64,000 nucleotides of DNA. Source: Aquabacterium commune. Its GTDB lineage: Bacteria > Pseudomonadota > Gammaproteobacteria > Burkholderiales > Burkholderiaceae_C. The position numbers and the translations under genes are program-made. This document shows, piece after piece, positions 1 through 64,000 of the stretch. The stretch is from positions 248,001 to 312,000 of the forward strand of contig NZ_SNXW01000002.1 of assembly GCF_004362855.1 (NCBI RefSeq). Reading direction: 5' to 3'. Under the pieces are notes generated by a model that did not search any database, was not told the DNA's origin, and saw only the letters and a program-made list of their open reading frames with translations. Numbering within the stretch: the stretch's first letter is position 1; each line of letters opens with the position of its first letter.

Positions 1-640
1 GCGGCGCGGTCTTGCCGATGAGGCGGAAGTCCTTCGGGTCCTTCAGCACCACGGACGCGGGCACGGCCTCGGCACCCGCGGCTTCGGCCAGCTCACCGAA
101 GGTGGCCTGGCGCTTGGAGTCGGCGTGCAGCACCACGCCCTCGCGCACCGTGATGTCGGCAACCGGCACCGACCAGCGGCGTGCCGCGGCCGACACCAGC
201 ATGGCGCGGGCCGAAGCGCCAGCCTGGCGCATCTGTTCCCAGGAGTTGGCCATGGCGGTGCTGCCGCCCGTGCCCTGTGCCGGGCCCCACAGCAGGTTGT
301 TGTAGCGGCGGGCGTCGGCCGGCGCGCTTTCCACGCGCACCTGCGCCCAGGCGGCATCGAGCTCTTCGGCGGCCAGCGTGGCCAGGCCGGTGTAGGTGCC
401 CTGCCCCATCTCCAGGTGCTTGGAGATGACGGTGACGGTGTTGTCTGTGCCGATGCGCAGGAAGGCGTTGGGCTCAAAAACGGGAGCGGGGGCGGCGGTT
501 GCGGCGGTGGCTTGGGGCGATGCGGCTTGCGCCTCACCCAGGCTGAATCCCAAGGTCAGGCCCAGGGTCAGGCCGGCCGAGCTGCCCAGGAACTGGCGCC
601 GGCTGAGGTTGTCGATGGCGGTGGTCATGGCGATCGTCAT
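1..640 (-). CDS. Molybdopterin-binding subunit of an isoquinoline 1-oxidoreductase-type hydroxylase (partial, 3' end off window)
   Basis: This is the N-terminal part of the large subunit of a xanthine dehydrogenase-family molybdenum hydroxylase; the gene runs off the left edge. The first ~35 residues hold a twin-arginine signal (SRRQFLGSSAG at about residues 10-20), so the enzyme is probably exported folded through Tat. The following stretch (FLRIGTDNTVTVISKHLEMGQGTYTG, split here: FLRIGTDNTV then KHLEMGQG) is typical of the IorB type. The ATG at 640 is preceded by an AGGAAA box. Its partner, the 2Fe-2S subunit, ends 20 bases upstream, so the two form an IorAB operon. The substrate is unknown: the same family includes aldehyde and N-heterocycle hydroxylases. 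No cytochrome subunit is visible in the window. Confidence 0.85.
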   Translation of the reverse strand, partial: MTIAMTTAIDNLSRRQFLGSSAGLTLGLTLGFSLGEAQAASPQATAATAAPAPVFEPNAFLRIGTDNTVTVISKHLEMGQGTYTGLATLAAEELDAAWAQVRVESAPADARRYNNLLWGPAQGTGGSTAMANSWEQMRQAGASARAMLVSAAARRWSVPVADITVREGVVLHADSKRQATFGELAEAAGAEAVPASVVLKDPKDFRLIGKTAP

Positions 641-660
641 GGCGTTTTTTCCTGCGGCGC

Positions 661-1128
661 TCAGGCCAAGGCCTTGGCGGCTTCGTGGATGGCCGCGCGG
701 ATGCGGACGTAGGTGGCGCAGCGGCAGATGTTGCCGCCCATGGCCGCGTCGATGTCGGCGTCCGTGGGCTTGCGGTTGCGGCTCAGCAAGGTCACCGCGC
801 TCATGATCTGGCCGGACTGGCAGTAGCCGCATTGGGCGACGTCCAGCTTCACCCAGGCGGCTTGCACGGCCTGGCCGACGCGGGCGGACTGCCCCTGGTC
901 CACCGCCTCGATGGTGGTGACCTTGCGCGCACCCACCGCCGACACCGGCGTCAGGCACGAGCGCGTGGCCTGGCCGTCGATGTGGACGGTGCAGGCGCCA
1001 CACAGGCCGGCGCCACAGCCGTACTTGGTGCCGGTCAGTTGCAGTTCGTCGCGCAGCACCCACAGCAACGGGGTGTCGGGGTCGGCATCGACCTGGCGCT
1101 GAACGCCGTTGATGGAGATCTGGGTCAT
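661..1128 (-). CDS. iorA: 2Fe-2S subunit of isoquinoline 1-oxidoreductase-type hydroxylase
   Basis: A 155-residue electron-transfer subunit. The plant-type 2Fe-2S site is C38, C43, C46 and C58 (GCGAGLCGAC), and the second 2Fe-2S site is C100, C103, C135 and C137 (CGYCQSGQ and GGNICRC). The length is that expected for IorA/CoxS/NdhS proteins. It lies directly upstream of the molybdopterin subunit on the same strand, with 20 bases between the stop at 661 and the next ATG at 640. Together they oxidise an N-heterocycle or aldehyde using water as oxygen source. IorA is the best family match, but the substrate cannot be read from sequence. Confidence 0.88.
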   Translation of the reverse strand: MTQISINGVQRQVDADPDTPLLWVLRDELQLTGTKYGCGAGLCGACTVHIDGQATRSCLTPVSAVGARKVTTIEAVDQGQSARVGQAVQAAWVKLDVAQCGYCQSGQIMSAVTLLSRNRKPTDADIDAAMGGNICRCATYVRIRAAIHEAAKALA

Positions 1129-1228
1129 GGGGAGCTTCCTCGTGAACGGGCCGACCGCATCATGTCAGACCAGCGCCGACTTTGCACAAGGCGCGCCGAT
1201 GCCCGACCGGCGTGATTAGAATGAGGCG

Positions 1229-1621
1229 ATGTTGCTGCCCCGTGTCCGCCTCCAGCGTGCCGCCTGGATCGCCTTGCTGGCGATGTGGATGGCCGCCTTG
1301 GCACCCGCGTTGTCGCAACTGCTGCAGCGCGGCAGCAGCACCGCCTGGGTGGAGATCTGCCGGGCCGGTGGCGGCACCGCCTGGGTGGCGGTGGGCGACC
1401 TGCAAACCACGCAGACGCCGTCCAAGGGCCAGCCCCACCTGCTGGACCACTGCCCGTACTGCAGCCTGCAAGCACACGCGCTGCCCTCCGTGCCGGCCCT
1501 GCCCACGGTGGCCGCGGCGCCCCTGCCCGATTTCCGCGAACCCGCCGCCTTCCTGCATGCGCCGCACACCGCGCACGCCTGGCGGCCTGCGCAATCACGC
1601 GCACCACCGAGCTGGGCCTGA
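1229..1621 (+). CDS. DUF2946 family protein, probable copper-related exported protein
   Basis: A 130-residue protein with an N-terminal hydrophobic segment (about residues 10-32) and the HCPYC motif near residue 74 typical of DUF2946. Members usually sit beside TonB-dependent copper receptors and YcnI/PCuAC proteins, exactly as here. The His/Cys motif suggests metal binding at the periplasmic side of the inner membrane, but no activity is established. A TAGAAT hexamer at 1217-1222 lies seven bases before the ATG, so the transcript may be nearly leaderless. It is divergent from iorA and probably first gene of the copper operon. Confidence 0.75.
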   Translation: MLLPRVRLQRAAWIALLAMWMAALAPALSQLLQRGSSTAWVEICRAGGGTAWVAVGDLQTTQTPSKGQPHLLDHCPYCSLQAHALPSVPALPTVAAAPLPDFREPAAFLHAPHTAHAWRPAQSRAPPSWA

Positions 1622-1756
1622 CAACGCCGTCCTGCCACGCCTGATGCCAGGCGCTGGCCACCGTTGACACGGTCCGTCGGGCTTGCCCCTCGGACCCGCG
1701 CATGCCGCTCTCCGTCCTTGACGGCTCTCGGCAGCGCTCACCAGCCCCATCTCGTC

Positions 1757-4111
1757 ATGCACCACCGACACCTCGCGGCCGCCATCGCGCTGGCCTGGCC
1801 TTTCGCCGCGCACACGCAAACTGCGCCAAGCGCCCCGCCCCCAGACACCGACACCCTGTCCACCAAAGAGCTGGGCATGGTGAGCGTCTCGGGCGCTCGC
1901 CCCACCTCCCTGCCCACACAGATCCCGACCACGATGCACAGCATCACGCGGGACGACATCGCCACCACCATCAACGCCACCGACAGCGAAGACGCGCTGA
2001 AGTACTTCCCCAGCCTGCTGGTGCGCAAGCGCTACATCGGTGACCACAACCACGCCATCCTCTCCAGCCGGGCCTCGGGCACGGGCAACAGCGCGCGCTC
2101 GGCCGTCTATGCCGACGGCATCCTGCTGTCCAACTACCTGGGCAATGGCGTGGGCGGCCTGTCCTTCCCGCCACGCTGGGGCCTGGTCACGCCCGAAGAA
2201 ATCGACCGTGTCGATGTGATGTACGGGCCCTTCTCGGCCATCTACCCGGGCAACTCGGTGGGCGCGGTGGTGGACTATGTCACCCGCATGCCCAAGAAAC
2301 TCGAAGCGCACGTCAAGGTGGGATACGTTTCGCAGCCCTTTGACCTGTACGGCACGCACAGCACCTACCGCGCCTGGCAGAGCAGCGCATCGCTGGGCAG
2401 CCGCGAAGGGGGCTGGTCGTGGTGGCTCAACGTCAACCACACCGACAGCCAGGGCCAGCCCCTGACCTTCCCGACACGCCTGCTCAGCAACGGCGTGGCC
2501 AGCAACAGCGGCACGACCGTGACCGGCGCAGCCCTGGACGCCAACAACGCCAACCAGCCCTGGTATGTCCTGGGTTCGGCCACGCAGTACAACACGAAGC
2601 AGGACCACTTGAAAGTCAAGCTGGCCTACGACGTCAACGCCACGCTGCGTGCCAGCTATGTGCTGGGGCTGTGGCAGAACGAGTCGGAAGGCAACTCGGC
2701 GTCTTACCTGCGCAATGCAGCAGGGCAACCGGTGACCAGCGGTGCCATCAACATCAACGGGCGGTCATTCACAGGCAACCAGGCGCTCACCGGCGGAGAC
2801 TTCCCCGTCACCCGCGAAAAGCTGCTGCACGCCATGCACGGCTTCTCGCTGAAGCAGAACACGCGCGGCAGCTTCGACTGGGAAGTGGCCGCCAGCCTCT
2901 ACGACTACGTGCGCGACGACAAACGCCAGAACGCCAGCAGCAACACGCAGCCCAACGCCCTCACGGGCGGTGCAGGCACCCTGGCCGATGGCAGTGGCAC
3001 CGGCTGGCACAACCTGGCGCTCAAGGGCACCTGGCGGCCCGACCCCTTGCTCAACACACACGTCGTTGATTTCGGCTACCAACTTGACGACCACAAGCTG
3101 CGCTACCAGACCACCACCTTGACGCGCAATTACCTGCAAGACCAGGGCGGCACCCTGGCCAGCAACGTGAGCGGCAACACCCGCATGCACAGCCTCTACG
3201 CGCAGGACACCTGGAAACTCGCGCCCCGCTGGAAGACCGTGCTGGGCCTGCGCGCCGAGCAATGGGAGGCCAGCGATGGCCGCACCGATTTTTCGGCCAG
3301 CAGCGTCATCCACCACCCGACGCGGCGCGGCGTCTGGTACTCACCGAAGGGCGCACTGTCCTGGCAATGGCTCGATGACACCGTGCTCAAGGCCTCGGTG
3401 GGCCGTGCGGTGCGCATGCCCACGGTCAATGAGCTCTACGGTGCCACATCGACCACCAACTCGCAGTTCATCAACGACCCGAACCTGCGCCCGGAGCGCT
3501 CGCGCACCACAGAGCTGTCGGCCGAGAAAGACATGGGCCAGGTGCGCACCCGCCTGACCTGGTTCACCGAGCAGACCCGCGACGCGCTGTACTCACAGAC
3601 CGTCTATGACGCCACCGCGAACCGCAACATCGGCCGCGTGCAAAACATCGACCACATCGCCACCTCGGGCCTGGAGATGGCAGCCTCCAGCGAAGACGCG
3701 CTGCTCAAGGGCTTGCAACTGCAGGGCAGCGTGACCTGCACCGACTCCAAGATCAAGTCCAACCGCGGCTTTGTCAACGCGCCGACCGACACCGACGGCC
3801 GCTGGCAGCCCAACATCCCGCGCTGGCGCGCCACGGTGGTGGGCACCTACCGCGTCAACGACCGCTGGAGCGGCACCCTGGGCGTGCGCTACAGCGGCCG
3901 GCAATACCGCACCTTGAACAACACCGATGCGAACGGCTCGACCTACATGGGTGTCAGCCAGTTCGTCTCCGCCGATGTGCGCATCCGCCATCGCTTCGAC
4001 CAGCAATGGAGCGCGGCCATCGGCATCGACAACCTCAACAACAAGAAGTACTGGAACTTCCACCCCTACCCGCAACGCAGCTACACGGCCGAGCTGTCGT
4101 TCGACCTGTGA
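1757..4111 (+). CDS. TonB-dependent outer-membrane receptor, probable copper receptor (OprC-like)
   Basis: A 784-residue receptor. The ATG at 1757 starts a signal peptide (cleavage near residue 20, AAHT/QT); an open frame continues upstream to 1664 but codes for no signal-like sequence. The plug domain covers about residues 55-178 (SITRDDIAT through YGPFSAIYPGNSVGAVVDY), followed by a beta-barrel of about 600 residues that ends YTAELSFDL. Flanking DUF2946 and YcnI-PCuAC genes argue for copper as the ligand; without them it could only be called a generic receptor. The 135-base gap to the DUF2946 gene holds a small hairpin at 1638-1653 (CGCCTG/CAGGCG) without a T-run. Confidence 0.82.
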   Translation: MHHRHLAAAIALAWPFAAHTQTAPSAPPPDTDTLSTKELGMVSVSGARPTSLPTQIPTTMHSITRDDIATTINATDSEDALKYFPSLLVRKRYIGDHNHAILSSRASGTGNSARSAVYADGILLSNYLGNGVGGLSFPPRWGLVTPEEIDRVDVMYGPFSAIYPGNSVGAVVDYVTRMPKKLEAHVKVGYVSQPFDLYGTHSTYRAWQSSASLGSREGGWSWWLNVNHTDSQGQPLTFPTRLLSNGVASNSGTTVTGAALDANNANQPWYVLGSATQYNTKQDHLKVKLAYDVNATLRASYVLGLWQNESEGNSASYLRNAAGQPVTSGAININGRSFTGNQALTGGDFPVTREKLLHAMHGFSLKQNTRGSFDWEVAASLYDYVRDDKRQNASSNTQPNALTGGAGTLADGSGTGWHNLALKGTWRPDPLLNTHVVDFGYQLDDHKLRYQTTTLTRNYLQDQGGTLASNVSGNTRMHSLYAQDTWKLAPRWKTVLGLRAEQWEASDGRTDFSASSVIHHPTRRGVWYSPKGALSWQWLDDTVLKASVGRAVRMPTVNELYGATSTTNSQFINDPNLRPERSRTTELSAEKDMGQVRTRLTWFTEQTRDALYSQTVYDATANRNIGRVQNIDHIATSGLEMAASSEDALLKGLQLQGSVTCTDSKIKSNRGFVNAPTDTDGRWQPNIPRWRATVVGTYRVNDRWSGTLGVRYSGRQYRTLNNTDANGSTYMGVSQFVSADVRIRHRFDQQWSAAIGIDNLNNKKYWNFHPYPQRSYTAELSFDL

Positions 4112-4134
4112 TTTCGACACCGAAGGACATCCCC

Positions 4135-5121
4135 ATGACACGTTTCTCCTCCCGCTCGCTGACCGCCCTGATGCCAGTCTTGATGGGCACCCTGGGCCTG
4201 CTGCCTGCCTTGGCACACGCCCACATCACCCTGCCACCCGGCGGCGCCCGCGTGGGCACCGCCTACACGGCCGCCTTCCGCGTGGGCCACGCTTGTGCCG
4301 GCGCGCAAGCCACCACGGGCATCACCCTGAGGGCACCTGCGGGCTTTCGCATCACCGATGTGCCCCCACGCCAGGGCTGGACGGTGCAACGCCAGGACCA
4401 GCAGGTGCGCTGGACGCCCAACACGCCCGCCAACGCCTTGCCCGCGGGTGAACGCACCACCTTCACCGTCACGGGGCGCCTGCCAGACCAGCCGGGCACG
4501 CTGTGGTTCAAAGTGCTGCAGCAATGCGGTGAAACTGCCGCCGACTGGGCCACCGTGCCGGGCGTGGATGGCGCCCCCGCCAAACCGGACTTCCCCGCTG
4601 CGCGCCTCGATGTGCTGGCCGCAGGCGTGGCCGCGGTCGAGGCCAAACAGCCCTGGATGCGTCCCGCCGTGGCGGGGCAAGGTGCCACGGGCATGTTCGT
4701 GACGCTGTCGGCCCCCGCAGGCGCCCGCCTGGTCGGTGGCAGCACGCCGGCAGCCGAATCGGTCGAGGTGCACACCATGCGCATGGACAACAACATCATG
4801 CGGATGCGCGCATTGCCCGACGGCCTGGCATTGCCCGCCGGCCAGGCCGTGTCACTGGCACCTGGCGGTCATCACCTGATGCTGATGCGCCCGCGTCAGG
4901 CCCTGCCTGCAGGCAGCACCGTGCCCATGACGCTGACCTTCCGCGACCCGGACGGCCAGACCTCGCGCATGACGCTGCAAGTGCCTGTGCAGGTCACCGC
5001 ACCGGAAGCACCCGCGCCACTGCACGGCAAACCGGCTGCGGCCAGCACACCGGCTGAGGCCATGCCCGGCATGTCACATGGCAAAGGGCAAGACCACGGC
5101 ATGGGCCACGCGGGACACTGA
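4135..5121 (+). CDS. YcnI (DUF1775)-PCuAC fusion, periplasmic copper-binding protein
   Basis: A 328-residue exported protein. The ATG at 4135 has an AAGGA box eight bases upstream; the open frame reaches further back but overlaps the receptor gene. The signal peptide ends ALAHA, leaving H30 as the first mature residue, the copper-binding position known in YcnI proteins. The DUF1775 domain spans about 30-165 with C53 and C131 available for a disulfide. Residues about 170-288 form a PCuAC (DUF461) domain with its Met/His ligands: HTM at 213-215, MRM at 222-224 and HLM at 247-249. The tail (MPGMSHGKGQDHGMGHAGH) is rich in His and Met. It probably accepts or delivers copper in the periplasm for the receptor or for cytochrome oxidase. 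Confidence 0.85.
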   Translation: MTRFSSRSLTALMPVLMGTLGLLPALAHAHITLPPGGARVGTAYTAAFRVGHACAGAQATTGITLRAPAGFRITDVPPRQGWTVQRQDQQVRWTPNTPANALPAGERTTFTVTGRLPDQPGTLWFKVLQQCGETAADWATVPGVDGAPAKPDFPAARLDVLAAGVAAVEAKQPWMRPAVAGQGATGMFVTLSAPAGARLVGGSTPAAESVEVHTMRMDNNIMRMRALPDGLALPAGQAVSLAPGGHHLMLMRPRQALPAGSTVPMTLTFRDPDGQTSRMTLQVPVQVTAPEAPAPLHGKPAAASTPAEAMPGMSHGKGQDHGMGHAGH

Positions 5122-5128
5122 GCAGCGC

Positions 5129-5923
5129 TCAAGCGGCCGAGGCCTGCCCAGCCACCACCCGTGCCCAATGCGCTTGCAACGTGGGCAGCACCGCATCCGG
5201 CGCACCGACCACGGCCATGTGGCCCTGGCCCTTGAGCTCGGTGACGTCGGCATGCGGGTTGACGGTGGCCAGGCGACGCACCATCTCGGCGGCCGGCGGC
5301 TGGGTGTGCTCGCCATACACCAGCGTGGTGGGCACGCTCAGGCGGTAATGCGCGAAGGGCTCGGGCTCTTGCGAGACCATGCGCACCTCGTGGTACATCT
5401 TCCAGCCCACGGCGCGCGCCATCAGCTTGGCCTTGTCGGGCATCGACGCCCACATGCCGGGGAAGTTCCAGTAGTCCACGAAGCGCTCCAGCCAGGCGTC
5501 GTTGCCGCCGGTCTCTTCGTTGAGCAGGAACTCGCGGTCGGTGAACAAGGCGCGCACCTGCTCGGCCACCTCACCTTGCAGCGTGTCGGCCTCGGCGTTG
5601 AGCGAGCCGAACAGCACGGGCTCGTACAACCACAGGGAACGCACCGGCACGGCCGGGTCCATGGCCAGGCTCAAGGCCACCAGGCCGCCGTAAGAATGGC
5701 CGCCGAGGTGGACGCCCGTCGTGCCTTCGGGGATCTGTGCCTTGAGATGCGCCACCTCGTCCTGCAAGGAAAACGGCGTGCCGCGCGCCAGCAGGTCGCT
5801 GGGGCTGTAGCCGCGGTTGGTCGGCGTCAGCGGGGCGATGCCCTCCGGCAAGCCGACCAGCAGCTTGTTCCACATGAAAGGCCCCACGCCGGTGGAGTGA
5901 ACGAAGAGGGCAACATCGGCCAT
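5129..5923 (-). CDS. Alpha/beta hydrolase
   Basis: A 264-residue alpha/beta hydrolase. The nucleophile elbow GHSYGG lies near residue 75 and the probable catalytic His is in KGQGHMAVVG near the C-terminus. The N-terminus (ADVALFVHSTGVGPFMW) carries the oxyanion region. It is transcribed divergently from the HxlR regulator at 6007, and both promoters share the 83-base gap with two copies of a candidate operator, so this gene is the likely target. Such pairs often respond to electrophiles or aromatic esters, but the substrate is unknown. Confidence 0.82.
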   Translation of the reverse strand: MADVALFVHSTGVGPFMWNKLLVGLPEGIAPLTPTNRGYSPSDLLARGTPFSLQDEVAHLKAQIPEGTTGVHLGGHSYGGLVALSLAMDPAVPVRSLWLYEPVLFGSLNAEADTLQGEVAEQVRALFTDREFLLNEETGGNDAWLERFVDYWNFPGMWASMPDKAKLMARAVGWKMYHEVRMVSQEPEPFAHYRLSVPTTLVYGEHTQPPAAEMVRRLATVNPHADVTELKGQGHMAVVGAPDAVLPTLQAHWARVVAGQASAA

Positions 5924-5937
5924 GGCAAAACCTCATC

Positions 5938-5993
5938 TACTTGCATGAAAGAAGTATCTCAAGCCTACTCGCTTTACTTTCATGATGCAAGTA
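5938..5993. promoter_or_regulatory. Twin 19-bp palindromic operators (probable HxlR binding sites)
   Basis: Two copies of TACTT-N9-AAGTA occur at 5938-5956 and 5975-5993, with starts 37 bp apart, inside the gap between the hydrolase and the HxlR-family gene. Both cores also contain TCATG or GCATG. Dyads of this form (TACT...AGTA) resemble sites known for HxlR-family proteins such as YodB. The position predicts control of both divergent genes, including autoregulation. Confidence 0.65.
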
Positions 5994-6006
5994 TCATGGC
6001 CTGACC

Positions 6007-6531
6007 ATGCGCCGCACCTCCTTCTCTGACATGAACTGCTCCATCGCCCGCACGCTGGAGCAGGTCGGCGATTGGTGGACGCTGTTGATCGTGCGCGAAG
6101 CCTTCTGGGGCACGCGGCGGTTCGGCGAGTTCCAGGCCAACCTGGGCATCGCGCCCAATGTGCTCACGCAGCGCCTGCACGATCTGGTGGCGCACTGCAT
6201 CCTGGAAATCACGGCCACCAGCGACAACGGCCGCGCCCTGGACTACCGCTTGAGCGACAAGGGCCGCGACCTGCTGCCCGTCATCGTGGCCCTGGCGCAA
6301 TGGGGCGACCGCCATGCGCCTGCCCCCGATGGCCCGCCCGTGCGCATCGTGGAACGCCGCAACGGGCGCGAGGTGGCGCCCCTGGTGTTGCGTTCATCGA
6401 CCACCGGGCGTGCACTGAGCTCGAAAGATGTGACCGTGACCGAAGGCCCCGGTGCAGGGCTTGCCGAGCAGGCGCGCTTCGACGCCATCCGGGCCAAGCT
6501 CGGACACAAGGCTGGCACACAAGCCCGATAG
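6007..6531 (+). CDS. HxlR-family winged-helix transcriptional regulator
   Basis: A 174-residue regulator. The HxlR signature is clear: an N-terminal Cys (MNCSIARTLEQVGDWWTLLI) followed by the winged helix (RFGEFQANLGIAPNVLTQRL and DYRLSDKGRDLLPVI) to about residue 105. The Cys near residue 11 matches the redox or electrophile-sensing Cys of HypR/YodB-type members. The last 65 residues form an extra C-terminal region not typical of short HxlR proteins. It is divergent from the hydrolase at 5129 and probably binds the two operators at 5938-5993. Confidence 0.85.
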   Translation: MRRTSFSDMNCSIARTLEQVGDWWTLLIVREAFWGTRRFGEFQANLGIAPNVLTQRLHDLVAHCILEITATSDNGRALDYRLSDKGRDLLPVIVALAQWGDRHAPAPDGPPVRIVERRNGREVAPLVLRSSTTGRALSSKDVTVTEGPGAGLAEQARFDAIRAKLGHKAGTQAR

Positions 6532-6579
6532 CGTGGTGGGTTTGCGGGCAGGTGGTCTGCCCCTCACCCAGGAGTTGCC

Positions 6580-7659
6580 ATGCATCCCGTGATCCGTCAA
6601 TTGACCCTCGTGGCCCTCGTGGGCCTGGCCCTGCCCGCCTGCGCCGACCGCGGTGACACCGCCACCGAACGCCATGAGCGCGGCCAGGAAGCCAGCCATG
6701 CACACGCCATGCCCCAGCAGGGCTCCTTCGCCCTGATCGGCGACGTGCCTTACGGCGTTACCACCGAACCGCAGTTCGACCGCGTCATCGACGCCATCAA
6801 TGCCCACCCTCACGTGCGCTTCGTGCTGCACACCGGCGACATCAAGGCCGGCAGCGAGCGCTGTGACGACGACCTGATCCTGCGCCGCTTCCAGCAACTG
6901 CAGCGCTTCGACATGCCGCTGGTGTACACGCCCGGCGACAACGAGTGGACCGACTGCCACCGCAGCAACAACGGCAACTACCTGCCCACCGAGCGCCTGT
7001 CGCACCTGCGCCAGGTCTTCTTCCCCGAGCCCGGCGTGACCACCGGCGGCCGCAAGGCCCGCGTGACGACGCAAGCCCGCGATGCCGGCTTCGAGACCTA
7101 CGTCGAGAACACCCTGTGGCGCTTCGGTGGCGCCGTGATGGGCACCGTGCACGTGGTGGGCAGCAACAACAACCTGGCGCCCTGGAACCAGATCGACCCC
7201 AGCGACACCGCCACCACGCCGCGCGCCGACCGCATGGCCGAAGTGAACGCCCGTGAAGCGGCCGCCCTGGCCTGGATCGACCGCATCTTCGACGAGGCCG
7301 TGCGCACCGATGCCGCCGGCGTGCTGCTGGCCATGCAGGCCAACCCGGCCTTCGAGCTGGCCGCGACCAGCGCCGAGCGCAAGGGCTTCAACGCCATCAT
7401 CGCCAAGATCACGCAGCGCGCCATCGCCTTCGCCAAGCCCGTGGTCATCGCCCATGGCGACAGCCACTACTTCCGCGCGGACAAACCTCTCAGCGCCGCG
7501 ACCGCCAGCAATGGCGTGCAGATGCTGGAGAACGTGACCCGCATCGAGAACTTCGGTGCCCAGTACGTACACTGGGTGGAAGTGACCGTGAACGCCAAGG
7601 ACGAGAACGTCTTCGGCTTCAAGCAGCACCTCGTCAAGGCGAACCAGTTCGCACGCTGA
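6580..7659 (+). CDS. Metallophosphoesterase family protein, probable lipoprotein
   Basis: A 359-residue protein with an N-terminal hydrophobic segment ending LPACAD, a plausible but imperfect lipobox with the Cys near residue 21. The calcineurin-like metal motifs are present: GDVPYG (about residue 49), HTGDIKAGSERC (about 86) and TPGDNEWTDC (about 112), with a late IAHGDSHYFR near residue 305. It should hydrolyse a phosphoester in the periplasm or at the outer membrane. The ATG at 6580 follows CCAGGAGTTGCC, a good ribosome site. No operon partner is evident: the next gene is convergent, two bases away. Confidence 0.8.
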   Translation: MHPVIRQLTLVALVGLALPACADRGDTATERHERGQEASHAHAMPQQGSFALIGDVPYGVTTEPQFDRVIDAINAHPHVRFVLHTGDIKAGSERCDDDLILRRFQQLQRFDMPLVYTPGDNEWTDCHRSNNGNYLPTERLSHLRQVFFPEPGVTTGGRKARVTTQARDAGFETYVENTLWRFGGAVMGTVHVVGSNNNLAPWNQIDPSDTATTPRADRMAEVNAREAAALAWIDRIFDEAVRTDAAGVLLAMQANPAFELAATSAERKGFNAIIAKITQRAIAFAKPVVIAHGDSHYFRADKPLSAATASNGVQMLENVTRIENFGAQYVHWVEVTVNAKDENVFGFKQHLVKANQFAR

Positions 7660-7661
7660 CC

Positions 7662-8318
7662 TCAGATCAGCACGACCCAGGCCATGACCGCCGCCACGTG
7701 CACGGTGGCGGTCAACCAGTAAGCACGCTGGAAACTGGCTTTGATGGACTTGTGCCGCAGCACCTGCTGCGCGATGCGGGCCATGGGCCAGCCGCCCAGC
7801 AAGCTCCACAGGTGCAGGGTGTTTTCCGGTGTGCGCCAGTGGCCGCGCTGCGCCGCCCATTTGTCGCGCCAATAGACGGCGAAGGTCCACAGGTTCAGGG
7901 CCAGCCACGCGGGCAGCACCCACTTCGGCAGGTGCCCTGACGCCATGGCCCAGCCCAGGCCCATTGCCCAGACCACCGCCACCCACAGCACTGGCCGCAA
8001 CCAGGGGTCGCGTGGTGCAACCGCCTTGGGCCGCGTGCTGGCAGGGCGCCCGCCGCGCTGAGCGGGCGCCAAGGTTCGAGGGGCCACGTCCGGCTGTGCG
8101 TGCTTGCGCGCAGGCTCACACGCCGACACGGCCATCGCCCTCGGCCCCTTGCCGCCCACGTGGATTTCCTCGTAGCGCACGGCCATGCCCGGCTGCGGCG
8201 TGCCCGGCCCCCGGAAGTCACGGACGTGGAAGAACACGTCCGCATCGGTTTGCGGGCTGCGGATGAAACCGAAGCCCCGGTCCGCCTCCCAGCGCACCAC
8301 GGTCCCTGTTTTTTGCAT
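7662..8318 (-). CDS. Cold-shock domain-DUF1294 membrane protein
   Basis: A 218-residue fusion. Residues 1-70 form a cold-shock nucleic-acid-binding domain with the RNP motifs RGFGFI and DVFFHV. A basic, Pro/Ala-rich linker follows, then a C-terminal DUF1294 membrane domain with three or four hydrophobic segments (about residues 118-216). I chose the ATG at 8318 because AGGAC lies just upstream and the CSD begins at once; the open frame goes back to 8348. This CSD-DUF1294 architecture is widespread in proteobacteria with no settled function; it would place an RNA-binding domain at the inner membrane. Confidence 0.82.
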   Translation of the reverse strand: MQKTGTVVRWEADRGFGFIRSPQTDADVFFHVRDFRGPGTPQPGMAVRYEEIHVGGKGPRAMAVSACEPARKHAQPDVAPRTLAPAQRGGRPASTRPKAVAPRDPWLRPVLWVAVVWAMGLGWAMASGHLPKWVLPAWLALNLWTFAVYWRDKWAAQRGHWRTPENTLHLWSLLGGWPMARIAQQVLRHKSIKASFQRAYWLTATVHVAAVMAWVVLI

Positions 8319-8359
8319 GGGGTGTCCTGAGGGGCGGGCCTCGCCCACCCCGGTTCAAC

Positions 8360-10177
<1,818 letters not shown>

Positions 10178-10278
10178 GTGCCGATTCTATCGAGGCCCTT
10201 GGCCCGGTTCACCCGTTTTGGCGCCTGTGTTCGCGGTAAGGTGGCATCCACGTTGAAGGTTTTTCGATGGAGGCCGGC

Positions 10279-11160
10279 ATGGGCAAGCAAGACAGCAAGA
10301 TCAGCAGCAAAAACGGCGGCAAGGCCAAGGGCAACCAGGGCGCCCCCCGCCTGGGCCGCAAGGATTACGAGGCCGCGCTGGCGCCCATGCTGCTGGAGTT
10401 GATGCAGGTCTCGCGCTGGCTGGCGCACACGAACAAGCGCCTGCTGGTGATCTTCGAAGGCCGCGACACGGCGGGCAAGAGCGGCGTCATCCACGCCATT
10501 GCCAGCGCGCTGGACCCGCGCCGCTGCGAGGTCGTGGCGCTGTCCAAGCCTTCGGACACCGAGATGACGCAGTGGTACTTCCAGCGCTACGTGCCCCACC
10601 TGCCGGCGGGCGGCCACGTCGCCTTGTTCGACCGCAGCTGGTACAACCGCGCCGGGGTCGAGAAGGTCATGGGCTTTTGCTCGGACGAGGAACACGAGCG
10701 CTTCCTGCGCGAGGCCCCACTGTTCGAGCTGTCCCTGGTCAACGACGGGATGCTGATCTTCAAATACTGGCTGACGGTGGACCAGGCCGAGCAGGAAGCC
10801 CGCTTCGCCGAGCGCCTGGCCGACCCGCTCAAGCGCTGGAAGCTCTCCCCGGTGGACGTGGTGGCCCGCACCAAATACGCCGAGTACGGCAAGGCGCGCA
10901 ACGCCATGCTCAAGGCCACGCACACGGCCCACGCCCCCTGGACGCTGGTGGACTTCAACGACCAGCGCCTGGGCCGCCTGACCCTGATCCGCCACCTGCT
11001 GGACCACCTGCCCGACCAGGCCGTGCCCGAGCAGCGCTTCGAGATGCCGCCGCTCAAAGGCAAGCCGGCGCGCGAGTCCTTCAGCGACGCGCACCGCCCG
11101 ATTTCGGCCTTCACCTCACCCCTATTTTCACCCCTTGACATCGCCAATTCAAACGATTGA
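10279..11160 (+). CDS. ppk2: Polyphosphate kinase 2 (class I-like)
   Basis: A 293-residue PPK2 that phosphorylates nucleoside diphosphates from polyphosphate, or runs the reverse reaction. The Walker A loop GRDTAGKSG is at 61-69 and the Walker B motif DRSWYNRAGVE at 118-128. The ATG at 10279 is preceded by GGAGG five bases away, so I prefer it to the ATG at 10267. The N-terminal 20 residues are Lys/Gly-rich. The single-domain length fits PPK2 class I. It appears to be monocistronic. Confidence 0.92.
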   Translation: MGKQDSKISSKNGGKAKGNQGAPRLGRKDYEAALAPMLLELMQVSRWLAHTNKRLLVIFEGRDTAGKSGVIHAIASALDPRRCEVVALSKPSDTEMTQWYFQRYVPHLPAGGHVALFDRSWYNRAGVEKVMGFCSDEEHERFLREAPLFELSLVNDGMLIFKYWLTVDQAEQEARFAERLADPLKRWKLSPVDVVARTKYAEYGKARNAMLKATHTAHAPWTLVDFNDQRLGRLTLIRHLLDHLPDQAVPEQRFEMPPLKGKPARESFSDAHRPISAFTSPLFSPLDIANSND

Positions 11161-11271
11161 ATGATTTATCTCCATAGGAAACAAACCACCGTTTCAAACA
11201 CCCCCTGATTGAGCGTATATCGGTCACCGTTCAGGTTTTCCCTGTTCGGCAGCCCCCTGGCGGGACGGAAG

Positions 11272-12075
11272 ATGCACCCCAACGCGACTTCCGAGCCCTC
11301 CGCCATGCTGTACACCACCTACCAGAAAATCCACACCCTCACCGTGGAAGAGGTGCACCGCATGCACGCGCTGTTCGAGGCCCACTACGCCTGCAGCCCG
11401 CTGGCCACCTTCCTCGACGACCTCGGCCGCAAGGAAGGCGCGTTCGTGGTGCGCCACAAGAAAACGCACCAGATCGTCGGTTTCTCGACGCTCGGCGTTT
11501 ACAAATTCCAACTGGGTGGCAAAACCGTCAAGGGCCTCTTCAGCGGCGACACCATCATCGAGCGGGCGCACTGGGGTTCGCGCTCGCTGCAGACGGCCTT
11601 CGCGTGGAAGCTGTTCCTGGAGGCGCTGAAGTCGCCGTTTTCGCGCCAGTACTGGCTGCTGATCTCCAAGGGCTACAAGACCTACCTGCTGCTGGCGCGC
11701 AACTTCCCCGAGTTCCACCCGCAACGCGGCGTGCCCCAGCCTGAGCTGGAATCCCTCGTGATCGACTACTGCGAGGCGCTCTTCCCCGGCAAGCTCAACC
11801 GCCAGACCATGGTGCTGGAGTTCGGCGAGGACGCCAACCGCCTGAAGGCCGACGTGGCCGTCATCACCGACGAGATGCGCGCGCGTGACGCCGACATCCG
11901 CTTCTTCGAAAGCCGCAACCCGAGCTGGCAGCAAGGCACGGAGCTGCCGTGCATCGCCCGGGCCGATCTGGCGGCGTTCTCGCGGGCCATCGTGCCCTTC
12001 CTGTGGAAGGTGCTCAAGCAACGCGTGGCAGGCAAGCCGGCCGCCGCGCAGGTGGCTCAGCCGCGCTCGGCCTGA
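11272..12075 (+). CDS. Conserved hypothetical protein, possibly GNAT-like acyltransferase fold
   Basis: About 267 residues, not assigned to a named family with confidence. The central part (GAFVVRHKKTHQIVGFSTLG, then SGDTIIERAHWG) has the strand-turn-helix pattern of GNAT acetyltransferases, and the following RSLQTAFAWKLFLEAL helix fits. The ATG at 11272 follows GGGACGGA; a TTG at 11209 and an ATG at 11305 are alternatives. The 3' end overlaps the convergent DUF3717 gene by 19 bases. No membrane segment or signal peptide is visible. Confidence 0.65.
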   Translation: MHPNATSEPSAMLYTTYQKIHTLTVEEVHRMHALFEAHYACSPLATFLDDLGRKEGAFVVRHKKTHQIVGFSTLGVYKFQLGGKTVKGLFSGDTIIERAHWGSRSLQTAFAWKLFLEALKSPFSRQYWLLISKGYKTYLLLARNFPEFHPQRGVPQPELESLVIDYCEALFPGKLNRQTMVLEFGEDANRLKADVAVITDEMRARDADIRFFESRNPSWQQGTELPCIARADLAAFSRAIVPFLWKVLKQRVAGKPAAAQVAQPRSA

Positions 12076-12596
12076 TCTGTCGGGGCACTGGGGGCGATGG
12101 CGGCGCTGGGCACGATGGCGTCTGGCGCAGGCTGGCCGCGGCGTTCGGCCGCGCGCTCCGCGTAGCGGTTGAAACGCCAGGCGCTGGACTCGATGGTGAT
12201 GCGGCGCCAGGTGGCGCGTTTCTCGCCAGGCGTCATCTCGGGCCACAGCTGCACCTCGTCGAAGGTGCGGCCACAGCCTTTGCAGAGGTTGTCGCCCTGG
12301 CTGGTCGAGCAGATCGCGATGCAAGGCGTGTCGGGCGTGGTGTCGTACCAGGCCAGCCAGGCCTGGCGGGCGGCGGCGGGCATGGTGTCTTCGTCGCACT
12401 CGGTCTCGCGGAAATAGACCATCAGCGCGTAGATTTCGGCGAGCTTTTTCACCTCGGTGGCCAGGCTGATGCCATCGGGCGAAGGCGACCGAACGCGCCA
12501 CCAGTTGATGGCGGATTCGATGTCGGTGATGTGGATGCCGGCCATGTCGGTGGTGGAGGACGCGGAGCTTGAGGACGCGGGGTGGGACGACGGCAT
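12057..12596 (-). CDS. DUF3717-DUF1289 fusion protein
   Basis: A 179-residue protein with two small domains. Residues about 19-90 match DUF3717 (HITDIESAINWWR to AWLAWYDT), found almost only in Burkholderiales. Residues about 91-140 match DUF1289, with its Cys pattern TPCIAICSTSQGDNLCKGCGRTF, here written in parts: TPCIAIC and CKGCGRT. The latter looks like a metal-binding knuckle. Its ATG at 12596 shares one base with the trpS stop (TGATG), so translation is probably coupled to trpS. The tail is Ala/Pro-rich. Function unknown. Confidence 0.78.
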   Translation of the reverse strand: MPSSHPASSSSASSTTDMAGIHITDIESAINWWRVRSPSPDGISLATEVKKLAEIYALMVYFRETECDEDTMPAAARQAWLAWYDTTPDTPCIAICSTSQGDNLCKGCGRTFDEVQLWPEMTPGEKRATWRRITIESSAWRFNRYAERAAERRGQPAPDAIVPSAAIAPSAPTDQAERG

Positions 12597-13939
12597 CAGG
12601 GCTGTGCCGCCTTGGTGGGCTTCTCGGCCTCGGCCACCCGCGTGGCCTCGACCAGCGCCGCCAGGGCTGCCGACACGGCTTCGGCGCTGACGCCGTCCGC
12701 GCGCGACACGGGGGCCTCGGCCAGGGCCGCATCGCCTTCGGTCTTCAAGCGCTTGACCCAGTGCCCGGCCTCGCGGCCATCGGCCAGACCCGTGCTTTGC
12801 AGCAGCAGGTGCTGGTGGGCGTCGGTGAGCTTGAAATAGAACAGGCCGTCGGCCTCGCGGTATTGCTTGATGAGCGGCAGGGCGACCTTCTCTGTCGCGG
12901 CCTTCGCGTTGGGCTGGGCCACCGCCACCATGGCACGCAAGCCCACGGCCTGGCGCAGCTCCTGGATGAAGGGCGTGGCCGTCTGGCGGGCCTTGGCCGC
13001 GCCGGCCTGCAGCACGGCTTCGATGCGCTCCGGGTGGGCCATCAGCTCGGCATAGGCCGCGCGCATGGGCCCGACGTGCGCTTCGATCAAATCCACCACG
13101 CGCTGTTTGGCATCGCCCCAGCCCAGGCCGGCGACGAGGTCGCGGCGGAAGACCTCGCGGGTGGCGGCGTCCGCGAACGCATCGTGCAGGGTGACGAGGT
13201 GGGCGCTGTCCGGGTCTTTCGGCTCGCCGGGCAGGCGGGAGTCGGTCACCACACGGGCGATGGCGTCCCTCAGGCCCTTGGCACCGCCTTCGAACAAGGG
13301 CACGGTGTTGTCGTAGCTCTTGCTCATCTTGCGGCCGTCCAGGCCAGGCAAGGTGGCCACGCTTTCTTCGATTTCGGCCTCGGGCAGCACGAACAGCTCA
13401 CGCCCTGCGCCAAACTGGTGGTTGAAGCGCTGGGCCACGTCGCGCGCCATCTCGATGTGCTGCACCTGGTCGCGGCCCACGGGCACGCGGTGGGCGTTGA
13501 ACATCAGGATGTCGGCCGCCATCAGGATGGGGTAGCAGAACAGGCCCATGGTGACGCCATCGTCGGGCTCGACGCCCTTGGCCTCGTTGGCGTCAACGGA
13601 GGCCTTGTAGGCGTGGGCACGGTTCATCTGGCCCTTGGCCGTCACGCAGGTCAGCAGCCAGTTGAGCTCGGTGATTTCCGGGATGTCGCTTTGCGCATAG
13701 AACGTGACGCGGCCGGTGTCCAGACCAGCGGCCAGCCAGGTGGCGGCGATTTCCAGGCGCGAGCGGGCGATGCGCGCCGGGTCGTCGCACTTGATGAGGG
13801 CGTGGTAGTCGGCCAGGAAGAAGAAGCTCTCGACGCCGGGTTCGCGGCTGGCCGCGATGGCGGGGCGGATGGCGCCGACGTAGTTGCCGAGGTGGGGGGT
13901 GCCGGTGGTGGTGATGCCGGTGAGGACGCGCTGGTTCAT
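12596..13939 (-). CDS. trpS: Tryptophanyl-tRNA synthetase with C-terminal extension
   Basis: A 447-residue class I synthetase. The HIGH motif is PHLGNY at 15-20 and KMSKS is at 204-208. The core matches normal TrpS (about 334 residues); the remaining ~110 residues form an Ala/Lys-rich C-terminal extension found in some betaproteobacteria. The ATG at 13939 gives the standard MNQRVLTGI start, although the open frame runs back to 13981. Overlap of the stop with the DUF3717 start suggests a two-gene operon. It is divergent from purN. Confidence 0.95.
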   Translation of the reverse strand: MNQRVLTGITTTGTPHLGNYVGAIRPAIAASREPGVESFFFLADYHALIKCDDPARIARSRLEIAATWLAAGLDTGRVTFYAQSDIPEITELNWLLTCVTAKGQMNRAHAYKASVDANEAKGVEPDDGVTMGLFCYPILMAADILMFNAHRVPVGRDQVQHIEMARDVAQRFNHQFGAGRELFVLPEAEIEESVATLPGLDGRKMSKSYDNTVPLFEGGAKGLRDAIARVVTDSRLPGEPKDPDSAHLVTLHDAFADAATREVFRRDLVAGLGWGDAKQRVVDLIEAHVGPMRAAYAELMAHPERIEAVLQAGAAKARQTATPFIQELRQAVGLRAMVAVAQPNAKAATEKVALPLIKQYREADGLFYFKLTDAHQHLLLQSTGLADGREAGHWVKRLKTEGDAALAEAPVSRADGVSAEAVSAALAALVEATRVAEAEKPTKAAQP

Positions 13940-14013
13940 GCCGTGGATTTTAGGCGCTCCCCCTGGTCTGCGCTGGCGCACCGGGCGGCGGGGCCACTAC
14001 ACTCTCGGCTCGC

Positions 14014-14646
14014 ATGAAATCCATCGTCATCCTGATCAGCGGACGGGGCTCCAACATGGAGGCCATCGTCCACGCCTGCCAGCAAGAAGGCTGGCCCGCC
14101 CGCATCGCGGCCGTCGTGAGCAACAAGGCCTCGGCTGAAGGTCTGCAGTTCGCCGCCGCGCGGGGCATTGCCACGGCCGTGGTGGACCACAAGGCTTTCG
14201 ACAGCCGCGAGGCCTTCGACGCCGAACTGGCCCGGGTGCTCGATGGCTTTGCGCCCGATGTGGTGGTGCTGGCCGGCTTCATGCGCATCCTCACCGCAGG
14301 CTTCGTGCGCCATTTCGAGGGCCGCATGCTCAATGTGCACCCGTCCCTGCTGCCGGCCTTCCCCGGCTTGCACACGCACCAGCGCGCCATCGAGGCCGGC
14401 TGCAAGCTGGCCGGCGCCACGGTGCACTTCGTCACGCCCGAGCTGGACCACGGCCCCATCGTGGCCCAGGCCGCCGTGCCCGTGCTGCCCGGTGACACGC
14501 CCCAGGCCCTGGCCGAGCGTGTGCTGGCGCAGGAGCACCGCCTCTACCCGCAGGCCGTGCGCTGGTTGGTAGAGGACTGCCTGGCGCTGGACGCCGGTGT
14601 GGTGCAGCACCGCGACGGCACGCCTCAGGTGACCTGGGGCGGCTGA
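14014..14646 (+). CDS. purN: Phosphoribosylglycinamide formyltransferase 1
   Basis: A 210-residue folate-dependent transformylase of purine synthesis. The substrate loop SGRGSNM is at 9-15, the catalytic N107 and H109 lie in NVHPSLLPAFPGL, and D145 in TPELDHGPI completes the active site. The length is normal. It is divergent from trpS over 74 bases; TACACT just upstream may be a -10 box. The downstream gene starts 88 bases later and may be co-transcribed. Confidence 0.95.
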   Translation: MKSIVILISGRGSNMEAIVHACQQEGWPARIAAVVSNKASAEGLQFAAARGIATAVVDHKAFDSREAFDAELARVLDGFAPDVVVLAGFMRILTAGFVRHFEGRMLNVHPSLLPAFPGLHTHQRAIEAGCKLAGATVHFVTPELDHGPIVAQAAVPVLPGDTPQALAERVLAQEHRLYPQAVRWLVEDCLALDAGVVQHRDGTPQVTWGG

Positions 14647-14734
14647 AGCTGGGGTGCTAGGCTGTCGCACCCACATCCAAATCAGCAGCGCGGCCCCCGG
14701 CCACGGGAAAGCCGCCACCTCAGGGAGCTTCGCC

Positions 14735-15751
14735 ATGACCCACCGCACACAGCGCCGATCACGCCACCCGCGCGCAGGCCTCGCCGCCATCGCTTTGGCC
14801 ACCGCCGTGGTCATTGCCTTCTTGGGCACCGCCGGCCTGGGCGCCCTGGCGCCGCAACACGCCTGGGCCCAGGCGGCGCCTGCCACACCCGCCACAACGG
14901 CCACATCGGCCACCTCCCAACGCGAGGCCGAGGCCGAAGCCGCCCTGCGTGCCGTCAAGGCCAGCCAGATCGCCGGCCCCACCGACATCGCACTGCGCGA
15001 CCAGGCCACGCTCAAGCTGCCCGCCGGCTACCTGTGGGTGCCCGAGCCCGCCGCCAGCCAGCTGATGCGCGCCATGGGCAACCACCCGGACGAGCGCCTG
15101 CTCGGCCTGGTCTTCCCTCAGTCCGATGAACAAGGCTGGATGGCCGTGGCGCGCTACGAACCCTCGGGCCACATCCCCGAAGACGATGCCGAGCACTGGG
15201 ATATCGATGGGCTCTACAAGGGCCTCCAGGAAGGCACGGAAGCCACCAACGAGGAGCGCCGCCAAAAGGGCTTCGCGGAGCTGGCCATCGGTGACTGGGT
15301 GGAAAAGCCCACCTACGACGCCGCCACGCACCGCCTGGTCTGGTCGCTGTCGGTGCGGCACAAGGGCGCGGCGACCGACGCGCCCACCAGCATCAACTAC
15401 AACACCTACGCGCTGGGCCGCGAGGGCTACGTGACGCTCAACCTCATCACCGACCTGAAGGACATCGCCCAGGACAAGCGCCACGCCCAGGCGCTGCTGT
15501 CGGCGCTGAGCTTTGGCGAGGGCAAGCGCTACGCCGACTTCAACGCCTCGACCGACAAGGTCGCCGAGTACGGCCTGGCCGCGCTGGTGGGCGGGCTGGC
15601 GGCCAAGAAGATCGGTCTGTTCGCGCTGGCCGCCGGCTTCCTGGCCAAGTTCGCCAAGGTGATCGCCGTGGCGGCCTTTGGCGGCTGGGCCGTTTTCAAG
15701 CGCTTTTTCAAGCGCGACAAACCTCAGGGTCCGCAAGGACCGCAGGCCTGA
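14735..15751 (+). CDS. DUF2167 family membrane-anchored protein
   Basis: A 338-residue protein with an N-terminal signal or anchor (about 17-48), a periplasmic DUF2167 domain (about 70-260, including GWMAVARYEPSGHIPEDDA) and one or two C-terminal hydrophobic segments (about 275-325) ending in a Lys/Arg-rich tail. The ATG at 14735 follows CAGGGAG. It is followed six bases later by a site-2 protease-like gene, and this pairing suggests a working unit. DUF2167 proteins have no confirmed function; the association with a membrane protease hints at envelope quality control. Confidence 0.78.
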   Translation: MTHRTQRRSRHPRAGLAAIALATAVVIAFLGTAGLGALAPQHAWAQAAPATPATTATSATSQREAEAEAALRAVKASQIAGPTDIALRDQATLKLPAGYLWVPEPAASQLMRAMGNHPDERLLGLVFPQSDEQGWMAVARYEPSGHIPEDDAEHWDIDGLYKGLQEGTEATNEERRQKGFAELAIGDWVEKPTYDAATHRLVWSLSVRHKGAATDAPTSINYNTYALGREGYVTLNLITDLKDIAQDKRHAQALLSALSFGEGKRYADFNASTDKVAEYGLAALVGGLAAKKIGLFALAAGFLAKFAKVIAVAAFGGWAVFKRFFKRDKPQGPQGPQA

Positions 15752-15757
15752 AGCCCC

Positions 15758-16489
15758 ATGCTCAAACTGCTTTTCCTGCTGTTCAGCGGCTTCAAGTTCA
15801 GCAAATTGCTGCTGACGGGCGGCAGCATGCTGGTGTCGCTGGTGGTCTATGGCTTCATCTTCGGGTGGCGCTACGCGGCGGGTTTCATCGCGCTGCTGTT
15901 CGTGCACGAGATGGGCCACTACATCGCTGCCCGGCAGCGCGGCCTGAACGTGGGCGCGCCCACCTTCATCCCGTTTGTGGGCGCCTGGATCGAGCTCAAG
16001 GATCTGCCGCACGACGCCGAGACCGAGGCCTACGTCGGCCTGGGCGGCCCGCTGGTGGGCACGCTGGGCGCGCTGGCCTGCTATTTCGTCGCGCGCGACA
16101 TGGGCGCGGACGGCCGCTGGCTGCTGGCCGTGTCCTACAGCGGCTTCTTCCTCAACCTCTTCAACCTGATCCCGCTGTCGCCGCTGGACGGTGGCCGCAT
16201 CACGGCCGTGCTGTCACCGCGGCTGTGGTTGCTGGGCGTACCGGTGCTGCTGGGCCTGTTCTGGCTGAACCCCAGCCCCATGCTGATCTTGATCGCCGTG
16301 CTGGCCGCGCCGCAGGTGATGAAGGCCTGGCGCTTCAAGGCCGATGACCCGGCCAACGCAGGCTACTACCGCGCCTCGGCCGAAACGCGCTTGACCTACG
16401 CCACCGCTTACCTGGGCCTGCTGGGCTTCCTGGCCGTGATGACGCACGATGTGCACGAGATGCTGGGGGCGGCCACGCGCATGCAGTGA
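15758..16489 (+). CDS. Site-2 protease family (M50) membrane protein
   Basis: A 243-residue polytopic membrane protease. The zinc-binding HEMGH is at 50-54 within a hydrophobic helix, and the third ligand region NLIPLSPLDGGR is near residue 145. About five membrane segments can be seen. The compact form without PDZ domains resembles short M50 members. It is six bases downstream of the DUF2167 gene and probably in the same operon; the substrate could be its partner. It converges with the histidine kinase at 16501. Confidence 0.82.
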   Translation: MLKLLFLLFSGFKFSKLLLTGGSMLVSLVVYGFIFGWRYAAGFIALLFVHEMGHYIAARQRGLNVGAPTFIPFVGAWIELKDLPHDAETEAYVGLGGPLVGTLGALACYFVARDMGADGRWLLAVSYSGFFLNLFNLIPLSPLDGGRITAVLSPRLWLLGVPVLLGLFWLNPSPMLILIAVLAAPQVMKAWRFKADDPANAGYYRASAETRLTYATAYLGLLGFLAVMTHDVHEMLGAATRMQ

Positions 16490-16500
16490 GCCCTTGAGCT

Positions 16501-17856
16501 TCAATCGACAACCCTGAGCGGCACCTCGAACCAGAAGCAGCTGCCCTGCCCCGGCTGGCTCATGACGCCGATCTGGCCCTGCATGACATCGACCAGGCGC
16601 TTGCAGATGGCCAGGCCCAGGCCGGTGCCACCGTACTGGCGGATGGTCTTCTCGCTCACCGGGCTGAACGGCTGGAAGAGCTGACCGACCGCGTCCGGCG
16701 CAATGCCGATGCCGGAGTCCTGCACCTCGACGTGCAGCGTGTCTTGCCCCGCAGCGGTTGGCACGGTCGAGCAGCGCACCGTGACCTGGCCTTGGTCGGT
16801 GAACTTCAGGGCATTGCCCAGGAAGTTGAGCAGCACCTGCTGGATGCGCAAGGCATCGCCCACCGCCGCCGTCGGTGCCTGGCACTCCACCACGATGGGC
16901 AGGCCCTTTTGCTGAGCCACCGAAGACAGCATCTCCACCACCTCGCGCACCACCTGCTGGGGGTCGAAGGGTTTGGCCTCCAGCGTCGCCGGGTTGACCT
17001 CCAGGCGCGAGAAATCCAGCATGTCGCTGATGATTTTGTGGATGGTCGCGCCGCAGCGGCTGACCTGCTCCACGTGGCTGAACTGCACCTCGTTGAGCGG
17101 CGACTGCCGCAGCAACTGCGTGAAACCGAGCAGGCCGTTGAGCGGGTTGCGCACCTCGTGGCTGATCTGCGCGAACAGGCGGGTGCGGTCAAGGTTGGCC
17201 TGCTGCAAGGCCGCCAAGGTGCTTTCCAGCGATGCCGCACGGGCGGCCAGGGCTTCGTTCTGCAAGCCGATGGTGCGCTGCTGGTCGGCGCCGTCGGCCG
17301 CATACCGGTCGTGCGCGCGGCGGGCCACGGCGCCAAAGGCCACGCCCAGCGCCAGGAAGCCAACTTGCATCAGCATCACGGGGTTGTCTTGCGCGCGCAT
17401 CAGCGGCGTCACCCAGCCCATGCTGTCGTTGGCCCAGTGCAGGGCACCGGCCAGCAGGGTCAGCGCCAGCCAGGCCAGGCCATCGTTGGCCCCCACCACC
17501 AGCGCCACGAACAAGGGCCACCACACCAACCACCAGACGCAGGTGTCTGCGCCCAAACCCATCCACATCAAGGCCAGGTTGACGCCGCAGAAGTTCAGCA
17601 GGATGCCCAGGTGGCTGACCGGGCGGAACCAGCGTTCGGCCAGCGGGCTTTTGACCAGCGGGAAGAGGGCAAACACCAGCGTGGCCGGCCCCGCCAGGGC
17701 CAGCGCGATGGCGCCCTGCCCCAGCCAGAGGCCGTACGCCAAGGCAAAGCCGTAGTGCCCGGCGACGGACACGAAGATCAATTCGCTGAAGCGCTGGTAG
17801 GGGACGGTCCCGGCAGGCAGGGGGCCCTGCCAGGCTGCCGAGTGCGCTGACGCCAT
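16501..17856 (-). CDS. Membrane sensor histidine kinase
   Basis: A 451-residue kinase. Residues about 25-180 contain six hydrophobic segments, a membrane sensor resembling MASE-type domains. A coiled linker (190-225) precedes HisKA with the phospho-acceptor H233 in [13 protein letters not shown], then the HATPase domain with N, G1 (DSGIGIAPD) and G2 (GGTGLGL) boxes. There is no receiver domain. The ATG at 17856 has AGGAG seven bases upstream. It lies downstream of the LuxR-type regulator and the permease-kinase on the same strand, with a 129-base gap, and may feed the same regulator. Confidence 0.9.
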
Positions 17857-17985
17857 GTACTGCTCCTGTGGCTGTCTCAAAATCTGGGTGTTTCACCCGA
17901 ACGCGAAGCCTATCGCATCCTGCAGCCACGACCGCTCACCGCCCATCGGGGTTTACGGAAAGAACCCTCTGTTGTGGTGTGCGGA

Positions 17986-18687
17986 TCACGCCTGGATGGC
18001 CTGGCTGGCCAGGGCCGCTGCAGCGGCGCGGGTCTCCACCCCCAGCTTCTCGAAGATGTGCTCGAGGTGCTTGTTGACGGTGCGGTGGCTCATGCCCAGG
18101 ATGTCGGCGATGTCGCGGTTGGTCTTGCCGCGTGCCAGCCAGGTCAGCACCTCGGTCTCGCGCGGCGTGAGGGCCGCGTGGCTGAGCCGCTCGGCCGATG
18201 CGGCAGAGGCCGCCGCAGCCGCCACGGAAAACGCCGACGAGGCGTCGCTGGCACGTTGCACGGCCTCACGGGCCTCGCGGGCCGCGCGGGCGTTGCGCAC
18301 GTGGGTGTTCAGCCGGGCCAGCACCTCTTCGATGCGCAAGGGCTTGACGACGTAGTCCACACCACCGGCGTCGAAGCCCGCCACGATGTCGGCCGTCTCG
18401 GACAGCCCGGTCATGAAGATGACGGGCACGGCCTCGCCTTGCGGGTGGGCCTTGATGCGCTGGCAGGTCTCGAAGCCACTGAGCCCCGGCATGACGCCGT
18501 CGAGCAAGATGGCATCGGGCACCACGACGTCCAGCCGGTCCAGGGCCTGCAGGCCGTCGCGCGCGACCAGCACGGTGTAGCCCTCCTGGGCCAATGCGTC
18601 GCACAGCATGCGCAGGGTGTCGGGTGCGTCGTCCACCACCAGCACGGTGCCCTGGTGGACGGGTTGGCGGTCAGGGGCGTGGTTCAT
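17986..18687 (-). CDS. LuxR-type (REC-HTH) response regulator
   Basis: A 233-residue response regulator. The receiver domain (about 13-130) has the acidic pair DD at 19-20, the phospho-acceptor D63 (AILLDGVMPG) and K in YVVKPLR. An Ala-rich linker follows, then a LuxR/NarL HTH (about 165-228, LTPRETEVLTWLARGKTNRDI). The ATG at 18687 lies 17 bases inside the upstream permease-kinase gene, showing translational coupling and a cognate pair. It probably binds near the urtA promoter, where palindromes occur at 22233-22260. Confidence 0.92.
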   Translation of the reverse strand: MNHAPDRQPVHQGTVLVVDDAPDTLRMLCDALAQEGYTVLVARDGLQALDRLDVVVPDAILLDGVMPGLSGFETCQRIKAHPQGEAVPVIFMTGLSETADIVAGFDAGGVDYVVKPLRIEEVLARLNTHVRNARAAREAREAVQRASDASSAFSVAAAAASAASAERLSHAALTPRETEVLTWLARGKTNRDIADILGMSHRTVNKHLEHIFEKLGVETRAAAAALASQAIQA

Positions 18688-21600
18688 CGGCGATGTCCTC
18701 GGTGATGTCATCGGTGATGTCCTCAACAAGATGGGGGGCCAGGCGCGCCACCAGCGCGTCCAGGTCGAAATCGTCCACGAGCTGCGCAAGCTGGTGCCAC
18801 TGTGCGGCGTGCTCAGGGGCGGCCACCTGCCATTCGCCAAGGGCCTGGCGCAAGGCCTGCACATGGCCCTTGCGCGCGAGGCGGTGGAGCTCCCAGACCG
18901 CATCGGCTGGCAGATGGCTTTCAGTGGCGGAGGTGGCAGGGGTGCCGTGCGCGTGGGCGGTGTGGGCCTCGCGCAGGGCGAGGGCCTGTGGTTCGGTCAG
19001 CCAGTGAAGGCCGAGGTGCTCGCCCAGGGCGGCCAGCAGTTCGGACTCCCGCACCGGCTTGGCCACGAAGGCCTGGCACTGGGCCGCCGCGAGGTTCTCC
19101 GGCCGGTTCTCGAACACATTGGCGGACACCAGGATGATGGGCACCGTGACGAAGCCCACCTCGCGCAGGGTGCGGGCGGTGTGCCAGCCGTCCATGTCGT
19201 CCATGCTGATGTCGAGCAGCACGGCGTCGGGACACACTTCGCGCACGCTTTCCAGGGCCTCGTGGCCGCTGGCGGCTTCGCGCACCTGGAAGCCCAGCGG
19301 CAGCAGCAGGCCGGCCAGCAACTGGCGTTGCAAGGGCTGGTCGTCCACCACCAGCAGGGTGCGCCGCGTACCGACGTAGCCTGTGACGGGTCGCAGGCCA
19401 CGGGTGAGGCCCTGGGCCGCCAGCGGTGCGCCTGCAGGTGCCATGGCCGGCGCACTGAGCGGTGCGCTGATCTCGCGCAAATACAAGCGCACGCTGAAGG
19501 TGCTGCCCTCGCCCATCACGCTTTGCACGGTCAGCTCACCGCCCATCAGCTCGCTGAGCAGGTGCGTGATGGTCAGGCCCAAGCCCGTGCCCGGTTCGCT
19601 GCTGCGCCGTCCGCCGCTGCCGCGCTCGAAGGGCAGGAAGATGCGCTCCATGTCCTGCGGCGCGATGCCGATGCCGGTGTCGATCACCTCGAAGCGCAGC
19701 ACCTCGCGGCGCGCGTCCAGGCGCAGCGTGATCTGGCCGCGTTCGGTGAAGCGCACCGCGTTGCTGCACAGGTTGAGCAGGATCTGGCGCAGGCGGCGCG
19801 CATCGGACTGCACCCAGGCGGGCACGCGGCCGCGGGTCTCCAGGCGGAAGTCCAGGCCCTTGGCCTCGGCCTGCGGCTGCACCATGCGCACGACCTCGTC
19901 GAGGAAGTCGTGCAGGGGCAGCGGGGCGGCGTCCAGGCGCAAACGGCCTGCCTCGATGCGGGCCAGGTCGAGCAGGCCATCGATCAGGCCGATGAGGTGT
20001 TCGCCGCTGCGCTGGATGGTGGTCAGAGGGCGCCGTCGGGCGCCATCGGCCGGCTCGTCCTTGAGCAGGATCTGGGCATAGCCCATGATGCTGTTGAGCG
20101 GCGTGCGCAATTCGTGCGTCATGCCGGCCACGTAGCGCGTCTTGGCCTGGTTGGCGGCCTCGGCCAGCTCCTTGGCCTGCTGCAGGGCGGCGTCGGTGCG
20201 GCGGTGAGCGTCGATTTCCTGCTGCAGCAGCTGGTTCTGGCGGTTGGAGTCGTCCTGCGCCATGCGGCGGCTCTCGGAGGCCAGCACGATCCACCAGGCG
20301 CACACGGCGGCGGCCAGCAGCAGCAAGGCGTAGGCCTTGACGAAGGGCCCATCGAGCACCGCGGCGGGCTCATGGCCTTCCTGGTAATAGACGGCCCCCA
20401 GCACGAAGGCCATCAAGGTCGCCATCGACAGGAAGACGATGAGGTAGTGCCCGACGCGGAAGTTGATGCGCCGCGACAGCCGCGCAGGCAGCACCGAGGT
20501 CAGCACGTCAGACACCTGCTCGGCCGCGCGCGAGCGGCTCTTGCAGCGGTCGTGGCAGCGCGACTCCAGCGTGCAGCACAGCGAGCAAATCGGCGCCTCG
20601 TAGGCCGGGCAGGTGGCCATGTCTTCGGACTCGAAGCTGTTGTCGCAGACCGAGCAGCGCACCATCTGCCCGGGCGCCCAGTGCGAGTGCGGCTGGCGCG
20701 CCAGGTAGTAGCGCCCGCCCGTGGCCCAGGCCAGCAGGGGCGACGCCGTCAGCGCCAGCCCCAGGGCGATGAAGGGCGCCCACGGCACCCAGGCCTCGCC
20801 GAACACGCCAGCGTGGACCATCACGGCCACCACCGCGGCCAGCAGCGTGGCGCCCAGGCCCACGGGGTTGAGGTCGTGCAGGTGCGCGCGCTTGAACTCG
20901 ATGCCCTTGGGCGACCAGCCCAGCGGCTTGTTGATGGCCAGGTCGGCCACCAGCGCCCCCACCCAGGCGATGGCCACGTTGCTGTAGAGGCCCAGCACGT
21001 GCTCCAGCGCGCCGAACACGCCCAGCGTCATCAGCAGCACGGCGATCAGCACGTTGAACACCAGCCACACCACCCGCCCCGGGTGGCTGTGCGTGAGGCG
21101 CGCGAAGAAATTGGACCAGGCCAGCGAGCCGGCGTAGGCATTGGTCACGTTGATCTTCACCTGGGACAGCACGACGAACAGCACCGTCACGCCCAGCGCC
21201 CAGCCGTGGGACGAAAACACCTCGCTGAAGCCGGCCAGGTACATCTGCGTGGGCTCCATGGCGCGGTCCACCGGCACCTCGCGCTGCAGGGCCAGGAAGG
21301 CCAGGAAGGCGCCGGCCAGCATCTTCAGCATGCCGGGCACCACCCAGCCGGGCCCGGCCACCAGCACCGCCGTCCACCAGCGCACGCGGTTGGCATGGGT
21401 TTTCTCGGGCAGGAAGCGCAGGAAGTCCACCTGCTCGCCCACCTGCAGGATGAGCGAGAACGCCACCGTGGCCGCCATGCCGAAGGCCGCCCACGAGAAG
21501 CTGCTGTCCCCCGACATGCGCCCGGCCAGCGAGGTGAATTCCACATAGGCCTGTGGCTTGTGCCACCACACCGCCACGAAAGGCGCCAGCCACAGCAGCA

Positions 21601-22213
21601 ACCACAGCGGTTGCGTCCACATCTGCAGGCGCGAGATCAGCGTGATGCCGTGCGTGGCCAACGGGATGACGAGCAGGGACGACACCACGTAGCACAGCGG
21701 CATCGACCAGCCGAACAGCATCTGCAGGGCCAGCGCCATGATGGCCGCCTCCACCGCGAAGAAGATGAAGGTGAAGCTGGCGTAGATCAGCGAGGTCAGC
21801 GTGGAGCCCAGGTAGCCAAAGCCCGCCCCACGGGTGAGCAGGTCCATGTCCACGCCATGGCGAGCCGCGTAGATGCTGATGGGCAGGCTGGTCAGGAAGG
21901 TGATGAGGCCCACGACCAGGATGGCCCACAGCGCATTGCCGAAACCCTGGTTGAGTGCGATGGCGCCGCCAATGGCCTCCAGCGCCAGGAAGGACAGCGC
22001 CCCGAAGGCCGTGTTGGCCACGCGCATCTCGCTCCATTTGCGGAAGGAGCGCGGCGTGTAGCGCAGGGCGTAGTCCTCCAGGGTCTCGTTGGCCACCCAG
22101 GCGTTGTACTCGCGGCGGATGTGGAAGATTTTCTGCCGGGCAACGGGCACGGGCGGGCTCCAGGACACACAGGCCCCTGAAGAGCGCAAGAAGCGGTCCA
22201 GCCTCAAGCGCAT
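18671..22213 (-). CDS. NCS1-type permease fused to hybrid histidine kinase (transporter-sensor)
   Basis: About 1180 residues from the ATG at 22213 (a TTG at 22228 is an alternative). In the longer numbering: residues about 35-510 form a 12-helix permease of the NCS1 purine/cytosine/amide type (EDYALRYTPRSFRKW, then EAIGGAIALNQGFG); 525-562 is a Cys cluster (CSVC, C540, C548, CC at 551-552, C558, C562); two further membrane helices lie at about 593-652; then HisKA with H705 (MTHELRTPLN), HATPase (DTGIGIAPQ; GTGLGL), and a receiver domain with D1006. The C-terminal ~100 residues are Ala/His-rich. It overlaps the LuxR regulator gene and is divergent from urt-fmd genes. By analogy with CbrA, a transporter-kinase, it probably senses urea or an amide through its permease. 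Confidence 0.88.
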   Translation of the reverse strand: MRLRLDRFLRSSGACVSWSPPVPVARQKIFHIRREYNAWVANETLEDYALRYTPRSFRKWSEMRVANTAFGALSFLALEAIGGAIALNQGFGNALWAILVVGLITFLTSLPISIYAARHGVDMDLLTRGAGFGYLGSTLTSLIYASFTFIFFAVEAAIMALALQMLFGWSMPLCYVVSSLLVIPLATHGITLISRLQMWTQPLWLLLWLAPFVAVWWHKPQAYVEFTSLAGRMSGDSSFSWAAFGMAATVAFSLILQVGEQVDFLRFLPEKTHANRVRWWTAVLVAGPGWVVPGMLKMLAGAFLAFLALQREVPVDRAMEPTQMYLAGFSEVFSSHGWALGVTVLFVVLSQVKINVTNAYAGSLAWSNFFARLTHSHPGRVVWLVFNVLIAVLLMTLGVFGALEHVLGLYSNVAIAWVGALVADLAINKPLGWSPKGIEFKRAHLHDLNPVGLGATLLAAVVAVMVHAGVFGEAWVPWAPFIALGLALTASPLLAWATGGRYYLARQPHSHWAPGQMVRCSVCDNSFESEDMATCPAYEAPICSLCCTLESRCHDRCKSRSRAAEQVSDVLTSVLPARLSRRINFRVGHYLIVFLSMATLMAFVLGAVYYQEGHEPAAVLDGPFVKAYALLLLAAAVCAWWIVLASESRRMAQDDSNRQNQLLQQEIDAHRRTDAALQQAKELAEAANQAKTRYVAGMTHELRTPLNSIMGYAQILLKDEPADGARRRPLTTIQRSGEHLIGLIDGLLDLARIEAGRLRLDAAPLPLHDFLDEVVRMVQPQAEAKGLDFRLETRGRVPAWVQSDARRLRQILLNLCSNAVRFTERGQITLRLDARREVLRFEVIDTGIGIAPQDMERIFLPFERGSGGRRSSEPGTGLGLTITHLLSELMGGELTVQSVMGEGSTFSVRLYLREISAPLSAPAMAPAGAPLAAQGLTRGLRPVTGYVGTRRTLLVVDDQPLQRQLLAGLLLPLGFQVREAASGHEALESVREVCPDAVLLDISMDDMDGWHTARTLREVGFVTVPIILVSANVFENRPENLAAAQCQAFVAKPVRESELLAALGEHLGLHWLTEPQALALREAHTAHAHGTPATSATESHLPADAVWELHRLARKGHVQALRQALGEWQVAAPEHAAQWHQLAQLVDDFDLDALVARLAPHLVEDITDDITEDIADEPRP

Positions 22214-22232
22214 GCGCCCTGCGCACAACGCC

Positions 22233-22260
22233 TACGTCAATTGACGTATTCATGGAATAC
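22233..22260. promoter_or_regulatory. Nested palindromes in the kinase/urtA divergent promoter region
   Basis: A perfect 16-bp palindrome TACGTCAATTGACGTA lies at 22233-22248. It shares its last bases with a second dyad GTATTC-ATG-GAATAC at 22246-22260. Both are in the 181-base gap between the permease-kinase gene and urtA. Perfect symmetry over 16 bp is unlikely by chance, so this is a good candidate site for the LuxR-type regulator encoded at 17986 or for another nitrogen regulator. Confidence 0.6.
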
Positions 22261-22394
22261 CCGGGGCTCCGTACTGTGTGAGCCAAGGCCGCGTCACCCG
22301 GTGCAGGCAGCGTCAAACGGCATGCACCAAGACAAGGCAGACCACGCCCTGAAATCTTCCGTCGATCCCCACTGTTGTGCAAGGAGTCCTGTCC

Positions 22395-23675
22395 ATGTCG
22401 AACCACTCTGACGATCTGTCCAAAAACCGCCGCCGCCTGCTGCAAGGCATGGGCGCCCTCCCCCTCGCCGGCATGGCGGGTGTGGCGGGCCTGGGCAGCC
22501 TGCCCGGCCTGAGCCGCGCCGCCGCACCGGCCACCTCGGCCATCAACACCACCAAGCTGGCCGTGACCGACACGGAAGTGATCGTGGGCCAGCTGCACTC
22601 GGCCACCGGCACCATGGCCATCTCGGAGACCGGCTCCATCCAGGCCGAACAGCTCGCCATCGACCAGATCAACGCCATGGGCGGCGTGCTGGGCCGCAAG
22701 ATCAAGGTCATCAAGGAAGACGGCGCCTCCGACTGGCCGACCTTCGCCGAGAAGTCCAAGAAGCTGCTGGTCAACGACAAAGTCGCCTGCGTCTTCGGCT
22801 GCTGGACGTCTGCTTCGCGCAAGGCCGTGCTGCCCATCTTCGAGAAAGAAAACGGCCTGCTGTACTACCCGACCTTCTACGAAGGCCTGGAGCAGTCCAA
22901 GAACGTGATCTACACCGGCCAGGAAGCCACGCAACAGATCATCTACAGCCTGGACTGGGGCTCGAAAGAGAAGAAGGCCAAGACCTTCTTCCTGGTCGGC
23001 TCCGACTACATCTGGCCGCGCACCTCGATGAAGATCGCGCGCAAGCACATCGAGTCGGTGGGCAAGCTGGGTTCCGTCGTCGGTGAGGAGTACTACCCGC
23101 TGGGCCACACCAACTTCAACTCCCTGATCAACAAGATCAAGGTGGCCAAGCCCGACTGCATCTTCGCCGCCGTGGTCGGTGGCTCCAACGTGGCCTTCTA
23201 CAAGCAGCTCAAGGCCGCTGGCATCACGGGTGCCAAGCAGTTCCTGCTGACCCTGTCGGTGACCGAGGACGAAATGCTGGGTGTGGGCGGCGAGAACTTC
23301 GCTGGCTTCTACAGCTCGATGAAGTACTTCCAGTCGCTGGACAACGCCAACAACAAGGCCTTCGTGGCCGCCTTCCGCAAGGCCTATGGCCCCAAGGCCG
23401 TGATCGGTGACGTGACCCAGGCCGGCTACCTCGGCCCCTGGTTGTGGAAGGCCGCGGTCGAGAAGGCCGGCAGCTTCGATGTGGACAAGGTCGTGGCGGC
23501 CTCGCCCGGCATCGAGCTGAAGACGGCGCCGGAAGGTTACGTGAAGCTGCACGCCAACCACCACCTGTGGAGCAAGTCGCGCATCGCCCAAGGCCAGACC
23601 GACGGCACCTTCAAGGTGGTGTCCGAGTCGCCCGAGCTGATCGAGCCGAACCCCTTCCCCAAGGGCTATCAATAA
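22395..23675 (+). CDS. urtA: Urea/short-chain amide ABC transporter substrate-binding protein
   Basis: A 426-residue periplasmic binding protein of the UrtA/FmdD type. A Tat-like signal (NRRRLLQGMG at about 11-20, then a hydrophobic stretch to ~43) precedes the mature domain, which begins near DTEVIVGQLHSATGTMAISE. The ATG at 22395 has an AAGGAGT box eight bases upstream. It heads urtABCDE-fmdA-fmdB. Ligand could be urea or a short amide such as formamide: in Methylophilus the related fmdDEF transporter sits beside fmdAB. A hairpin-rich 193-base gap separates it from urtB. Confidence 0.9.
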   Translation: MSNHSDDLSKNRRRLLQGMGALPLAGMAGVAGLGSLPGLSRAAAPATSAINTTKLAVTDTEVIVGQLHSATGTMAISETGSIQAEQLAIDQINAMGGVLGRKIKVIKEDGASDWPTFAEKSKKLLVNDKVACVFGCWTSASRKAVLPIFEKENGLLYYPTFYEGLEQSKNVIYTGQEATQQIIYSLDWGSKEKKAKTFFLVGSDYIWPRTSMKIARKHIESVGKLGSVVGEEYYPLGHTNFNSLINKIKVAKPDCIFAAVVGGSNVAFYKQLKAAGITGAKQFLLTLSVTEDEMLGVGGENFAGFYSSMKYFQSLDNANNKAFVAAFRKAYGPKAVIGDVTQAGYLGPWLWKAAVEKAGSFDVDKVVAASPGIELKTAPEGYVKLHANHHLWSKSRIAQGQTDGTFKVVSESPELIEPNPFPKGYQ

Positions 23676-23676
23676 C

Positions 23677-23841
23677 CCCCCTGCGGCCTGCGGCCGCCCC
23701 CCAGGGGGCCACACCAGCAGCCCGGCAAAGCCGGTTCTGCGGTGTGCGCTGGGTCGAACGTTTTGAGCGTGCGGCTGGCGGGAACCAGCCGCCTTCCTGC
23801 AGCGGCCCGACCTTCGCACGGCCGGGCCGCGCAGGCTTTTT
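23677..23841 (+). repeat. Four consecutive hairpins between urtA and urtB
   Basis: The spacer contains four inverted repeats: CCCCCTG/CAGGGGG at 23677-23708 with an inner CGGCC/GGCCG; CCGGC-AAA-GCCGG at 23722-23734; GCGGCTGG/CCAGCCGC at 23771-23792; and GCGGCCCG/CGGGCCGC at 23802-23830, the last followed by a T5 run at 23837-23841. They could form stable RNA stems that protect the urtA message or cut transcription of later genes, as REP-like elements do after binding-protein genes. The text also resembles dispersed palindromic repeats of Comamonadaceae genomes. Confidence 0.7.
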
Positions 23842-23868
23842 CGAGATGCCGGACCAACGAGGTGGACG

Positions 23869-24783
23869 ATGACATTCACAGACATGCTCAACATCGGGCT
23901 CATGCAAGGCTTCGCCGGGCTGAGCCTGTTTTCCGTGCTGCTGCTCATGGGCCTGGGCCTGGCGGTGATCTTCGGCCAGATGGGCGTGATCAACATGGCC
24001 CACGGTGAGTTCATGACGATCGGCGCCTACACCATCTACCTGGGCTCGACGCTGACCGAGAAGTACGCGCCCGGTCTGGTGCAGATGTACTTCCCCGTGG
24101 CCATCGTCGCGGCCTTCTTCATCGCCTTCGCGGCCGGCTGGCTGACCGAGTGGGCGCTGATCCGCCACCTCTACAAACGCCCGCTGGACACCTTGCTGGC
24201 CACCTGGGGCCTGAGCCTGGGCCTGCAGCAGGTGTTCCGCTCCACCTTCGGTCCCAAGGAAGTCAGCCCCACCCTGCCCGACTGGCTGATGGGCTCGTGG
24301 GCACCGGCCGAAGGCCTGGACATCCCCATCAACGGCCTGTTCGTGATGGGCCTGACCGCCGTGGTCACCGCCTTCCTGCTGCTGGCCCTCTACAAGGCAC
24401 GCTGGGGCCTGCGGGTGCGCGCCACGGTGAGCAACCGCGTGATGGCCAACGCCATCGGCATCAACACCAAGCAGACCGACCGGCTGACGTTTGCCATCGG
24501 CTGCGGCATCGCCGGTGTGGCGGGTGCGGCCTTCACCACGATCGGTTCCACCGGCCCGACCAGTGGCTCGCTCTACATCGTGGACAGCTTCCTGGTCGTG
24601 ACCTTCGGCGGCGCCGGCAGCTTGCTGGGCACCGTGGCCTCGGCCTTCGGCATCGCGCAGACGCAGTCCATCTCCGAGTTCTTCATGAGCGGCTCCAACG
24701 CCAAGGTGCTGACGCTGATGACCGTCATCACGATCCTGATGCTGCGCCCGCAAGGCCTGTTCGCCTCCAAGGTGCGCCGCTGA
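23869..24783 (+). CDS. urtB: Urea/amide ABC transporter permease UrtB
   Basis: A 304-residue LivH-type inner-membrane permease with about eight membrane helices and the family motif INMAHGEF near residue 42. It lacks the long N-terminal extracytoplasmic region present in the ~520-residue UrtB proteins of cyanobacteria, so it is the short form. Together with UrtC it makes the membrane channel. The ATG at 23869 follows GAGGTGGACG. It is the first gene after the hairpin-rich spacer. Confidence 0.9.
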   Translation: MTFTDMLNIGLMQGFAGLSLFSVLLLMGLGLAVIFGQMGVINMAHGEFMTIGAYTIYLGSTLTEKYAPGLVQMYFPVAIVAAFFIAFAAGWLTEWALIRHLYKRPLDTLLATWGLSLGLQQVFRSTFGPKEVSPTLPDWLMGSWAPAEGLDIPINGLFVMGLTAVVTAFLLLALYKARWGLRVRATVSNRVMANAIGINTKQTDRLTFAIGCGIAGVAGAAFTTIGSTGPTSGSLYIVDSFLVVTFGGAGSLLGTVASAFGIAQTQSISEFFMSGSNAKVLTLMTVITILMLRPQGLFASKVRR

Positions 24784-24812
24784 CGCCTTCCCGGAACCCT
24801 AGGAGCAATCGC

Positions 24813-26012
24813 ATGACAAAAATCCAAGACTGGCTCAAACAGCAACAGCTCGGCAGCTTCCTGCTGCTGGCCGTGGTGCTGCTGGTGGTGTTCCCGCTCG
24901 GGCTGGACACCTTCCGACTCAACCTCGTGGGCAAGTACCTGACCTATGCCTTCGTGGCGCTCGGCCTGGTGATGCTGTGGGGCCATGCCGGCATCCTCAG
25001 CCTCGGCCAAGGCGTGTTCTTCGGCCTGGGCGGCTACATGATGGCCATGTTCCTCAAGCTGGAAGCGTCTGACCCCATCAGCACCAAGATCCAGTCCACG
25101 CCGGGCATCCCCGACTTCATGGACTGGAACCAGCTCACCGAGTTGCCGATGTGGTGGGTGCCCTTCAAGAGCCTGCCGTTTGCCATCGCGGCCGTGGTCA
25201 TCGTGCCCATGCTGCTGGCCTTCATCGTGAGCTTCGCGATGTTCAAGCGGCGTGTGGGCGGCGTGTACTTCGCCATCATCACGCAGGCCGTGGCCCTGGT
25301 GCTGACGGTGCTGATCATCGGCCAGCAGGGCTACACCGGCGGTGTCAACGGCATCACCGACCTGAAGACGATGCTGGGCTGGGACATCCGCACCGACGAG
25401 CACCGCCTGGTTCTGTACTACGTGTGCTGTGCGCTGCTGCTGGGCTCGGTGCTCCTGTGCCTCTGGGTGCAGAAGTCCAAGCTGGGCACCCTGCTGCTGG
25501 CCATGCGCGACAAGGAAGACCGCGTGCGCTTCTCGGGCTATGACGTCGCCATGTTCAAGGTCTTCGCCTTCTGCCTGGCGGCGGGCCTGTCGGCCATCGG
25601 TGGTGCCATGTTCACGCTGCAGGTGGGCTTCATGTCGCCGTCCTTCGTGGGCATCGTGCCCTCCATCGAGATGGTGATCTTCGCCGCGGTCGGTGGCCGC
25701 ATGAGCCTGGTGGGCGCCATCTACGGCGCGCTGCTGGTGAACTTCGGCAAGACCTACTTTTCCGAGTCCGCACCCGACCTGTGGCTGTTCCTGATGGCCG
25801 CGCTGTTCATCGGCGTGACCATGGCCTTCCCTGACGGCCTGGCCGGTTTGTGGGAGCAAAAGATCAAGCCCTGGTGGGCGCAACGCCAGGCCGACCGGAA
25901 GGCCCAGGCCGAGCGCATCCAGGCGGCCCACGCCATCTACCCGGCCGTGCTGCCTCCCGCACAAGGCCATGGCAACCAGATGCCTGGCGACATCAGCGGT
26001 CAACAAGCCTGA
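24813..26012 (+). CDS. urtC: Urea/amide ABC transporter permease UrtC
   Basis: A 399-residue LivM-type permease. Typical segments include WGHAGILSLGQGVFFGLGGY near residue 50 and FSGYDVAMFKVFAF near 240. About ten membrane helices are visible, then a cytoplasmic Gln/Ala-rich tail. I chose the ATG at 24813, preceded by AGGAG; the open frame extends far upstream inside urtB but is not coding there. It sits 29 bases after urtB and 12 before urtD. Confidence 0.92.
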   Translation: MTKIQDWLKQQQLGSFLLLAVVLLVVFPLGLDTFRLNLVGKYLTYAFVALGLVMLWGHAGILSLGQGVFFGLGGYMMAMFLKLEASDPISTKIQSTPGIPDFMDWNQLTELPMWWVPFKSLPFAIAAVVIVPMLLAFIVSFAMFKRRVGGVYFAIITQAVALVLTVLIIGQQGYTGGVNGITDLKTMLGWDIRTDEHRLVLYYVCCALLLGSVLLCLWVQKSKLGTLLLAMRDKEDRVRFSGYDVAMFKVFAFCLAAGLSAIGGAMFTLQVGFMSPSFVGIVPSIEMVIFAAVGGRMSLVGAIYGALLVNFGKTYFSESAPDLWLFLMAALFIGVTMAFPDGLAGLWEQKIKPWWAQRQADRKAQAERIQAAHAIYPAVLPPAQGHGNQMPGDISGQQA

Positions 26013-26024
26013 CAGGAGACCTCC

Positions 26025-26780
<756 letters not shown>

Positions 26781-26806
26781 GCCCGGTCACCGCAAAGGAC
26801 ACCACC

Positions 26807-27496
26807 ATGTTGCAAGTCAAGGACCTGTACGTCAGCTACGGCCAGAGCGAGGCGCTGCACGGCATCTCGTTCGAGGCCCACCAGAACGAAACCGTGGCCA
26901 TCATGGGCCGCAACGGCATGGGCAAGACCACGCTGTTCAAAAGCCTCATGGGCGTGCTGCCCACCAAGTCCGGTGACATCCACGTGGCCGGCAGCAGCGT
27001 CGTGAAGGACGAGAGCTACCGCCGCGTCGCCAAAGGCATCGCCTACGTGCCCCAGGGCCGGATGATCTTCCCCACGCTGACGGTGGAAGAGAACATCCAG
27101 ACTGGCCTGGAAAACAGCAAGACCAAGAAGATCCCGGACGACATCTACGCGCTCTTCCCCGTGCTCTTCGACATGAAGCACCGCAAGGGCGGCAACCTCT
27201 CGGGCGGCCAGCAGCAACAGCTCGCCATCGCGCGGGCCCTGGTCACCGACCCCAAGGTGCTGCTGCTCGACGAGCCCACCGAGGGCATCCAGCCGTCCAT
27301 CATCAAAGACATCGCCAAGGCGCTCAACGAGATCCGCAAGCTGCGCGAGATCACCATCGTCGTGAGCGAGCAGGTGCTGAGCTTCGCGATGGACGTGGCC
27401 GACCGCCTCTTCGTGATCGAGGGCGGACGGCTGGTGCACGAGACCACCCGCGCCGACACCGATGCCGAGCGCATCAAAGCCTACCTGTCTGTTTAA
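26807..27496 (+). CDS. urtE: Urea/amide ABC transporter ATP-binding protein UrtE
   Basis: A 229-residue LivF-type ATPase. Walker A is GRNGMGKTT near residue 37, the signature LSGGQQQQ near 132 and Walker B LLLDEPTEGI near 155. The ATG at 26807 gives the standard MLQVKDLYVSYG start; the longer open frame upstream is out of phase with the real gene urtD. It is followed 12 bases later by fmdA, so transport and hydrolysis are co-expressed. Confidence 0.94.
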   Translation: MLQVKDLYVSYGQSEALHGISFEAHQNETVAIMGRNGMGKTTLFKSLMGVLPTKSGDIHVAGSSVVKDESYRRVAKGIAYVPQGRMIFPTLTVEENIQTGLENSKTKKIPDDIYALFPVLFDMKHRKGGNLSGGQQQQLAIARALVTDPKVLLLDEPTEGIQPSIIKDIAKALNEIRKLREITIVVSEQVLSFAMDVADRLFVIEGGRLVHETTRADTDAERIKAYLSV

Positions 27497-27508
27497 AGGA
27501 GCAATGCC

Positions 27509-28738
27509 ATGGCCGACACCCTGATCAAAGTGGACCTGACCCAATCGCCCACCCTCAACGAGAACATCCACAACCGCTGGCACCCGGACATCCCGATGGC
27601 CTGCTGGGTCAACCCCGGTGACGAGTTCATCCTGGAAACGTTCGACTGGACCGGCGGTTTCATCCAGAACAACGATTCGGCCGATGACGTCCGCGACATC
27701 GACCTGAGCACCGTGCACTACCTCAGCGGCCCCGTGGGCGTGAAGGGCGCCGAGCCGGGCGACCTGCTGGTGGTGGACCTGCTGGACATCGGCGCCAAGC
27801 AAGACAGCCTGTGGGGCTTCAACGGCTTCTTCAGCAAGAAGAACGGTGGCGGCTTCCTGACCGAACACTACCCGCTGGCGCAGAAGTCCATCTGGGACAT
27901 CCACGGCATGTTCACCAAGAGCCGCCACGTGCCCGGCGTGAGCTACGCCGGCCTGATCCACCCCGGCCTGATCGGCTGCCTGCCCGACCACAAGATGCTG
28001 GAGATGTGGAACACGCGCGAGCAAGAGCTGATCGACTCCGACCCGAGCAACACCGGCCTGGCCAACCCACCCTTTGCCGCCACCGCCCACATGGGCCGCC
28101 TCACCGGCGAAGCCAAAGACAAGGCCGCCGCCACCGCGGCACGCACTGTGCCCCCGCGCGAACACGGCGGCAACTGCGACATCAAGGACCTGTCGCGCGG
28201 CTCCAAGGTGTTCTTCCCCGTGTACGTGGATGGCGCTGGACTGAGCGTGGGCGACCTGCACTTCAGCCAGGGCGACGGCGAAATCACCTTCTGCGGCGCC
28301 ATCGAGATGGCCGGCTGGGTGCACATGAAGGTCACGCTCATCAAGGGCGGCATGGCCAAGTACGGCATCAAGAACCCGATCTTCAAGCCCAGCCCGATCA
28401 AGCCGGTTTACAACGACTACCTGATCTTCGAAGGCATCTCGGTGGACGAGCAAGGCAAGCAGCTCTACCTGGACGTGAACGTGGCCTACCGCCAGGCCTG
28501 CCTCAACGCCATCGAGTACCTCAAGAAGTTCGGCTACAGCGGCGCCCAGGCTTACTCCATCCTGGGGACGGCACCGGTGCAAGGTCACATCAGCGGCGTG
28601 GTGGACGTGCCTAACGCCTGCGCCACCTTGTGGCTGCCCACGGAGATCTTCGAGTTCGACATCAACCCGACGGCGGCAGGCCCGACGAAGTTCCTCGACG
28701 GCAGCGTCCAGATGCCGATTTCTCCGGACGTGAAGTAA
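27509..28738 (+). CDS. fmdA: Formamidase (acetamidase/formamidase family)
   Basis: A 409-residue FmdA that hydrolyses formamide (and other short amides less well) to ammonia and the acid in the cytoplasm. The sequence is collinear with the family throughout: HNRWHPDIPM near the start, PGLIGCLPD near residue 153, and GGNCDIKDL near 222 in the metal-site region. The ATG at 27509 follows AAGGAGCAATGCC. Its position directly after urtE shows that the ABC system brings in its substrate or related compounds. It is unrelated in sequence to the amiE gene at 40417. Confidence 0.94.
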   Translation: MADTLIKVDLTQSPTLNENIHNRWHPDIPMACWVNPGDEFILETFDWTGGFIQNNDSADDVRDIDLSTVHYLSGPVGVKGAEPGDLLVVDLLDIGAKQDSLWGFNGFFSKKNGGGFLTEHYPLAQKSIWDIHGMFTKSRHVPGVSYAGLIHPGLIGCLPDHKMLEMWNTREQELIDSDPSNTGLANPPFAATAHMGRLTGEAKDKAAATAARTVPPREHGGNCDIKDLSRGSKVFFPVYVDGAGLSVGDLHFSQGDGEITFCGAIEMAGWVHMKVTLIKGGMAKYGIKNPIFKPSPIKPVYNDYLIFEGISVDEQGKQLYLDVNVAYRQACLNAIEYLKKFGYSGAQAYSILGTAPVQGHISGVVDVPNACATLWLPTEIFEFDINPTAAGPTKFLDGSVQMPISPDVK

Positions 28739-28759
28739 GCAAAAGCGGGAGCCCCCAGC

Positions 28760-29113
28760 ATGCCGACCTACGACTATGCATGTCCGGACTGCGGGGGCTT
28801 CGACGCCTTGCGCAGCCTCTCCGCCCGCAACGACCCGGCCGCCTGCCCCGACTGCGGCATCGCCTCCCCGCGGGTGTTCGTGAGCGCACCGCGCCTGGCC
28901 TGCGTGAGCAGCGAGACGCGCTTCGCCATGGACACCAACGAGCGCGCCCGGCACGAGCCGCGCACCTCCAAGAGCGTCGATGGCAGCTACGGCCGCCTCA
29001 AGCACCCCTCGGGATGCGGTTGTTGCTCAAGCGCCAAAAAGGCGAGCACGGTGCGCACGCCCGATGGCTCGAAAACCTTCCCCAGCAAGCGCCCCTGGAT
29101 GATCAGCCACTGA
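28760..29113 (+). CDS. fmdB: FmdB family zinc-ribbon protein
   Basis: A 117-residue protein starting MPTYDYACPDCG, with a zinc ribbon formed by C8, C11, C29 and C32. FmdB was proposed as a regulator of formamidase expression in Methylophilus; small FmdB-type zinc ribbons are also common elsewhere without a proven role. The C-terminal half is basic and has a second Cys group (SGCGCCSSAKK), which may bind metal. It is the last gene of the urt-fmd operon and converges with the M15 peptidase gene. Confidence 0.88.
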   Translation: MPTYDYACPDCGGFDALRSLSARNDPAACPDCGIASPRVFVSAPRLACVSSETRFAMDTNERARHEPRTSKSVDGSYGRLKHPSGCGCCSSAKKASTVRTPDGSKTFPSKRPWMISH

Positions 29114-29121
29114 CGCACCCT

Positions 29122-29589
29122 TCAAGGGTAGCGGGCCTTGGGCAGCTCGAAGTGCGGCCCGTCGATGAAGGCGCGCAAGCCGGCGGCCTTGCGGCGGGCC
29201 ACGTACTGCGCCACCAGGTCCTCGGGGGATTCGCTGCTGGTCGTGAAGTCCACGTCCCAGGCGCCACCCCAGCGGATGGGCGTGCCCAGCTCCTGGGCGG
29301 CCATGCGCACCGCGTCGGCGATCATGTAGATCGGGTCCCACTCCCAGCGCAGCTTGCCGTTGATGTAGGGCACCAGGTCCACCGCGTGGCCGGTGATGTG
29401 GCGGGAGTCCAGCGTTTGCGACGCCCCCGAGGCCACCAGCTTCTTTTGCTCGGCCAGGGTGCGGATGCCGTCATGCACGGAAAAATCCTGCACCGTGAGC
29501 TCGATGGCGCGCTGCACCACGGCCACCAGATCGGGGTGAACGCCCTGCAGCTCCTTCTTCGACGCCGGGCCCAGTTTGTACTTGCTCAT
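29122..29589 (-). CDS. M15 family peptidase, endolysin-like
   Basis: A 155-residue D-Ala-D-Ala carboxypeptidase or L-Ala-D-Glu endopeptidase of the M15C phage-endolysin kind. The zinc ligands lie in SRHITGHAVD (about 82-91) and GPHFEL near the C-terminus, and VHDGIRTLAEQ precedes them. There is no signal peptide. It stands alone, with no holin, spanin or other phage gene nearby, so it is either a domesticated phage lysin or a recycling enzyme. It lies between the fmd operon and the TetR gene. Confidence 0.82.
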   Translation of the reverse strand: MSKYKLGPASKKELQGVHPDLVAVVQRAIELTVQDFSVHDGIRTLAEQKKLVASGASQTLDSRHITGHAVDLVPYINGKLRWEWDPIYMIADAVRMAAQELGTPIRWGGAWDVDFTTSSESPEDLVAQYVARRKAAGLRAFIDGPHFELPKARYP

Positions 29590-29704
29590 CGTGCTTCCTC
29601 AAGGTGTGCTGTGTCGTTGCGGTGCAGCCACCTGGCCACACCTGAGCGCACTGTGCAGGAGGCGCGCACGCACGGCCATCCCTAAGCGACCACCTCCGCC
29701 GCGC

Positions 29705-30364
29705 TCAGGCCGCCTCTTGGCGCAAGCCGTCGATCACGCCGCGGAACACCCGCGAGGTGGCGGCCACCATCGTGGCCCGGTCTTCGCGGTAGCCCCCCAG
29801 CAGCCAGTGGGTCACCGGCTGGCTGACCGCGCCGATCAGGGCGATGCCCAACATGCGCGATTCGGCCTCATCGACATCGACCGCATCGAAACGCTGCCTG
29901 GCGAAGGCCACGACCAGGGCCGCAAAACGCTCGATGGTGCGGGTGTACACCCCGTCCACCCGCGCGCTCACGCCCAGCACCTCCAACCAGCAGACCCGGG
30001 CCACGCGGGGCTCGGAGGCCATCTCGAACAAGGCGTTCAGGGCGACCTCGATCGGCGCCGTGGGGTCCTGTTGCGCGGCCTCGCCCATCAGCGCGACCAG
30101 CACCACGTGCTGCAGGTGGTCGAACTCGCGCTCATAGACGGCCACCAGCAAATCCTCGGTGGACGCGAAGGATTCGTAAAAGTAGCGGTCGGTCAGGCCG
30201 GCCTGCCTGCACAACTGGCGCACCGTGGCCGTGCGGTAGCCCGAGGTGCCAAACACTTCCAGGCCGGCGTCCAGGAACTGCTGGCGCCGCCGGGCGGTGC
30301 GTTCGCTCAGGCTTTCGCCTGCGTAGGTGCGGCCGACACCCAGGTCGGGGGAGGATCGGGTCAT
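29705..30364 (-). CDS. TetR family transcriptional regulator
   Basis: About 219 residues from the ATG at 30364. The N-terminal HTH is clear (EVFGTSGYRTATVRQLCRQA, then GLTDRYFYESFASTEDLL); the C-terminal ligand domain is all helical. The ATG sits right after AGGGGG, too close for a standard ribosome site, so the TTG at 30382 could also be used. It is divergent from the monooxygenase operon and the shared gap holds two copies of a 22-bp repeat, the probable operators. Confidence 0.85.
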   Translation of the reverse strand: MTRSSPDLGVGRTYAGESLSERTARRRQQFLDAGLEVFGTSGYRTATVRQLCRQAGLTDRYFYESFASTEDLLVAVYEREFDHLQHVVLVALMGEAAQQDPTAPIEVALNALFEMASEPRVARVCWLEVLGVSARVDGVYTRTIERFAALVVAFARQRFDAVDVDEAESRMLGIALIGAVSQPVTHWLLGGYREDRATMVAATSRVFRGVIDGLRQEAA

Positions 30365-30373
30365 CCCCCTATT

Positions 30374-30422
30374 TGACGACAATCATCGTCACTTGTAAAC
30401 TGACGACAATCATCTTCACTTG
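30374..30422. promoter_or_regulatory. Two 22-bp direct repeats, probable TetR operators
   Basis: Two copies occupy 30374-30395 and 30401-30422, 27 bp apart start to start, identical at 21 of 22 positions. Each contains a dyad: TGACGA-CAATCA-TCGTCA in the first (perfect arms) and TGACGA-CAATCA-TCTTCA in the second. They lie between the TetR gene and the Baeyer-Villiger monooxygenase gene, so they should control both. Confidence 0.75.
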
Positions 30423-30451
30423 AATTCGGCAGCCGCACCTTGAGGAGTTCC

Positions 30452-31909
30452 ATGCAGCAGCACACCGCGATCATCATCGGCAGTGGTTTCGGCGGTCAGG
30501 CCGCGGCCATCAACCTGCGCCGCATCGGCATCGAGGACTTCCTCATCCTGGAGCGCCGCGCCTGGATGGGCGGCACCTGGAGCCAGAACAGCTACCCCGG
30601 CGCCGCGGTGGACGTGCAATCGCCGCTGTACTCGCTGTCCTTCGAGCCCTACCAGTGGTCGCAGATGTTCGCCGAGCAGGACGAACTGGTCGAGTACACC
30701 AACCACGTGCTGGCCAAGCACGGCCTGCGCGAGAAAACCAAGCTCCACGCCAACGTCACGAAGGTGCAGTGGGACGAGGCCTCGCAGACCTGGCAGGTGC
30801 AGCTCGAAGGCGGCGAGGTGCTCGGCGCCAAATACCTGATCAACGCCTCCGGCCCGCTGAGCACGCCCGTCATCCCCCACTTCAAGGGGCGTGACACCTT
30901 CCAGGGCAAGACCTTCCACACCAACAACTGGCAGCACGGCTACGACCACAAGGGCAAGCGCGTGGCCATCATCGGCAGTGGCGCCAGCGCGGCCCAGGTC
31001 ATCCCGGCCATCGCACCCGAGGTCCAGACGCTGCACGTCTTCCAGCGCACGCCGCACTGGGTGCTGCCCCGCCCGGACCGCGTGTTCTCGAAGTTCGAGC
31101 GCGCGCTGCTGGGCAACAAGCTCATCTACAAGGCTTTGCGCACGGCCATCTACTGGGGCCTGGAGAGCCGCGTGATCGGCTTCAAGTACTCCAAGAAGAT
31201 GCTGAACGTCGTGGCCCAGCAAGCCGCGCTCAAGCACATCGCCAAGCAGATCAGCGACCCGGCCCTCCGCCAGGCCGTGACGCCCGACTACACCATCGGT
31301 TGCAAGCGCATCATCCTGTCCAGCACGCTGTACCCGGCGCTGTGCCGCCCCAACGTCAAGCTGCACCCCAAGGACGATGGCATTGCCGAGATCAATGCGC
31401 GCGGCATCCTGACCACCCAAGGCCAGCAGATCGACCTGGACCTGATCGTCTATTCGACCGGCTACGACGCCACCGACGGCGTGATCTCCTACCCCGTGGT
31501 CGGCAAGGGTGGCCAATCGGTGCAGGACGTCTGGGCCGAGTTCCCCCGCGCCTACCTGGGCACCACGCTGCCGGGCTTTCCCAACTTCTTCGTGGTCACG
31601 GGGCCCAACACCGGCATCGGCCACACCTCGGCCATCTTCGTGATCGAGGCGCAGATGGAGTACATCCGCCGCGCCATCCAGGCCGTGCAGCGCCAGGGTG
31701 CCAAAACCATCGAGGTCAAGCCGCAGGCCGAGGCCGACTACACCACCATGATCCACCGCGAGATGAAGCAGACCGTGTGGCAATCGGGCGGTTGCACCAG
31801 CTGGTACAAGAGCAAGAGCGGCCACGTCATCGCCATGTTCCCAGGCTTCAGCTTCACCTTCCGGCAGATGGCCAAGGCCTTCAAACCCGGCGACCACGTC
31901 ATTGTCTGA
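30452..31909 (+). CDS. Flavin-containing Baeyer-Villiger-type monooxygenase
   Basis: A 485-residue FAD/NADPH monooxygenase. The FAD loop is GSGFGG at 10-15, GGTW at 40-43, the Baeyer-Villiger fingerprint is FQGKTFHTNNW at 150-160, and the NADPH loop is IGSGAS near 174-179. It should insert an oxygen next to a ketone to give an ester or lactone. The ATG at 30452 follows GAGGAG. It is first in an operon with SDR, hydrolase and SDR genes, which fits oxidation of an alcohol to ketone, ester formation and hydrolysis. The real substrate is unknown. Confidence 0.9.
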   Translation: MQQHTAIIIGSGFGGQAAAINLRRIGIEDFLILERRAWMGGTWSQNSYPGAAVDVQSPLYSLSFEPYQWSQMFAEQDELVEYTNHVLAKHGLREKTKLHANVTKVQWDEASQTWQVQLEGGEVLGAKYLINASGPLSTPVIPHFKGRDTFQGKTFHTNNWQHGYDHKGKRVAIIGSGASAAQVIPAIAPEVQTLHVFQRTPHWVLPRPDRVFSKFERALLGNKLIYKALRTAIYWGLESRVIGFKYSKKMLNVVAQQAALKHIAKQISDPALRQAVTPDYTIGCKRIILSSTLYPALCRPNVKLHPKDDGIAEINARGILTTQGQQIDLDLIVYSTGYDATDGVISYPVVGKGGQSVQDVWAEFPRAYLGTTLPGFPNFFVVTGPNTGIGHTSAIFVIEAQMEYIRRAIQAVQRQGAKTIEVKPQAEADYTTMIHREMKQTVWQSGGCTSWYKSKSGHVIAMFPGFSFTFRQMAKAFKPGDHVIV

Positions 31910-31920
31910 GGACCCTCACG

Positions 31921-32775
31921 ATGAAAAACTTCCAAGGCAAAGTCGCCGCCATCACCGGCGCCGCATCCGGCATGGGCCGCACCCTGGCGCTGGAGTTGGC
32001 CCGCCGCGGCTGCCACCTCTCGCTGAGCGATGTCAACGAGAAGGGCCTGGCTGAAACGGCCTTGCTGGCGGCCAAAGCCGGCCTGCCGCATGGCGTCAAG
32101 GTCACCACCGCCAAGCTCAACGTGGCCGACCGCGAAGCCATGGTGGCCTGGGCCGACCAGACCGCCCGCGAGCACGGCCAGGTCAACCTGATCTTCAACA
32201 ACGCCGGGGTGGCCCTCGGCGCCTTCGTGGAGACCGTCAAGCCCGAAGATTTCGAATGGATCATGGGCATCAATTTCTGGGGCGTGGTCTGGGGCACGCA
32301 AGCCTTCCTGCCGCACCTCAAGCGGGCCGGCGAAGGCCATGTGGTCAACACCTCCAGCCTGTTCGGCCTGCTGGCCTCGCCCACCCAGGGCACCTACAAC
32401 AGCAGCAAGTTCGCCGTGCGCGGCTTCACCGAAGCCTTGCGCCAGGAACTGGACATGGCCAACTGCGGCGTGAGCGCGACCTGCGTGCACCCCGGCGGCA
32501 TCCGCACCAACATCGCCCGGGCGGCCAAGATGGACGAGAGCATGAACCATGCGACCGGCGGCCAGGCCGAGGCCGCGCGCTCGCGCTTCGACAAGATGCT
32601 CAACGTCACCACCGCCGAAAGCGCCGCGCTGCAGATCCTGCGCGCGGTGGAGCGCAAGCAGCGCCGCGTGCTGGTCGGCCCCGACGCCAAACTGATGGAC
32701 TTCTTCGTGCGCCTGCTGGGCTCCTGGTACCAGCCGGGCTCGGTGTGGCTGTCGCGCAAACTGATGAAGGGTTGA
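31921..32775 (+). CDS. Short-chain dehydrogenase/reductase (SDR) family oxidoreductase
   Basis: A 284-residue classical SDR. The cofactor motif is TGAASGMG near residue 13, NNAG is near 92 and the catalytic YNSSK near 157. The C-terminal ~35 residues (LMDFFVRLLGSWYQPGSV) are hydrophobic and may touch the membrane. It starts 11 bases after the monooxygenase stop. It could supply the ketone for the monooxygenase or oxidise the released alcohol. Confidence 0.9.
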   Translation: MKNFQGKVAAITGAASGMGRTLALELARRGCHLSLSDVNEKGLAETALLAAKAGLPHGVKVTTAKLNVADREAMVAWADQTAREHGQVNLIFNNAGVALGAFVETVKPEDFEWIMGINFWGVVWGTQAFLPHLKRAGEGHVVNTSSLFGLLASPTQGTYNSSKFAVRGFTEALRQELDMANCGVSATCVHPGGIRTNIARAAKMDESMNHATGGQAEAARSRFDKMLNVTTAESAALQILRAVERKQRRVLVGPDAKLMDFFVRLLGSWYQPGSVWLSRKLMKG

Positions 32776-32781
32776 GGCACC

Positions 32782-33747
32782 ATGTCCCGTGCACGCACCT
32801 TGAAGCTGCCCTTGCTGGCAGCCCTGGCGGCCGCCATCGGCTGGTCCGCCTTCACCTACCCGGCCATCGGGCAGCTCACGTACGACCTGGCCTCGGCGGC
32901 CGAGTCTCGGCTCTACGGCCTGCACAAGGAGCGCGTCACGGTCGATGGCGTGCCCATGGTGTTGTACCGCTCCCAAGGTCGGAACACAGGCCAGCACACC
33001 GGCGACGCCATCCTGATGCTGCACGGCTTCAGCGCCGACAAGGACGTGTGGGCGCGGTTCGCGCGGCACTTCACCGGGAACCACCAGGTCATCGTCCCCG
33101 ACCTGGCCGGGCACGGTGAGACGGGCTACCAGCCTGACTGGAAGTACAGCATCCCCGCGCAAAGCGAGCGCCTCGTCAAGCTGCTCGACCAGCTCGGCGT
33201 GCAACGCGTCCACGTGATCGGCAACTCCATGGGCGGCCACCTCGCGGCCTACTTCGCGCTGCACCACCCAAAGCGCACGCTGTCGGCCGCGATGGTGGAC
33301 CCGGCCGGCCTGCCCCAGCCGCACCCCAGCGAGATGGAGCGCCTGCGCGCCGAAGGCCACAACCCCTTCCTCTTCGACACCCGCGCCGGCTTCTACCGCT
33401 TCTACCCGATGACGATGGCGCAGCCGCCCTTCATGCCAGGTTACGTGCTGGACGCCATTGCCGACCAGTACATCGCTCGCAAGGCCGCGCTCACGCAGAT
33501 CTTCAACGAGTCGCACCAGCCCACCGACGTCAGCACGCGCCTGGGCCAGCTGCGCGCGCCGGCGCTGATCGTCTGGGGCAAGCAGGACCGCCTGATCGAC
33601 GTGAGCGCCGCCGCCGTCTGGCAGGCCGCCCTGCCCCAAGCCCAGGTCGTGTTGCTCGATGGCATCGGCCACATGCCCATGGTCGAGGCGCCCGCCGACA
33701 CGGCCAAGCTGTACGCCGCGTTCATCGGCCAGGCAGGCACACGGTGA
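32782..33747 (+). CDS. Alpha/beta hydrolase, probably membrane-anchored
   Basis: A 321-residue hydrolase. An N-terminal hydrophobic segment (about 8-25) may anchor or export it. The oxyanion loop LHGFSADKD, the nucleophile elbow GNSMGGH near 150, an Asp in WGKQDRLID and the His in GIGHMPM complete the triad. It is six bases after the first SDR and overlaps the second by GTGA, so it is a tight member of the monooxygenase operon, well placed to cleave the ester or lactone. Confidence 0.88.
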   Translation: MSRARTLKLPLLAALAAAIGWSAFTYPAIGQLTYDLASAAESRLYGLHKERVTVDGVPMVLYRSQGRNTGQHTGDAILMLHGFSADKDVWARFARHFTGNHQVIVPDLAGHGETGYQPDWKYSIPAQSERLVKLLDQLGVQRVHVIGNSMGGHLAAYFALHHPKRTLSAAMVDPAGLPQPHPSEMERLRAEGHNPFLFDTRAGFYRFYPMTMAQPPFMPGYVLDAIADQYIARKAALTQIFNESHQPTDVSTRLGQLRAPALIVWGKQDRLIDVSAAAVWQAALPQAQVVLLDGIGHMPMVEAPADTAKLYAAFIGQAGTR

Positions 33748-34538
33748 ACGCCGCACCGCGCCCCGCCATCCTCATCACCGGTGCGGCGGCCGGCATCGGC
33801 CTGGCCGTGGCCGAACGTTTCGCGCGTGCGGGCTGGTTCGTCGGGCTCTACGACCTCCACGAGGCCGCCGTGCAAGCCCTGCGCCAGCGCCTGTGCGCCG
33901 AGCACGGCATCGCAGGCCGGCTGGACGTGGCTCAGGCCGCCGACTGGACCTCGGCACTGCAGCGCTTTGCCCAGGCCTCGGGCGGTCGGCTCGACGTGCT
34001 GTTCAACAACGCGGGCGTGTCCGTCACGCTGCCCTTCGCGCAGGCCGCACTCGCGCGCCACCACCTGGTCGTCGATGTGAACCTCAAGGGCGTCATCAAC
34101 GGCTGCCATGCGGCGCATGCGCTGCTGCTGGCCACGCCGGGCAGCCGCGTCATCAACATGTGCTCGGCCTCGGCCCTGCACGGTCAGCCCGAGCTGGCCA
34201 GCTACTCGGCCACGAAAGCCGCGGTGCGCGGCCTGACCGAAGCGCTGGACATCGAATGGCGCCGCGAGGGCATCCGCGTGGTGGACGTGCTGCCGCTGTT
34301 CGTGGACACGGCCATGGTCCGCGACGACGTCAGCCGCATGCGGACCGTGAAGATGCTGGGCGTGCGCCTGAGCGCCGAGGACGTCGCACTGGCGGTGTGG
34401 TCCCTGTCACAGCGCGCAGCCCACAAGCTGCCCGTGCACACGCACGTGGGCCTGCAGACGAAGTGCTTCGCGTTGCTCTCGAAGCTCTCACCGGGCTGGA
34501 TCAACCACTGGGTGACGGCGAAGATGGCGGGTTACTGA
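33744..34538 (+). CDS. Short-chain dehydrogenase/reductase (SDR) family oxidoreductase
   Basis: A 264-residue SDR. The cofactor motif is TGAAAGIG at about 12-19, NNAG is near 88 and the active-site YSATK near 153. It starts with GTG in a GTGA overlap with the hydrolase stop, so translation is coupled. It is the last gene of the four-gene monooxygenase operon and converges with the MAPEG gene by seven bases. Confidence 0.88.
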   Translation: MNAAPRPAILITGAAAGIGLAVAERFARAGWFVGLYDLHEAAVQALRQRLCAEHGIAGRLDVAQAADWTSALQRFAQASGGRLDVLFNNAGVSVTLPFAQAALARHHLVVDVNLKGVINGCHAAHALLLATPGSRVINMCSASALHGQPELASYSATKAAVRGLTEALDIEWRREGIRVVDVLPLFVDTAMVRDDVSRMRTVKMLGVRLSAEDVALAVWSLSQRAAHKLPVHTHVGLQTKCFALLSKLSPGWINHWVTAKMAGY

Positions 34539-34930
34539 GCCAGGCCCGTGCCCAGCAGGTAGAGCGACGAGCCGATCAGGCAGGTGAAGGTCAAGGCCAT
34601 GCCGGCCACGCGGAACTGGAAGCGCTCGGCCGCCTGGCTGACACCGTAGGCGTGCAGACCACGCCCCAGCAGCAGGCACAGGCACAAGGCGTGCATCAAC
34701 CACGGCGCCGGAGCGCGTGCCTCGACCAGGGCGAGCATGACCAGGCCCAGCGGCACGTACTCCGCGAAGTTGGCGTGCACGCGCATGGCGCGCTGCATCT
34801 CGGGGTGGTCCTTGTCGCCGATGGCGATCTGCAGGCGCCGGCGCGTGCCGATGGTGCGCACACTCAGGTACACGAAGAGCAGGGCCAGCAAGGCGGCGTA
34901 CGGGGGCAGGATCGTCGGCAGGGTCGTCAT
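34532..34930 (-). CDS. MAPEG family membrane protein
   Basis: A 132-residue protein with four membrane helices. The MAPEG pattern is visible in RVHANFAEYVPLGLVMLALVE (residues about 50-70: HANFAEYVP then the hydrophobic helix). Relatives include glutathione-dependent microsomal enzymes; bacterial forms are mostly uncharacterised. I start at the ATG at 34930; an open frame continues to 35050 but that part looks like an unrelated remnant. The next divergent gene encodes a lipoprotein. Confidence 0.82.
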   Translation of the reverse strand: MTTLPTILPPYAALLALLFVYLSVRTIGTRRRLQIAIGDKDHPEMQRAMRVHANFAEYVPLGLVMLALVEARAPAPWLMHALCLCLLLGRGLHAYGVSQAAERFQFRVAGMALTFTCLIGSSLYLLGTGLAQ

Positions 34931-34950
34931 GTCGGGCTCCAAGGCTGCTT

Positions 34951-34985
34951 GGGTTACGTGGTTGGGTTGCGTGGTTGGGTTGTGG
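34951..34985. repeat. 13-bp tandem repeat, 2.7 copies
   Basis: GGGTTACGTGGTT at 34951-34963 is followed by GGGTTGCGTGGTT at 34964-34976 and a partial copy GGGTTGTGG to 34985. It lies just upstream of the MAPEG start codon. Such a short array could vary in copy number by slippage; no function is evident. Confidence 0.7.
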
Positions 34986-35164
34986 CGGGCTGGCCCTGCG
35001 GCTGGCGCTTCACCCAAGGCGCACTTGTACACCGTCTGCTTCGGTGTCACGTGAGCCCGGCCTCGGTCAGGGATGGGCTGACATCTGGTTGCAACGGATC
35101 ACACGTATCTTCAAATGCCATCGCCCAGATGCACACCCCAACAACAAGCAGGGATGACACACCC

Positions 35165-35773
35165 ATGAGCCCATGGCAACGCGCCTTGACCGGCCTGGCC
35201 TGCGCCGCCGCCCTCATGCTGAGCACCGGCTGCGCCAAAGTCGCACCGCCTTACACCTACGACGTCAGCAAGCCCGCGCGCGCAACGCAAGCCCGCAAAG
35301 CCACCGACATGGCGATCGTGCTCGACACCCGCCTGGAATGGACGTCGAAGCCCTTCGCCCCCGACCAGGTCGAGTACCCACCCTTCCTGGAGTACACGCG
35401 CTTCGCCGACGCCTTGCAGGCCGACCTGGCTTCGCGCTGGCCCGACGTGAAATTCACCGTGGGCCACAGCACCCGACCGGAGCCAGACCTCACGCCGTAC
35501 AGCGGACGCAGCCACGTGGTGGTCATGAGCCTGCGCAGCCTGGTCACCTCCTCCAAGTACGGCAACAGAGGGCGCACGTGGCACCTGACGGTGCTGCAAG
35601 CAGAAGGCATGGACAAGCGCCTCTACAGCCCGCTGCTGCGGGCCAAGTTCAACGCCGACTTCGCCGACTGCTACATCAAGCAGTTCGTCCTGTCGGACAA
35701 CAAGCCGCAGTGCCGTCAGGAGATCCTCGCGCACGTGGCGTCGCTGCTGAAACAGGCCGAGGTGCTGCCTTGA
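35165..35773 (+). CDS. Hypothetical lipoprotein
   Basis: A 202-residue lipoprotein with a signal peptide (SPWQRALTGLACAAALMLSTGC) and a clear lipobox LSTGC, giving the lipidated Cys near residue 24. The ATG at 35165 is preceded by AGGGA; an ATG at 35128 is an alternative. The mature part has two Cys residues late in the sequence (ADCYIKQ and KPQCRQ), possibly a disulfide. I do not recognise a family. The gap of 234 bases to the divergent MAPEG gene carries the 13-bp repeat and a small homology patch to the HD-protein gene. Confidence 0.7.
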   Translation: MSPWQRALTGLACAAALMLSTGCAKVAPPYTYDVSKPARATQARKATDMAIVLDTRLEWTSKPFAPDQVEYPPFLEYTRFADALQADLASRWPDVKFTVGHSTRPEPDLTPYSGRSHVVVMSLRSLVTSSKYGNRGRTWHLTVLQAEGMDKRLYSPLLRAKFNADFADCYIKQFVLSDNKPQCRQEILAHVASLLKQAEVLP

Positions 35774-35797
35774 GCGCTTGACGGCTTGAGGATCGCA

Positions 35798-36424
35798 TCA
35801 ACAGCCGTCCTTGCCCTCACCCGCCATCGCGGCCTTGTACACCGACTGCTTCGGTGCGGCCATCACCCGGCGCAGCAAAGGCTCGAACTCGCTCAGGGGC
35901 AGCATCTCGGCCGCAGGGTCGAAGGCCGGGTTGTCATAGCGTTCGATGAACTCGGCCGTGCGCTCGAAGTGCGGGTGGCCGCGGAACTGCTCGCGCATGT
36001 CGCGGTCCAGGCCGATGTGGTGGAAGAAGTTGTGGCCCTGGAAGATGCCGTGGTGCTGCACCATCCAGAGGTTGGCCTCGCTCACGAAGGGCTTGAGGAT
36101 GGCCGCGGCGATGTCCGGGTGGTTGTAGCTGCCCAGGGTGTCGCCGATGTCGTGCAGCAGCGCGCAGACCACGTACTCCTCGTCGCGGCCATCGCGCAAG
36201 GCCAGCGTGGCCGACTGGCGGCAGTGGCTGAGCCGGTCGATGGGGAAGCCGCCGAAATCGCCATCCAGCAACTGGAGGTGGGCCAGCACGCGGTCGGGCA
36301 GCGTGCGCGCCATCTGCAGGGCCTCGGGGAGGATGACAGCCCAATCTTCGCGGGTGCTGTCTTCCATGCGGGTGAAGGTGGCGCGAGCGTTCAAGGCGGT
36401 CTCCAGCGGTGGCGGAAAACCCAT
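35798..36424 (-). CDS. HD domain phosphohydrolase-like protein
   Basis: A 208-residue HD-superfamily protein. Metal ligands are suggested by H68 (RLSHCRQS), H91-D92 (CALLHDIGDT), and the later HH pairs (MVQHHGIFQ and FFHH). This arrangement is also seen in inositol-oxygenase-like HD proteins, so the activity could be hydrolysis or oxygenation of a small molecule. The C-terminus ends with PKQSVYKAAMAGEG. It is a single gene on the minus strand. Confidence 0.75.
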   Translation of the reverse strand: MGFPPPLETALNARATFTRMEDSTREDWAVILPEALQMARTLPDRVLAHLQLLDGDFGGFPIDRLSHCRQSATLALRDGRDEEYVVCALLHDIGDTLGSYNHPDIAAAILKPFVSEANLWMVQHHGIFQGHNFFHHIGLDRDMREQFRGHPHFERTAEFIERYDNPAFDPAAEMLPLSEFEPLLRRVMAAPKQSVYKAAMAGEGKDGC

Positions 36425-36451
36425 GTTAGCGCGGCCCGCAGGCCTGCGAAC

Positions 36452-36907
36452 TCAACCTTGCCCGAGGAACTTCCCCAACAAGCCACCCAGTGCGCCTTGC
36501 AAGGCATCGGGCTGCAGCGCGCCAGCTTCAGGCACCTGGCCCTGTGGCGTGAGTTGGTCCACCGCCTGCGGCAGCCACTGGGCCAGCTGCCCGCTCAGCT
36601 CTTGTGGGTTCAGGCCCACTTGCTGGGCCAGGCCCTGCAGCTTCTCGCTGCCCAGGACGGCCGACAGCTGCTCGGCGGAAATCGGCAGGTTCTGGCCCGT
36701 GCCCACCCAGGAGGCCACGACCTGGCCCAGGCCCTGCTGCTGGAAGGTCTGGACGAGGCCTTGCAAGCCGCCGTGCTGCGGGTCGGTCAGCAACTGTGTG
36801 ACCACGCCCATCAGGCCACCGGCTGGGCCACCAGCAACGTCGCCATCGCCGCCACCAGCAGTCAGTGCGCCGGCCACTTGGCCGACCAGGGAATCGAACA
36901 GGCTCAT
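36452..36907 (-). CDS. YidB/DUF937 family protein
   Basis: A 151-residue small protein of the YidB type, Gly/Gln/Leu-rich, starting MSLFDSLVGQVAGAL. The repeated helical units (LLTDPQHGGLQGLVQTFQQQ and GLGQVVASWVGTG) are typical of DUF937. The ATG at 36907 has AAGGAG upstream, so I reject the longer frame to 36976. No function is known for the family. Confidence 0.82.
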   Translation of the reverse strand: MSLFDSLVGQVAGALTAGGGDGDVAGGPAGGLMGVVTQLLTDPQHGGLQGLVQTFQQQGLGQVVASWVGTGQNLPISAEQLSAVLGSEKLQGLAQQVGLNPQELSGQLAQWLPQAVDQLTPQGQVPEAGALQPDALQGALGGLLGKFLGQG

Positions 36908-36979
36908 GTCGTGCTCCTTGAGATGGACCCCGTTGTACCAGCTTCGTTTGTAGGGCATGTGACGCGCTGGCGCCATCCC

Positions 36980-38629
36980 TCACTTGGCATCTGCTGGCGG
37001 ACGGGCGGGCGCCGCGTACCAGCGCGCCGGCGGCACCATCTTGGCCTCGGCCGGGTCGAGCACGTAATGCGGCGACATGATCTGCACGCCATGTTCGTTG
37101 AAGACATCCTGGATGTGGGCGTGCAAGGCGCTGAGCACCTCCGCACGCGGACGCGGTTGCTCGGGGATGGCCTGGCAAACCAGGCGGTACTCGGGGTAGA
37201 AGTCCGACAGCGCCGTCTGGAAAACGCGCGGCGCCGGCGTGGCCAGCACGCCCGGGGTGCGCGTGGCCGCTTCGACCAGCATGGCCTCGACCTGGCGCCA
37301 CGGCGTGTCGTAGCCGATCGTCACGACGGTGTCCACCACATAGCCCGGCCCGTGCACGGCGCGCGAGTAGTTCTTGGTGGCGTTGCCCACGATGCTCGCG
37401 TTCGGCAAGATGACCTCTTCGCCCAGGCCCGTGCGGATGCGCGTGTTGAAGGCGCCGATGTCCACCACCGTGCCCTCGTGCTCGCCGATGCGCACGTACT
37501 CGCCACGGCGCAGCACGTTGGAGTAGGTCAGGATGAGCCCGCCCGCCACCTGCCCCACGAAGTTCGACGCGCCCAGCGACATCATCACGCCCACCAGCAC
37601 CGACATGCCCTTGAAGGCCTCGGTCTCGGCGCCCGGCAGGTAGGGGTAGGCCATGGCCAGCGCGAACACCCACAGCAACCAGGTGACCACGCGGCGCGTC
37701 GGGCCGGCGGCGTCCTGGCGCAACCAGCCGACGCTCAACTGGCCGCGCTCCACGCGCTGGAAGAACGAGCCGAGCGCCCCCACGGCACCGCGCGCCATCA
37801 GCAAGATCAGCACCGCCACCACCAGCCCCGGCACGGCCGACAACATGCCCTTGCCCAGCCCCAGCGCCACCGAGATCAGGTACTGGTGCAGGCCCTCGCC
37901 CCAGGGGCGCGTGTAAGGAAACTGCTGCATCGAAAAGCTCAGCCAGGCATAGCCCAGCAGCAGGCCCAGGCCCCAGCTCACCAGCACATCGAAGGCGTTG
38001 AGCCACTGGTGCAGGCGCTCGCGGCGCAGCACCTCGCCTTGGGCGAGCTTGCGCGTCTGGCGGTCCAGGAAGGCGACGATGACGCTCAGGCTGCGAAGGC
38101 GCACAAAGCGCGCTGCGGCGAACAAGGCCACGGCCAGCACCGTGGCCAAGGCGACGCGGCCCAGGCTGACCAGCAGGCTGTGCGCACTGCGGCCCTCCTG
38201 CGTTTCGCGGATGGCCTGGCGCAAGGCCGACAGGGTGCGCTCGGTCAGGGCGGCCAGCGTGTCGCCCGACATCGGCGCCACATCGCCCTCGAACAGGATG
38301 AGCGCCATGACGCCATCCACGAACACCAGCTGGCCTTGCGGCGTGGCGCGGGTGCTCAGCTCGCCCGGCCCGCCCCTCTCCAAGGCCAGGTCGATGTTGG
38401 CCTGCGCGCGGCGCACGCGCTCCGAAGGCGGCATGCCCAGGTAGGGCGTCTGCAGGGTCAGGATGTCGCGGTTGGCATGGCGCAGCACCGCCTCGGGCAG
38501 GGCGGGCTTGGGTTGGACTGCATCGGCAGGCAAGGCTTGCGCGTGCACGCCCGCAGCCCACAGCAGGCACAGCCACATGGCCGTGCGGAAGGTGGCAAAG
38601 ATCGCGGCGAGGATGGCAGTCATGGGCAT
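36980..38629 (-). CDS. MscS family mechanosensitive channel
   Basis: A 549-residue channel protein. A signal peptide (about 1-28) precedes a periplasmic helical domain, then about five membrane helices (roughly 165-390). The pore-lining helix and beta domain are clear (MMSLGASNFVGQVAGGLILT near 360 and GEYVRIGEHEGTVVDIGAFN near 388). It is larger than E. coli MscS and resembles the medium-sized exported members. It should open under osmotic downshock. The ATG at 38623 is an equal alternative start. Confidence 0.87.
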   Translation of the reverse strand: MPMTAILAAIFATFRTAMWLCLLWAAGVHAQALPADAVQPKPALPEAVLRHANRDILTLQTPYLGMPPSERVRRAQANIDLALERGGPGELSTRATPQGQLVFVDGVMALILFEGDVAPMSGDTLAALTERTLSALRQAIRETQEGRSAHSLLVSLGRVALATVLAVALFAAARFVRLRSLSVIVAFLDRQTRKLAQGEVLRRERLHQWLNAFDVLVSWGLGLLLGYAWLSFSMQQFPYTRPWGEGLHQYLISVALGLGKGMLSAVPGLVVAVLILLMARGAVGALGSFFQRVERGQLSVGWLRQDAAGPTRRVVTWLLWVFALAMAYPYLPGAETEAFKGMSVLVGVMMSLGASNFVGQVAGGLILTYSNVLRRGEYVRIGEHEGTVVDIGAFNTRIRTGLGEEVILPNASIVGNATKNYSRAVHGPGYVVDTVVTIGYDTPWRQVEAMLVEAATRTPGVLATPAPRVFQTALSDFYPEYRLVCQAIPEQPRPRAEVLSALHAHIQDVFNEHGVQIMSPHYVLDPAEAKMVPPARWYAAPARPPADAK

Positions 38630-38653
38630 GGGGGCTGGGCGCCCCGCACCGCC

Positions 38654-40207
38654 TCAGGGCTGCAGGCTGGCCGGGTCCAGGTAATGCTGTCGGTAGAGCT
38701 CGAATGGTAGAGCGTCCGGCAGGGCGTCGGCCTGTTCGATGTCGCGCTGGGCCATCACGGAGTCCTGCGCCTGTCGGGCCATCTCGGTCAGCACCGCATC
38801 CGGCAAAGGCTCGGCCAGCAGCTCGGCCCGCACCCGCTCGGACGCGCTCAGGCCGTAGGCCGCATGCTCGCCATGGTGCTGCGCGCGCATGGCCGCCAAA
38901 ACACGCGCCGAGGGCAGGCGCTCGGGCTGGCGCAAAGCCTCGCGGGCCTGGGCCCAACTGCGTGCAAAGGCGTCGCCACCGTGGGCGCGGTCCAGCGCCT
39001 CGGCCACGGGCTGCGCCAGGGCCATCACCTCGTCGGCCCAATCGGCCAGCGCCACGGCCCGCCCACCGCGCTGCAGCGTCAGCCCTGGCTCACGGCCACG
39101 GGCGACCACCAGGCGCTGGTTGTCGGCCATCTCGCGGACCTCCTCGGGGTTGTCCGGCGGGCTGCCACTGAGCATGCACCACAGCAGCAAGGTGTCGAGC
39201 ACACGCAGGGTGTGCGCGTCGATGCCCACGCCCAGCTCGGGCTGCAGGTCCATGCAACGCACCTCGACGTACTCCACGCCACGCTCGCGCAGCGCGTGCA
39301 GGGGGCGCTCGCCACGCTGGGTCACGCGCTTGGGGCGGATGGTGCTGTAGAACTCGTTCTCGATCTGCAGCAAGGTGGTGCCCAGCTGCTTGTAGCCGCC
39401 CTGCCCGTCCTGGATGCCGATGGCCTCGTACGGCCCGTAAGGCTGCACCAGCGCCTCGTGCAGGGAGCGGGCATAGCCTTCCAGGTCGTTGTAGCTCACG
39501 CTGAGCTGGGACTGCGCATCGCTTTGGTAACCCAGGCGGCCCATGCGCAGCGAGGTGGCGTGGGGCAGGTGCAGCGTGCGCGCGCCCAGCGGCTGCAGGC
39601 CGTGGTCCAGACCTTGCGCGAAGCCCTGCGTGACGGCCGGCGAGGCACCGAACAGCATCAGCAAGATGAAACCGTGGCGGCGGAAGTTGCGGATCAGCGC
39701 GAAGTAGTCTTCGGTGCTCGCACCCGCCAGCGACCAGTTGTAGTGGATGCCCGAGATGGTCTGCATGCGCGCGCCATAACGGTGCACCAGGCCGTTGCGG
39801 TACACGCGCTTGGCCAGGCCCACGTTGGAAGGCCCGTACCAGCCCACCGGGATGTCGGCATCGGCGGGCAGCTCACCGGGCATGGAACAGGCCCAGATGC
39901 GCTCGTTGCCAGGCTGCTGGCCCAGGTGCTGCAACACGAAGCGGTGGACGTCGCGCAGCTCGGCCAGGCAATCGCCGATGCCCGCGTGCACGCCCGTGAC
40001 CAGCTCCAGCTGGGACTCGCTGAAGTCCGTGGTGATGTGCGGGTGGGTCAGGGCCGAGCCCAGCCCCTCCGGGTGGGCCGTGCGCGACAGCACACCGTCC
40101 GGCCCCACACGCAAACCTTCCTTCTCGATGCCGCGGCGCATGCCTTGCAGGCCGGCCAGGCCCAGGCGCTGGAGTCGGTCGGTCAAAGTGTTCAAGGCGT
40201 TCTCCAC
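38654..40207 (-). CDS. gshA: Glutamate-cysteine ligase (proteobacterial type)
   Basis: A 517-residue enzyme that makes gamma-glutamylcysteine, the first step of glutathione synthesis. It matches the E. coli GshA type in length and in segments such as [11 protein letters not shown] near residue 22 and [17 protein letters not shown] near 350. I use the GTG at 40207, which gives the family length; no ribosome site is obvious, and an in-frame extension to 40312 is not supported. It lies divergent from amiE over 209 bases. No gshB is in the window. Confidence 0.92.
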
Positions 40208-40416
40208 GGAAACGGGATGGTGGGGACAGGGGCGACGGCTGGCACCACAAGGGGGCACGGCGGACCCGGATTGTGCGCCATGCCCGGCGACACCGTGATG
40301 GCGCCGGCGCAAAGCCTTCCACCTGCGTCAAACAACGTATTGAGCGCCAGCGCGCCGCTTCGAACAATGGCAGGCGTTGCGTCCCGCCCCCGTTCCACCC
40401 CTCACAGGAGATCCCC

Positions 40417-41457
40417 ATGCTGCACGGCGACATTTCCAGCAGTGACGACACCGTCGGTGTCGCGGTCGTGAACTACAAGATGCCGCGCCTGCACACGCAG
40501 GCCGAGGTGATGGCCAACGCGCGCCAGATCAGCGAGATGGTCCAGGGCATGAAGCTGGGCCTGCCCGGCCTGGACCTCGTCATCTTCCCGGAGTACAGCA
40601 CCCACGGCATCATGTACGACAAGCAGGAGATGATGGACACGGCCGTGACCATCCCCGGCGATGTCACCGAGGTCTTCGCCGATGCCTGCCGCAAGGCCAA
40701 GGTCTGGGGTGTCTTCTCGCTGACCGGCGAGCGCCACGAGGCCCACCCGGACAAGGTGCCCTACAACACGCTCATCCTGATGAACGACCAGGGCGAGATC
40801 GTCCAGAAGTACCGCAAGATCATGCCGTGGACGCCCATCGAGGGCTGGTACCCGGGCGACCAGACCTACGTCTCGGACGGCCCCAAGGGCATGAAGGTCA
40901 GCCTCATCATCTGCGACGACGGCAACTACCCCGAGATCTGGCGCGACTGCGCCATGAAGGGGGCCGAGCTCATCGTGCGCTGCCAGGGCTACATGTACCC
41001 GGCCAAGGACCAGCAGGTGATGATGGCCAAGGCCATGGCCTGGGCCAACAACGCTTATGTGGCCGTGGCCAACGCGGCCGGCTTCGACGGCGTTTACAGC
41101 TACTTCGGCCACTCGGCCATCGTCGGCTTCGACGGGCGCACGCTGGGCGAATGCGGCGAGGAAGACCACGGCATCCAGTACGCGCAGCTCAGCAAACGCC
41201 TGATCCGCGATGCGCGCGCAACCGGCCAGTCGCAGAACCACCTCTTCAAGCTGCTGCACCGCGGCTACACCGGCGTGCTCAACTCCGGCGAAGGCGACAA
41301 GGGCGTGGCCGAATGCCCCTTCAGCTTCTACCGCGACTGGGTCACCGACCCGCTGGGCACGCAGCGCAAGGTCGAAGCCATCACGCGCCCGACCATCGGC
41401 ACGGCGCAGTGCCCCATCGAGGGCATCCCCAACGATGCGCGCCTGCGCTCAGAGTGA
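40417..41457 (+). CDS. amiE: Aliphatic amidase
   Basis: A 346-residue nitrilase-superfamily amidase hydrolysing short aliphatic amides (acetamide, propionamide) to ammonia and the acid. The catalytic triad is exactly where it is in the Pseudomonas enzyme: E59, K134 and C166 ([12 protein letters not shown]). The N-terminus [20 protein letters not shown] is nearly identical to Pseudomonas AmiE. The ATG at 40417 follows ACAGGAG. No amiC/amiR-type regulators are next to it. Its 3' end overlaps the convergent glycosyltransferase by nine bases. Confidence 0.95.
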
Positions 41458-42711
41458 GCCGCGCACCGGCGACACCGACCCGGGCGCTGCGCCGATCCGC
41501 TCGGGGCGGCTGCGCATGCCAAAGACCTCCATCGCCTCGATGAAGGATTCGGCCGTGCGGTCGATCAGGAAGCGCTGCTGGAAGCACTGGCGCGCGTTGA
41601 CGCGCATCTGCGCCCACTGCTCGGGCGGCGTGGCCAGCCAGCGCGTCAGCAGGCGCTCGGTGCCGGCGTGGGTGTCCTGCTCGACCAGGCCGCCTTGCGA
41701 CTGCTGGATCTCGCGCCAGATGTTGACCTGGTTGCTGATGAGCACCGGCACGCCGCAGGCCATGGCCTCGGCCACGGCGATGCCGAAGTTTTCCTGGTGC
41801 GAGGGCAGGATGAAAGCCTCGCTCGCGCGGAAAGCCCCCCACTTCACATCGCCCGAAATCATGCCCGTCCAGGTGGTGACGTCTGCCAGGCCCAGTTCGC
41901 GGTTGAGCTTGAGCATCTCCTGACCGTAGGCGTGCTCGGCCGGGCCGGCCATGACGATGCGCACATCGCGCAGCAACTCGGGCTGGCGCGCGCGCAGGCT
42001 GGCAAAAGCCTTGAACAGCAAGTCCGGGCCCTTTTTCTCGTGCACGCGGCCCAGGAACAGCAGCAGGCGCTTGCCTTGCAGGTCGGGGAAGGCTTGCAGG
42101 AAGGCCTCGCGCTGGCGCACCGCGTCGTCGGGCGGGGCGCTGGTGCCGTAGCTGACGACGAACTCGTCGCACTTGTAGAGCCAGAAAGACTGGCGCGCCA
42201 GACGCCGTTCGTCCTCGCAGGTGAACATCACCGCAGCGGCATCGCGCAGCACGCGGTACTCGGCCCAGGGCCAGAACAGCCACTTCTTCAAGTGCTTGAG
42301 CGGGTAGGTGCGCTTGAACCAGGGGTCGAGCATGCCGTGCGTGAAGACGAAGTACGGCGTCTTGGTGCCGGCCAGGGCGCGCCAGGCGCCGAAGGCGTGG
42401 TACTGCCAGATGCCATTGACGATGACGGCGTCGTATCCATGGGCGTGGGCGCGCAACCACGGCACCCAGCGCGGGCTGTAACGCCAGTTGCCCACCAGGG
42501 TCGGCCCGACGGCATGGCAGGGGATGGGGCAGTCCTTGACCCAGGGGTCATCGGGGCTGTCCAGCGTCAGCACTTCGACCTGGTGGCCTTGTTGCTGGTT
42601 GACCGCCGACAGCTGTTTGAGCCCCTCGATCGGACCACCGCCCTTGGGGTTGACCGAGGCGATGCAATGCAGAATCCTGAAACCCATCGGAGACCTGACT
42701 TCCTGTGTCAT
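41449..42711 (-). CDS. Glycosyltransferase family 4 protein
   Basis: A 420-residue GT-B fold transferase. The N-terminal domain starts [20 protein letters not shown]; the donor-site domain has [19 protein letters not shown] near 225 and [14 protein letters not shown] near 325. The ATG at 42711 overlaps the stop of the upstream zinc-ribbon gene (ATGA); an internal ATG at 42687 is possible. It probably adds a sugar to a surface polysaccharide, although no sugar-pathway genes flank it. Confidence 0.88.
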
Positions 42712-43322
42712 GCGCGCGCCTGTTGCGGGTCCTGGCCATCGGGCGCTGCGCCGATGGCATCCGGCGTGTCGCGGTAAGCCGCCCGGGCGTACACGCGGCG
42801 AGCGCAATCGGGGCACACCTTCGGGAGCACGTCGGCGCCGCCCAGCTCGCTGAGGTACATCTCGGGCGTGCGCCAATGCCCGTCTTCACCGCACAGCTTG
42901 TCGCACTGGGTGCAATGGGGCACCTCGCCGGTGAAGGCACGCAGGCGCAGGGCGACTGCCGCGCGGCGCTCTTCGATGAAGCGGATGGCCATCACCGCCA
43001 ACAGGAAGCAGCAAAAGCGGTTGAAGGCGTTGATGGCCAGGATCCAATCCTGGCTGTACGTGTGGCCCGACCACTGGTCGGCAAAGGCCCAGGCCAGCGT
43101 GGCCAGCGTGGACACCACGACGCCCGCCCGCACGCCCAGGTAGTGCGTGCTCAGCGCCACGGGGATGGTGTAGAGCAGGAACACCGAGACCTCGTAGCCC
43201 GTGGCCGCGTCCAGCACTGCCACGATGGCGAGCAGGGCCAGCACCACGCTCCAGCGGCTCAGCTTGCGAGGCTCTGGGGCCGAGACGCCGGCAGCCTCCG
43301 GCAGGTGTGCGTGCAACGACAT
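42708..43322 (-). CDS. Membrane protein with C-terminal zinc ribbon
   Basis: A 204-residue protein with four hydrophobic segments (about 24-118) like the membrane part of DUF4118-type sensors, then a Cys-rich domain: C137, C140, C144, C170 and C173 (HCTQCDKLC and VCPDC) with GHWRTPEMYLSE between. This spacing matches the zinc-ribbon tail found on some PAS/response-regulator proteins. No kinase or cyclase follows in the same chain. I start at the ATG at 43322; one at 43403 is possible. It overlaps the glycosyltransferase gene. Confidence 0.68.
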   Translation of the reverse strand: MSLHAHLPEAAGVSAPEPRKLSRWSVVLALLAIVAVLDAATGYEVSVFLLYTIPVALSTHYLGVRAGVVVSTLATLAWAFADQWSGHTYSQDWILAINAFNRFCCFLLAVMAIRFIEERRAAVALRLRAFTGEVPHCTQCDKLCGEDGHWRTPEMYLSELGGADVLPKVCPDCARRVYARAAYRDTPDAIGAAPDGQDPQQARA

Positions 43323-43413
43323 GGTCCGATCCACCAAAACAAGCCGGCATGCTGCGCCCAACGCGTGGCATGGCACCGCCGACACATGGTCTGAATGGAT
43401 CATGCTGCAGTGT

Positions 43414-44427
43414 TCACCACACAGATCGGTGATCCTCCGTGACGCCCAGCAAGCCTTCGACGGCGCGGCTGGGACCATGGCGGGTGCGGCGCACCTCGCC
43501 CGAGAAAATCCCCACTGGCTGGATGTAGCGGCTGGCAGCGACGCCCAGGTCGCGGTCGGCACAGCGGGCGCCCTGCGGCTCGAAGCGCAGGTCCAGCAGG
43601 CCGTCGTCGGTGCGGAGGGTCCAGGGCGCCAGCGGCTGCTGGGCATCGAACTGGAAATCGGCCGCGCCCAGCGGGATGATCTCCCCGTCCAGCCACAGCG
43701 TGTTCTCCATGTTGCCGAAGTAGCCCTGCTGCAGGTTGAAGCCCAGGCCCGGTCGGTGGGCACTGGCCCAGCGCCAGGCGGTTTCGCGCGCCAGCAAGCC
43801 GTTGGAGCTGTCCAGGCAGGCGTGGGCGTCGCTCAGGTCCCAGCGCAGGCCATCGACGTCCAACTCGCCGCGCACCGACATCGCCGAGGTCTTGTGGGTG
43901 CTGTGCATGGCGCCGCCCTCGATGGGTCCGACGGCCACCATCACCGGCGGGGCAGAGACCAGGTCCAGGTCGGCGCGCAGCACGAGGTTGGCGGCCCGCA
44001 CGCGCAAGGCCAGCACATCGCCCGCCAGGTGCTGCAAGGTGATGGCCGCGCCCGGCCCGCGGAAGGCGGTGTCCATGCCATCCAGCGGCGCGTTGTTGAC
44101 GCGACCGGACAGACCGGGCAGGCCGTCCTGGTCCCAATCGGCGATCAGGCGCTGTCGGAAGCGGTGGAAGACGTAAGCGAAGGCCGTCATGCACCAGCCC
44201 AGGTCAACCACGGCCACGCCAATGAACAACTCAGGGGTGGCGATGCCAACGTACTGCCAGCGCTTGTGGTGGGCCCAGCGCCACAGCGCGCTGTGTTGGC
44301 GGGCCGCGTTCAGGCCCGACCAATCGATGCGCGGCACACGCCCCTGGTAGCGGCCCACGAGGGCCTCGCCGCCGCGCACGACCGCATCAGGCGCAGGCGG
44401 CAGGCCCGCAGGCAGATCACGCCACAT
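43414..44427 (-). CDS. DUF2804 family protein
   Basis: A 337-residue protein matching DUF2804 along its length, with segments such as WQYVGIATPELFIGVAVVDL near 55 and QQGYFGNMENTLWLDGE near 230. It appears soluble, beta-rich, with no signal peptide. The family may bind or modify lipids or glycans, but no activity is known. The stop lies 11 bases before the AraC gene's frame ends upstream: the AraC gene at 44437 is on the same strand just before it, so the two are likely an operon. Confidence 0.8.
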   Translation of the reverse strand: MWRDLPAGLPPAPDAVVRGGEALVGRYQGRVPRIDWSGLNAARQHSALWRWAHHKRWQYVGIATPELFIGVAVVDLGWCMTAFAYVFHRFRQRLIADWDQDGLPGLSGRVNNAPLDGMDTAFRGPGAAITLQHLAGDVLALRVRAANLVLRADLDLVSAPPVMVAVGPIEGGAMHSTHKTSAMSVRGELDVDGLRWDLSDAHACLDSSNGLLARETAWRWASAHRPGLGFNLQQGYFGNMENTLWLDGEIIPLGAADFQFDAQQPLAPWTLRTDDGLLDLRFEPQGARCADRDLGVAASRYIQPVGIFSGEVRRTRHGPSRAVEGLLGVTEDHRSVW

Positions 44428-44436
44428 CGCTGTACT

Positions 44437-45432
44437 TCACGTTTTCTTCAGGCGGTTTTGTTTGCGCCATTGTGCAGGCGGCAAACCCGTCCAGGCACGG
44501 AAGGCGCGGGTGAAGGCGCTTTGTTCGGAGTAACCCAGCAGCAGCGCGATCTCGGCCAGGTCCAGGCGGGCGTCTTTCAGGTGGGCCTCGGCCAGGTGAC
44601 GGCGCGTGTCGTCCAGCAGTTGCTGGAAGCTCAAGCCCTGCTCCGACAGCCGCCGCTGCAGCGTGCGCGGACTGGTGTGGTGGGCGCGGGCCAGGGCCGC
44701 CAGCGAGGTCTGCCCTTCGCGGATGAGCGGCACCAGGGTGCGCCGCCAGGCATCGACGATGGCAGGCACCTGCGAGACCTGGCGCAGCACCTGCTCGGCC
44801 TGCTGGTCGAGCAACTGCGCCAGTGCCGGGTCGGACTTGCGCATCGGCAGGGCCAGGCAGGCGGTGTCGAACTCCAGGCGGGTGGTGGGGGCGTTGAAGA
44901 GGACTTCGCAGCCGAAAAAATCGCGGTAGGGCTGGACATCGGCCGGCGGCGGATTGACGAAGCTGACCTTTCGCATGGGCCAGTAGTGGCCGGTCATGTC
45001 GCGGGCCAGTTGCACCAGCGAGGCGATGGCGGTTTCATCGACCAGGGCGCCCGGGCGGCCGCGCTCCACGCCCCACTCCACCACCACGCCGTCGGGCAGC
45101 ACCTCGACGTGTGCGGGGTTGGCGTCATAGACCGAGGCGTGGTAGCGCTCCATGCGCTGCAGGGCGTCGGCCAGGTTGTTGCAGGCCAGGGCGGCATAGC
45201 CCAGCACACCGAAGTGGCGCGCGCTGATGCCCTCGGCGATGCGCAGGCCCAGGCCCACGCGGCCCTCGACGGCGTCCACGCGCTTGAGCCAGGCCTGCCA
45301 GTCGGCCATGGGCAGGAAATGCTGTGAGGGGTCGGGCTGGGGCCCGAGCAATTGGCGCGCGTCCAGACCTTGGCGGTCCAGGTACTCGTACAGCAACTGA
45401 GCGAAAGACGCGGCGATGCGGGTGTCGGCCAT
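44437..45432 (-). CDS. AraC family transcriptional regulator
   Basis: A 331-residue regulator with an Arabinose_bd-type N-terminal sensing domain (about 10-200) and a C-terminal AraC HTH (about 230-325: SLAALARAHHTSPRTLQRRL and IALLLGYSEQSAFTRAF). I prefer the ATG at 45432 to that at 45459, which has no ribosome site. It is followed nine bases later by the DUF2804 gene and is divergent from the membrane hydroxylase, both possible targets. Confidence 0.87.
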   Translation of the reverse strand: MADTRIAASFAQLLYEYLDRQGLDARQLLGPQPDPSQHFLPMADWQAWLKRVDAVEGRVGLGLRIAEGISARHFGVLGYAALACNNLADALQRMERYHASVYDANPAHVEVLPDGVVVEWGVERGRPGALVDETAIASLVQLARDMTGHYWPMRKVSFVNPPPADVQPYRDFFGCEVLFNAPTTRLEFDTACLALPMRKSDPALAQLLDQQAEQVLRQVSQVPAIVDAWRRTLVPLIREGQTSLAALARAHHTSPRTLQRRLSEQGLSFQQLLDDTRRHLAEAHLKDARLDLAEIALLLGYSEQSAFTRAFRAWTGLPPAQWRKQNRLKKT

Positions 45433-45624
45433 GGCAGGTCCACGGAGGTGAGCCTGCATGATGCCGCGCGCAAGCGCACCTGCCCATCCGGGCTATACGG
45501 GATGCGCCAAGCCTCAGCTTGTCGCCATACGTCAAGAATTCGTCTGCGAAGGTCAAGCCAATCCGAAGGCACGCCGCGCAAGATGACACCACTTTGACAC
45601 GCAGCGCTCACGGCGCCTGTGACC

Positions 45625-46605
45625 ATGGACAAACTCTCGCCCTGGCTGGACGCCATCCGCACCCACACCGAATGGAGCGACTGGCTGCTGGTGCTGCTGG
45701 CCCCCCTCTTCATGCTGGTGGTGGGCGTGGAATGGTGGCGATTCCGCCATGCGAAAAGACCGGCGCCCGATGGCAGCACGCCGCCCATCTACGACCTGCG
45801 CGACTCGCTCGACAGCCTCAACCTGGGCGGCTTCTACACCCTGCTGGACGTGCTCATCGTGGTCACGCTGGTGTTGCCGGCCATGGACTGGGTTTTCGTG
45901 CACCGCCTGGGCAGCATCGGCGTCACGCCGCTGAGCTTCGCCGCGCTCTACCTGGGCGTGGAGCTCTGCTACTACGGCTTCCACCGCGCCAGCCACCGCA
46001 TCCGCTGGTTCTGGTGCGCGCACGTCGTGCACCACGGCTCGGAGTTCATGAACTTCACCGCCGCCATGCGCCAGAGCTGGCTCTACAGCTTCGCGGGCAA
46101 CTGGCTGTTCTACCTGCCCATGGTGTGGATCGGCTTCGAGCCGCGCTGGGTGCTGCTGGCCCTGTCCATCAACCTGGGCTACCAGTTCTTCGTGCACACG
46201 CAGTGGGTGGACAAGCTGCCCGCCTGGTTCGAGTTCATCTTCAACACGCCCTCGCACCACCGCGCCCACCACGGCCGCAACCCGCGCTACATCGACTGCA
46301 ACTACGGCGGCACGCTCATCGTGTTCGACCGCCTGTTCGGCAGCTTCGTGCCCGAGACCGAAGCGGTGGACTACGGCCTGGTGCGCCCCGTGCACACCCA
46401 CAACCTGCTGTGGCTGACCCTGCACGAGTGGGCCCACATGCTGCGCGACGTGCTGCGCCCGGGGCCCTGGTCCTTGCGCCTGCAGCACCTCTGGCGTCCG
46501 CCGGAGTGGGAGCGCCCCCATGCTTCGCCCAACGCACAAGCAGCGGATAATCCCCCCCATGCATCCAAACGCCCTGCTCGACCTCACGACCCAGCTCATC
46601 CGTGA
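45625..46605 (+). CDS. Sterol desaturase/fatty acid hydroxylase family membrane protein
   Basis: A 326-residue di-iron membrane hydroxylase. Histidine boxes are HRASHRIRW, HVVHHGSE near 140-150 and SHHRAHHGR near 217, as in the family. About four membrane helices surround them. The ATG at 45625 is chosen over a GTG at 45619. The last 47 bases overlap the start of the next gene in another frame. The substrate (a lipid or carotenoid) is not known. Confidence 0.86.
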   Translation: MDKLSPWLDAIRTHTEWSDWLLVLLAPLFMLVVGVEWWRFRHAKRPAPDGSTPPIYDLRDSLDSLNLGGFYTLLDVLIVVTLVLPAMDWVFVHRLGSIGVTPLSFAALYLGVELCYYGFHRASHRIRWFWCAHVVHHGSEFMNFTAAMRQSWLYSFAGNWLFYLPMVWIGFEPRWVLLALSINLGYQFFVHTQWVDKLPAWFEFIFNTPSHHRAHHGRNPRYIDCNYGGTLIVFDRLFGSFVPETEAVDYGLVRPVHTHNLLWLTLHEWAHMLRDVLRPGPWSLRLQHLWRPPEWERPHASPNAQAADNPPHASKRPARPHDPAHP

Positions 46606-47827
46606 CGTCCTCAAGCTTGACGCTCCGGCCGACAGCCTCGTCTCCTACTTCTTCCGCCAGCACAAGGCCTTAGGGCAACGCGAGCGCCACGCCCTGGCCG
46701 AAACGGCCTACGCCGTGCTGCGCCAACGCCTGCTCTGGGCCAACATGGCGCAATCGGGCCACGGTCCGCTGGAGCGCCGCATGGCGCTGCTGGCCTGGCA
46801 GGGTCTGCCCCACGTCCTGAAAAACGGCGCCACGGCCGACGAACTCGCCTGGCTGGAGCGCACCACCGCCATCGACCGCAGCACCCTGCCCGACAAGCTG
46901 CGCCACAACCTGCCCGACTGGCTGGCCAACCGCCTGCGCGACCAGCTCGGCGACGAAGGCTTCTGGGCCCTGGTGGAGACCTTCTCGGCCTCGGCGCCAC
47001 TCGACCTGCGCGTCAACACGCTCAAGGCCAAGCGCGAGGCGGTGCTCGAAACCCTGGCCGCAGCCCACATCGAGGCCCAGCCCACGCCTTACTCGCCGCT
47101 GGGCATCCGCATCCCCGGCAAGCCCGCGCTGCAGAAGATGTCGATCTACACCGACGGCCACGTCGAGGTGCAGGACGAAGGCAGCCAGCTGTTGGCCGTG
47201 CTGACGAACCCCAAGCGTGGCGAGATGGTCGTTGACTTCTGCGCCGGCGCCGGTGGCAAGACCCTTGCGCTGGGCGCGCTGATGCGCAACACCGGCCGCC
47301 TCTACGCCTTCGACGTCTCGGCGCACCGCCTGGAGAACCTCAAGCCGCGCCTGGCGCGCAGCGGGCTGTCCAACGTCTATTCCAGCCAGATCGCCCACGA
47401 GAACGACGACCGCATCAAGCGCCTGCGCGGCAAGATCGACCGCGTGCTGGTGGACGCGCCCTGCTCCGGCCTGGGCACGCTGCGCCGCAACCCCGACCTG
47501 AAGTGGCGCCAGTCACCCAAGGGCATCGACGAGCTGCAGGTCAAGCAAACGGCCATCCTGGCCAGCGCAGCGCGGCTGTTGAAGCCGGGTGGCCGCCTGG
47601 TCTATGCGACGTGCTCGATCATCCCTGACGAAAACGAAGGCATCGCCGACGCCTTCACCGCCGCCCACCCGGACTTCGTGCCGGTCAACGCGGCAGAGGC
47701 CCTGGAGGCCGCGGGCGTGGAGAACGCCGCGGGCCTCGCGTCACCAGCAGGCCACCTGCGCCTGTGGCCACACCTGCACGCCACCGATGGTTTCTACGCC
47801 GCGGTCTGGCAGAAGAAAGAGGCCTGA
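46559..47827 (+). CDS. RsmB/RsmF-type RNA (cytosine-5) methyltransferase
   Basis: A 422-residue SAM-dependent methyltransferase. The SAM motif is VDFCAGAGGKT near 222, motif IV VDAPCSGLGTLRRNPDLKW near 300 and the catalytic Cys in YATCSIIP near 347. The N-terminus resembles the NusB-like region of RsmB. It probably methylates rRNA. The ATG at 46559 lies within the end of the hydroxylase gene, an unusual 47-base overlap between unrelated functions. Confidence 0.9.
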   Translation: MHPNALLDLTTQLIRDVLKLDAPADSLVSYFFRQHKALGQRERHALAETAYAVLRQRLLWANMAQSGHGPLERRMALLAWQGLPHVLKNGATADELAWLERTTAIDRSTLPDKLRHNLPDWLANRLRDQLGDEGFWALVETFSASAPLDLRVNTLKAKREAVLETLAAAHIEAQPTPYSPLGIRIPGKPALQKMSIYTDGHVEVQDEGSQLLAVLTNPKRGEMVVDFCAGAGGKTLALGALMRNTGRLYAFDVSAHRLENLKPRLARSGLSNVYSSQIAHENDDRIKRLRGKIDRVLVDAPCSGLGTLRRNPDLKWRQSPKGIDELQVKQTAILASAARLLKPGGRLVYATCSIIPDENEGIADAFTAAHPDFVPVNAAEALEAAGVENAAGLASPAGHLRLWPHLHATDGFYAAVWQKKEA

Positions 47828-47851
47828 GGCCTCTGGAGCACGTGCGTCAGC

Positions 47852-48700
47852 TCAGAACAGGCTTTCCTTGACGTAGATGATGTCTTGCGGCATCAGCTTG
47901 TCGTTCAGGCCGGGTTCGATGATCTTGACCTCGCCCGTGGCCGGGTCGCGGCGGTGCACCTTGATGCCGCGCTGTGTGCCACGCAGGGTCAGGCCGCCGG
48001 CGTTGGCCAGGGCTTGCAGCAGGGTGGTGTCGCGCAGCAGGATCTGGGCGCCAGCGCGTTGCACCTCTCCGTACATGTAGATCTGCGGCGCGCGGTCCAC
48101 GAACAGGGTGTCGCCGTTTTGCAGCGTGAAGTCGGGCTCGGTGCCGCTGGAGGCAAACACCTTGGTGAAGTCCACTTCCTTGCGGAAGGGCTTGCCCTCG
48201 CGCACGCCCGAGATCACGACGATGTCGGAGCCCGCGCCCTGGGTGATGCCACCGGCCATCGCCATGACCTCCGACAGCTTGTTGCTGCCCGTGATCAGCG
48301 GGTAGCGGCCCGGCTTGCCCACCAGGCCCAGCACGGACACCTGGTTGGCCGTGGCGCCGATCAGCAGCACCGACACCTGCGGCTGCTTGATGAAGTTGCC
48401 GTCTTTCAGGCCGGACGCGATCTTCTTCTCGGCGTCAGACACCGAGATGCCGCCCAGCTTGATGTTGCCCAACAGTGGGTAGGAGATGGAGCCCCCTTCG
48501 TTGAGGCGAGCCTCCAGCGAGAGGTCGGGGTTCTGATAGACCGCGATGCGCACCGCGTCGCCGGGGCCCAGGATGTAGTCGTTCTGCTCGGCCGCCTGGG
48601 CCGTGGTCAGCAGGCCCGTGCCCGCGCCAGCACCCGCGGCGCACACCAAGACCACCATGGCCATCAGGGCCCGCTTGAACAACTCACGCATCCAGTTCAT
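47852..48700 (-). CDS. Polysaccharide export protein, EpsE/Wza-like
   Basis: A 282-residue exported protein. A signal peptide ends near TTAQAAEQ, then a polysaccharide biosynthesis/export domain (YILGPGDAVRIAVYQNPDLS near 37) and two SLBB-like units (VLGLVGKPGRYPL and MYGEVQRAGAQILL). No lipobox Cys is visible, unlike Wza. I choose the ATG at 48700 because AAGGA is eight bases upstream; ATG 48706 is too close. It stands apart from other export genes, so the rest of the cluster must lie elsewhere. Confidence 0.88.
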   Translation of the reverse strand: MNWMRELFKRALMAMVVLVCAAGAGAGTGLLTTAQAAEQNDYILGPGDAVRIAVYQNPDLSLEARLNEGGSISYPLLGNIKLGGISVSDAEKKIASGLKDGNFIKQPQVSVLLIGATANQVSVLGLVGKPGRYPLITGSNKLSEVMAMAGGITQGAGSDIVVISGVREGKPFRKEVDFTKVFASSGTEPDFTLQNGDTLFVDRAPQIYMYGEVQRAGAQILLRDTTLLQALANAGGLTLRGTQRGIKVHRRDPATGEVKIIEPGLNDKLMPQDIIYVKESLF

Positions 48701-48771
48701 GTCCATCTTCCTTGGTTCTCTGAAACATCTTGGCTCGGCGCATGCCTGCCGCCGTTCTGCGGGGCAATGTA

Positions 48772-51219
48772 TCACCGCGCCGTGACACCCTGGCGTGGAC
48801 CCTCGGGGGTGCCCAAGGTTCCGTGCACAGCGTCGGCACCCTCCCCCCGGATGCGGGTGAGGTAAGGCGCCACCTCGGCCGAGGGCATGGGCCGCGCGAT
48901 CAGGTAGCCCTGCACATCGTCGCAACCCAGGGCCTTGAGCATGACCAGTTGCTCGGCCGTCTCGATGCCTTCGGCGGTGGTGTCCAGGTGCAGGGCACGC
49001 GCCAGGCTGATGATGGCCGTGACCACGGCCTGGGCGTCTTCGTCGCTGTCGAGCGAGCGCACGAACATGCCATCGATCTTGAGCTTGTCCAGCGGGAAGC
49101 GGCGCAGGTAGGCCAGCGAGGAATAGCCGGTGCCGAAGTCGTCCATGGCCACGCGCACGCCGCGGCTGCGCAACGCCATCAGGGTGGCCTGGGCACCGTC
49201 GTGGTCCTCGATCAGGGCGGACTCGGTGATCTCCAACTCCAGGCGCTCGGGCGGCAGGCCGCTCATGGCCAGGGCCTCATCGACCAGCTCGATCAGTGAC
49301 GAACTGCGGAACTGCACCGCCGAGAGGTTGACGGCCACGCGCAGCGCCTCCGGCCACAGGGTGGCCAGGCGGCAGGCCTCGCGCAGCACCCAGTTGCCCA
49401 GGCTGACGATCTGACCGGTTTCTTCGGCCACGGGGATGAACTCGCCCGGGCCGATGAGGCCGCGCTCGGAATGCTGCCAGCGCACCAGGGCCTCGAAACC
49501 GATGACCTCGCCGGTGTCCAGCTTCATCTGCGGCTGGAAGTGCAGCGTGAACTGCTCGGCGGCCAGGGCGTGGCCCAGCTCCTGTTGCAGCCTGACGCGC
49601 GAGCGCGCCGTCTCGGCCATGGCCACTTCGAAAAACCGGTAGGTGTTGCGGCCAGCCGCCTTCGCCGCGTAGAGGGCCAGGTCGGCGCATTGCAGCAGGG
49701 ACTGCGGATCGCGGCCATCGCGCGGTGCCAGGGCCACGCCGATGCTGGTGCGCGACTCCAGCCGCACCTCGTCACACTGGTAGGGCTCGGACAACAGCAG
49801 CAGCAGGCGCTCGGCCAGGGCCGCGGCCTCGTGCGCTTCGGCATGGCGCCAGGTCAGCAGGGCGAACTCGTCGCCGCCCAGGCGGGCCAGCAGGTCGCCA
49901 TCGGCCACGCAGGTGGCCAGGCGCACACCCACGCGGCGCAGCAGCTGGTCGCCCACGCCATGGCCGAAGGTGTCGTTGATGTTCTTGAAGTTGTCCAGGT
50001 CGATGAAGAGCAGCGCACAGGGCCGCGGGTCCTGGCGCTGGCCGTGGCTCTCGCCCAGGCGGCCCAGCTCGGTGCTGAAGCGGTGGCGGTTGGCCAGGCC
50101 GGTCAGCGCGTCCTGGTTGGCCAGGCGGGCCAGCTCTTCGCGGGCCTGGCGGTTCTGGGTGATGTCCGAGCCCACGCCGCGCCAGCCGGCAGCGCGGCCG
50201 CGGTCGTCGTGCAGCGGCTTGGCCGACATCGACCACCAGCGCAGCTCGTGCCCCACCGTGACGGGCATTTCCAGATCGCGGAAAGGCTGGCCCATGCGGA
50301 TGCAGCTGGTCATGCGGCCCAGGGCCTGGGCGGCCGCGGCATCGTCGGGCGGCGACATGTGGCCCAGCAGCTCCAGGAAGGGCTGTTGCAGCAGCTGGCG
50401 TTGCGGCAGGCCGAAGGACTCGGCCAGGCGCGCCGACACGTGGCGCAGGTGGCCCGAGGGGGAAATTTCCCAGAGCCAGTCGGAGGCGTGCTCTTCGAAG
50501 TCACGCAGCAGCAGGTCGATGAGCTGCTTCTGGCGGTCGGTTTCGGAGTCGGCGCGCAGTCGGCTCATGAAGGTGCGGCCATTGGCGAACACGACGCCGA
50601 ACATGACGGTGCTGTAAACCAGCAGCAGCAGCATGAGGGAGTGGCCGGTGGCGTAGTCCGAGCGCAGCAGCCCGACCACGCCGCCCGCGCCCAGGGTCAG
50701 CACGAAGGTCCAGGCCGCCGGCACCATGGGGCTGAGCATGAAGGCGCCGCTGCAGATCATGCCGACCACCACGGTGCCGATCAGCAGGGCCTGGCTGGGG
50801 TCGCTGTGCGGGAAGACCATGGCCGGCATCACCGTCCACATCGCACCGAACACGAAAACCTGCACGACGATCTGGCGGCCCGCGCCGAACACCGCCACCG
50901 GGCGGTGGCCATGGGTGTAGAGCTGGCGCCACCACACGAAGGCGATGGGCAGGGCGACGGTCACGGCGATGCCCCAGACCGTCAGCCACAGGTGGGGCAG
51001 GCGGTCCCACAGCACGCCGCACATCACCAGGGTGTTGACCGCATTGCCCACCGCGATGAGGGGCAGCAGGTTGAGCAGGGCCTGGACCTGGCGCGCACGG
51101 AAGTACCGGGCCTGAGGCCCGTCAACGGCCTCATCGGGGATCACGTCGTGCAGCCATTGCGCGACGCGGGACTTCCAAAGGCTGGACCAGGATCGCTGAG
51201 GGTGGGACATCCCTGTCAT
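48772..51219 (-). CDS. Membrane PAS-GGDEF-EAL protein (c-di-GMP turnover)
   Basis: About 815 residues. Seven or so hydrophobic segments (about 40-225) form a membrane sensor; a PAS domain follows (about 240-360), then GGDEF with the intact RLGGDEF motif, and EAL with FEALVRWQH and DDFGTGYSS. Both catalytic domains look intact, so it may make or degrade c-di-GMP. The start is uncertain: ATG at 51219 or 51210, both ahead of the first helix; the open frame runs to 51321. Confidence 0.88.
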   Translation of the reverse strand: MTGMSHPQRSWSSLWKSRVAQWLHDVIPDEAVDGPQARYFRARQVQALLNLLPLIAVGNAVNTLVMCGVLWDRLPHLWLTVWGIAVTVALPIAFVWWRQLYTHGHRPVAVFGAGRQIVVQVFVFGAMWTVMPAMVFPHSDPSQALLIGTVVVGMICSGAFMLSPMVPAAWTFVLTLGAGGVVGLLRSDYATGHSLMLLLLVYSTVMFGVVFANGRTFMSRLRADSETDRQKQLIDLLLRDFEEHASDWLWEISPSGHLRHVSARLAESFGLPQRQLLQQPFLELLGHMSPPDDAAAAQALGRMTSCIRMGQPFRDLEMPVTVGHELRWWSMSAKPLHDDRGRAAGWRGVGSDITQNRQAREELARLANQDALTGLANRHRFSTELGRLGESHGQRQDPRPCALLFIDLDNFKNINDTFGHGVGDQLLRRVGVRLATCVADGDLLARLGGDEFALLTWRHAEAHEAAALAERLLLLLSEPYQCDEVRLESRTSIGVALAPRDGRDPQSLLQCADLALYAAKAAGRNTYRFFEVAMAETARSRVRLQQELGHALAAEQFTLHFQPQMKLDTGEVIGFEALVRWQHSERGLIGPGEFIPVAEETGQIVSLGNWVLREACRLATLWPEALRVAVNLSAVQFRSSSLIELVDEALAMSGLPPERLELEITESALIEDHDGAQATLMALRSRGVRVAMDDFGTGYSSLAYLRRFPLDKLKIDGMFVRSLDSDEDAQAVVTAIISLARALHLDTTAEGIETAEQLVMLKALGCDDVQGYLIARPMPSAEVAPYLTRIRGEGADAVHGTLGTPEGPRQGVTAR

Positions 51220-51404
51220 GGACTGCAAATGTAGAAACAGGCTTTGCAAGATCGGCCGTGCCGCGGAAAACTTGACTTGTTCCGTGGCACTGGCCGCATG
51301 CATCGCCCAGCGGCATGCCATGGTGCCACAGCGCTGGCGTCACGGCAGATCGCGTACCATCTGCGGCTCATTGCATCCCGCGCTGACCCCAGCCACTGCC
51401 GCCC

Positions 51405-53750
<2,346 letters not shown>

Positions 53751-53769
53751 TCGGCACTGATCGGCCCGC

Positions 53770-54663
53770 ATGACCCAGGCAGCCCAGCCCCGCAACGTCG
53801 CCATCGGTTACGCCGCCGCGCTGGGCACGGTGGCCATCTGGGCGGGCTTCATCCTGATCGCGCGGCTGGGCGGCAAGAGCGCCCTGACCGGCTGGGACAT
53901 CGTGGCGCTGCGCCTGGGCACGGCGGCGATCATCCTGCTGCCGTTTTCGCTGAAGCTGCCGCCCGGCACCTGGCGCGACGCGCGGCTGTGGACGCTCTCC
54001 ATCATCGGCGGCGTGGTCTTCCTGATCCTGGCCTACGCGGGCTTCAAGCTCGCGCCCGCGGCACACGGCGGCATCCTCATGCCGGGCATGCAGCCCTTCC
54101 TGGTGACGGGCCTGGCCTGGCTGCTGCTGGGCACGCGCCCGCCGCGTCAGCGCGTGCTGTCGCTGATGCCGATTGCCCTGGGCGTGGCCTGCGTGGCCTA
54201 CCCGGTGGTCACGGGCCATCACACGGGCCCCTCCACCCTGCCGGGCGACCTGATGCTGCTGAGTGCGGGCATCGCCTGGGCCACGTACAGCGTGCTGGTG
54301 AAAAAGTGGGTCTATGACGCCTGGCTGCTGACGCGCTTCGTGGCGCTGGCCTCGACGCTGCTGTTCATGCCCGTTTACTGGCTGTGGCTGCCCAAAGGCC
54401 TGGACCAGGTGCCTTGGTCGATGCTGGTGCTGCAGGCGCTGTACCAGGGCATCGGGCCGACCATCGTGGCCATGATCCTGTTCCTCAAGGCGGTGGCCAT
54501 CCTGGGGGCCGAACGCATGGGCGCGCTGGTCGCGCTGGTGCCGGTGCTGGCCGGGCTGGGGGCGGTGCCCCTGCTGGACGAGCCGCTGACGCCCTGGCTG
54601 GTGGCGGGGCTGGCGCTGGTGTCGCTGGGGGCGTGGCTGGCTTCGCGGCCGGTGCGGGGCTGA
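53770..54663 (+). CDS. EamA/DMT family transporter
   Basis: A 297-residue inner-membrane transporter of the drug/metabolite superfamily with ten predicted helices arranged as two EamA repeats (first about 12-140, second about 155-290). Substrate unknown. It starts 19 bases after maeB. Its C-terminus (ASRPVRG) is followed directly by the 21-bp repeat region. Confidence 0.88.
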   Translation: MTQAAQPRNVAIGYAAALGTVAIWAGFILIARLGGKSALTGWDIVALRLGTAAIILLPFSLKLPPGTWRDARLWTLSIIGGVVFLILAYAGFKLAPAAHGGILMPGMQPFLVTGLAWLLLGTRPPRQRVLSLMPIALGVACVAYPVVTGHHTGPSTLPGDLMLLSAGIAWATYSVLVKKWVYDAWLLTRFVALASTLLFMPVYWLWLPKGLDQVPWSMLVLQALYQGIGPTIVAMILFLKAVAILGAERMGALVALVPVLAGLGAVPLLDEPLTPWLVAGLALVSLGAWLASRPVRG

Positions 54664-55125
54664 GGGGCCTGCCAACGGGGCGCTGGGGCTTGGGTGGCGC
54701 TGAAAGTGGCAGCGTTGGCGCTTGGAGCGGCAGCGTCGGCACTTTCAACGGCGGCGTCCGCGCTTTTTGCGACAGCCATGCCGCTTTGAACGGCAGCGGA
54801 CTCGCTTTTTGCGACAGCGTTGTCGCTTTTCACGACAACGCTTGGGTCACGCCGTGCCATCCGTGCCCCAAAAAGGGGCGATGGTGGCGCCTCAAGCGGC
54901 AGTGGACTCGCTTTTCGCGACACGGCCCTCGCTTTTCGCGACAACGCTGCCGCTTTTTGCGGCAGGAGATGGGTCAGCGAGGGTGGCGGGTGGCGCTTGG
55001 GGTCTCAGCGATGCGCCAAGTGGCCCAAAACACTGGGCGTGACACGCTTGTGATCAGCGAAAATCGCCCACTTTCCGGGCCACTGGCCCCGACAACGACA
55101 CTCCGAAGAACGACAGGCGCAGCAC
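54664..55125. other. Non-genic 462-base region before the restriction cassette
   Basis: No convincing gene is present, although several frames stay open because of the repeat structure. It holds an array of 21-bp repeats (54698-54971) and then about 150 bases of ordinary sequence leading to hsdM. The region marks the left boundary of the type I restriction locus. Confidence 0.75.
54698..54971. repeat. Array of degenerate 21-bp tandem repeats
   Basis: Units start at 54698, 54719, 54740, 54761, 54782, 54803 and 54824, exactly 21 bp apart, then after a 43-bp interruption (two periods plus one base) at 54888, 54909, 54930 and 54951. The consensus is CGCTTTTnGCGRCAGCG plus four variable bases. 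Many units carry a dyad, best in GCGTTGTCG/CGACAACGC at 54817-54841 with a seven-base loop. The 21-bp period equals two helical turns and also seven codons, so both protein-binding sites and a decayed heptad-coding sequence are possible. Confidence 0.85.
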
Positions 55126-56586
55126 GTGTTTGAGCAGACTTTCAAGAACATCGACGACATCCTGCACAAGGACGCAGGCTGCACCAGCGAGCTGGACTAC
55201 ACCGAGCAATCCTCCTGGCTGCTGTTCCTGAAGTACCTGGAAGCGCTGGAGCAGGACAAGGCCAACGAAGCCCTGCTGGAAGGCCGAACCCACGAGCCCC
55301 TGCTGCACGAGGTGTTCCGCTGGGGCAACTGGGCAGCGCCCAAAACACCGGAAGGCAAGCCCGACCACCACGCCGCCATGACCGGCGACGACCTGCGCGA
55401 CTTCGTCAACACCAAGCTCTTCCCCTACCTGGCCGAGTTCAAGCGGCGCGCCAGCGGCCCCAACACCATCGAGTACAAGATCGGCGAGGTCTTCAGCGAG
55501 ATCAAGAACAAGGTGCAGAGCGGCTACAACCTGCGCGATGTGATCGACCGGGTCGATGAACTGCAGTTCAGGTCACAGACCGAGAAACACGAGCTCTCGC
55601 ACCTGTACGAAGCCAAGATCAAGAACATGGGCAACGCCGGGCGCAACGGCGGCGAGTACTACACGCCCCGCCCGCTGATTCGCGCCATGATCGAGGTGCT
55701 GCAACCCCGCATTGGCGAACGCATCTACGACGGGGCCTGCGGCTCGGCCGGCTTTCTTTGCGAGGCCTTCGATTACCTGCGCCAACGGGCCACCAGCACC
55801 GACGACCTGGCCACGCTGCAAACGCGCACCTTCTACGGCAAGGAGAAGAAGAGCCTGGCCTACGTGATCGGGATCATGAACATGATCCTGCACGGCATCG
55901 AGGCGCCCAACATCGTCCACACCAACACCCTGGGCGAGAACATCAACGACATCCAGGACAAGGACCGCTTCGATGTGATCTTGGCGAACCCGCCCTTTGG
56001 CGGCAAAGAGCGCAAAGAGGTGCAGCAGAACTTCCCCATCAAGACGGGCGAAACCGCCTTCTTGTTCATGCAGCACTTCGTCAAGAGCCTCAAGGCCGGC
56101 GGGCGGGCGGCCATCGTCATCAAGAACACGTTTCTGAGCAACACCGACAACGCCAGCGTGAGCCTGCGCAAGCTGCTGCTGGAAAGCTGCAACCTGCACA
56201 CGGTGCTGGACTGCCCGAGCGGCACGTTTCAGGGCGCGGGCGTGAAAACGGTGGTGCTGTTTTTTGAGAAGGGCGCGCCCACGCGGCAGGTGTGGTTCTA
56301 CCAGCTGAACCCGGGGCGCAGCCTGGGCAAGACCAACCCTTTGAACGACGACGACCTGAAGGACTTTGTGGCGCGGCAGCGGGGGTTTGAGGCGTCGGCG
56401 CAGAGTTGGTCTGTGGACGTGGCGGCGCTGGACGCCAGCACCTGGGATTTGTCGGTGAAGAACCCGGATGGCGGCGAGGTGGTGAGGTTGCGGACGCCAG
56501 CTGAGATCTTGGATGAGATTGAGGCGTTGGATGCGGAGAGTGCGGCGGGGGTGTTGGCGGCGATCAGGAGGTTGGTGACCAAATGA
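55126..56586 (+). CDS. hsdM: Type I restriction-modification system methyltransferase subunit
   Basis: A 486-residue M subunit. HsdM_N covers about 1-130; the N6-adenine methyltransferase domain has YYTPRPLI near 178, motif I DGACGSAGF at 202-210 and the catalytic NPPF at 288-291. The start is a GTG at 55126. The stop overlaps the hsdS ATG (ATGA). It methylates adenine at the site set by HsdS and forms part of the restriction complex. The last ~40 codons are unusually G-rich compared with the rest. Confidence 0.95.
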   Translation: MFEQTFKNIDDILHKDAGCTSELDYTEQSSWLLFLKYLEALEQDKANEALLEGRTHEPLLHEVFRWGNWAAPKTPEGKPDHHAAMTGDDLRDFVNTKLFPYLAEFKRRASGPNTIEYKIGEVFSEIKNKVQSGYNLRDVIDRVDELQFRSQTEKHELSHLYEAKIKNMGNAGRNGGEYYTPRPLIRAMIEVLQPRIGERIYDGACGSAGFLCEAFDYLRQRATSTDDLATLQTRTFYGKEKKSLAYVIGIMNMILHGIEAPNIVHTNTLGENINDIQDKDRFDVILANPPFGGKERKEVQQNFPIKTGETAFLFMQHFVKSLKAGGRAAIVIKNTFLSNTDNASVSLRKLLLESCNLHTVLDCPSGTFQGAGVKTVVLFFEKGAPTRQVWFYQLNPGRSLGKTNPLNDDDLKDFVARQRGFEASAQSWSVDVAALDASTWDLSVKNPDGGEVVRLRTPAEILDEIEALDAESAAGVLAAIRRLVTK

Positions 56587-57791
56587 ACAACTGGACTTCT
56601 GCCCGACTTGCCGACATCACGTCAAAGATTGGAAGTGGTGCCACTCCGCTTGGTGGAGAGCAGGCTTACAAGGATCAAGGCATTGCGCTGATCCGAAGTT
56701 TGAATGTCCATGACGGTGAGTTCAGGTGGCGCGACCTCGCATTTCTCGATCAGGGCCAGGCAGATCGGCTGAACAACGTGTCGGTTGAACGCGGCGATGT
56801 TTTGTTGAACATCACGGGCGCATCGATCGCTCGGTGCTGCGTAGTTCCTGATGAGGCATTGCCAGCCCGTGTGAATCAGCATGTATCGATCCTTCGTGCC
56901 CGCAAAGACGTTGTTCTTCCGCAGTTTCTTCAATATCAACTAATTGCTCCGGACACCAAAGCCAACCTGATCGATGTTGGAGAGGGGGCGGGATCAACGC
57001 GACAGGCACTGACAAAAGCTCAGCTTCAAGCCATCCTCATTCAGTTGCCAGCTTCGCTGGGCGAGCAACACCGCATCGTCACCATCCTCGACGAAGCCTT
57101 CGAAGGCATCGCCACCGCCAAGGCCCATGCCGAGCAGAACCTGCGCAATGCCAAGTCACTGATCACGACTCGATTGGCTCAGCTTTTCAGACCTGATGGC
57201 GACATGGTTCGTTTGGCTGATCTCGCAATCTCCATATCTGACGGTGACCACGCGCCTCCACCGAAGGCCAGCGCTGGCGTGCCATTCATCACCATATCGA
57301 ACATCAACAAAGAGTCCAGACAGATCGATTTTTCCGAGACCTTTTTGGTGTCGCAAGCGTACTTCGACGAACTCAAAACACATAGGCGTCCGCAGCCGGG
57401 TGATGTTCTGTACACAGTGACCGGGTCGTTCGGCATCCCGGTGCTGATTGAGGAAGATCGCGCGTTCTGCTTCCAGCGGCACATTGGCTTGGTCCGCCCA
57501 AAGCCTGATGTGGATGGCAAGTGGTTGAGCTATGCCCTGCTGTCGCCCATGGCGTTTGCTCAGGCTGATGCTGGCGCGACCGGAACAGCGCAGAGAACCG
57601 TGTCACTCAATGTGCTGAGGAACATGCAAATGCCAAAGCTGTCCATCGAAGAGCAGCGATATCAAGCAAAGGGGCTGGATGCCTTGGCTGCTGAGGTTGC
57701 CCGGTTAGCGTCCATCTACCAACGCAAACTCACCGCCCTCACCGAACTCCAGCAATCCCTCCTGCACCAGGCCTTCACCGGCCAGTTGTGA
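56583..57791 (+). CDS. hsdS: Type I restriction system specificity subunit
   Basis: A 402-residue S subunit. TRD1 spans about 5-155; the central conserved helix about 158-203 (LGEQHRIVTILDEAFEGI); TRD2 about 205-352; and the second conserved helix 353-402. TRD1 and TRD2 show clearly lower G+C and different codon use than the conserved parts, as expected for target domains exchanged by transfer. Recognition sequence cannot be read from sequence alone. It overlaps hsdM by 4 bp. Confidence 0.94.
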   Translation: MNNWTSARLADITSKIGSGATPLGGEQAYKDQGIALIRSLNVHDGEFRWRDLAFLDQGQADRLNNVSVERGDVLLNITGASIARCCVVPDEALPARVNQHVSILRARKDVVLPQFLQYQLIAPDTKANLIDVGEGAGSTRQALTKAQLQAILIQLPASLGEQHRIVTILDEAFEGIATAKAHAEQNLRNAKSLITTRLAQLFRPDGDMVRLADLAISISDGDHAPPPKASAGVPFITISNINKESRQIDFSETFLVSQAYFDELKTHRRPQPGDVLYTVTGSFGIPVLIEEDRAFCFQRHIGLVRPKPDVDGKWLSYALLSPMAFAQADAGATGTAQRTVSLNVLRNMQMPKLSIEEQRYQAKGLDALAAEVARLASIYQRKLTALTELQQSLLHQAFTGQL

Positions 57792-57853
57792 GCCCCGTCG
57801 CCGCTGTCAAAGGGCTTCACATCACGACGGTTCCCGCTGCAAATGGCGCTGGC

Positions 57854-57859
57854 TAGAAT
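57854..57859 (+). promoter_or_regulatory. Candidate -10 box (TAGAAT) for an internal promoter
   Basis: TAGAAT lies seven bases before the ATG of the small HTH gene at 57867, in the only sizeable gap inside the restriction operon. Transcription from it would start at or next to the ATG, giving a leaderless message. A -35 is weak (TTCCCG at 57831-57836, 17 bp away). Confidence 0.4.
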
Positions 57860-57866
57860 GGCCCAC

Positions 57867-58034
57867 ATGGAACGCATCCAGTCCGTCAACGCTGCCCGCA
57901 TGGCATGGTGTTGTGCCGATCACGGCATCACGCCAGGCAAGCTCGCGGCCGAGGTGGACATGGCGCCCAACACCGTGAGCCGCATCATGGTGGGCGAACT
58001 GGCGCAGTGCTTCGGTCGCGGGGTGCTGCGGTGA
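57867..58034 (+). CDS. Small HTH protein, possible antitoxin/regulator of the RhuM-Fic gene
   Basis: A 55-residue protein starting MERIQSVNAARMAWC. Residues about 20-43 (ITPGKLAAEVDMAPNTVSRI) form a helix-turn-helix of the Xre type; the rest of a normal Xre fold is missing, so it is a minimal or truncated member. Its stop overlaps the GTG start of the RhuM-Fic gene (GTGA). The pairing small HTH then Fic-family protein is typical of toxin-antitoxin modules, which is why I suggest an antitoxin role. An ATG at 57843 is an alternative start. Confidence 0.6.
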   Translation: MERIQSVNAARMAWCCADHGITPGKLAAEVDMAPNTVSRIMVGELAQCFGRGVLR

Positions 58035-59041
58035 GCCATCTGAGGGAGGCTGATGCCGACATCGCCATTTTCGAAACCGACGCCGGAGGCGTGGAGGTGC
58101 GCCTGGCACACGACAGCGCATGGCTCACCCAGCGCCAGATGGCGGGTGTGTTCGACACCACGCCAGAGAACGTGCTCATGCACTTGCGCAACATTTACGC
58201 CGACGCAGAACTGGACGAGGCGGCAACTGCTAAGGAATTCTTAGCAGTTCAAACCGAAGGCAAGCGCAAGGTGAAGCGCAGCCTCAAGCACTACAACCTG
58301 GATGCCGTGATTTCGGTGGGTTACCGGGTCAATTCAAGGCGGGCTGTTGTTTTCAGGCAATGGGCCACCAGCGTGCTGCGTGAGCACCTCACCCAGGGCT
58401 ACACCCTCAACCAACAGCGCTTGCAGGCCAATGCCCTTGAGTTGGAGGCCGCCCTGCAACTGGTGCGCAAGCTGGCGCATCAGGCCGAACTCCCCGGTGA
58501 GGCTGGGCGGGGCCTGCTGGATGTGGTCACACGGTATGCCCGCACCTATTTGCTGCTGCAACGCTACGACGAAGGCTTGTTGGCCGAACCACCGCAGCAG
58601 CAGGGTGGCCAACTGCCTGACGTGGCCGAGGCGCATGCGGCCCTTGCTCGGCTCAAGGCTGAGTTGATGCGCCGGGGGGAGGCCACCGATTTGTTTGCCC
58701 TTGAGCATGGTGACGGCCTGGGTGCTTTGCTGGGCAACCTGAGCCAGACCGTGTTTGGTGAGCCAGCTTATCCAACGTTGGAGGGCAAAGCCGCACACCT
58801 CCTGTATTTCGTCATCAAGAATCATCCATTTGCCGATGGCAACAAGCGCAGCGGCGCTTTTCTCTTCGTGGACTTCCTGGCGCGCAATGGTCGCCTGCTG
58901 GGACTGGACGGTCAGCCAGTCATCAACGACATCGGCTTGGCAGCGCTGGCCTTGCTCGTGGCCGAATCGGCACCCGAGCAGAAAGACACGCTGATCCGCC
59001 TGATCATGAACATGTTGGCGCACCCCGAAGCCTCTTCATGA
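58031..59041 (+). CDS. RhuM-Fic/Doc fusion protein
   Basis: A 336-residue protein. Residues 1-~180 match virulence protein RhuM (WLTQRQMAGVFDTTPENV and GYRVNSRRAVVFRQWATSVL). The C-terminal part holds a Fic/Doc domain with HPFADGNKRSGAF at 265-277. NKR at 271-273 follows the Doc pattern rather than the GNGR of classic Fic AMP-transferases, so it could phosphorylate rather than adenylylate a target. The start is a GTG in a 4-bp overlap with the HTH gene, and its stop overlaps hsdR (ATGA). It lies within the restriction operon; function there is unproven. Confidence 0.86.
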   Translation: MSHLREADADIAIFETDAGGVEVRLAHDSAWLTQRQMAGVFDTTPENVLMHLRNIYADAELDEAATAKEFLAVQTEGKRKVKRSLKHYNLDAVISVGYRVNSRRAVVFRQWATSVLREHLTQGYTLNQQRLQANALELEAALQLVRKLAHQAELPGEAGRGLLDVVTRYARTYLLLQRYDEGLLAEPPQQQGGQLPDVAEAHAALARLKAELMRRGEATDLFALEHGDGLGALLGNLSQTVFGEPAYPTLEGKAAHLLYFVIKNHPFADGNKRSGAFLFVDFLARNGRLLGLDGQPVINDIGLAALALLVAESAPEQKDTLIRLIMNMLAHPEASS

Positions 59042-61386
59042 ACGAAGCCGAAACCCGCGCCGAACACATCGACCCTGCGCTGAAAGCCGCAGGCTGGGGC
59101 CTGGTCGAAGGCAGCCGCATCCTGCGTGAACACGCCATCACCCAAGGCCGCTTGCAAGGCGCAGGCAAGCGCACCCGCGCCGAGGTGGCCGACTATGTGC
59201 TGGTGTACCGCAACACCAAGCTGGCCGTGGTCGAGGCCAAGGCCTGGGGCAAGCCGCACACCGAAGGCGTGGGGCAGGCCAAGCAGTACGCCGCCAAGCT
59301 GGCGCTGCGCTTCACCTACGCCACCAACGGCCAGGCCATCTACGGCATCGACATGCAGCAGGGCAGCGAAGGCGATGTGCCTGCCTTCCCCAGCCCCGAT
59401 GAACTCTGGGGCCAGACCTTTGCCGAGGCCAACGCTTGGCGCGACCGCTTTGCCGCCATCCCCTTCGAGGACAAGGGCGGCACCTGGCAGGGCCGCTACT
59501 ACCAGGAGATCGCGGTGGGGCGCGTGCTGGACGCCATCGCCCACGGGCGCGACCGCATCCTGCTGACCCTGGCCACCGGCACGGGCAAGACCTTCGTGGC
59601 CTTCCAGCTGGCCTGGAAGCTGTTCCAAAGCCGCTGGAACCTCAACGACTGGCAGGCTGGCACCGAGCCGCAGCGCCGACCGCGCATCCTGTTCCTGGCC
59701 GACCGCAACATCCTGGCCGATCAGGCCTATAACGCGTTTTCGGCCTTTGCGGAAGATGCCCTGGTGCGCATCGAGCCCGACGCCATCCGCAAGAAGGGGC
59801 GTGTGCCCAAGAACGGCAGCGTGTTCTTCACCATCTTCCAGACCTTCATGAGTGGGCCGGAAGGTGCGCCGTTTTTTGGCGACTACCCACCCGATTTCTT
59901 CGACTTCATCGTCATCGACGAATGCCACCGCGGTGGCGCCAAAGACGAAAGCGCCTGGCGCGCCATCCTTGAATACTTCGCGCCAGCCGTGCAGTTGGGC
60001 CTGACGGCCACGCCCAAGCGCACGCTGAATGCCGACACCTATGCCTACTTCGGTGAGCCGGTGTACCAGTACTCGCTGAAGGAAGGCATCAACGATGGCT
60101 TCCTGACGCCGTTCAAGGTCAAGCAAATCGCCACCACGCTGGACGACTACGTCTACACCGCAGACGACGAGGTGGTGGACGGCGCCGTGGAGCAGGGCAA
60201 GCGCTACGAAGAGAAGGACTTCAACCGTGTCATCGAGATCAAGGCGCGCGAGGCCTACCGCGTCAAGCTCTTCATGGACATGATCGACCAGCGCGAAAAG
60301 ACCATCGTCTTCTGCGCCACGCAAGACCACGCCCTGGCAGTGCGCGACCTCATCAACCAGCACAAGACCAGCAAAGACCCGCTGTACTGCGTGCGCGTGA
60401 CGGCCAACGATGGCGCCCTGGGAGAGCAGCACCTGCGCGACTTCCAGGACAACGAAAAAACCATTCCCACGGTGCTAACCACGTCGCAGAAACTGTCAAC
60501 GGGCGTGGATGCGCGCAACGTGCGCAACATCGTGCTGATGCGGCGCATCAACTCGATGATCGAGTTCAAGCAGATCATTGGCCGGGGCACGCGCCTGTAC
60601 GACGGCAAGGACCACTTCACGATCTACGACTTCGTGAAAGCGCACCACCTGTTCAGCGACCCTGAGTGGGATGGCGAACCCATCGCGCCCGAGCCGCCCA
60701 CTGCGGGTGGGGTTTATCCACCCAAGCCGGAAGTGGTGCCTGGCGGCGTGGGCGAGCCGCCCTCACCCGATCCGGTGGACAAGCCACGGATGGCCAAGGT
60801 GAAGCTGGCCGATGGCAAGGCGCGCAAGATCCAGCACATGGCGTCCACCTCGTTCTGGAGCGCCGATGGCAAGCCAATGTCGGCAGTGCAATTCCTCGAA
60901 GCCCTGTTCGGCGTGCTGCCCGAATTTTTCCAGGACGAGGATGAGTTGCGCCGCATCTGGAGCGACCCGCAAACGCGCAGGGCGCTGCTGACGGGGCTGG
61001 CGGAGAAGGGCTTTGGCCGCGAGCCGCTGCGCGAGATGCAGAAGATCGTCGAGGCCGAGCAGAGCGACCTGTTCGATGTGCTGGCGCATGTGGCTTTTGC
61101 GCATGAGCCCTTGTCACGCGAGGCTCGCGCTGAACACGCCCGGGCCGTGGCCCTGGCCGCCGATGGACTGACCGACAAGCAGCAGGCCTTCGTGGTGTTC
61201 GTGCTGGGGCAGTACGTGCTGCGCGGTGTCGATGAGCTGGACGACGCCAAGATCAAGGACTTGCTCAAGCTCAAGTACAACAACGCCATCGCCGATGCCC
61301 TGGCCGAGTTGGGTCAACCTGATCAGGTGCGACGCGTGTTCGTGGGGTTTCAGCGGCACCTGTATGAGCCGCAGGGCGTGAACTGA
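59038..61386 (+). CDS. hsdR: Type I restriction system endonuclease/translocase subunit
   Basis: A 782-residue R subunit. The nuclease domain has D52 and E66-A-K68 (VVEAKAWG). The SF2 motor has Walker A ATGTGKT at 179-185 and DECH at 294-297 (VIDECHRGG), and motif V-like TGVDARNVRN near 490. The C-terminal ~180 residues form the assembly region. Shorter than EcoKI-type HsdR, it matches the EcoR124-like compact group. The ATG overlaps the RhuM-Fic stop. Confidence 0.94.
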   Translation: MNEAETRAEHIDPALKAAGWGLVEGSRILREHAITQGRLQGAGKRTRAEVADYVLVYRNTKLAVVEAKAWGKPHTEGVGQAKQYAAKLALRFTYATNGQAIYGIDMQQGSEGDVPAFPSPDELWGQTFAEANAWRDRFAAIPFEDKGGTWQGRYYQEIAVGRVLDAIAHGRDRILLTLATGTGKTFVAFQLAWKLFQSRWNLNDWQAGTEPQRRPRILFLADRNILADQAYNAFSAFAEDALVRIEPDAIRKKGRVPKNGSVFFTIFQTFMSGPEGAPFFGDYPPDFFDFIVIDECHRGGAKDESAWRAILEYFAPAVQLGLTATPKRTLNADTYAYFGEPVYQYSLKEGINDGFLTPFKVKQIATTLDDYVYTADDEVVDGAVEQGKRYEEKDFNRVIEIKAREAYRVKLFMDMIDQREKTIVFCATQDHALAVRDLINQHKTSKDPLYCVRVTANDGALGEQHLRDFQDNEKTIPTVLTTSQKLSTGVDARNVRNIVLMRRINSMIEFKQIIGRGTRLYDGKDHFTIYDFVKAHHLFSDPEWDGEPIAPEPPTAGGVYPPKPEVVPGGVGEPPSPDPVDKPRMAKVKLADGKARKIQHMASTSFWSADGKPMSAVQFLEALFGVLPEFFQDEDELRRIWSDPQTRRALLTGLAEKGFGREPLREMQKIVEAEQSDLFDVLAHVAFAHEPLSREARAEHARAVALAADGLTDKQQAFVVFVLGQYVLRGVDELDDAKIKDLLKLKYNNAIADALAELGQPDQVRRVFVGFQRHLYEPQGVN

Positions 61387-61388
61387 GC

Positions 61389-61408
61389 GCGCGCCCAGTC
61401 AGGCGCGC
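61389..61408. terminator. GC hairpin between convergent hsdR and EAL genes, possible terminator
   Basis: GCGCGCC-CAGTCA-GGCGCGC forms a perfect 7-bp stem with a six-base loop in the 31-base gap between convergent genes. There is no T-run on either side, so it is at best a weak or Rho-assisted bidirectional terminator. Confidence 0.35.
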
Positions 61409-61417
61409 CCATTCAGC

Positions 61418-63253
61418 TCAAGCCCTCCCCGCCCCCACCTCCCGCGCATCCACATACACCCCCGCCGACAGCAACTTGGCCTTGTGCTTGGCCGCCGCCG
61501 CCGCGCTGGCCACCTGCTCGGGCTGGGCGAAGTCGCCGGGGTGCACGCGCAGGGCACCCACCGACAGCGTGGTCAGCGGGAAGAAGCGCATCACGCCTTC
61601 GCGGTCTTCGGCCTCGATGCCGCTGCGCTCGCGCGCCTCGTCGTCGAACAGGGCGATGGCCTCGCGGTTGAAATCGGCCACGGCGGCCTCGATGCGGCTG
61701 TGCCAGTCTTCGCTTTGGTAGAGCACCACGAAGTCGTCGCCGCCCACGTGGCCCACGAAGTCGCGCCGCGCATCGGCGTGCGCCACCAGGGTGCGCGCCA
61801 GCAGGCAGATCATCTCGTCGCCGCGCCAGTAGCCGTAGTGGTCGTTGAAGGGCTTGAAGTGGTTGAGGTCGGCATAGCAGGCCACGAAAGGCGCACCGCC
61901 TTGCAGCAGGCGCCCGATGTGCAGGGTCAGCGGGATGTTGCCGGGCAGGAAGGTCAGCGGGTTGGCGTGGCGGGCGGCCTCGATGCGCAATTCGGTGACG
62001 GCGCGCACCAGGCGCTCGCCGGTGCCCATGCCGAGGTACTGGCCGTCGCGTGTGACGATGAAGCCCTCGGTCAGGTAGCGCTGGTCTTCCGAGGTCAGCA
62101 CGTCGGTGAGCTGGTCCAGGCCGATGCCGGCGTCCAGCACCAGGGGCTGGGTGTTGGCGAACAGCAGGCAGGAACGCTGGTCGTACAGCTCTTTGAAATA
62201 GGGCTTGGAGTACTGGTTGAGGAAGCCGTGGCGGTTGACCAGGCCGATGGGCTGGCCGTCCTGCACCACGGCGATGGCGCGCAGCGACTCGTCTTGCAGG
62301 AAGCGGCGCGCGGCCTGGTGGTGGGTGGCATCGGCCGGCAGGGGGGCCACCTCCATCACGATGGTGCCCAGGGCAAAGTCGCTGCGAGCCTGGCGCGTCT
62401 TGCTGGGCAGCACGGCGATTTCGCGGCTGTCGATGACGGCGCGGGCCGCGGGCAGCAAGGCCTCGGCCAGGGTGGCCTGTGGGCGGCCCAGCAGGTAGCC
62501 CTGGCCCAGCTCGATGCCCAGGTCGCGCAGGGCGCGCAGTTCTTCCGGCGTTTCCAGGCCCTCGGCCACCATCTGCGTGCCGAAGGTCTCGGCGATGCGG
62601 CGCAGCGCGGTGATGGTCTGGACCTTCTCCGGGTGCGAGGCGATGTCGCGGGCGAAGTATTTGTCGATCTTGACGATGTCGGGCTTGAGCTCGGCCCACA
62701 GGCGCAGGCTGGAGCGGCCATCGCCGAAGTCGTCGAGCGCGAGTTGCACGTCCAGGCGGCGCAGCATCTGGATGGCGTCGAGCAGGCGGGAAAGGTTGGC
62801 CACGCGTTCGTGCTCGGTGATCTCCACCACCAGCCGGCCCGTGGGGATGCCCATGTCGCGGATCAGGCCCCAGATGCCATGCCCCACCGGGTGGGCCAGC
62901 AAGGCGGCCAAGGCCCCGGCACTGAAGTTCACGAAGAGCTGACCCGCCATGCCCTGGCCGGCCCAGCCCTTGAGGGCCAGCTTGACGGCGTGCACCTCCA
63001 GGTCGAAGCCCACACCTTGCGCCTGGGCCGCTGCGAACAGGGCGTCGGGGGCGGCCAGCGCATGCCCGCGGGGACCGCGGAGCAAGGCCTCGTGGCCGAC
63101 CACTTCGCCGTCGCGCAGACGGCCCAGCGGTTGGTAATGGGTGCTCAAGAGGCCGCAGGCCATGATCTCGGAGACGGTCATCCCCGGCTGGCTGGCGGCC
63201 GCTTGCGCGACGAAATTCTCAGAAGTTGCCGATGCGTGCGCCGGTGGCGTCAT
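61418..63253 (-). CDS. EAL-CBS-GGDEF protein (c-di-GMP signalling)
   Basis: A 611-residue protein without membrane segments. The EAL domain (about 25-270) has GHEALLRGP, DDFGDGRSS and KIDKYFARD. A CBS pair (about 290-410) follows, then a GGDEF-like domain with GGDDF (one change from GGDEF) near 505. EAL first and GGDEF last is the reverse of the usual order and matches a known signalling subgroup. The ATG at 63253 has GGGAG upstream, partly hidden in a hairpin. Confidence 0.88.
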   Translation of the reverse strand: MTPPAHASATSENFVAQAAASQPGMTVSEIMACGLLSTHYQPLGRLRDGEVVGHEALLRGPRGHALAAPDALFAAAQAQGVGFDLEVHAVKLALKGWAGQGMAGQLFVNFSAGALAALLAHPVGHGIWGLIRDMGIPTGRLVVEITEHERVANLSRLLDAIQMLRRLDVQLALDDFGDGRSSLRLWAELKPDIVKIDKYFARDIASHPEKVQTITALRRIAETFGTQMVAEGLETPEELRALRDLGIELGQGYLLGRPQATLAEALLPAARAVIDSREIAVLPSKTRQARSDFALGTIVMEVAPLPADATHHQAARRFLQDESLRAIAVVQDGQPIGLVNRHGFLNQYSKPYFKELYDQRSCLLFANTQPLVLDAGIGLDQLTDVLTSEDQRYLTEGFIVTRDGQYLGMGTGERLVRAVTELRIEAARHANPLTFLPGNIPLTLHIGRLLQGGAPFVACYADLNHFKPFNDHYGYWRGDEMICLLARTLVAHADARRDFVGHVGGDDFVVLYQSEDWHSRIEAAVADFNREAIALFDDEARERSGIEAEDREGVMRFFPLTTLSVGALRVHPGDFAQPEQVASAAAAAKHKAKLLSAGVYVDAREVGAGRA

Positions 63254-63258
63254 GGTTT

Positions 63259-63277
63259 CTCCCTACAACAACGGGAG
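63259..63277 (-). promoter_or_regulatory. Hairpin covering the ribosome-binding site of the EAL gene
   Basis: On the minus strand CTCCC and GGGAG pair across a nine-base loop, and GGGAG is the ribosome site of the gene starting at 63253. The 5-bp stem could limit translation. The sequence is short, so chance is a real possibility. Confidence 0.4.
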
Positions 63278-63334
63278 TTTTATCGGCCCGAAGTCAGGGC
63301 GCCTTGAGCAAAAAGCACGTGAATCTTCTGTGAC

Positions 63335-64000
63335 TCACAGGTTGAGCTGTTTGGCGATGATCTCGTTCATGATCTCGTGCGTGCCCCCGCCGATCGAGAG
63401 GATGCGGTTGTCGCGGTAGAGGCGCTCGACCACCGATTCGCGCATGTAGCCCATGCCGCCGAAGATTTGCACGGCCTCATACGTCACCTTGTCGGCGACC
63501 TCGGTGGCGAAGTTCTTGGCCATCGAAACCTCCTTGACCACCACCTGCCCCGCCTGCATGCGCGCGGCCACGCGGTAGGCGTACTCGCGCGCCACATCGA
63601 CCTGGGTGGCCATCTCGGCGAGCTTGTGGCGGATGACCTGGTGCTTGGCCAGGGGCTTGCCGAAGGTAACCCGATCCTTCACGTGGTCCAGGCAGGCTTC
63701 CAGCGCCATCTGCGCGGTCATGTAGGCCATCACGGCCAGGGCCAGGCGTTCGGCCTGGAAGTTCATCATGATGAGCATGAAGCCCGCGTTCTCCGGCCCG
63801 ATCAGGTGGCCCGCGGGCACGCGGCAGTCTTCGAAGAACAGTTCGGCCGTGTCAGAGGCCCACCAGCCCATCTTCTTCAGGTTGCGACCCACGCTGAAGC
63901 CGGGCGTGCCCTTGTCGATCAGCAGCAGCGACACGCCCGCGTAACCCTCGCCGCCGGTGCGCACGGCCACGGTGTAGTGGTCGGCGCGCACACCCGAGGT
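63335..64000 (-). CDS. Acyl-CoA dehydrogenase (partial, 5' end off window)
   Basis: The C-terminal 222 codons or so of an acyl-CoA dehydrogenase; the frame stays open to the right edge (TSGVRADHY). Family segments include LKKMGWWASDTAELFFEDCR, RLALAVMAYMTAQMALE, FGKPLAKHQVIRHKLAEM, and the end QIFGGMGYMRE with GTHEIMNEIIAKQL, which holds the FAD-binding region. It oxidises an acyl-CoA using FAD; chain length is not known. Confidence 0.93.
   Translation of the reverse strand, partial: TSGVRADHYTVAVRTGGEGYAGVSLLLIDKGTPGFSVGRNLKKMGWWASDTAELFFEDCRVPAGHLIGPENAGFMLIMMNFQAERLALAVMAYMTAQMALEACLDHVKDRVTFGKPLAKHQVIRHKLAEMATQVDVAREYAYRVAARMQAGQVVVKEVSMAKNFATEVADKVTYEAVQIFGGMGYMRESVVERLYRDNRILSIGGGTHEIMNEIIAKQLNL

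Follow-up and report, generated by a model that had tools for sequence, protein, structure and literature searches.

What does a histidine kinase that carries a permease domain ahead of its kinase domains detect, and which genes does it control? Such a protein is encoded in a 64,000-nt stretch of DNA from Aquabacterium commune (GCF_004362855.1, contig NZ_SNXW01000002.1, forward-strand positions 248,001-312,000; the window), facing genes for an ABC importer and a formamidase. Judging from sequence comparison and from analogy with known systems, we consider it likely that this kinase and its regulator form a two-component system with a transceptor as sensor, which responds to short-chain amides or urea by inducing the genes that import and hydrolyse them.

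The hybrid kinase and its regulator

The kinase gene and its neighbours on the same strand comprise the following features.

18671-22228, minus strand: hybrid sensor kinase, NCS1-permease/Cys-cluster/HisKA-HATPase-REC, 1,185 aa (longest ORF, TTG start)
20831-22072, minus strand: NCS1-like permease domain, sensor residues 12-425 in alignment A1 (fold search and hhalign)
20543-20656, minus strand: eight-Cys cluster, C484-C521 in sensor numbering
20192-20461, minus strand: helix 549-576 and long helix 585-638 in the numbering of the sensor model, leading into HisKA (secondary structure of the model, partly of low confidence)
19946-20146, minus strand: HisKA, residues 695-761, with H705 (domain match)
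19478-19804, minus strand: HATPase_c, residues 809-917 (domain match)
19025-19354, minus strand: receiver domain (REC), residues 959-1068, with D1006 (domain match)
17986-18687, minus strand: response regulator with D63 (REC and GerE/LuxR domain matches)
16501-17856, minus strand: second membrane histidine kinase (HisKA and HATPase), adjoining the conserved module

An earlier note, made from the letters of the window, had described one protein joining an NCS1-type permease, a Cys cluster, extra helices, HisKA, HATPase and a receiver domain, and the domain matches, fold search and profile comparison bear this architecture out, with H705, D1006 and the regulator's D63 at the positions it gave. 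With HisKA, HATPase and REC domains, phospho-acceptor residues and a neighbouring regulator gene, the protein has the features of a hybrid histidine kinase of a two-component system. Its candidate start codons include TTG 22228, ATG 22213 and GTG 22150. With the kinase stop codon at 18671 and the regulator starting from an ATG at 18687, the two genes show the 17-nt overlap (18671-18687) that had been reported. Among 80 fetched relatives, the ORF spans at least 1,074 aa in 78, the remaining two being cut by a contig end, and the HisKA motif ELRTPL is found in 77; since both length and motif are kept, the hybrid ORF is not a product of chance. The second membrane kinase does lie beside the regulator, as described, but its membrane part is present in just 7 of 120 fetched loci, and we rejected it as a member of the system and regard it as a lineage-specific neighbour.

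The divergent urt-fmd operon

The kinase and regulator genes are transcribed away from urtABCDE-fmdAB, the arrangement previously proposed, and an amidase gene lies farther along the window.

22395-23675, plus strand: urtA-type substrate-binding protein (UrtA model TIGR03407, 517.6 bits, cut-off 492.75)
23869-24783, plus strand: urtB permease (ORF with homologues in conserved order; named by context)
24813-26012, plus strand: urtC permease (same basis)
26025-26780, plus strand: urtD ATPase (same basis)
26807-27496, plus strand: urtE ATPase (same basis)
27509-28738, plus strand: fmdA formamidase (NF045496, 744.4 bits, cut-off 500)
28760-29113, plus strand: fmdB-type zinc-ribbon protein (family scan)
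40417-41457, plus strand: amiE aliphatic amidase, a predicted regulon member (90% identity to the L280 amidase, itself at 706.8 bits against the aliphatic amidase model)

Two urea-type relatives score 595 and 587 on the same model, so the substrate of the window protein may differ. B. japonicum encodes FmdA and AmiE next to its second Urt-like transporter, and by the argument made for that similar cluster (excerpt of PMC3098086), the "urt" operon of the window probably serves amides besides, or in place of, urea. The urt and fmd genes of the import operon described earlier are present; the amendment concerns its probable substrates. An Rfam search of positions 12000-34000 returned one sub-threshold microRNA match, taken as chance.

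The permease domain resembles NCS1 transporters

No Pfam model of any kind matched this part of the sensor; the NCS1 model PF02133 gave no match in the protein's own genome at E 0.001 and none among 65 sensor rows, and phmmer and profile searches of PDB sequences found no convincing relative. A fold search with the structure model (pLDDT 75.9) returned CodB and Mhp1 as the five best PDB matches (E 3e-9 to 1e-7), with TM-scores by target of 0.76-0.78 and 0.64-0.74, respectively, followed at rank 6 by a sodium/iodide symporter (E 1.5e-5). Profile-profile alignment with hhalign against six NCS1 proteins gave 97.8% (E 1e-12, 381 columns), and the same comparison with PutP, ActP and PanF, at 0.2% (E 0.39), led us to reject an SLC5/SSS permease, the type present in the SLC5-STAC histidine kinases CbrA, CrbS and RpuS. 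Fold and profile comparison therefore support assignment of the segment to a divergent NCS1-like domain, the family to which the earlier note had attributed it. One invariant residue of the sensors, K317, aligns with CodB T278 in hhalign, at what we take to be the sodium-binding site of NCS1 transporters. Beyond the permease, the model, here of low confidence, has short strands where the Cys cluster lies and then two long helices.

The residues E224, Q225, D227, K317, N319 and N322 are polar and kept in 80 of 80 rows, as might also be expected if the domain were a working transporter and the kinase read transport turnover or cytoplasmic nitrogen status. The protein would then be importer and sensor at once, in the manner of CbrA, which transports histidine (excerpt of PMC13022988). 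We consider this reading unlikely: the predicted target operon already has a dedicated ABC importer, and transport through the SLC5 domain was not required to activate the regulator in P. fluorescens (excerpt of PMC5715377).

Distribution and neighbourhood of the sensors

Of 398 genomes chosen to span the phylum, 56 matched the sensor, or 52 once four weak or partial matches were excluded. A UrtA at E 1e-110 or better was found in 51 of these 52 genomes vs 116 of the 346 others (Fisher 1e-20). By tblastn counts, urtA, fmdA or urease genes lie near 103 of 120 sensor loci, so that the link of homologues to urt and fmd genes on which the initial proposal depended is consistent; the fetched stretch held no partner gene in the other 17. 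Neighbours encoding an amidoligase (DUF2126), an ATP-grasp protein, HrpA, CstA, AsmA and a metal ATPase were also seen and were set aside as unrelated.

A division of the sensors into two clean branches, amide-type and urea-type, came from a tree of 80 of the 118 called rows and failed when all 118 were used. In the full tree, 31 urea-type rows fall within one 51-row clade devoid of amide-type rows (support 99), and urea-type L018, L019, L134, L137, L139, L142, L143 and L146 lie outside it, among amide-type rows, as does L017, which has both partners. The residue differences between amide-type and urea-type sensors (32 and 28 rows in the first tree) may merely mark that clade.

Each Cys of the eight-Cys cluster is invariant in 80 of 80 rows, and the cluster, rather than the permease, could be the signal source. 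The NCS1 domain would in that case be a mere membrane anchor without amide binding, the signal being metal or redox state at the Cys cluster, or contact with the Urt transporter. We regard this as improbable, given that many permease residues are equally invariant, beyond the need of an anchor. In the loci L123 and L144, permease and Cys cluster occur together on another kinase, still beside fmdA; this favours the proposed sensing of amides or urea but does not separate the two domains. Moreover, we know of no common metal needed by AmiE, FmdA and urease.

The same neighbourhoods bear on the nature of the ligand. NCS1 transporters of known substrate carry nucleobase, hydantoin or allantoin-like compounds (compare the titles of 7qoa and 4d1a), and a sensor of such a compound, merely predicting urea supply, could be imagined. 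That it is so here seems very doubtful, as what recurs beside the sensor is formamidase, aliphatic amidase, urease and Urt, and no nucleobase-degrading enzyme was found among the neighbour proteins scanned, a small part of all neighbours.

A palindrome shared by the predicted target genes

Between the divergent genes lies a palindrome that is absent from the earlier note, and a variant of it precedes amiE.

22233-22248, unstranded: perfect 16-bp palindrome TACGTCAATTGACGTA, TACGTCA-NN-TGACGTA, the predicted operator of the regulator
22272-22277, plus strand: -10-like TACTGT towards urtA, at conserved spacing from the predicted operator
40324-40339, plus strand: variant of the predicted operator, TGCGTCAAACAACGTA, 77 bp upstream of the start codon of amiE (pattern match)

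The exact pattern of TACGTCAATTGACGTA has its sole match in the window here at up to 3 mismatches, with 0 expected. Close to the start of urtA, 76 of 86 sensor loci carry the core TACG-N8-CGTA; in genomes without the sensor, 0 of 60 urtA upstream regions have it. Of the ten urtA starts lacking it, five carry a variant with 1-2 mismatches, and L132, L133, L138, L140 and L141 have nothing close to the core at the urtA start, though sensor and urtA adjoin. The core also stands before some unlinked urtA genes, at distances of roughly 40, 99 and 243 kb, and before some separate fmdA genes in relatives. Within the genus, 11 of 12 loci have it upstream of amiE; TGCGTCAAACAACGTA differs by one base from the site preceding amiE in relatives. 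Second urtA genes in sensor genomes are often without it (5 of 10 in one set, 16 of 20 in another), and no core site was found around the urease gene of the A. commune genome. With up to 2 mismatches, the pattern is no commoner genome-wide than a backwards-read control (2 vs 4 per strand in A. commune); only recurrence at the same genes is informative. Nor is the 8-base core by itself a rare sequence (101 observed vs 26 per 2.3 Mb after shuffling). Read as a predicted operator, the shared palindrome ties amiE, the separate fmdA genes and the urtA genes that lie apart from the sensor to it as well.

Because the -10-like element lies at fixed spacing before urtA in 66 non-redundant sites, the regulator would appear to activate urtA; TANNNT at that spacing is absent from the sites before separate fmdA genes and before amiE of the window.

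Sensor loci without a site, together with a regulator-operator contact that is predicted, leave some room for the palindrome to belong to another regulator of nitrogen genes, with the LuxR-type regulator acting elsewhere and the kinase a neighbour by history; NtrC, for example, controls urea genes in P. stutzeri (excerpt of PMC8443478). We give this little credence. The core is missing from all 60 urtA upstream regions of genomes without the sensor and present at some unlinked urtA genes of genomes with it; CrbR, likewise LuxR-type, acts at an inverted repeat (excerpt of PMC5715377); and the P. stutzeri ntrC mutant fared better, not worse, on formamide and acetamide (excerpt of PMC8443478).

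Proposed mechanism

In the mechanism that we infer for amide or urea sensing, the NCS1 permease domain, specialised for sensing and seated in the inner membrane, would bind a short-chain amide or urea, and the Cys cluster and final helices would relay the resulting conformational change to HisKA. Phosphate would then move from H705 to D1006, to D63 of the LuxR-type regulator, or to both. A dimer of the phosphorylated regulator would bind the palindrome, centred about 43 bp before the transcription start, and activate urtABCDE-fmdAB as well as amiE elsewhere in the genome, and amides would thereby be imported and hydrolysed to ammonia.

We lean towards a broader view in which the NCS1 transporter fold was recruited for nutrient reception. 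NCS1 transceptor kinases, marked by an invariant Lys at the supposed sodium site and an invariant eight-Cys coupling module, would form a family spread across the phylum that uses a single conserved operator to govern the use of nitrogen from amides and urea. The family would have changed at least twice between amide (fmdA) and urea (urease) partners, and its sensor module would have been moved onto another kinase type with the formamidase link kept.

Comparison with known systems

A close parallel in design is CrbS/CrbR, in which a transporter domain is likewise fused to a hybrid histidine kinase paired with a LuxR-type regulator, the regulon comprises uptake and use of one nutrient, and the operator is an inverted repeat close to the promoter on its upstream side (-52 to -36 for CrbR; excerpt of PMC5715377). 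It differs in its SLC5 rather than NCS1 domain, its response to acetate rather than the presumed amides or urea, and probably its linker, a STAC domain where the sensor has the eight-Cys cluster and helices. CbrA (SLC5-STAC, histidine) shares the permease-kinase fusion and the LeuT-type fold (excerpt of PMC13022988), whereas its transporter family and gene context are different. CodB and Mhp1, the best structural matches and kin by profile, are stand-alone transporters, and the sensor sequence is too far from them for PF02133. AmiC/AmiR also controls the aliphatic amidase gene amiE, unlike the predicted system through a binding protein and RNA antitermination rather than a kinase, a regulator and a DNA operator; a urt-fmdA-amiE cluster of P. 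veronii is without amiC/amiR (excerpt of PMC13209695).

Formamidase genes together with an amide/urea ABC importer, as in the window, are found in the Bradyrhizobium amide cluster and in Methylophilus fmdCABDEF, which is induced by formamide and urea (excerpt of PMC10781810). The excerpts name a putative positive regulator for the Methylophilus cluster and no kinase sensor for either. If the proposed mechanism is correct, the system would be a candidate regulator for the formamide and urea induction of urt-fmd-amiE clusters, and the palindrome may help to tell which Urt-type transporters stand under amide control. SLC5 would then not be the only transporter family to have given rise to receptors, and the second, with a probably different linker, would allow signalling from a LeuT-fold protein to a kinase to be examined independently. 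The pairing of sensor and target genes, which recurs together with the palindrome in many other Proteobacteria, points to a little-noticed way of sensing urea and small amides as nitrogen sources.

The only other place in the A. commune genome within 2 mismatches of the palindrome, C10:117590, lies before a porin gene and, being a single case not above the control, was not counted; beside the Methylophilus porin, its position is suggestive.

Genes of the sensor locus

The locus and its surroundings comprise the following features.

17986-18687, minus strand: regulator, with REC and LuxR/GerE domains
18671-22228, minus strand: hybrid sensor kinase ORF, with HisKA, HATPase_c and REC
22233-22248, between the divergent genes: predicted operator palindrome TACGTCAATTGACGTA, the sole window match at up to three mismatches to that pattern
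Strand opposite to the sensor: urtA, UrtA model score over the cut-off
Strand opposite to the sensor: urtBCDE, named from ORFs and context
Strand opposite to the sensor: fmdA, formamidase model match
28760-29113, strand opposite to the sensor: fmdB, RPWMISH-domain zinc-ribbon protein (155.8 bits)
40417-41457, within the window: amiE

The regulator and kinase genes share a 17 nt overlap. The domains, this overlap and the operon models agree with the earlier note, which had described a fused sensor kinase overlapping a regulator and divergent from urt-fmd genes, and the phospho-acceptors that it placed at H705 and D1006 of the hybrid and D63 of the regulator were borne out. In the A. commune genome the sensor is single copy, the urtA of the window is the only one scoring over the UrtA cut-off, and a urease alpha gene sits elsewhere.

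A divergent NCS1 permease in the sensor part

In Pfam, no model matched the sensor part of the window protein (639 residues); for 64 relatives searched at E ≤ 1 the matches were scattered and weak (best 0.02, none reaching 1e-6), and a search of the A. commune genome with PF02133 (NCS1) found nothing. A structure model built from 65 aligned sensors (pLDDT 75.9, pTM 0.76) was used to search the PDB by fold, where CodB and Mhp1 made up the top five (E 3e-9 to 1e-7) and a sodium/iodide symporter ranked sixth (E 1.5e-5). Profile-profile comparison of the sensor with six NCS1 proteins gave 97.8% (E 1e-12, 381 columns). Kinship with SLC5 was rejected, as comparison with three SLC5 proteins gave only 0.2% (E 0.39). 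Because Pfam yields no match while the fold is that of CodB and Mhp1, the profiles point to NCS1 and the SLC5 comparison is negative, the permease is a divergent NCS1 branch beyond the curated family; NCS1 was also the type given to it from the sequence alone in the earlier note. C-terminal to the permease, eight Cys residues show no variation across the 80 rows examined, and neither do K317 (hybrid K358), N319 and N322, in a set outside which 38 of the 118 called sensors fall. K317 aligns with T278 of CodB, a position presumably close to the NCS1 sodium-binding site. In the structure model, the helices after the Cys cluster are predicted to run into HisKA.

Fusions between a transporter and a kinase have been described in the SLC5-STAC family, namely CbrA (PMC13022988), CrbS (PMC5715377) and RpuS (PMC9100948); the window sensor is a fusion with an NCS1-type permease. 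Judged by title and start of abstract, the matches listed from the open-access literature, which mostly leaves subscription papers outside, included neither a paper on an NCS1-kinase fusion nor one on a kinase controlling urt-fmd-amiE clusters. Compared with known transceptor kinases, the sensor would represent a new transporter family, NCS1, accompanied by a conserved palindrome.

Distribution and partner genes

Scanning public genomes with the permease part returned 150 relatives, the best 80 of which were taken for study; these closest relatives, not a random sample, were combined with 40 further regions from sampled genomes and the window into a set of 121 loci (L numbers). By tblastn the sensor was found in 120 of them, the exception being L156. 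With identity thresholds of 38% for urtA and 50% for fmdA and urease, the stretches of the 120 sensor loci contained urtA in 86 cases, fmdA in 50 and the urease alpha gene in 26. At least one of urtA, fmdA, ureA and ureC was present in 103, in line with the link of homologues to urt/fmd genes on which the earlier note had staked its reading; several of the 17 stretches with none of the four lie on short contigs. A regulator match occurred in 116 of the 120. At L156, a hybrid kinase (8959-10815) adjoins a REC-LuxR regulator gene; this kinase begins with a Cys-rich stretch, lacks the NCS1 part and matches just the end of the sensor profile, and is possibly a relative that lost its permease.

Among 398 genomes drawn across the phylum, with at most three candidates scored per genome, 56 matched the sensor profile, and 52 were kept after weak or partial matches (G070, G194, G236 and G288) were set aside. 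UrtA at E 1e-110 or better was present in 51 of these 52 genomes versus 116 of the 346 others (Fisher p 1e-20).

Two layouts recur, with the sensor either divergent from urtABCDE-fmdA or adjoining urease and/or canonical urtA; in Herminiimonas (L027, L028) it stands directly opposite fmdA without urt. At L123 (8257-10914) and L144 (8281-10965), the kinase that bears this NCS1-Cys sensor is shorter (885 and 894 aa); judged by eye, it stops after the ATPase part, and a different regulator gene (416-422 aa) follows it, with fmdA again nearby, a natural exchange of output domains.

In a tree of the 118 called sensors (quick method, SH-aLRT support only), 31 urea-type rows, partnered with urease genes, fell in one 51-row clade with no amide-type (fmdA-partnered) rows (support 99), and eight other urea-type rows and one row with both partners were placed elsewhere. 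Since urea-type rows stand both in this clade and elsewhere, the sensor would have switched partners between amide and urea more than once. At L017, L018 and L019, where the sensors belong to the amide-type branch, the regulator gene is closely followed by urease genes, and L017 additionally has urt-fmd on the opposite side. A homologue of the DUF2126 amidoligase is encoded close to the sensor gene at six loci of the urea-type clade (L031, L036, L040, L042, L048 and L068); five of these six additionally encode a circularly permuted ATP-grasp protein (L031 representatives scanned).

A palindrome that accompanies the sensor

Shuffled window sequence gave no match to the operator pattern at up to three mismatches. 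At up to two mismatches, TACGTCANNTGACGTA occurred at 63 places in the 2.30 Mb of the 121 loci and at none in one base-shuffled copy; by sequence context, 59 of these sites fall at urtA or fmdA or in the gap separating the sensor gene from its divergent partner, the other four being L005:6653, L014:6725, L022:1780 and L035:14387. The looser core TACG-N8-CGTA was found 101 times versus 26 in shuffled sequence, 85 of the 101 near the start of the sensor gene, urtA, fmdA or ureA. Of the 86 sensor loci with urtA, 76 have it in the interval from -450 to +250 around the urtA start; five of the remaining ten (L125, L126, L128, L129, L130) carry a variant with one or two mismatches, and L132, L133, L138, L140 and L141 have nothing close to it in that interval, the core of L132 standing before fmdA instead. 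In 60 control genomes, taken from the 116 with UrtA and no strong sensor match, no urtA upstream region contained the core (0 of 60; 40 regions and 20 loci).

Further urtA genes in sensor genomes had the core in 5 of 10 cases in one set and 4 of 20 in another, where one of the four (L250) has the core alone and looks like chance. Core-bearing urtA genes were located as far as ~40 kb (sampled genome G389), ~99 kb (G019) and ~243 kb (G379) from the sensor, and a second urtA lacked the core in sampled genomes with the sensor at the amide operon, e.g. G035, G217, G289 and G335. Among the regulators compared, TVDKHLE in the recognition region (L117-L121) goes mostly with TACGC half-sites and TVNKHLE mostly with TACGT half-sites, L124 being an exception, a possible co-change of regulator and operator.

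Across 66 non-redundant operator sites, nearly all before urtA, a -10-like element was apparent, with A at +40 (76%) and T at +44 (77%) from the first base of the operator. This spacing would centre the operator near -43, a position typical of class II activators; the CrbR inverted repeat is reported at -52 to -36 (PMC5715377). The spacing was not seen at sites before separate fmdA genes or before the window amiE.

Proposed mechanism and predicted regulon

Alongside the observed anatomy, fold, gene linkage and palindrome with its co-occurrence with the sensor, we propose that the NCS1 domain would detect an amide or urea, that the signal would pass through the sensor and by phosphotransfer to the regulator, and that the regulator would activate transcription from the palindrome. 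As far as sequence goes, an amide/urea-sensing transceptor kinase is well supported, and the regulon of this proposed NCS1 transceptor kinase is clear and testable. A urt-fmdA-amiE cluster has been argued to import amides (PMC3098086), Pseudomonas veronii, a user of acetamide and formamide, is described with such a cluster without amiC/amiR (PMC13209695), and a review gives fmd genes as induced by formamide and urea (PMC10781810).

The operator pattern at up to two mismatches has matches in 42 of 42 genomes of the genus, in most of which a control pattern, the operator read backwards, outnumbers it; recurrence at the same genes, not the genome-wide match number, is what counts. In 12 loci chosen for a second recurrent site type or similar (L280-L291), an aliphatic amidase gene with at least 90% identity to the reference L280 lies just downstream of the site in 11, L289 having none there. 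All eight of these amidases that were scanned scored at least 697 bits on the amidase model (cut-off 427); weaker homologues at L298 and L299, loci with a further site, scored 236-238 bits, below the cut-off. Canonical urtA comes next in five of five loci picked for a TACGCCA-type site (L292-L296), and TGCGTCAAACAACGTA stands 77 bp before the start of the window amiE. Elsewhere in the A. commune genome, only one place comes within two mismatches of the operator, C10:117590-117605 (L190 4991-5006), and a gene for a Gram-negative porin starts 94 bp downstream of it. Among the genes of the Methylophilus fmd cluster is one for an amide/urea porin.
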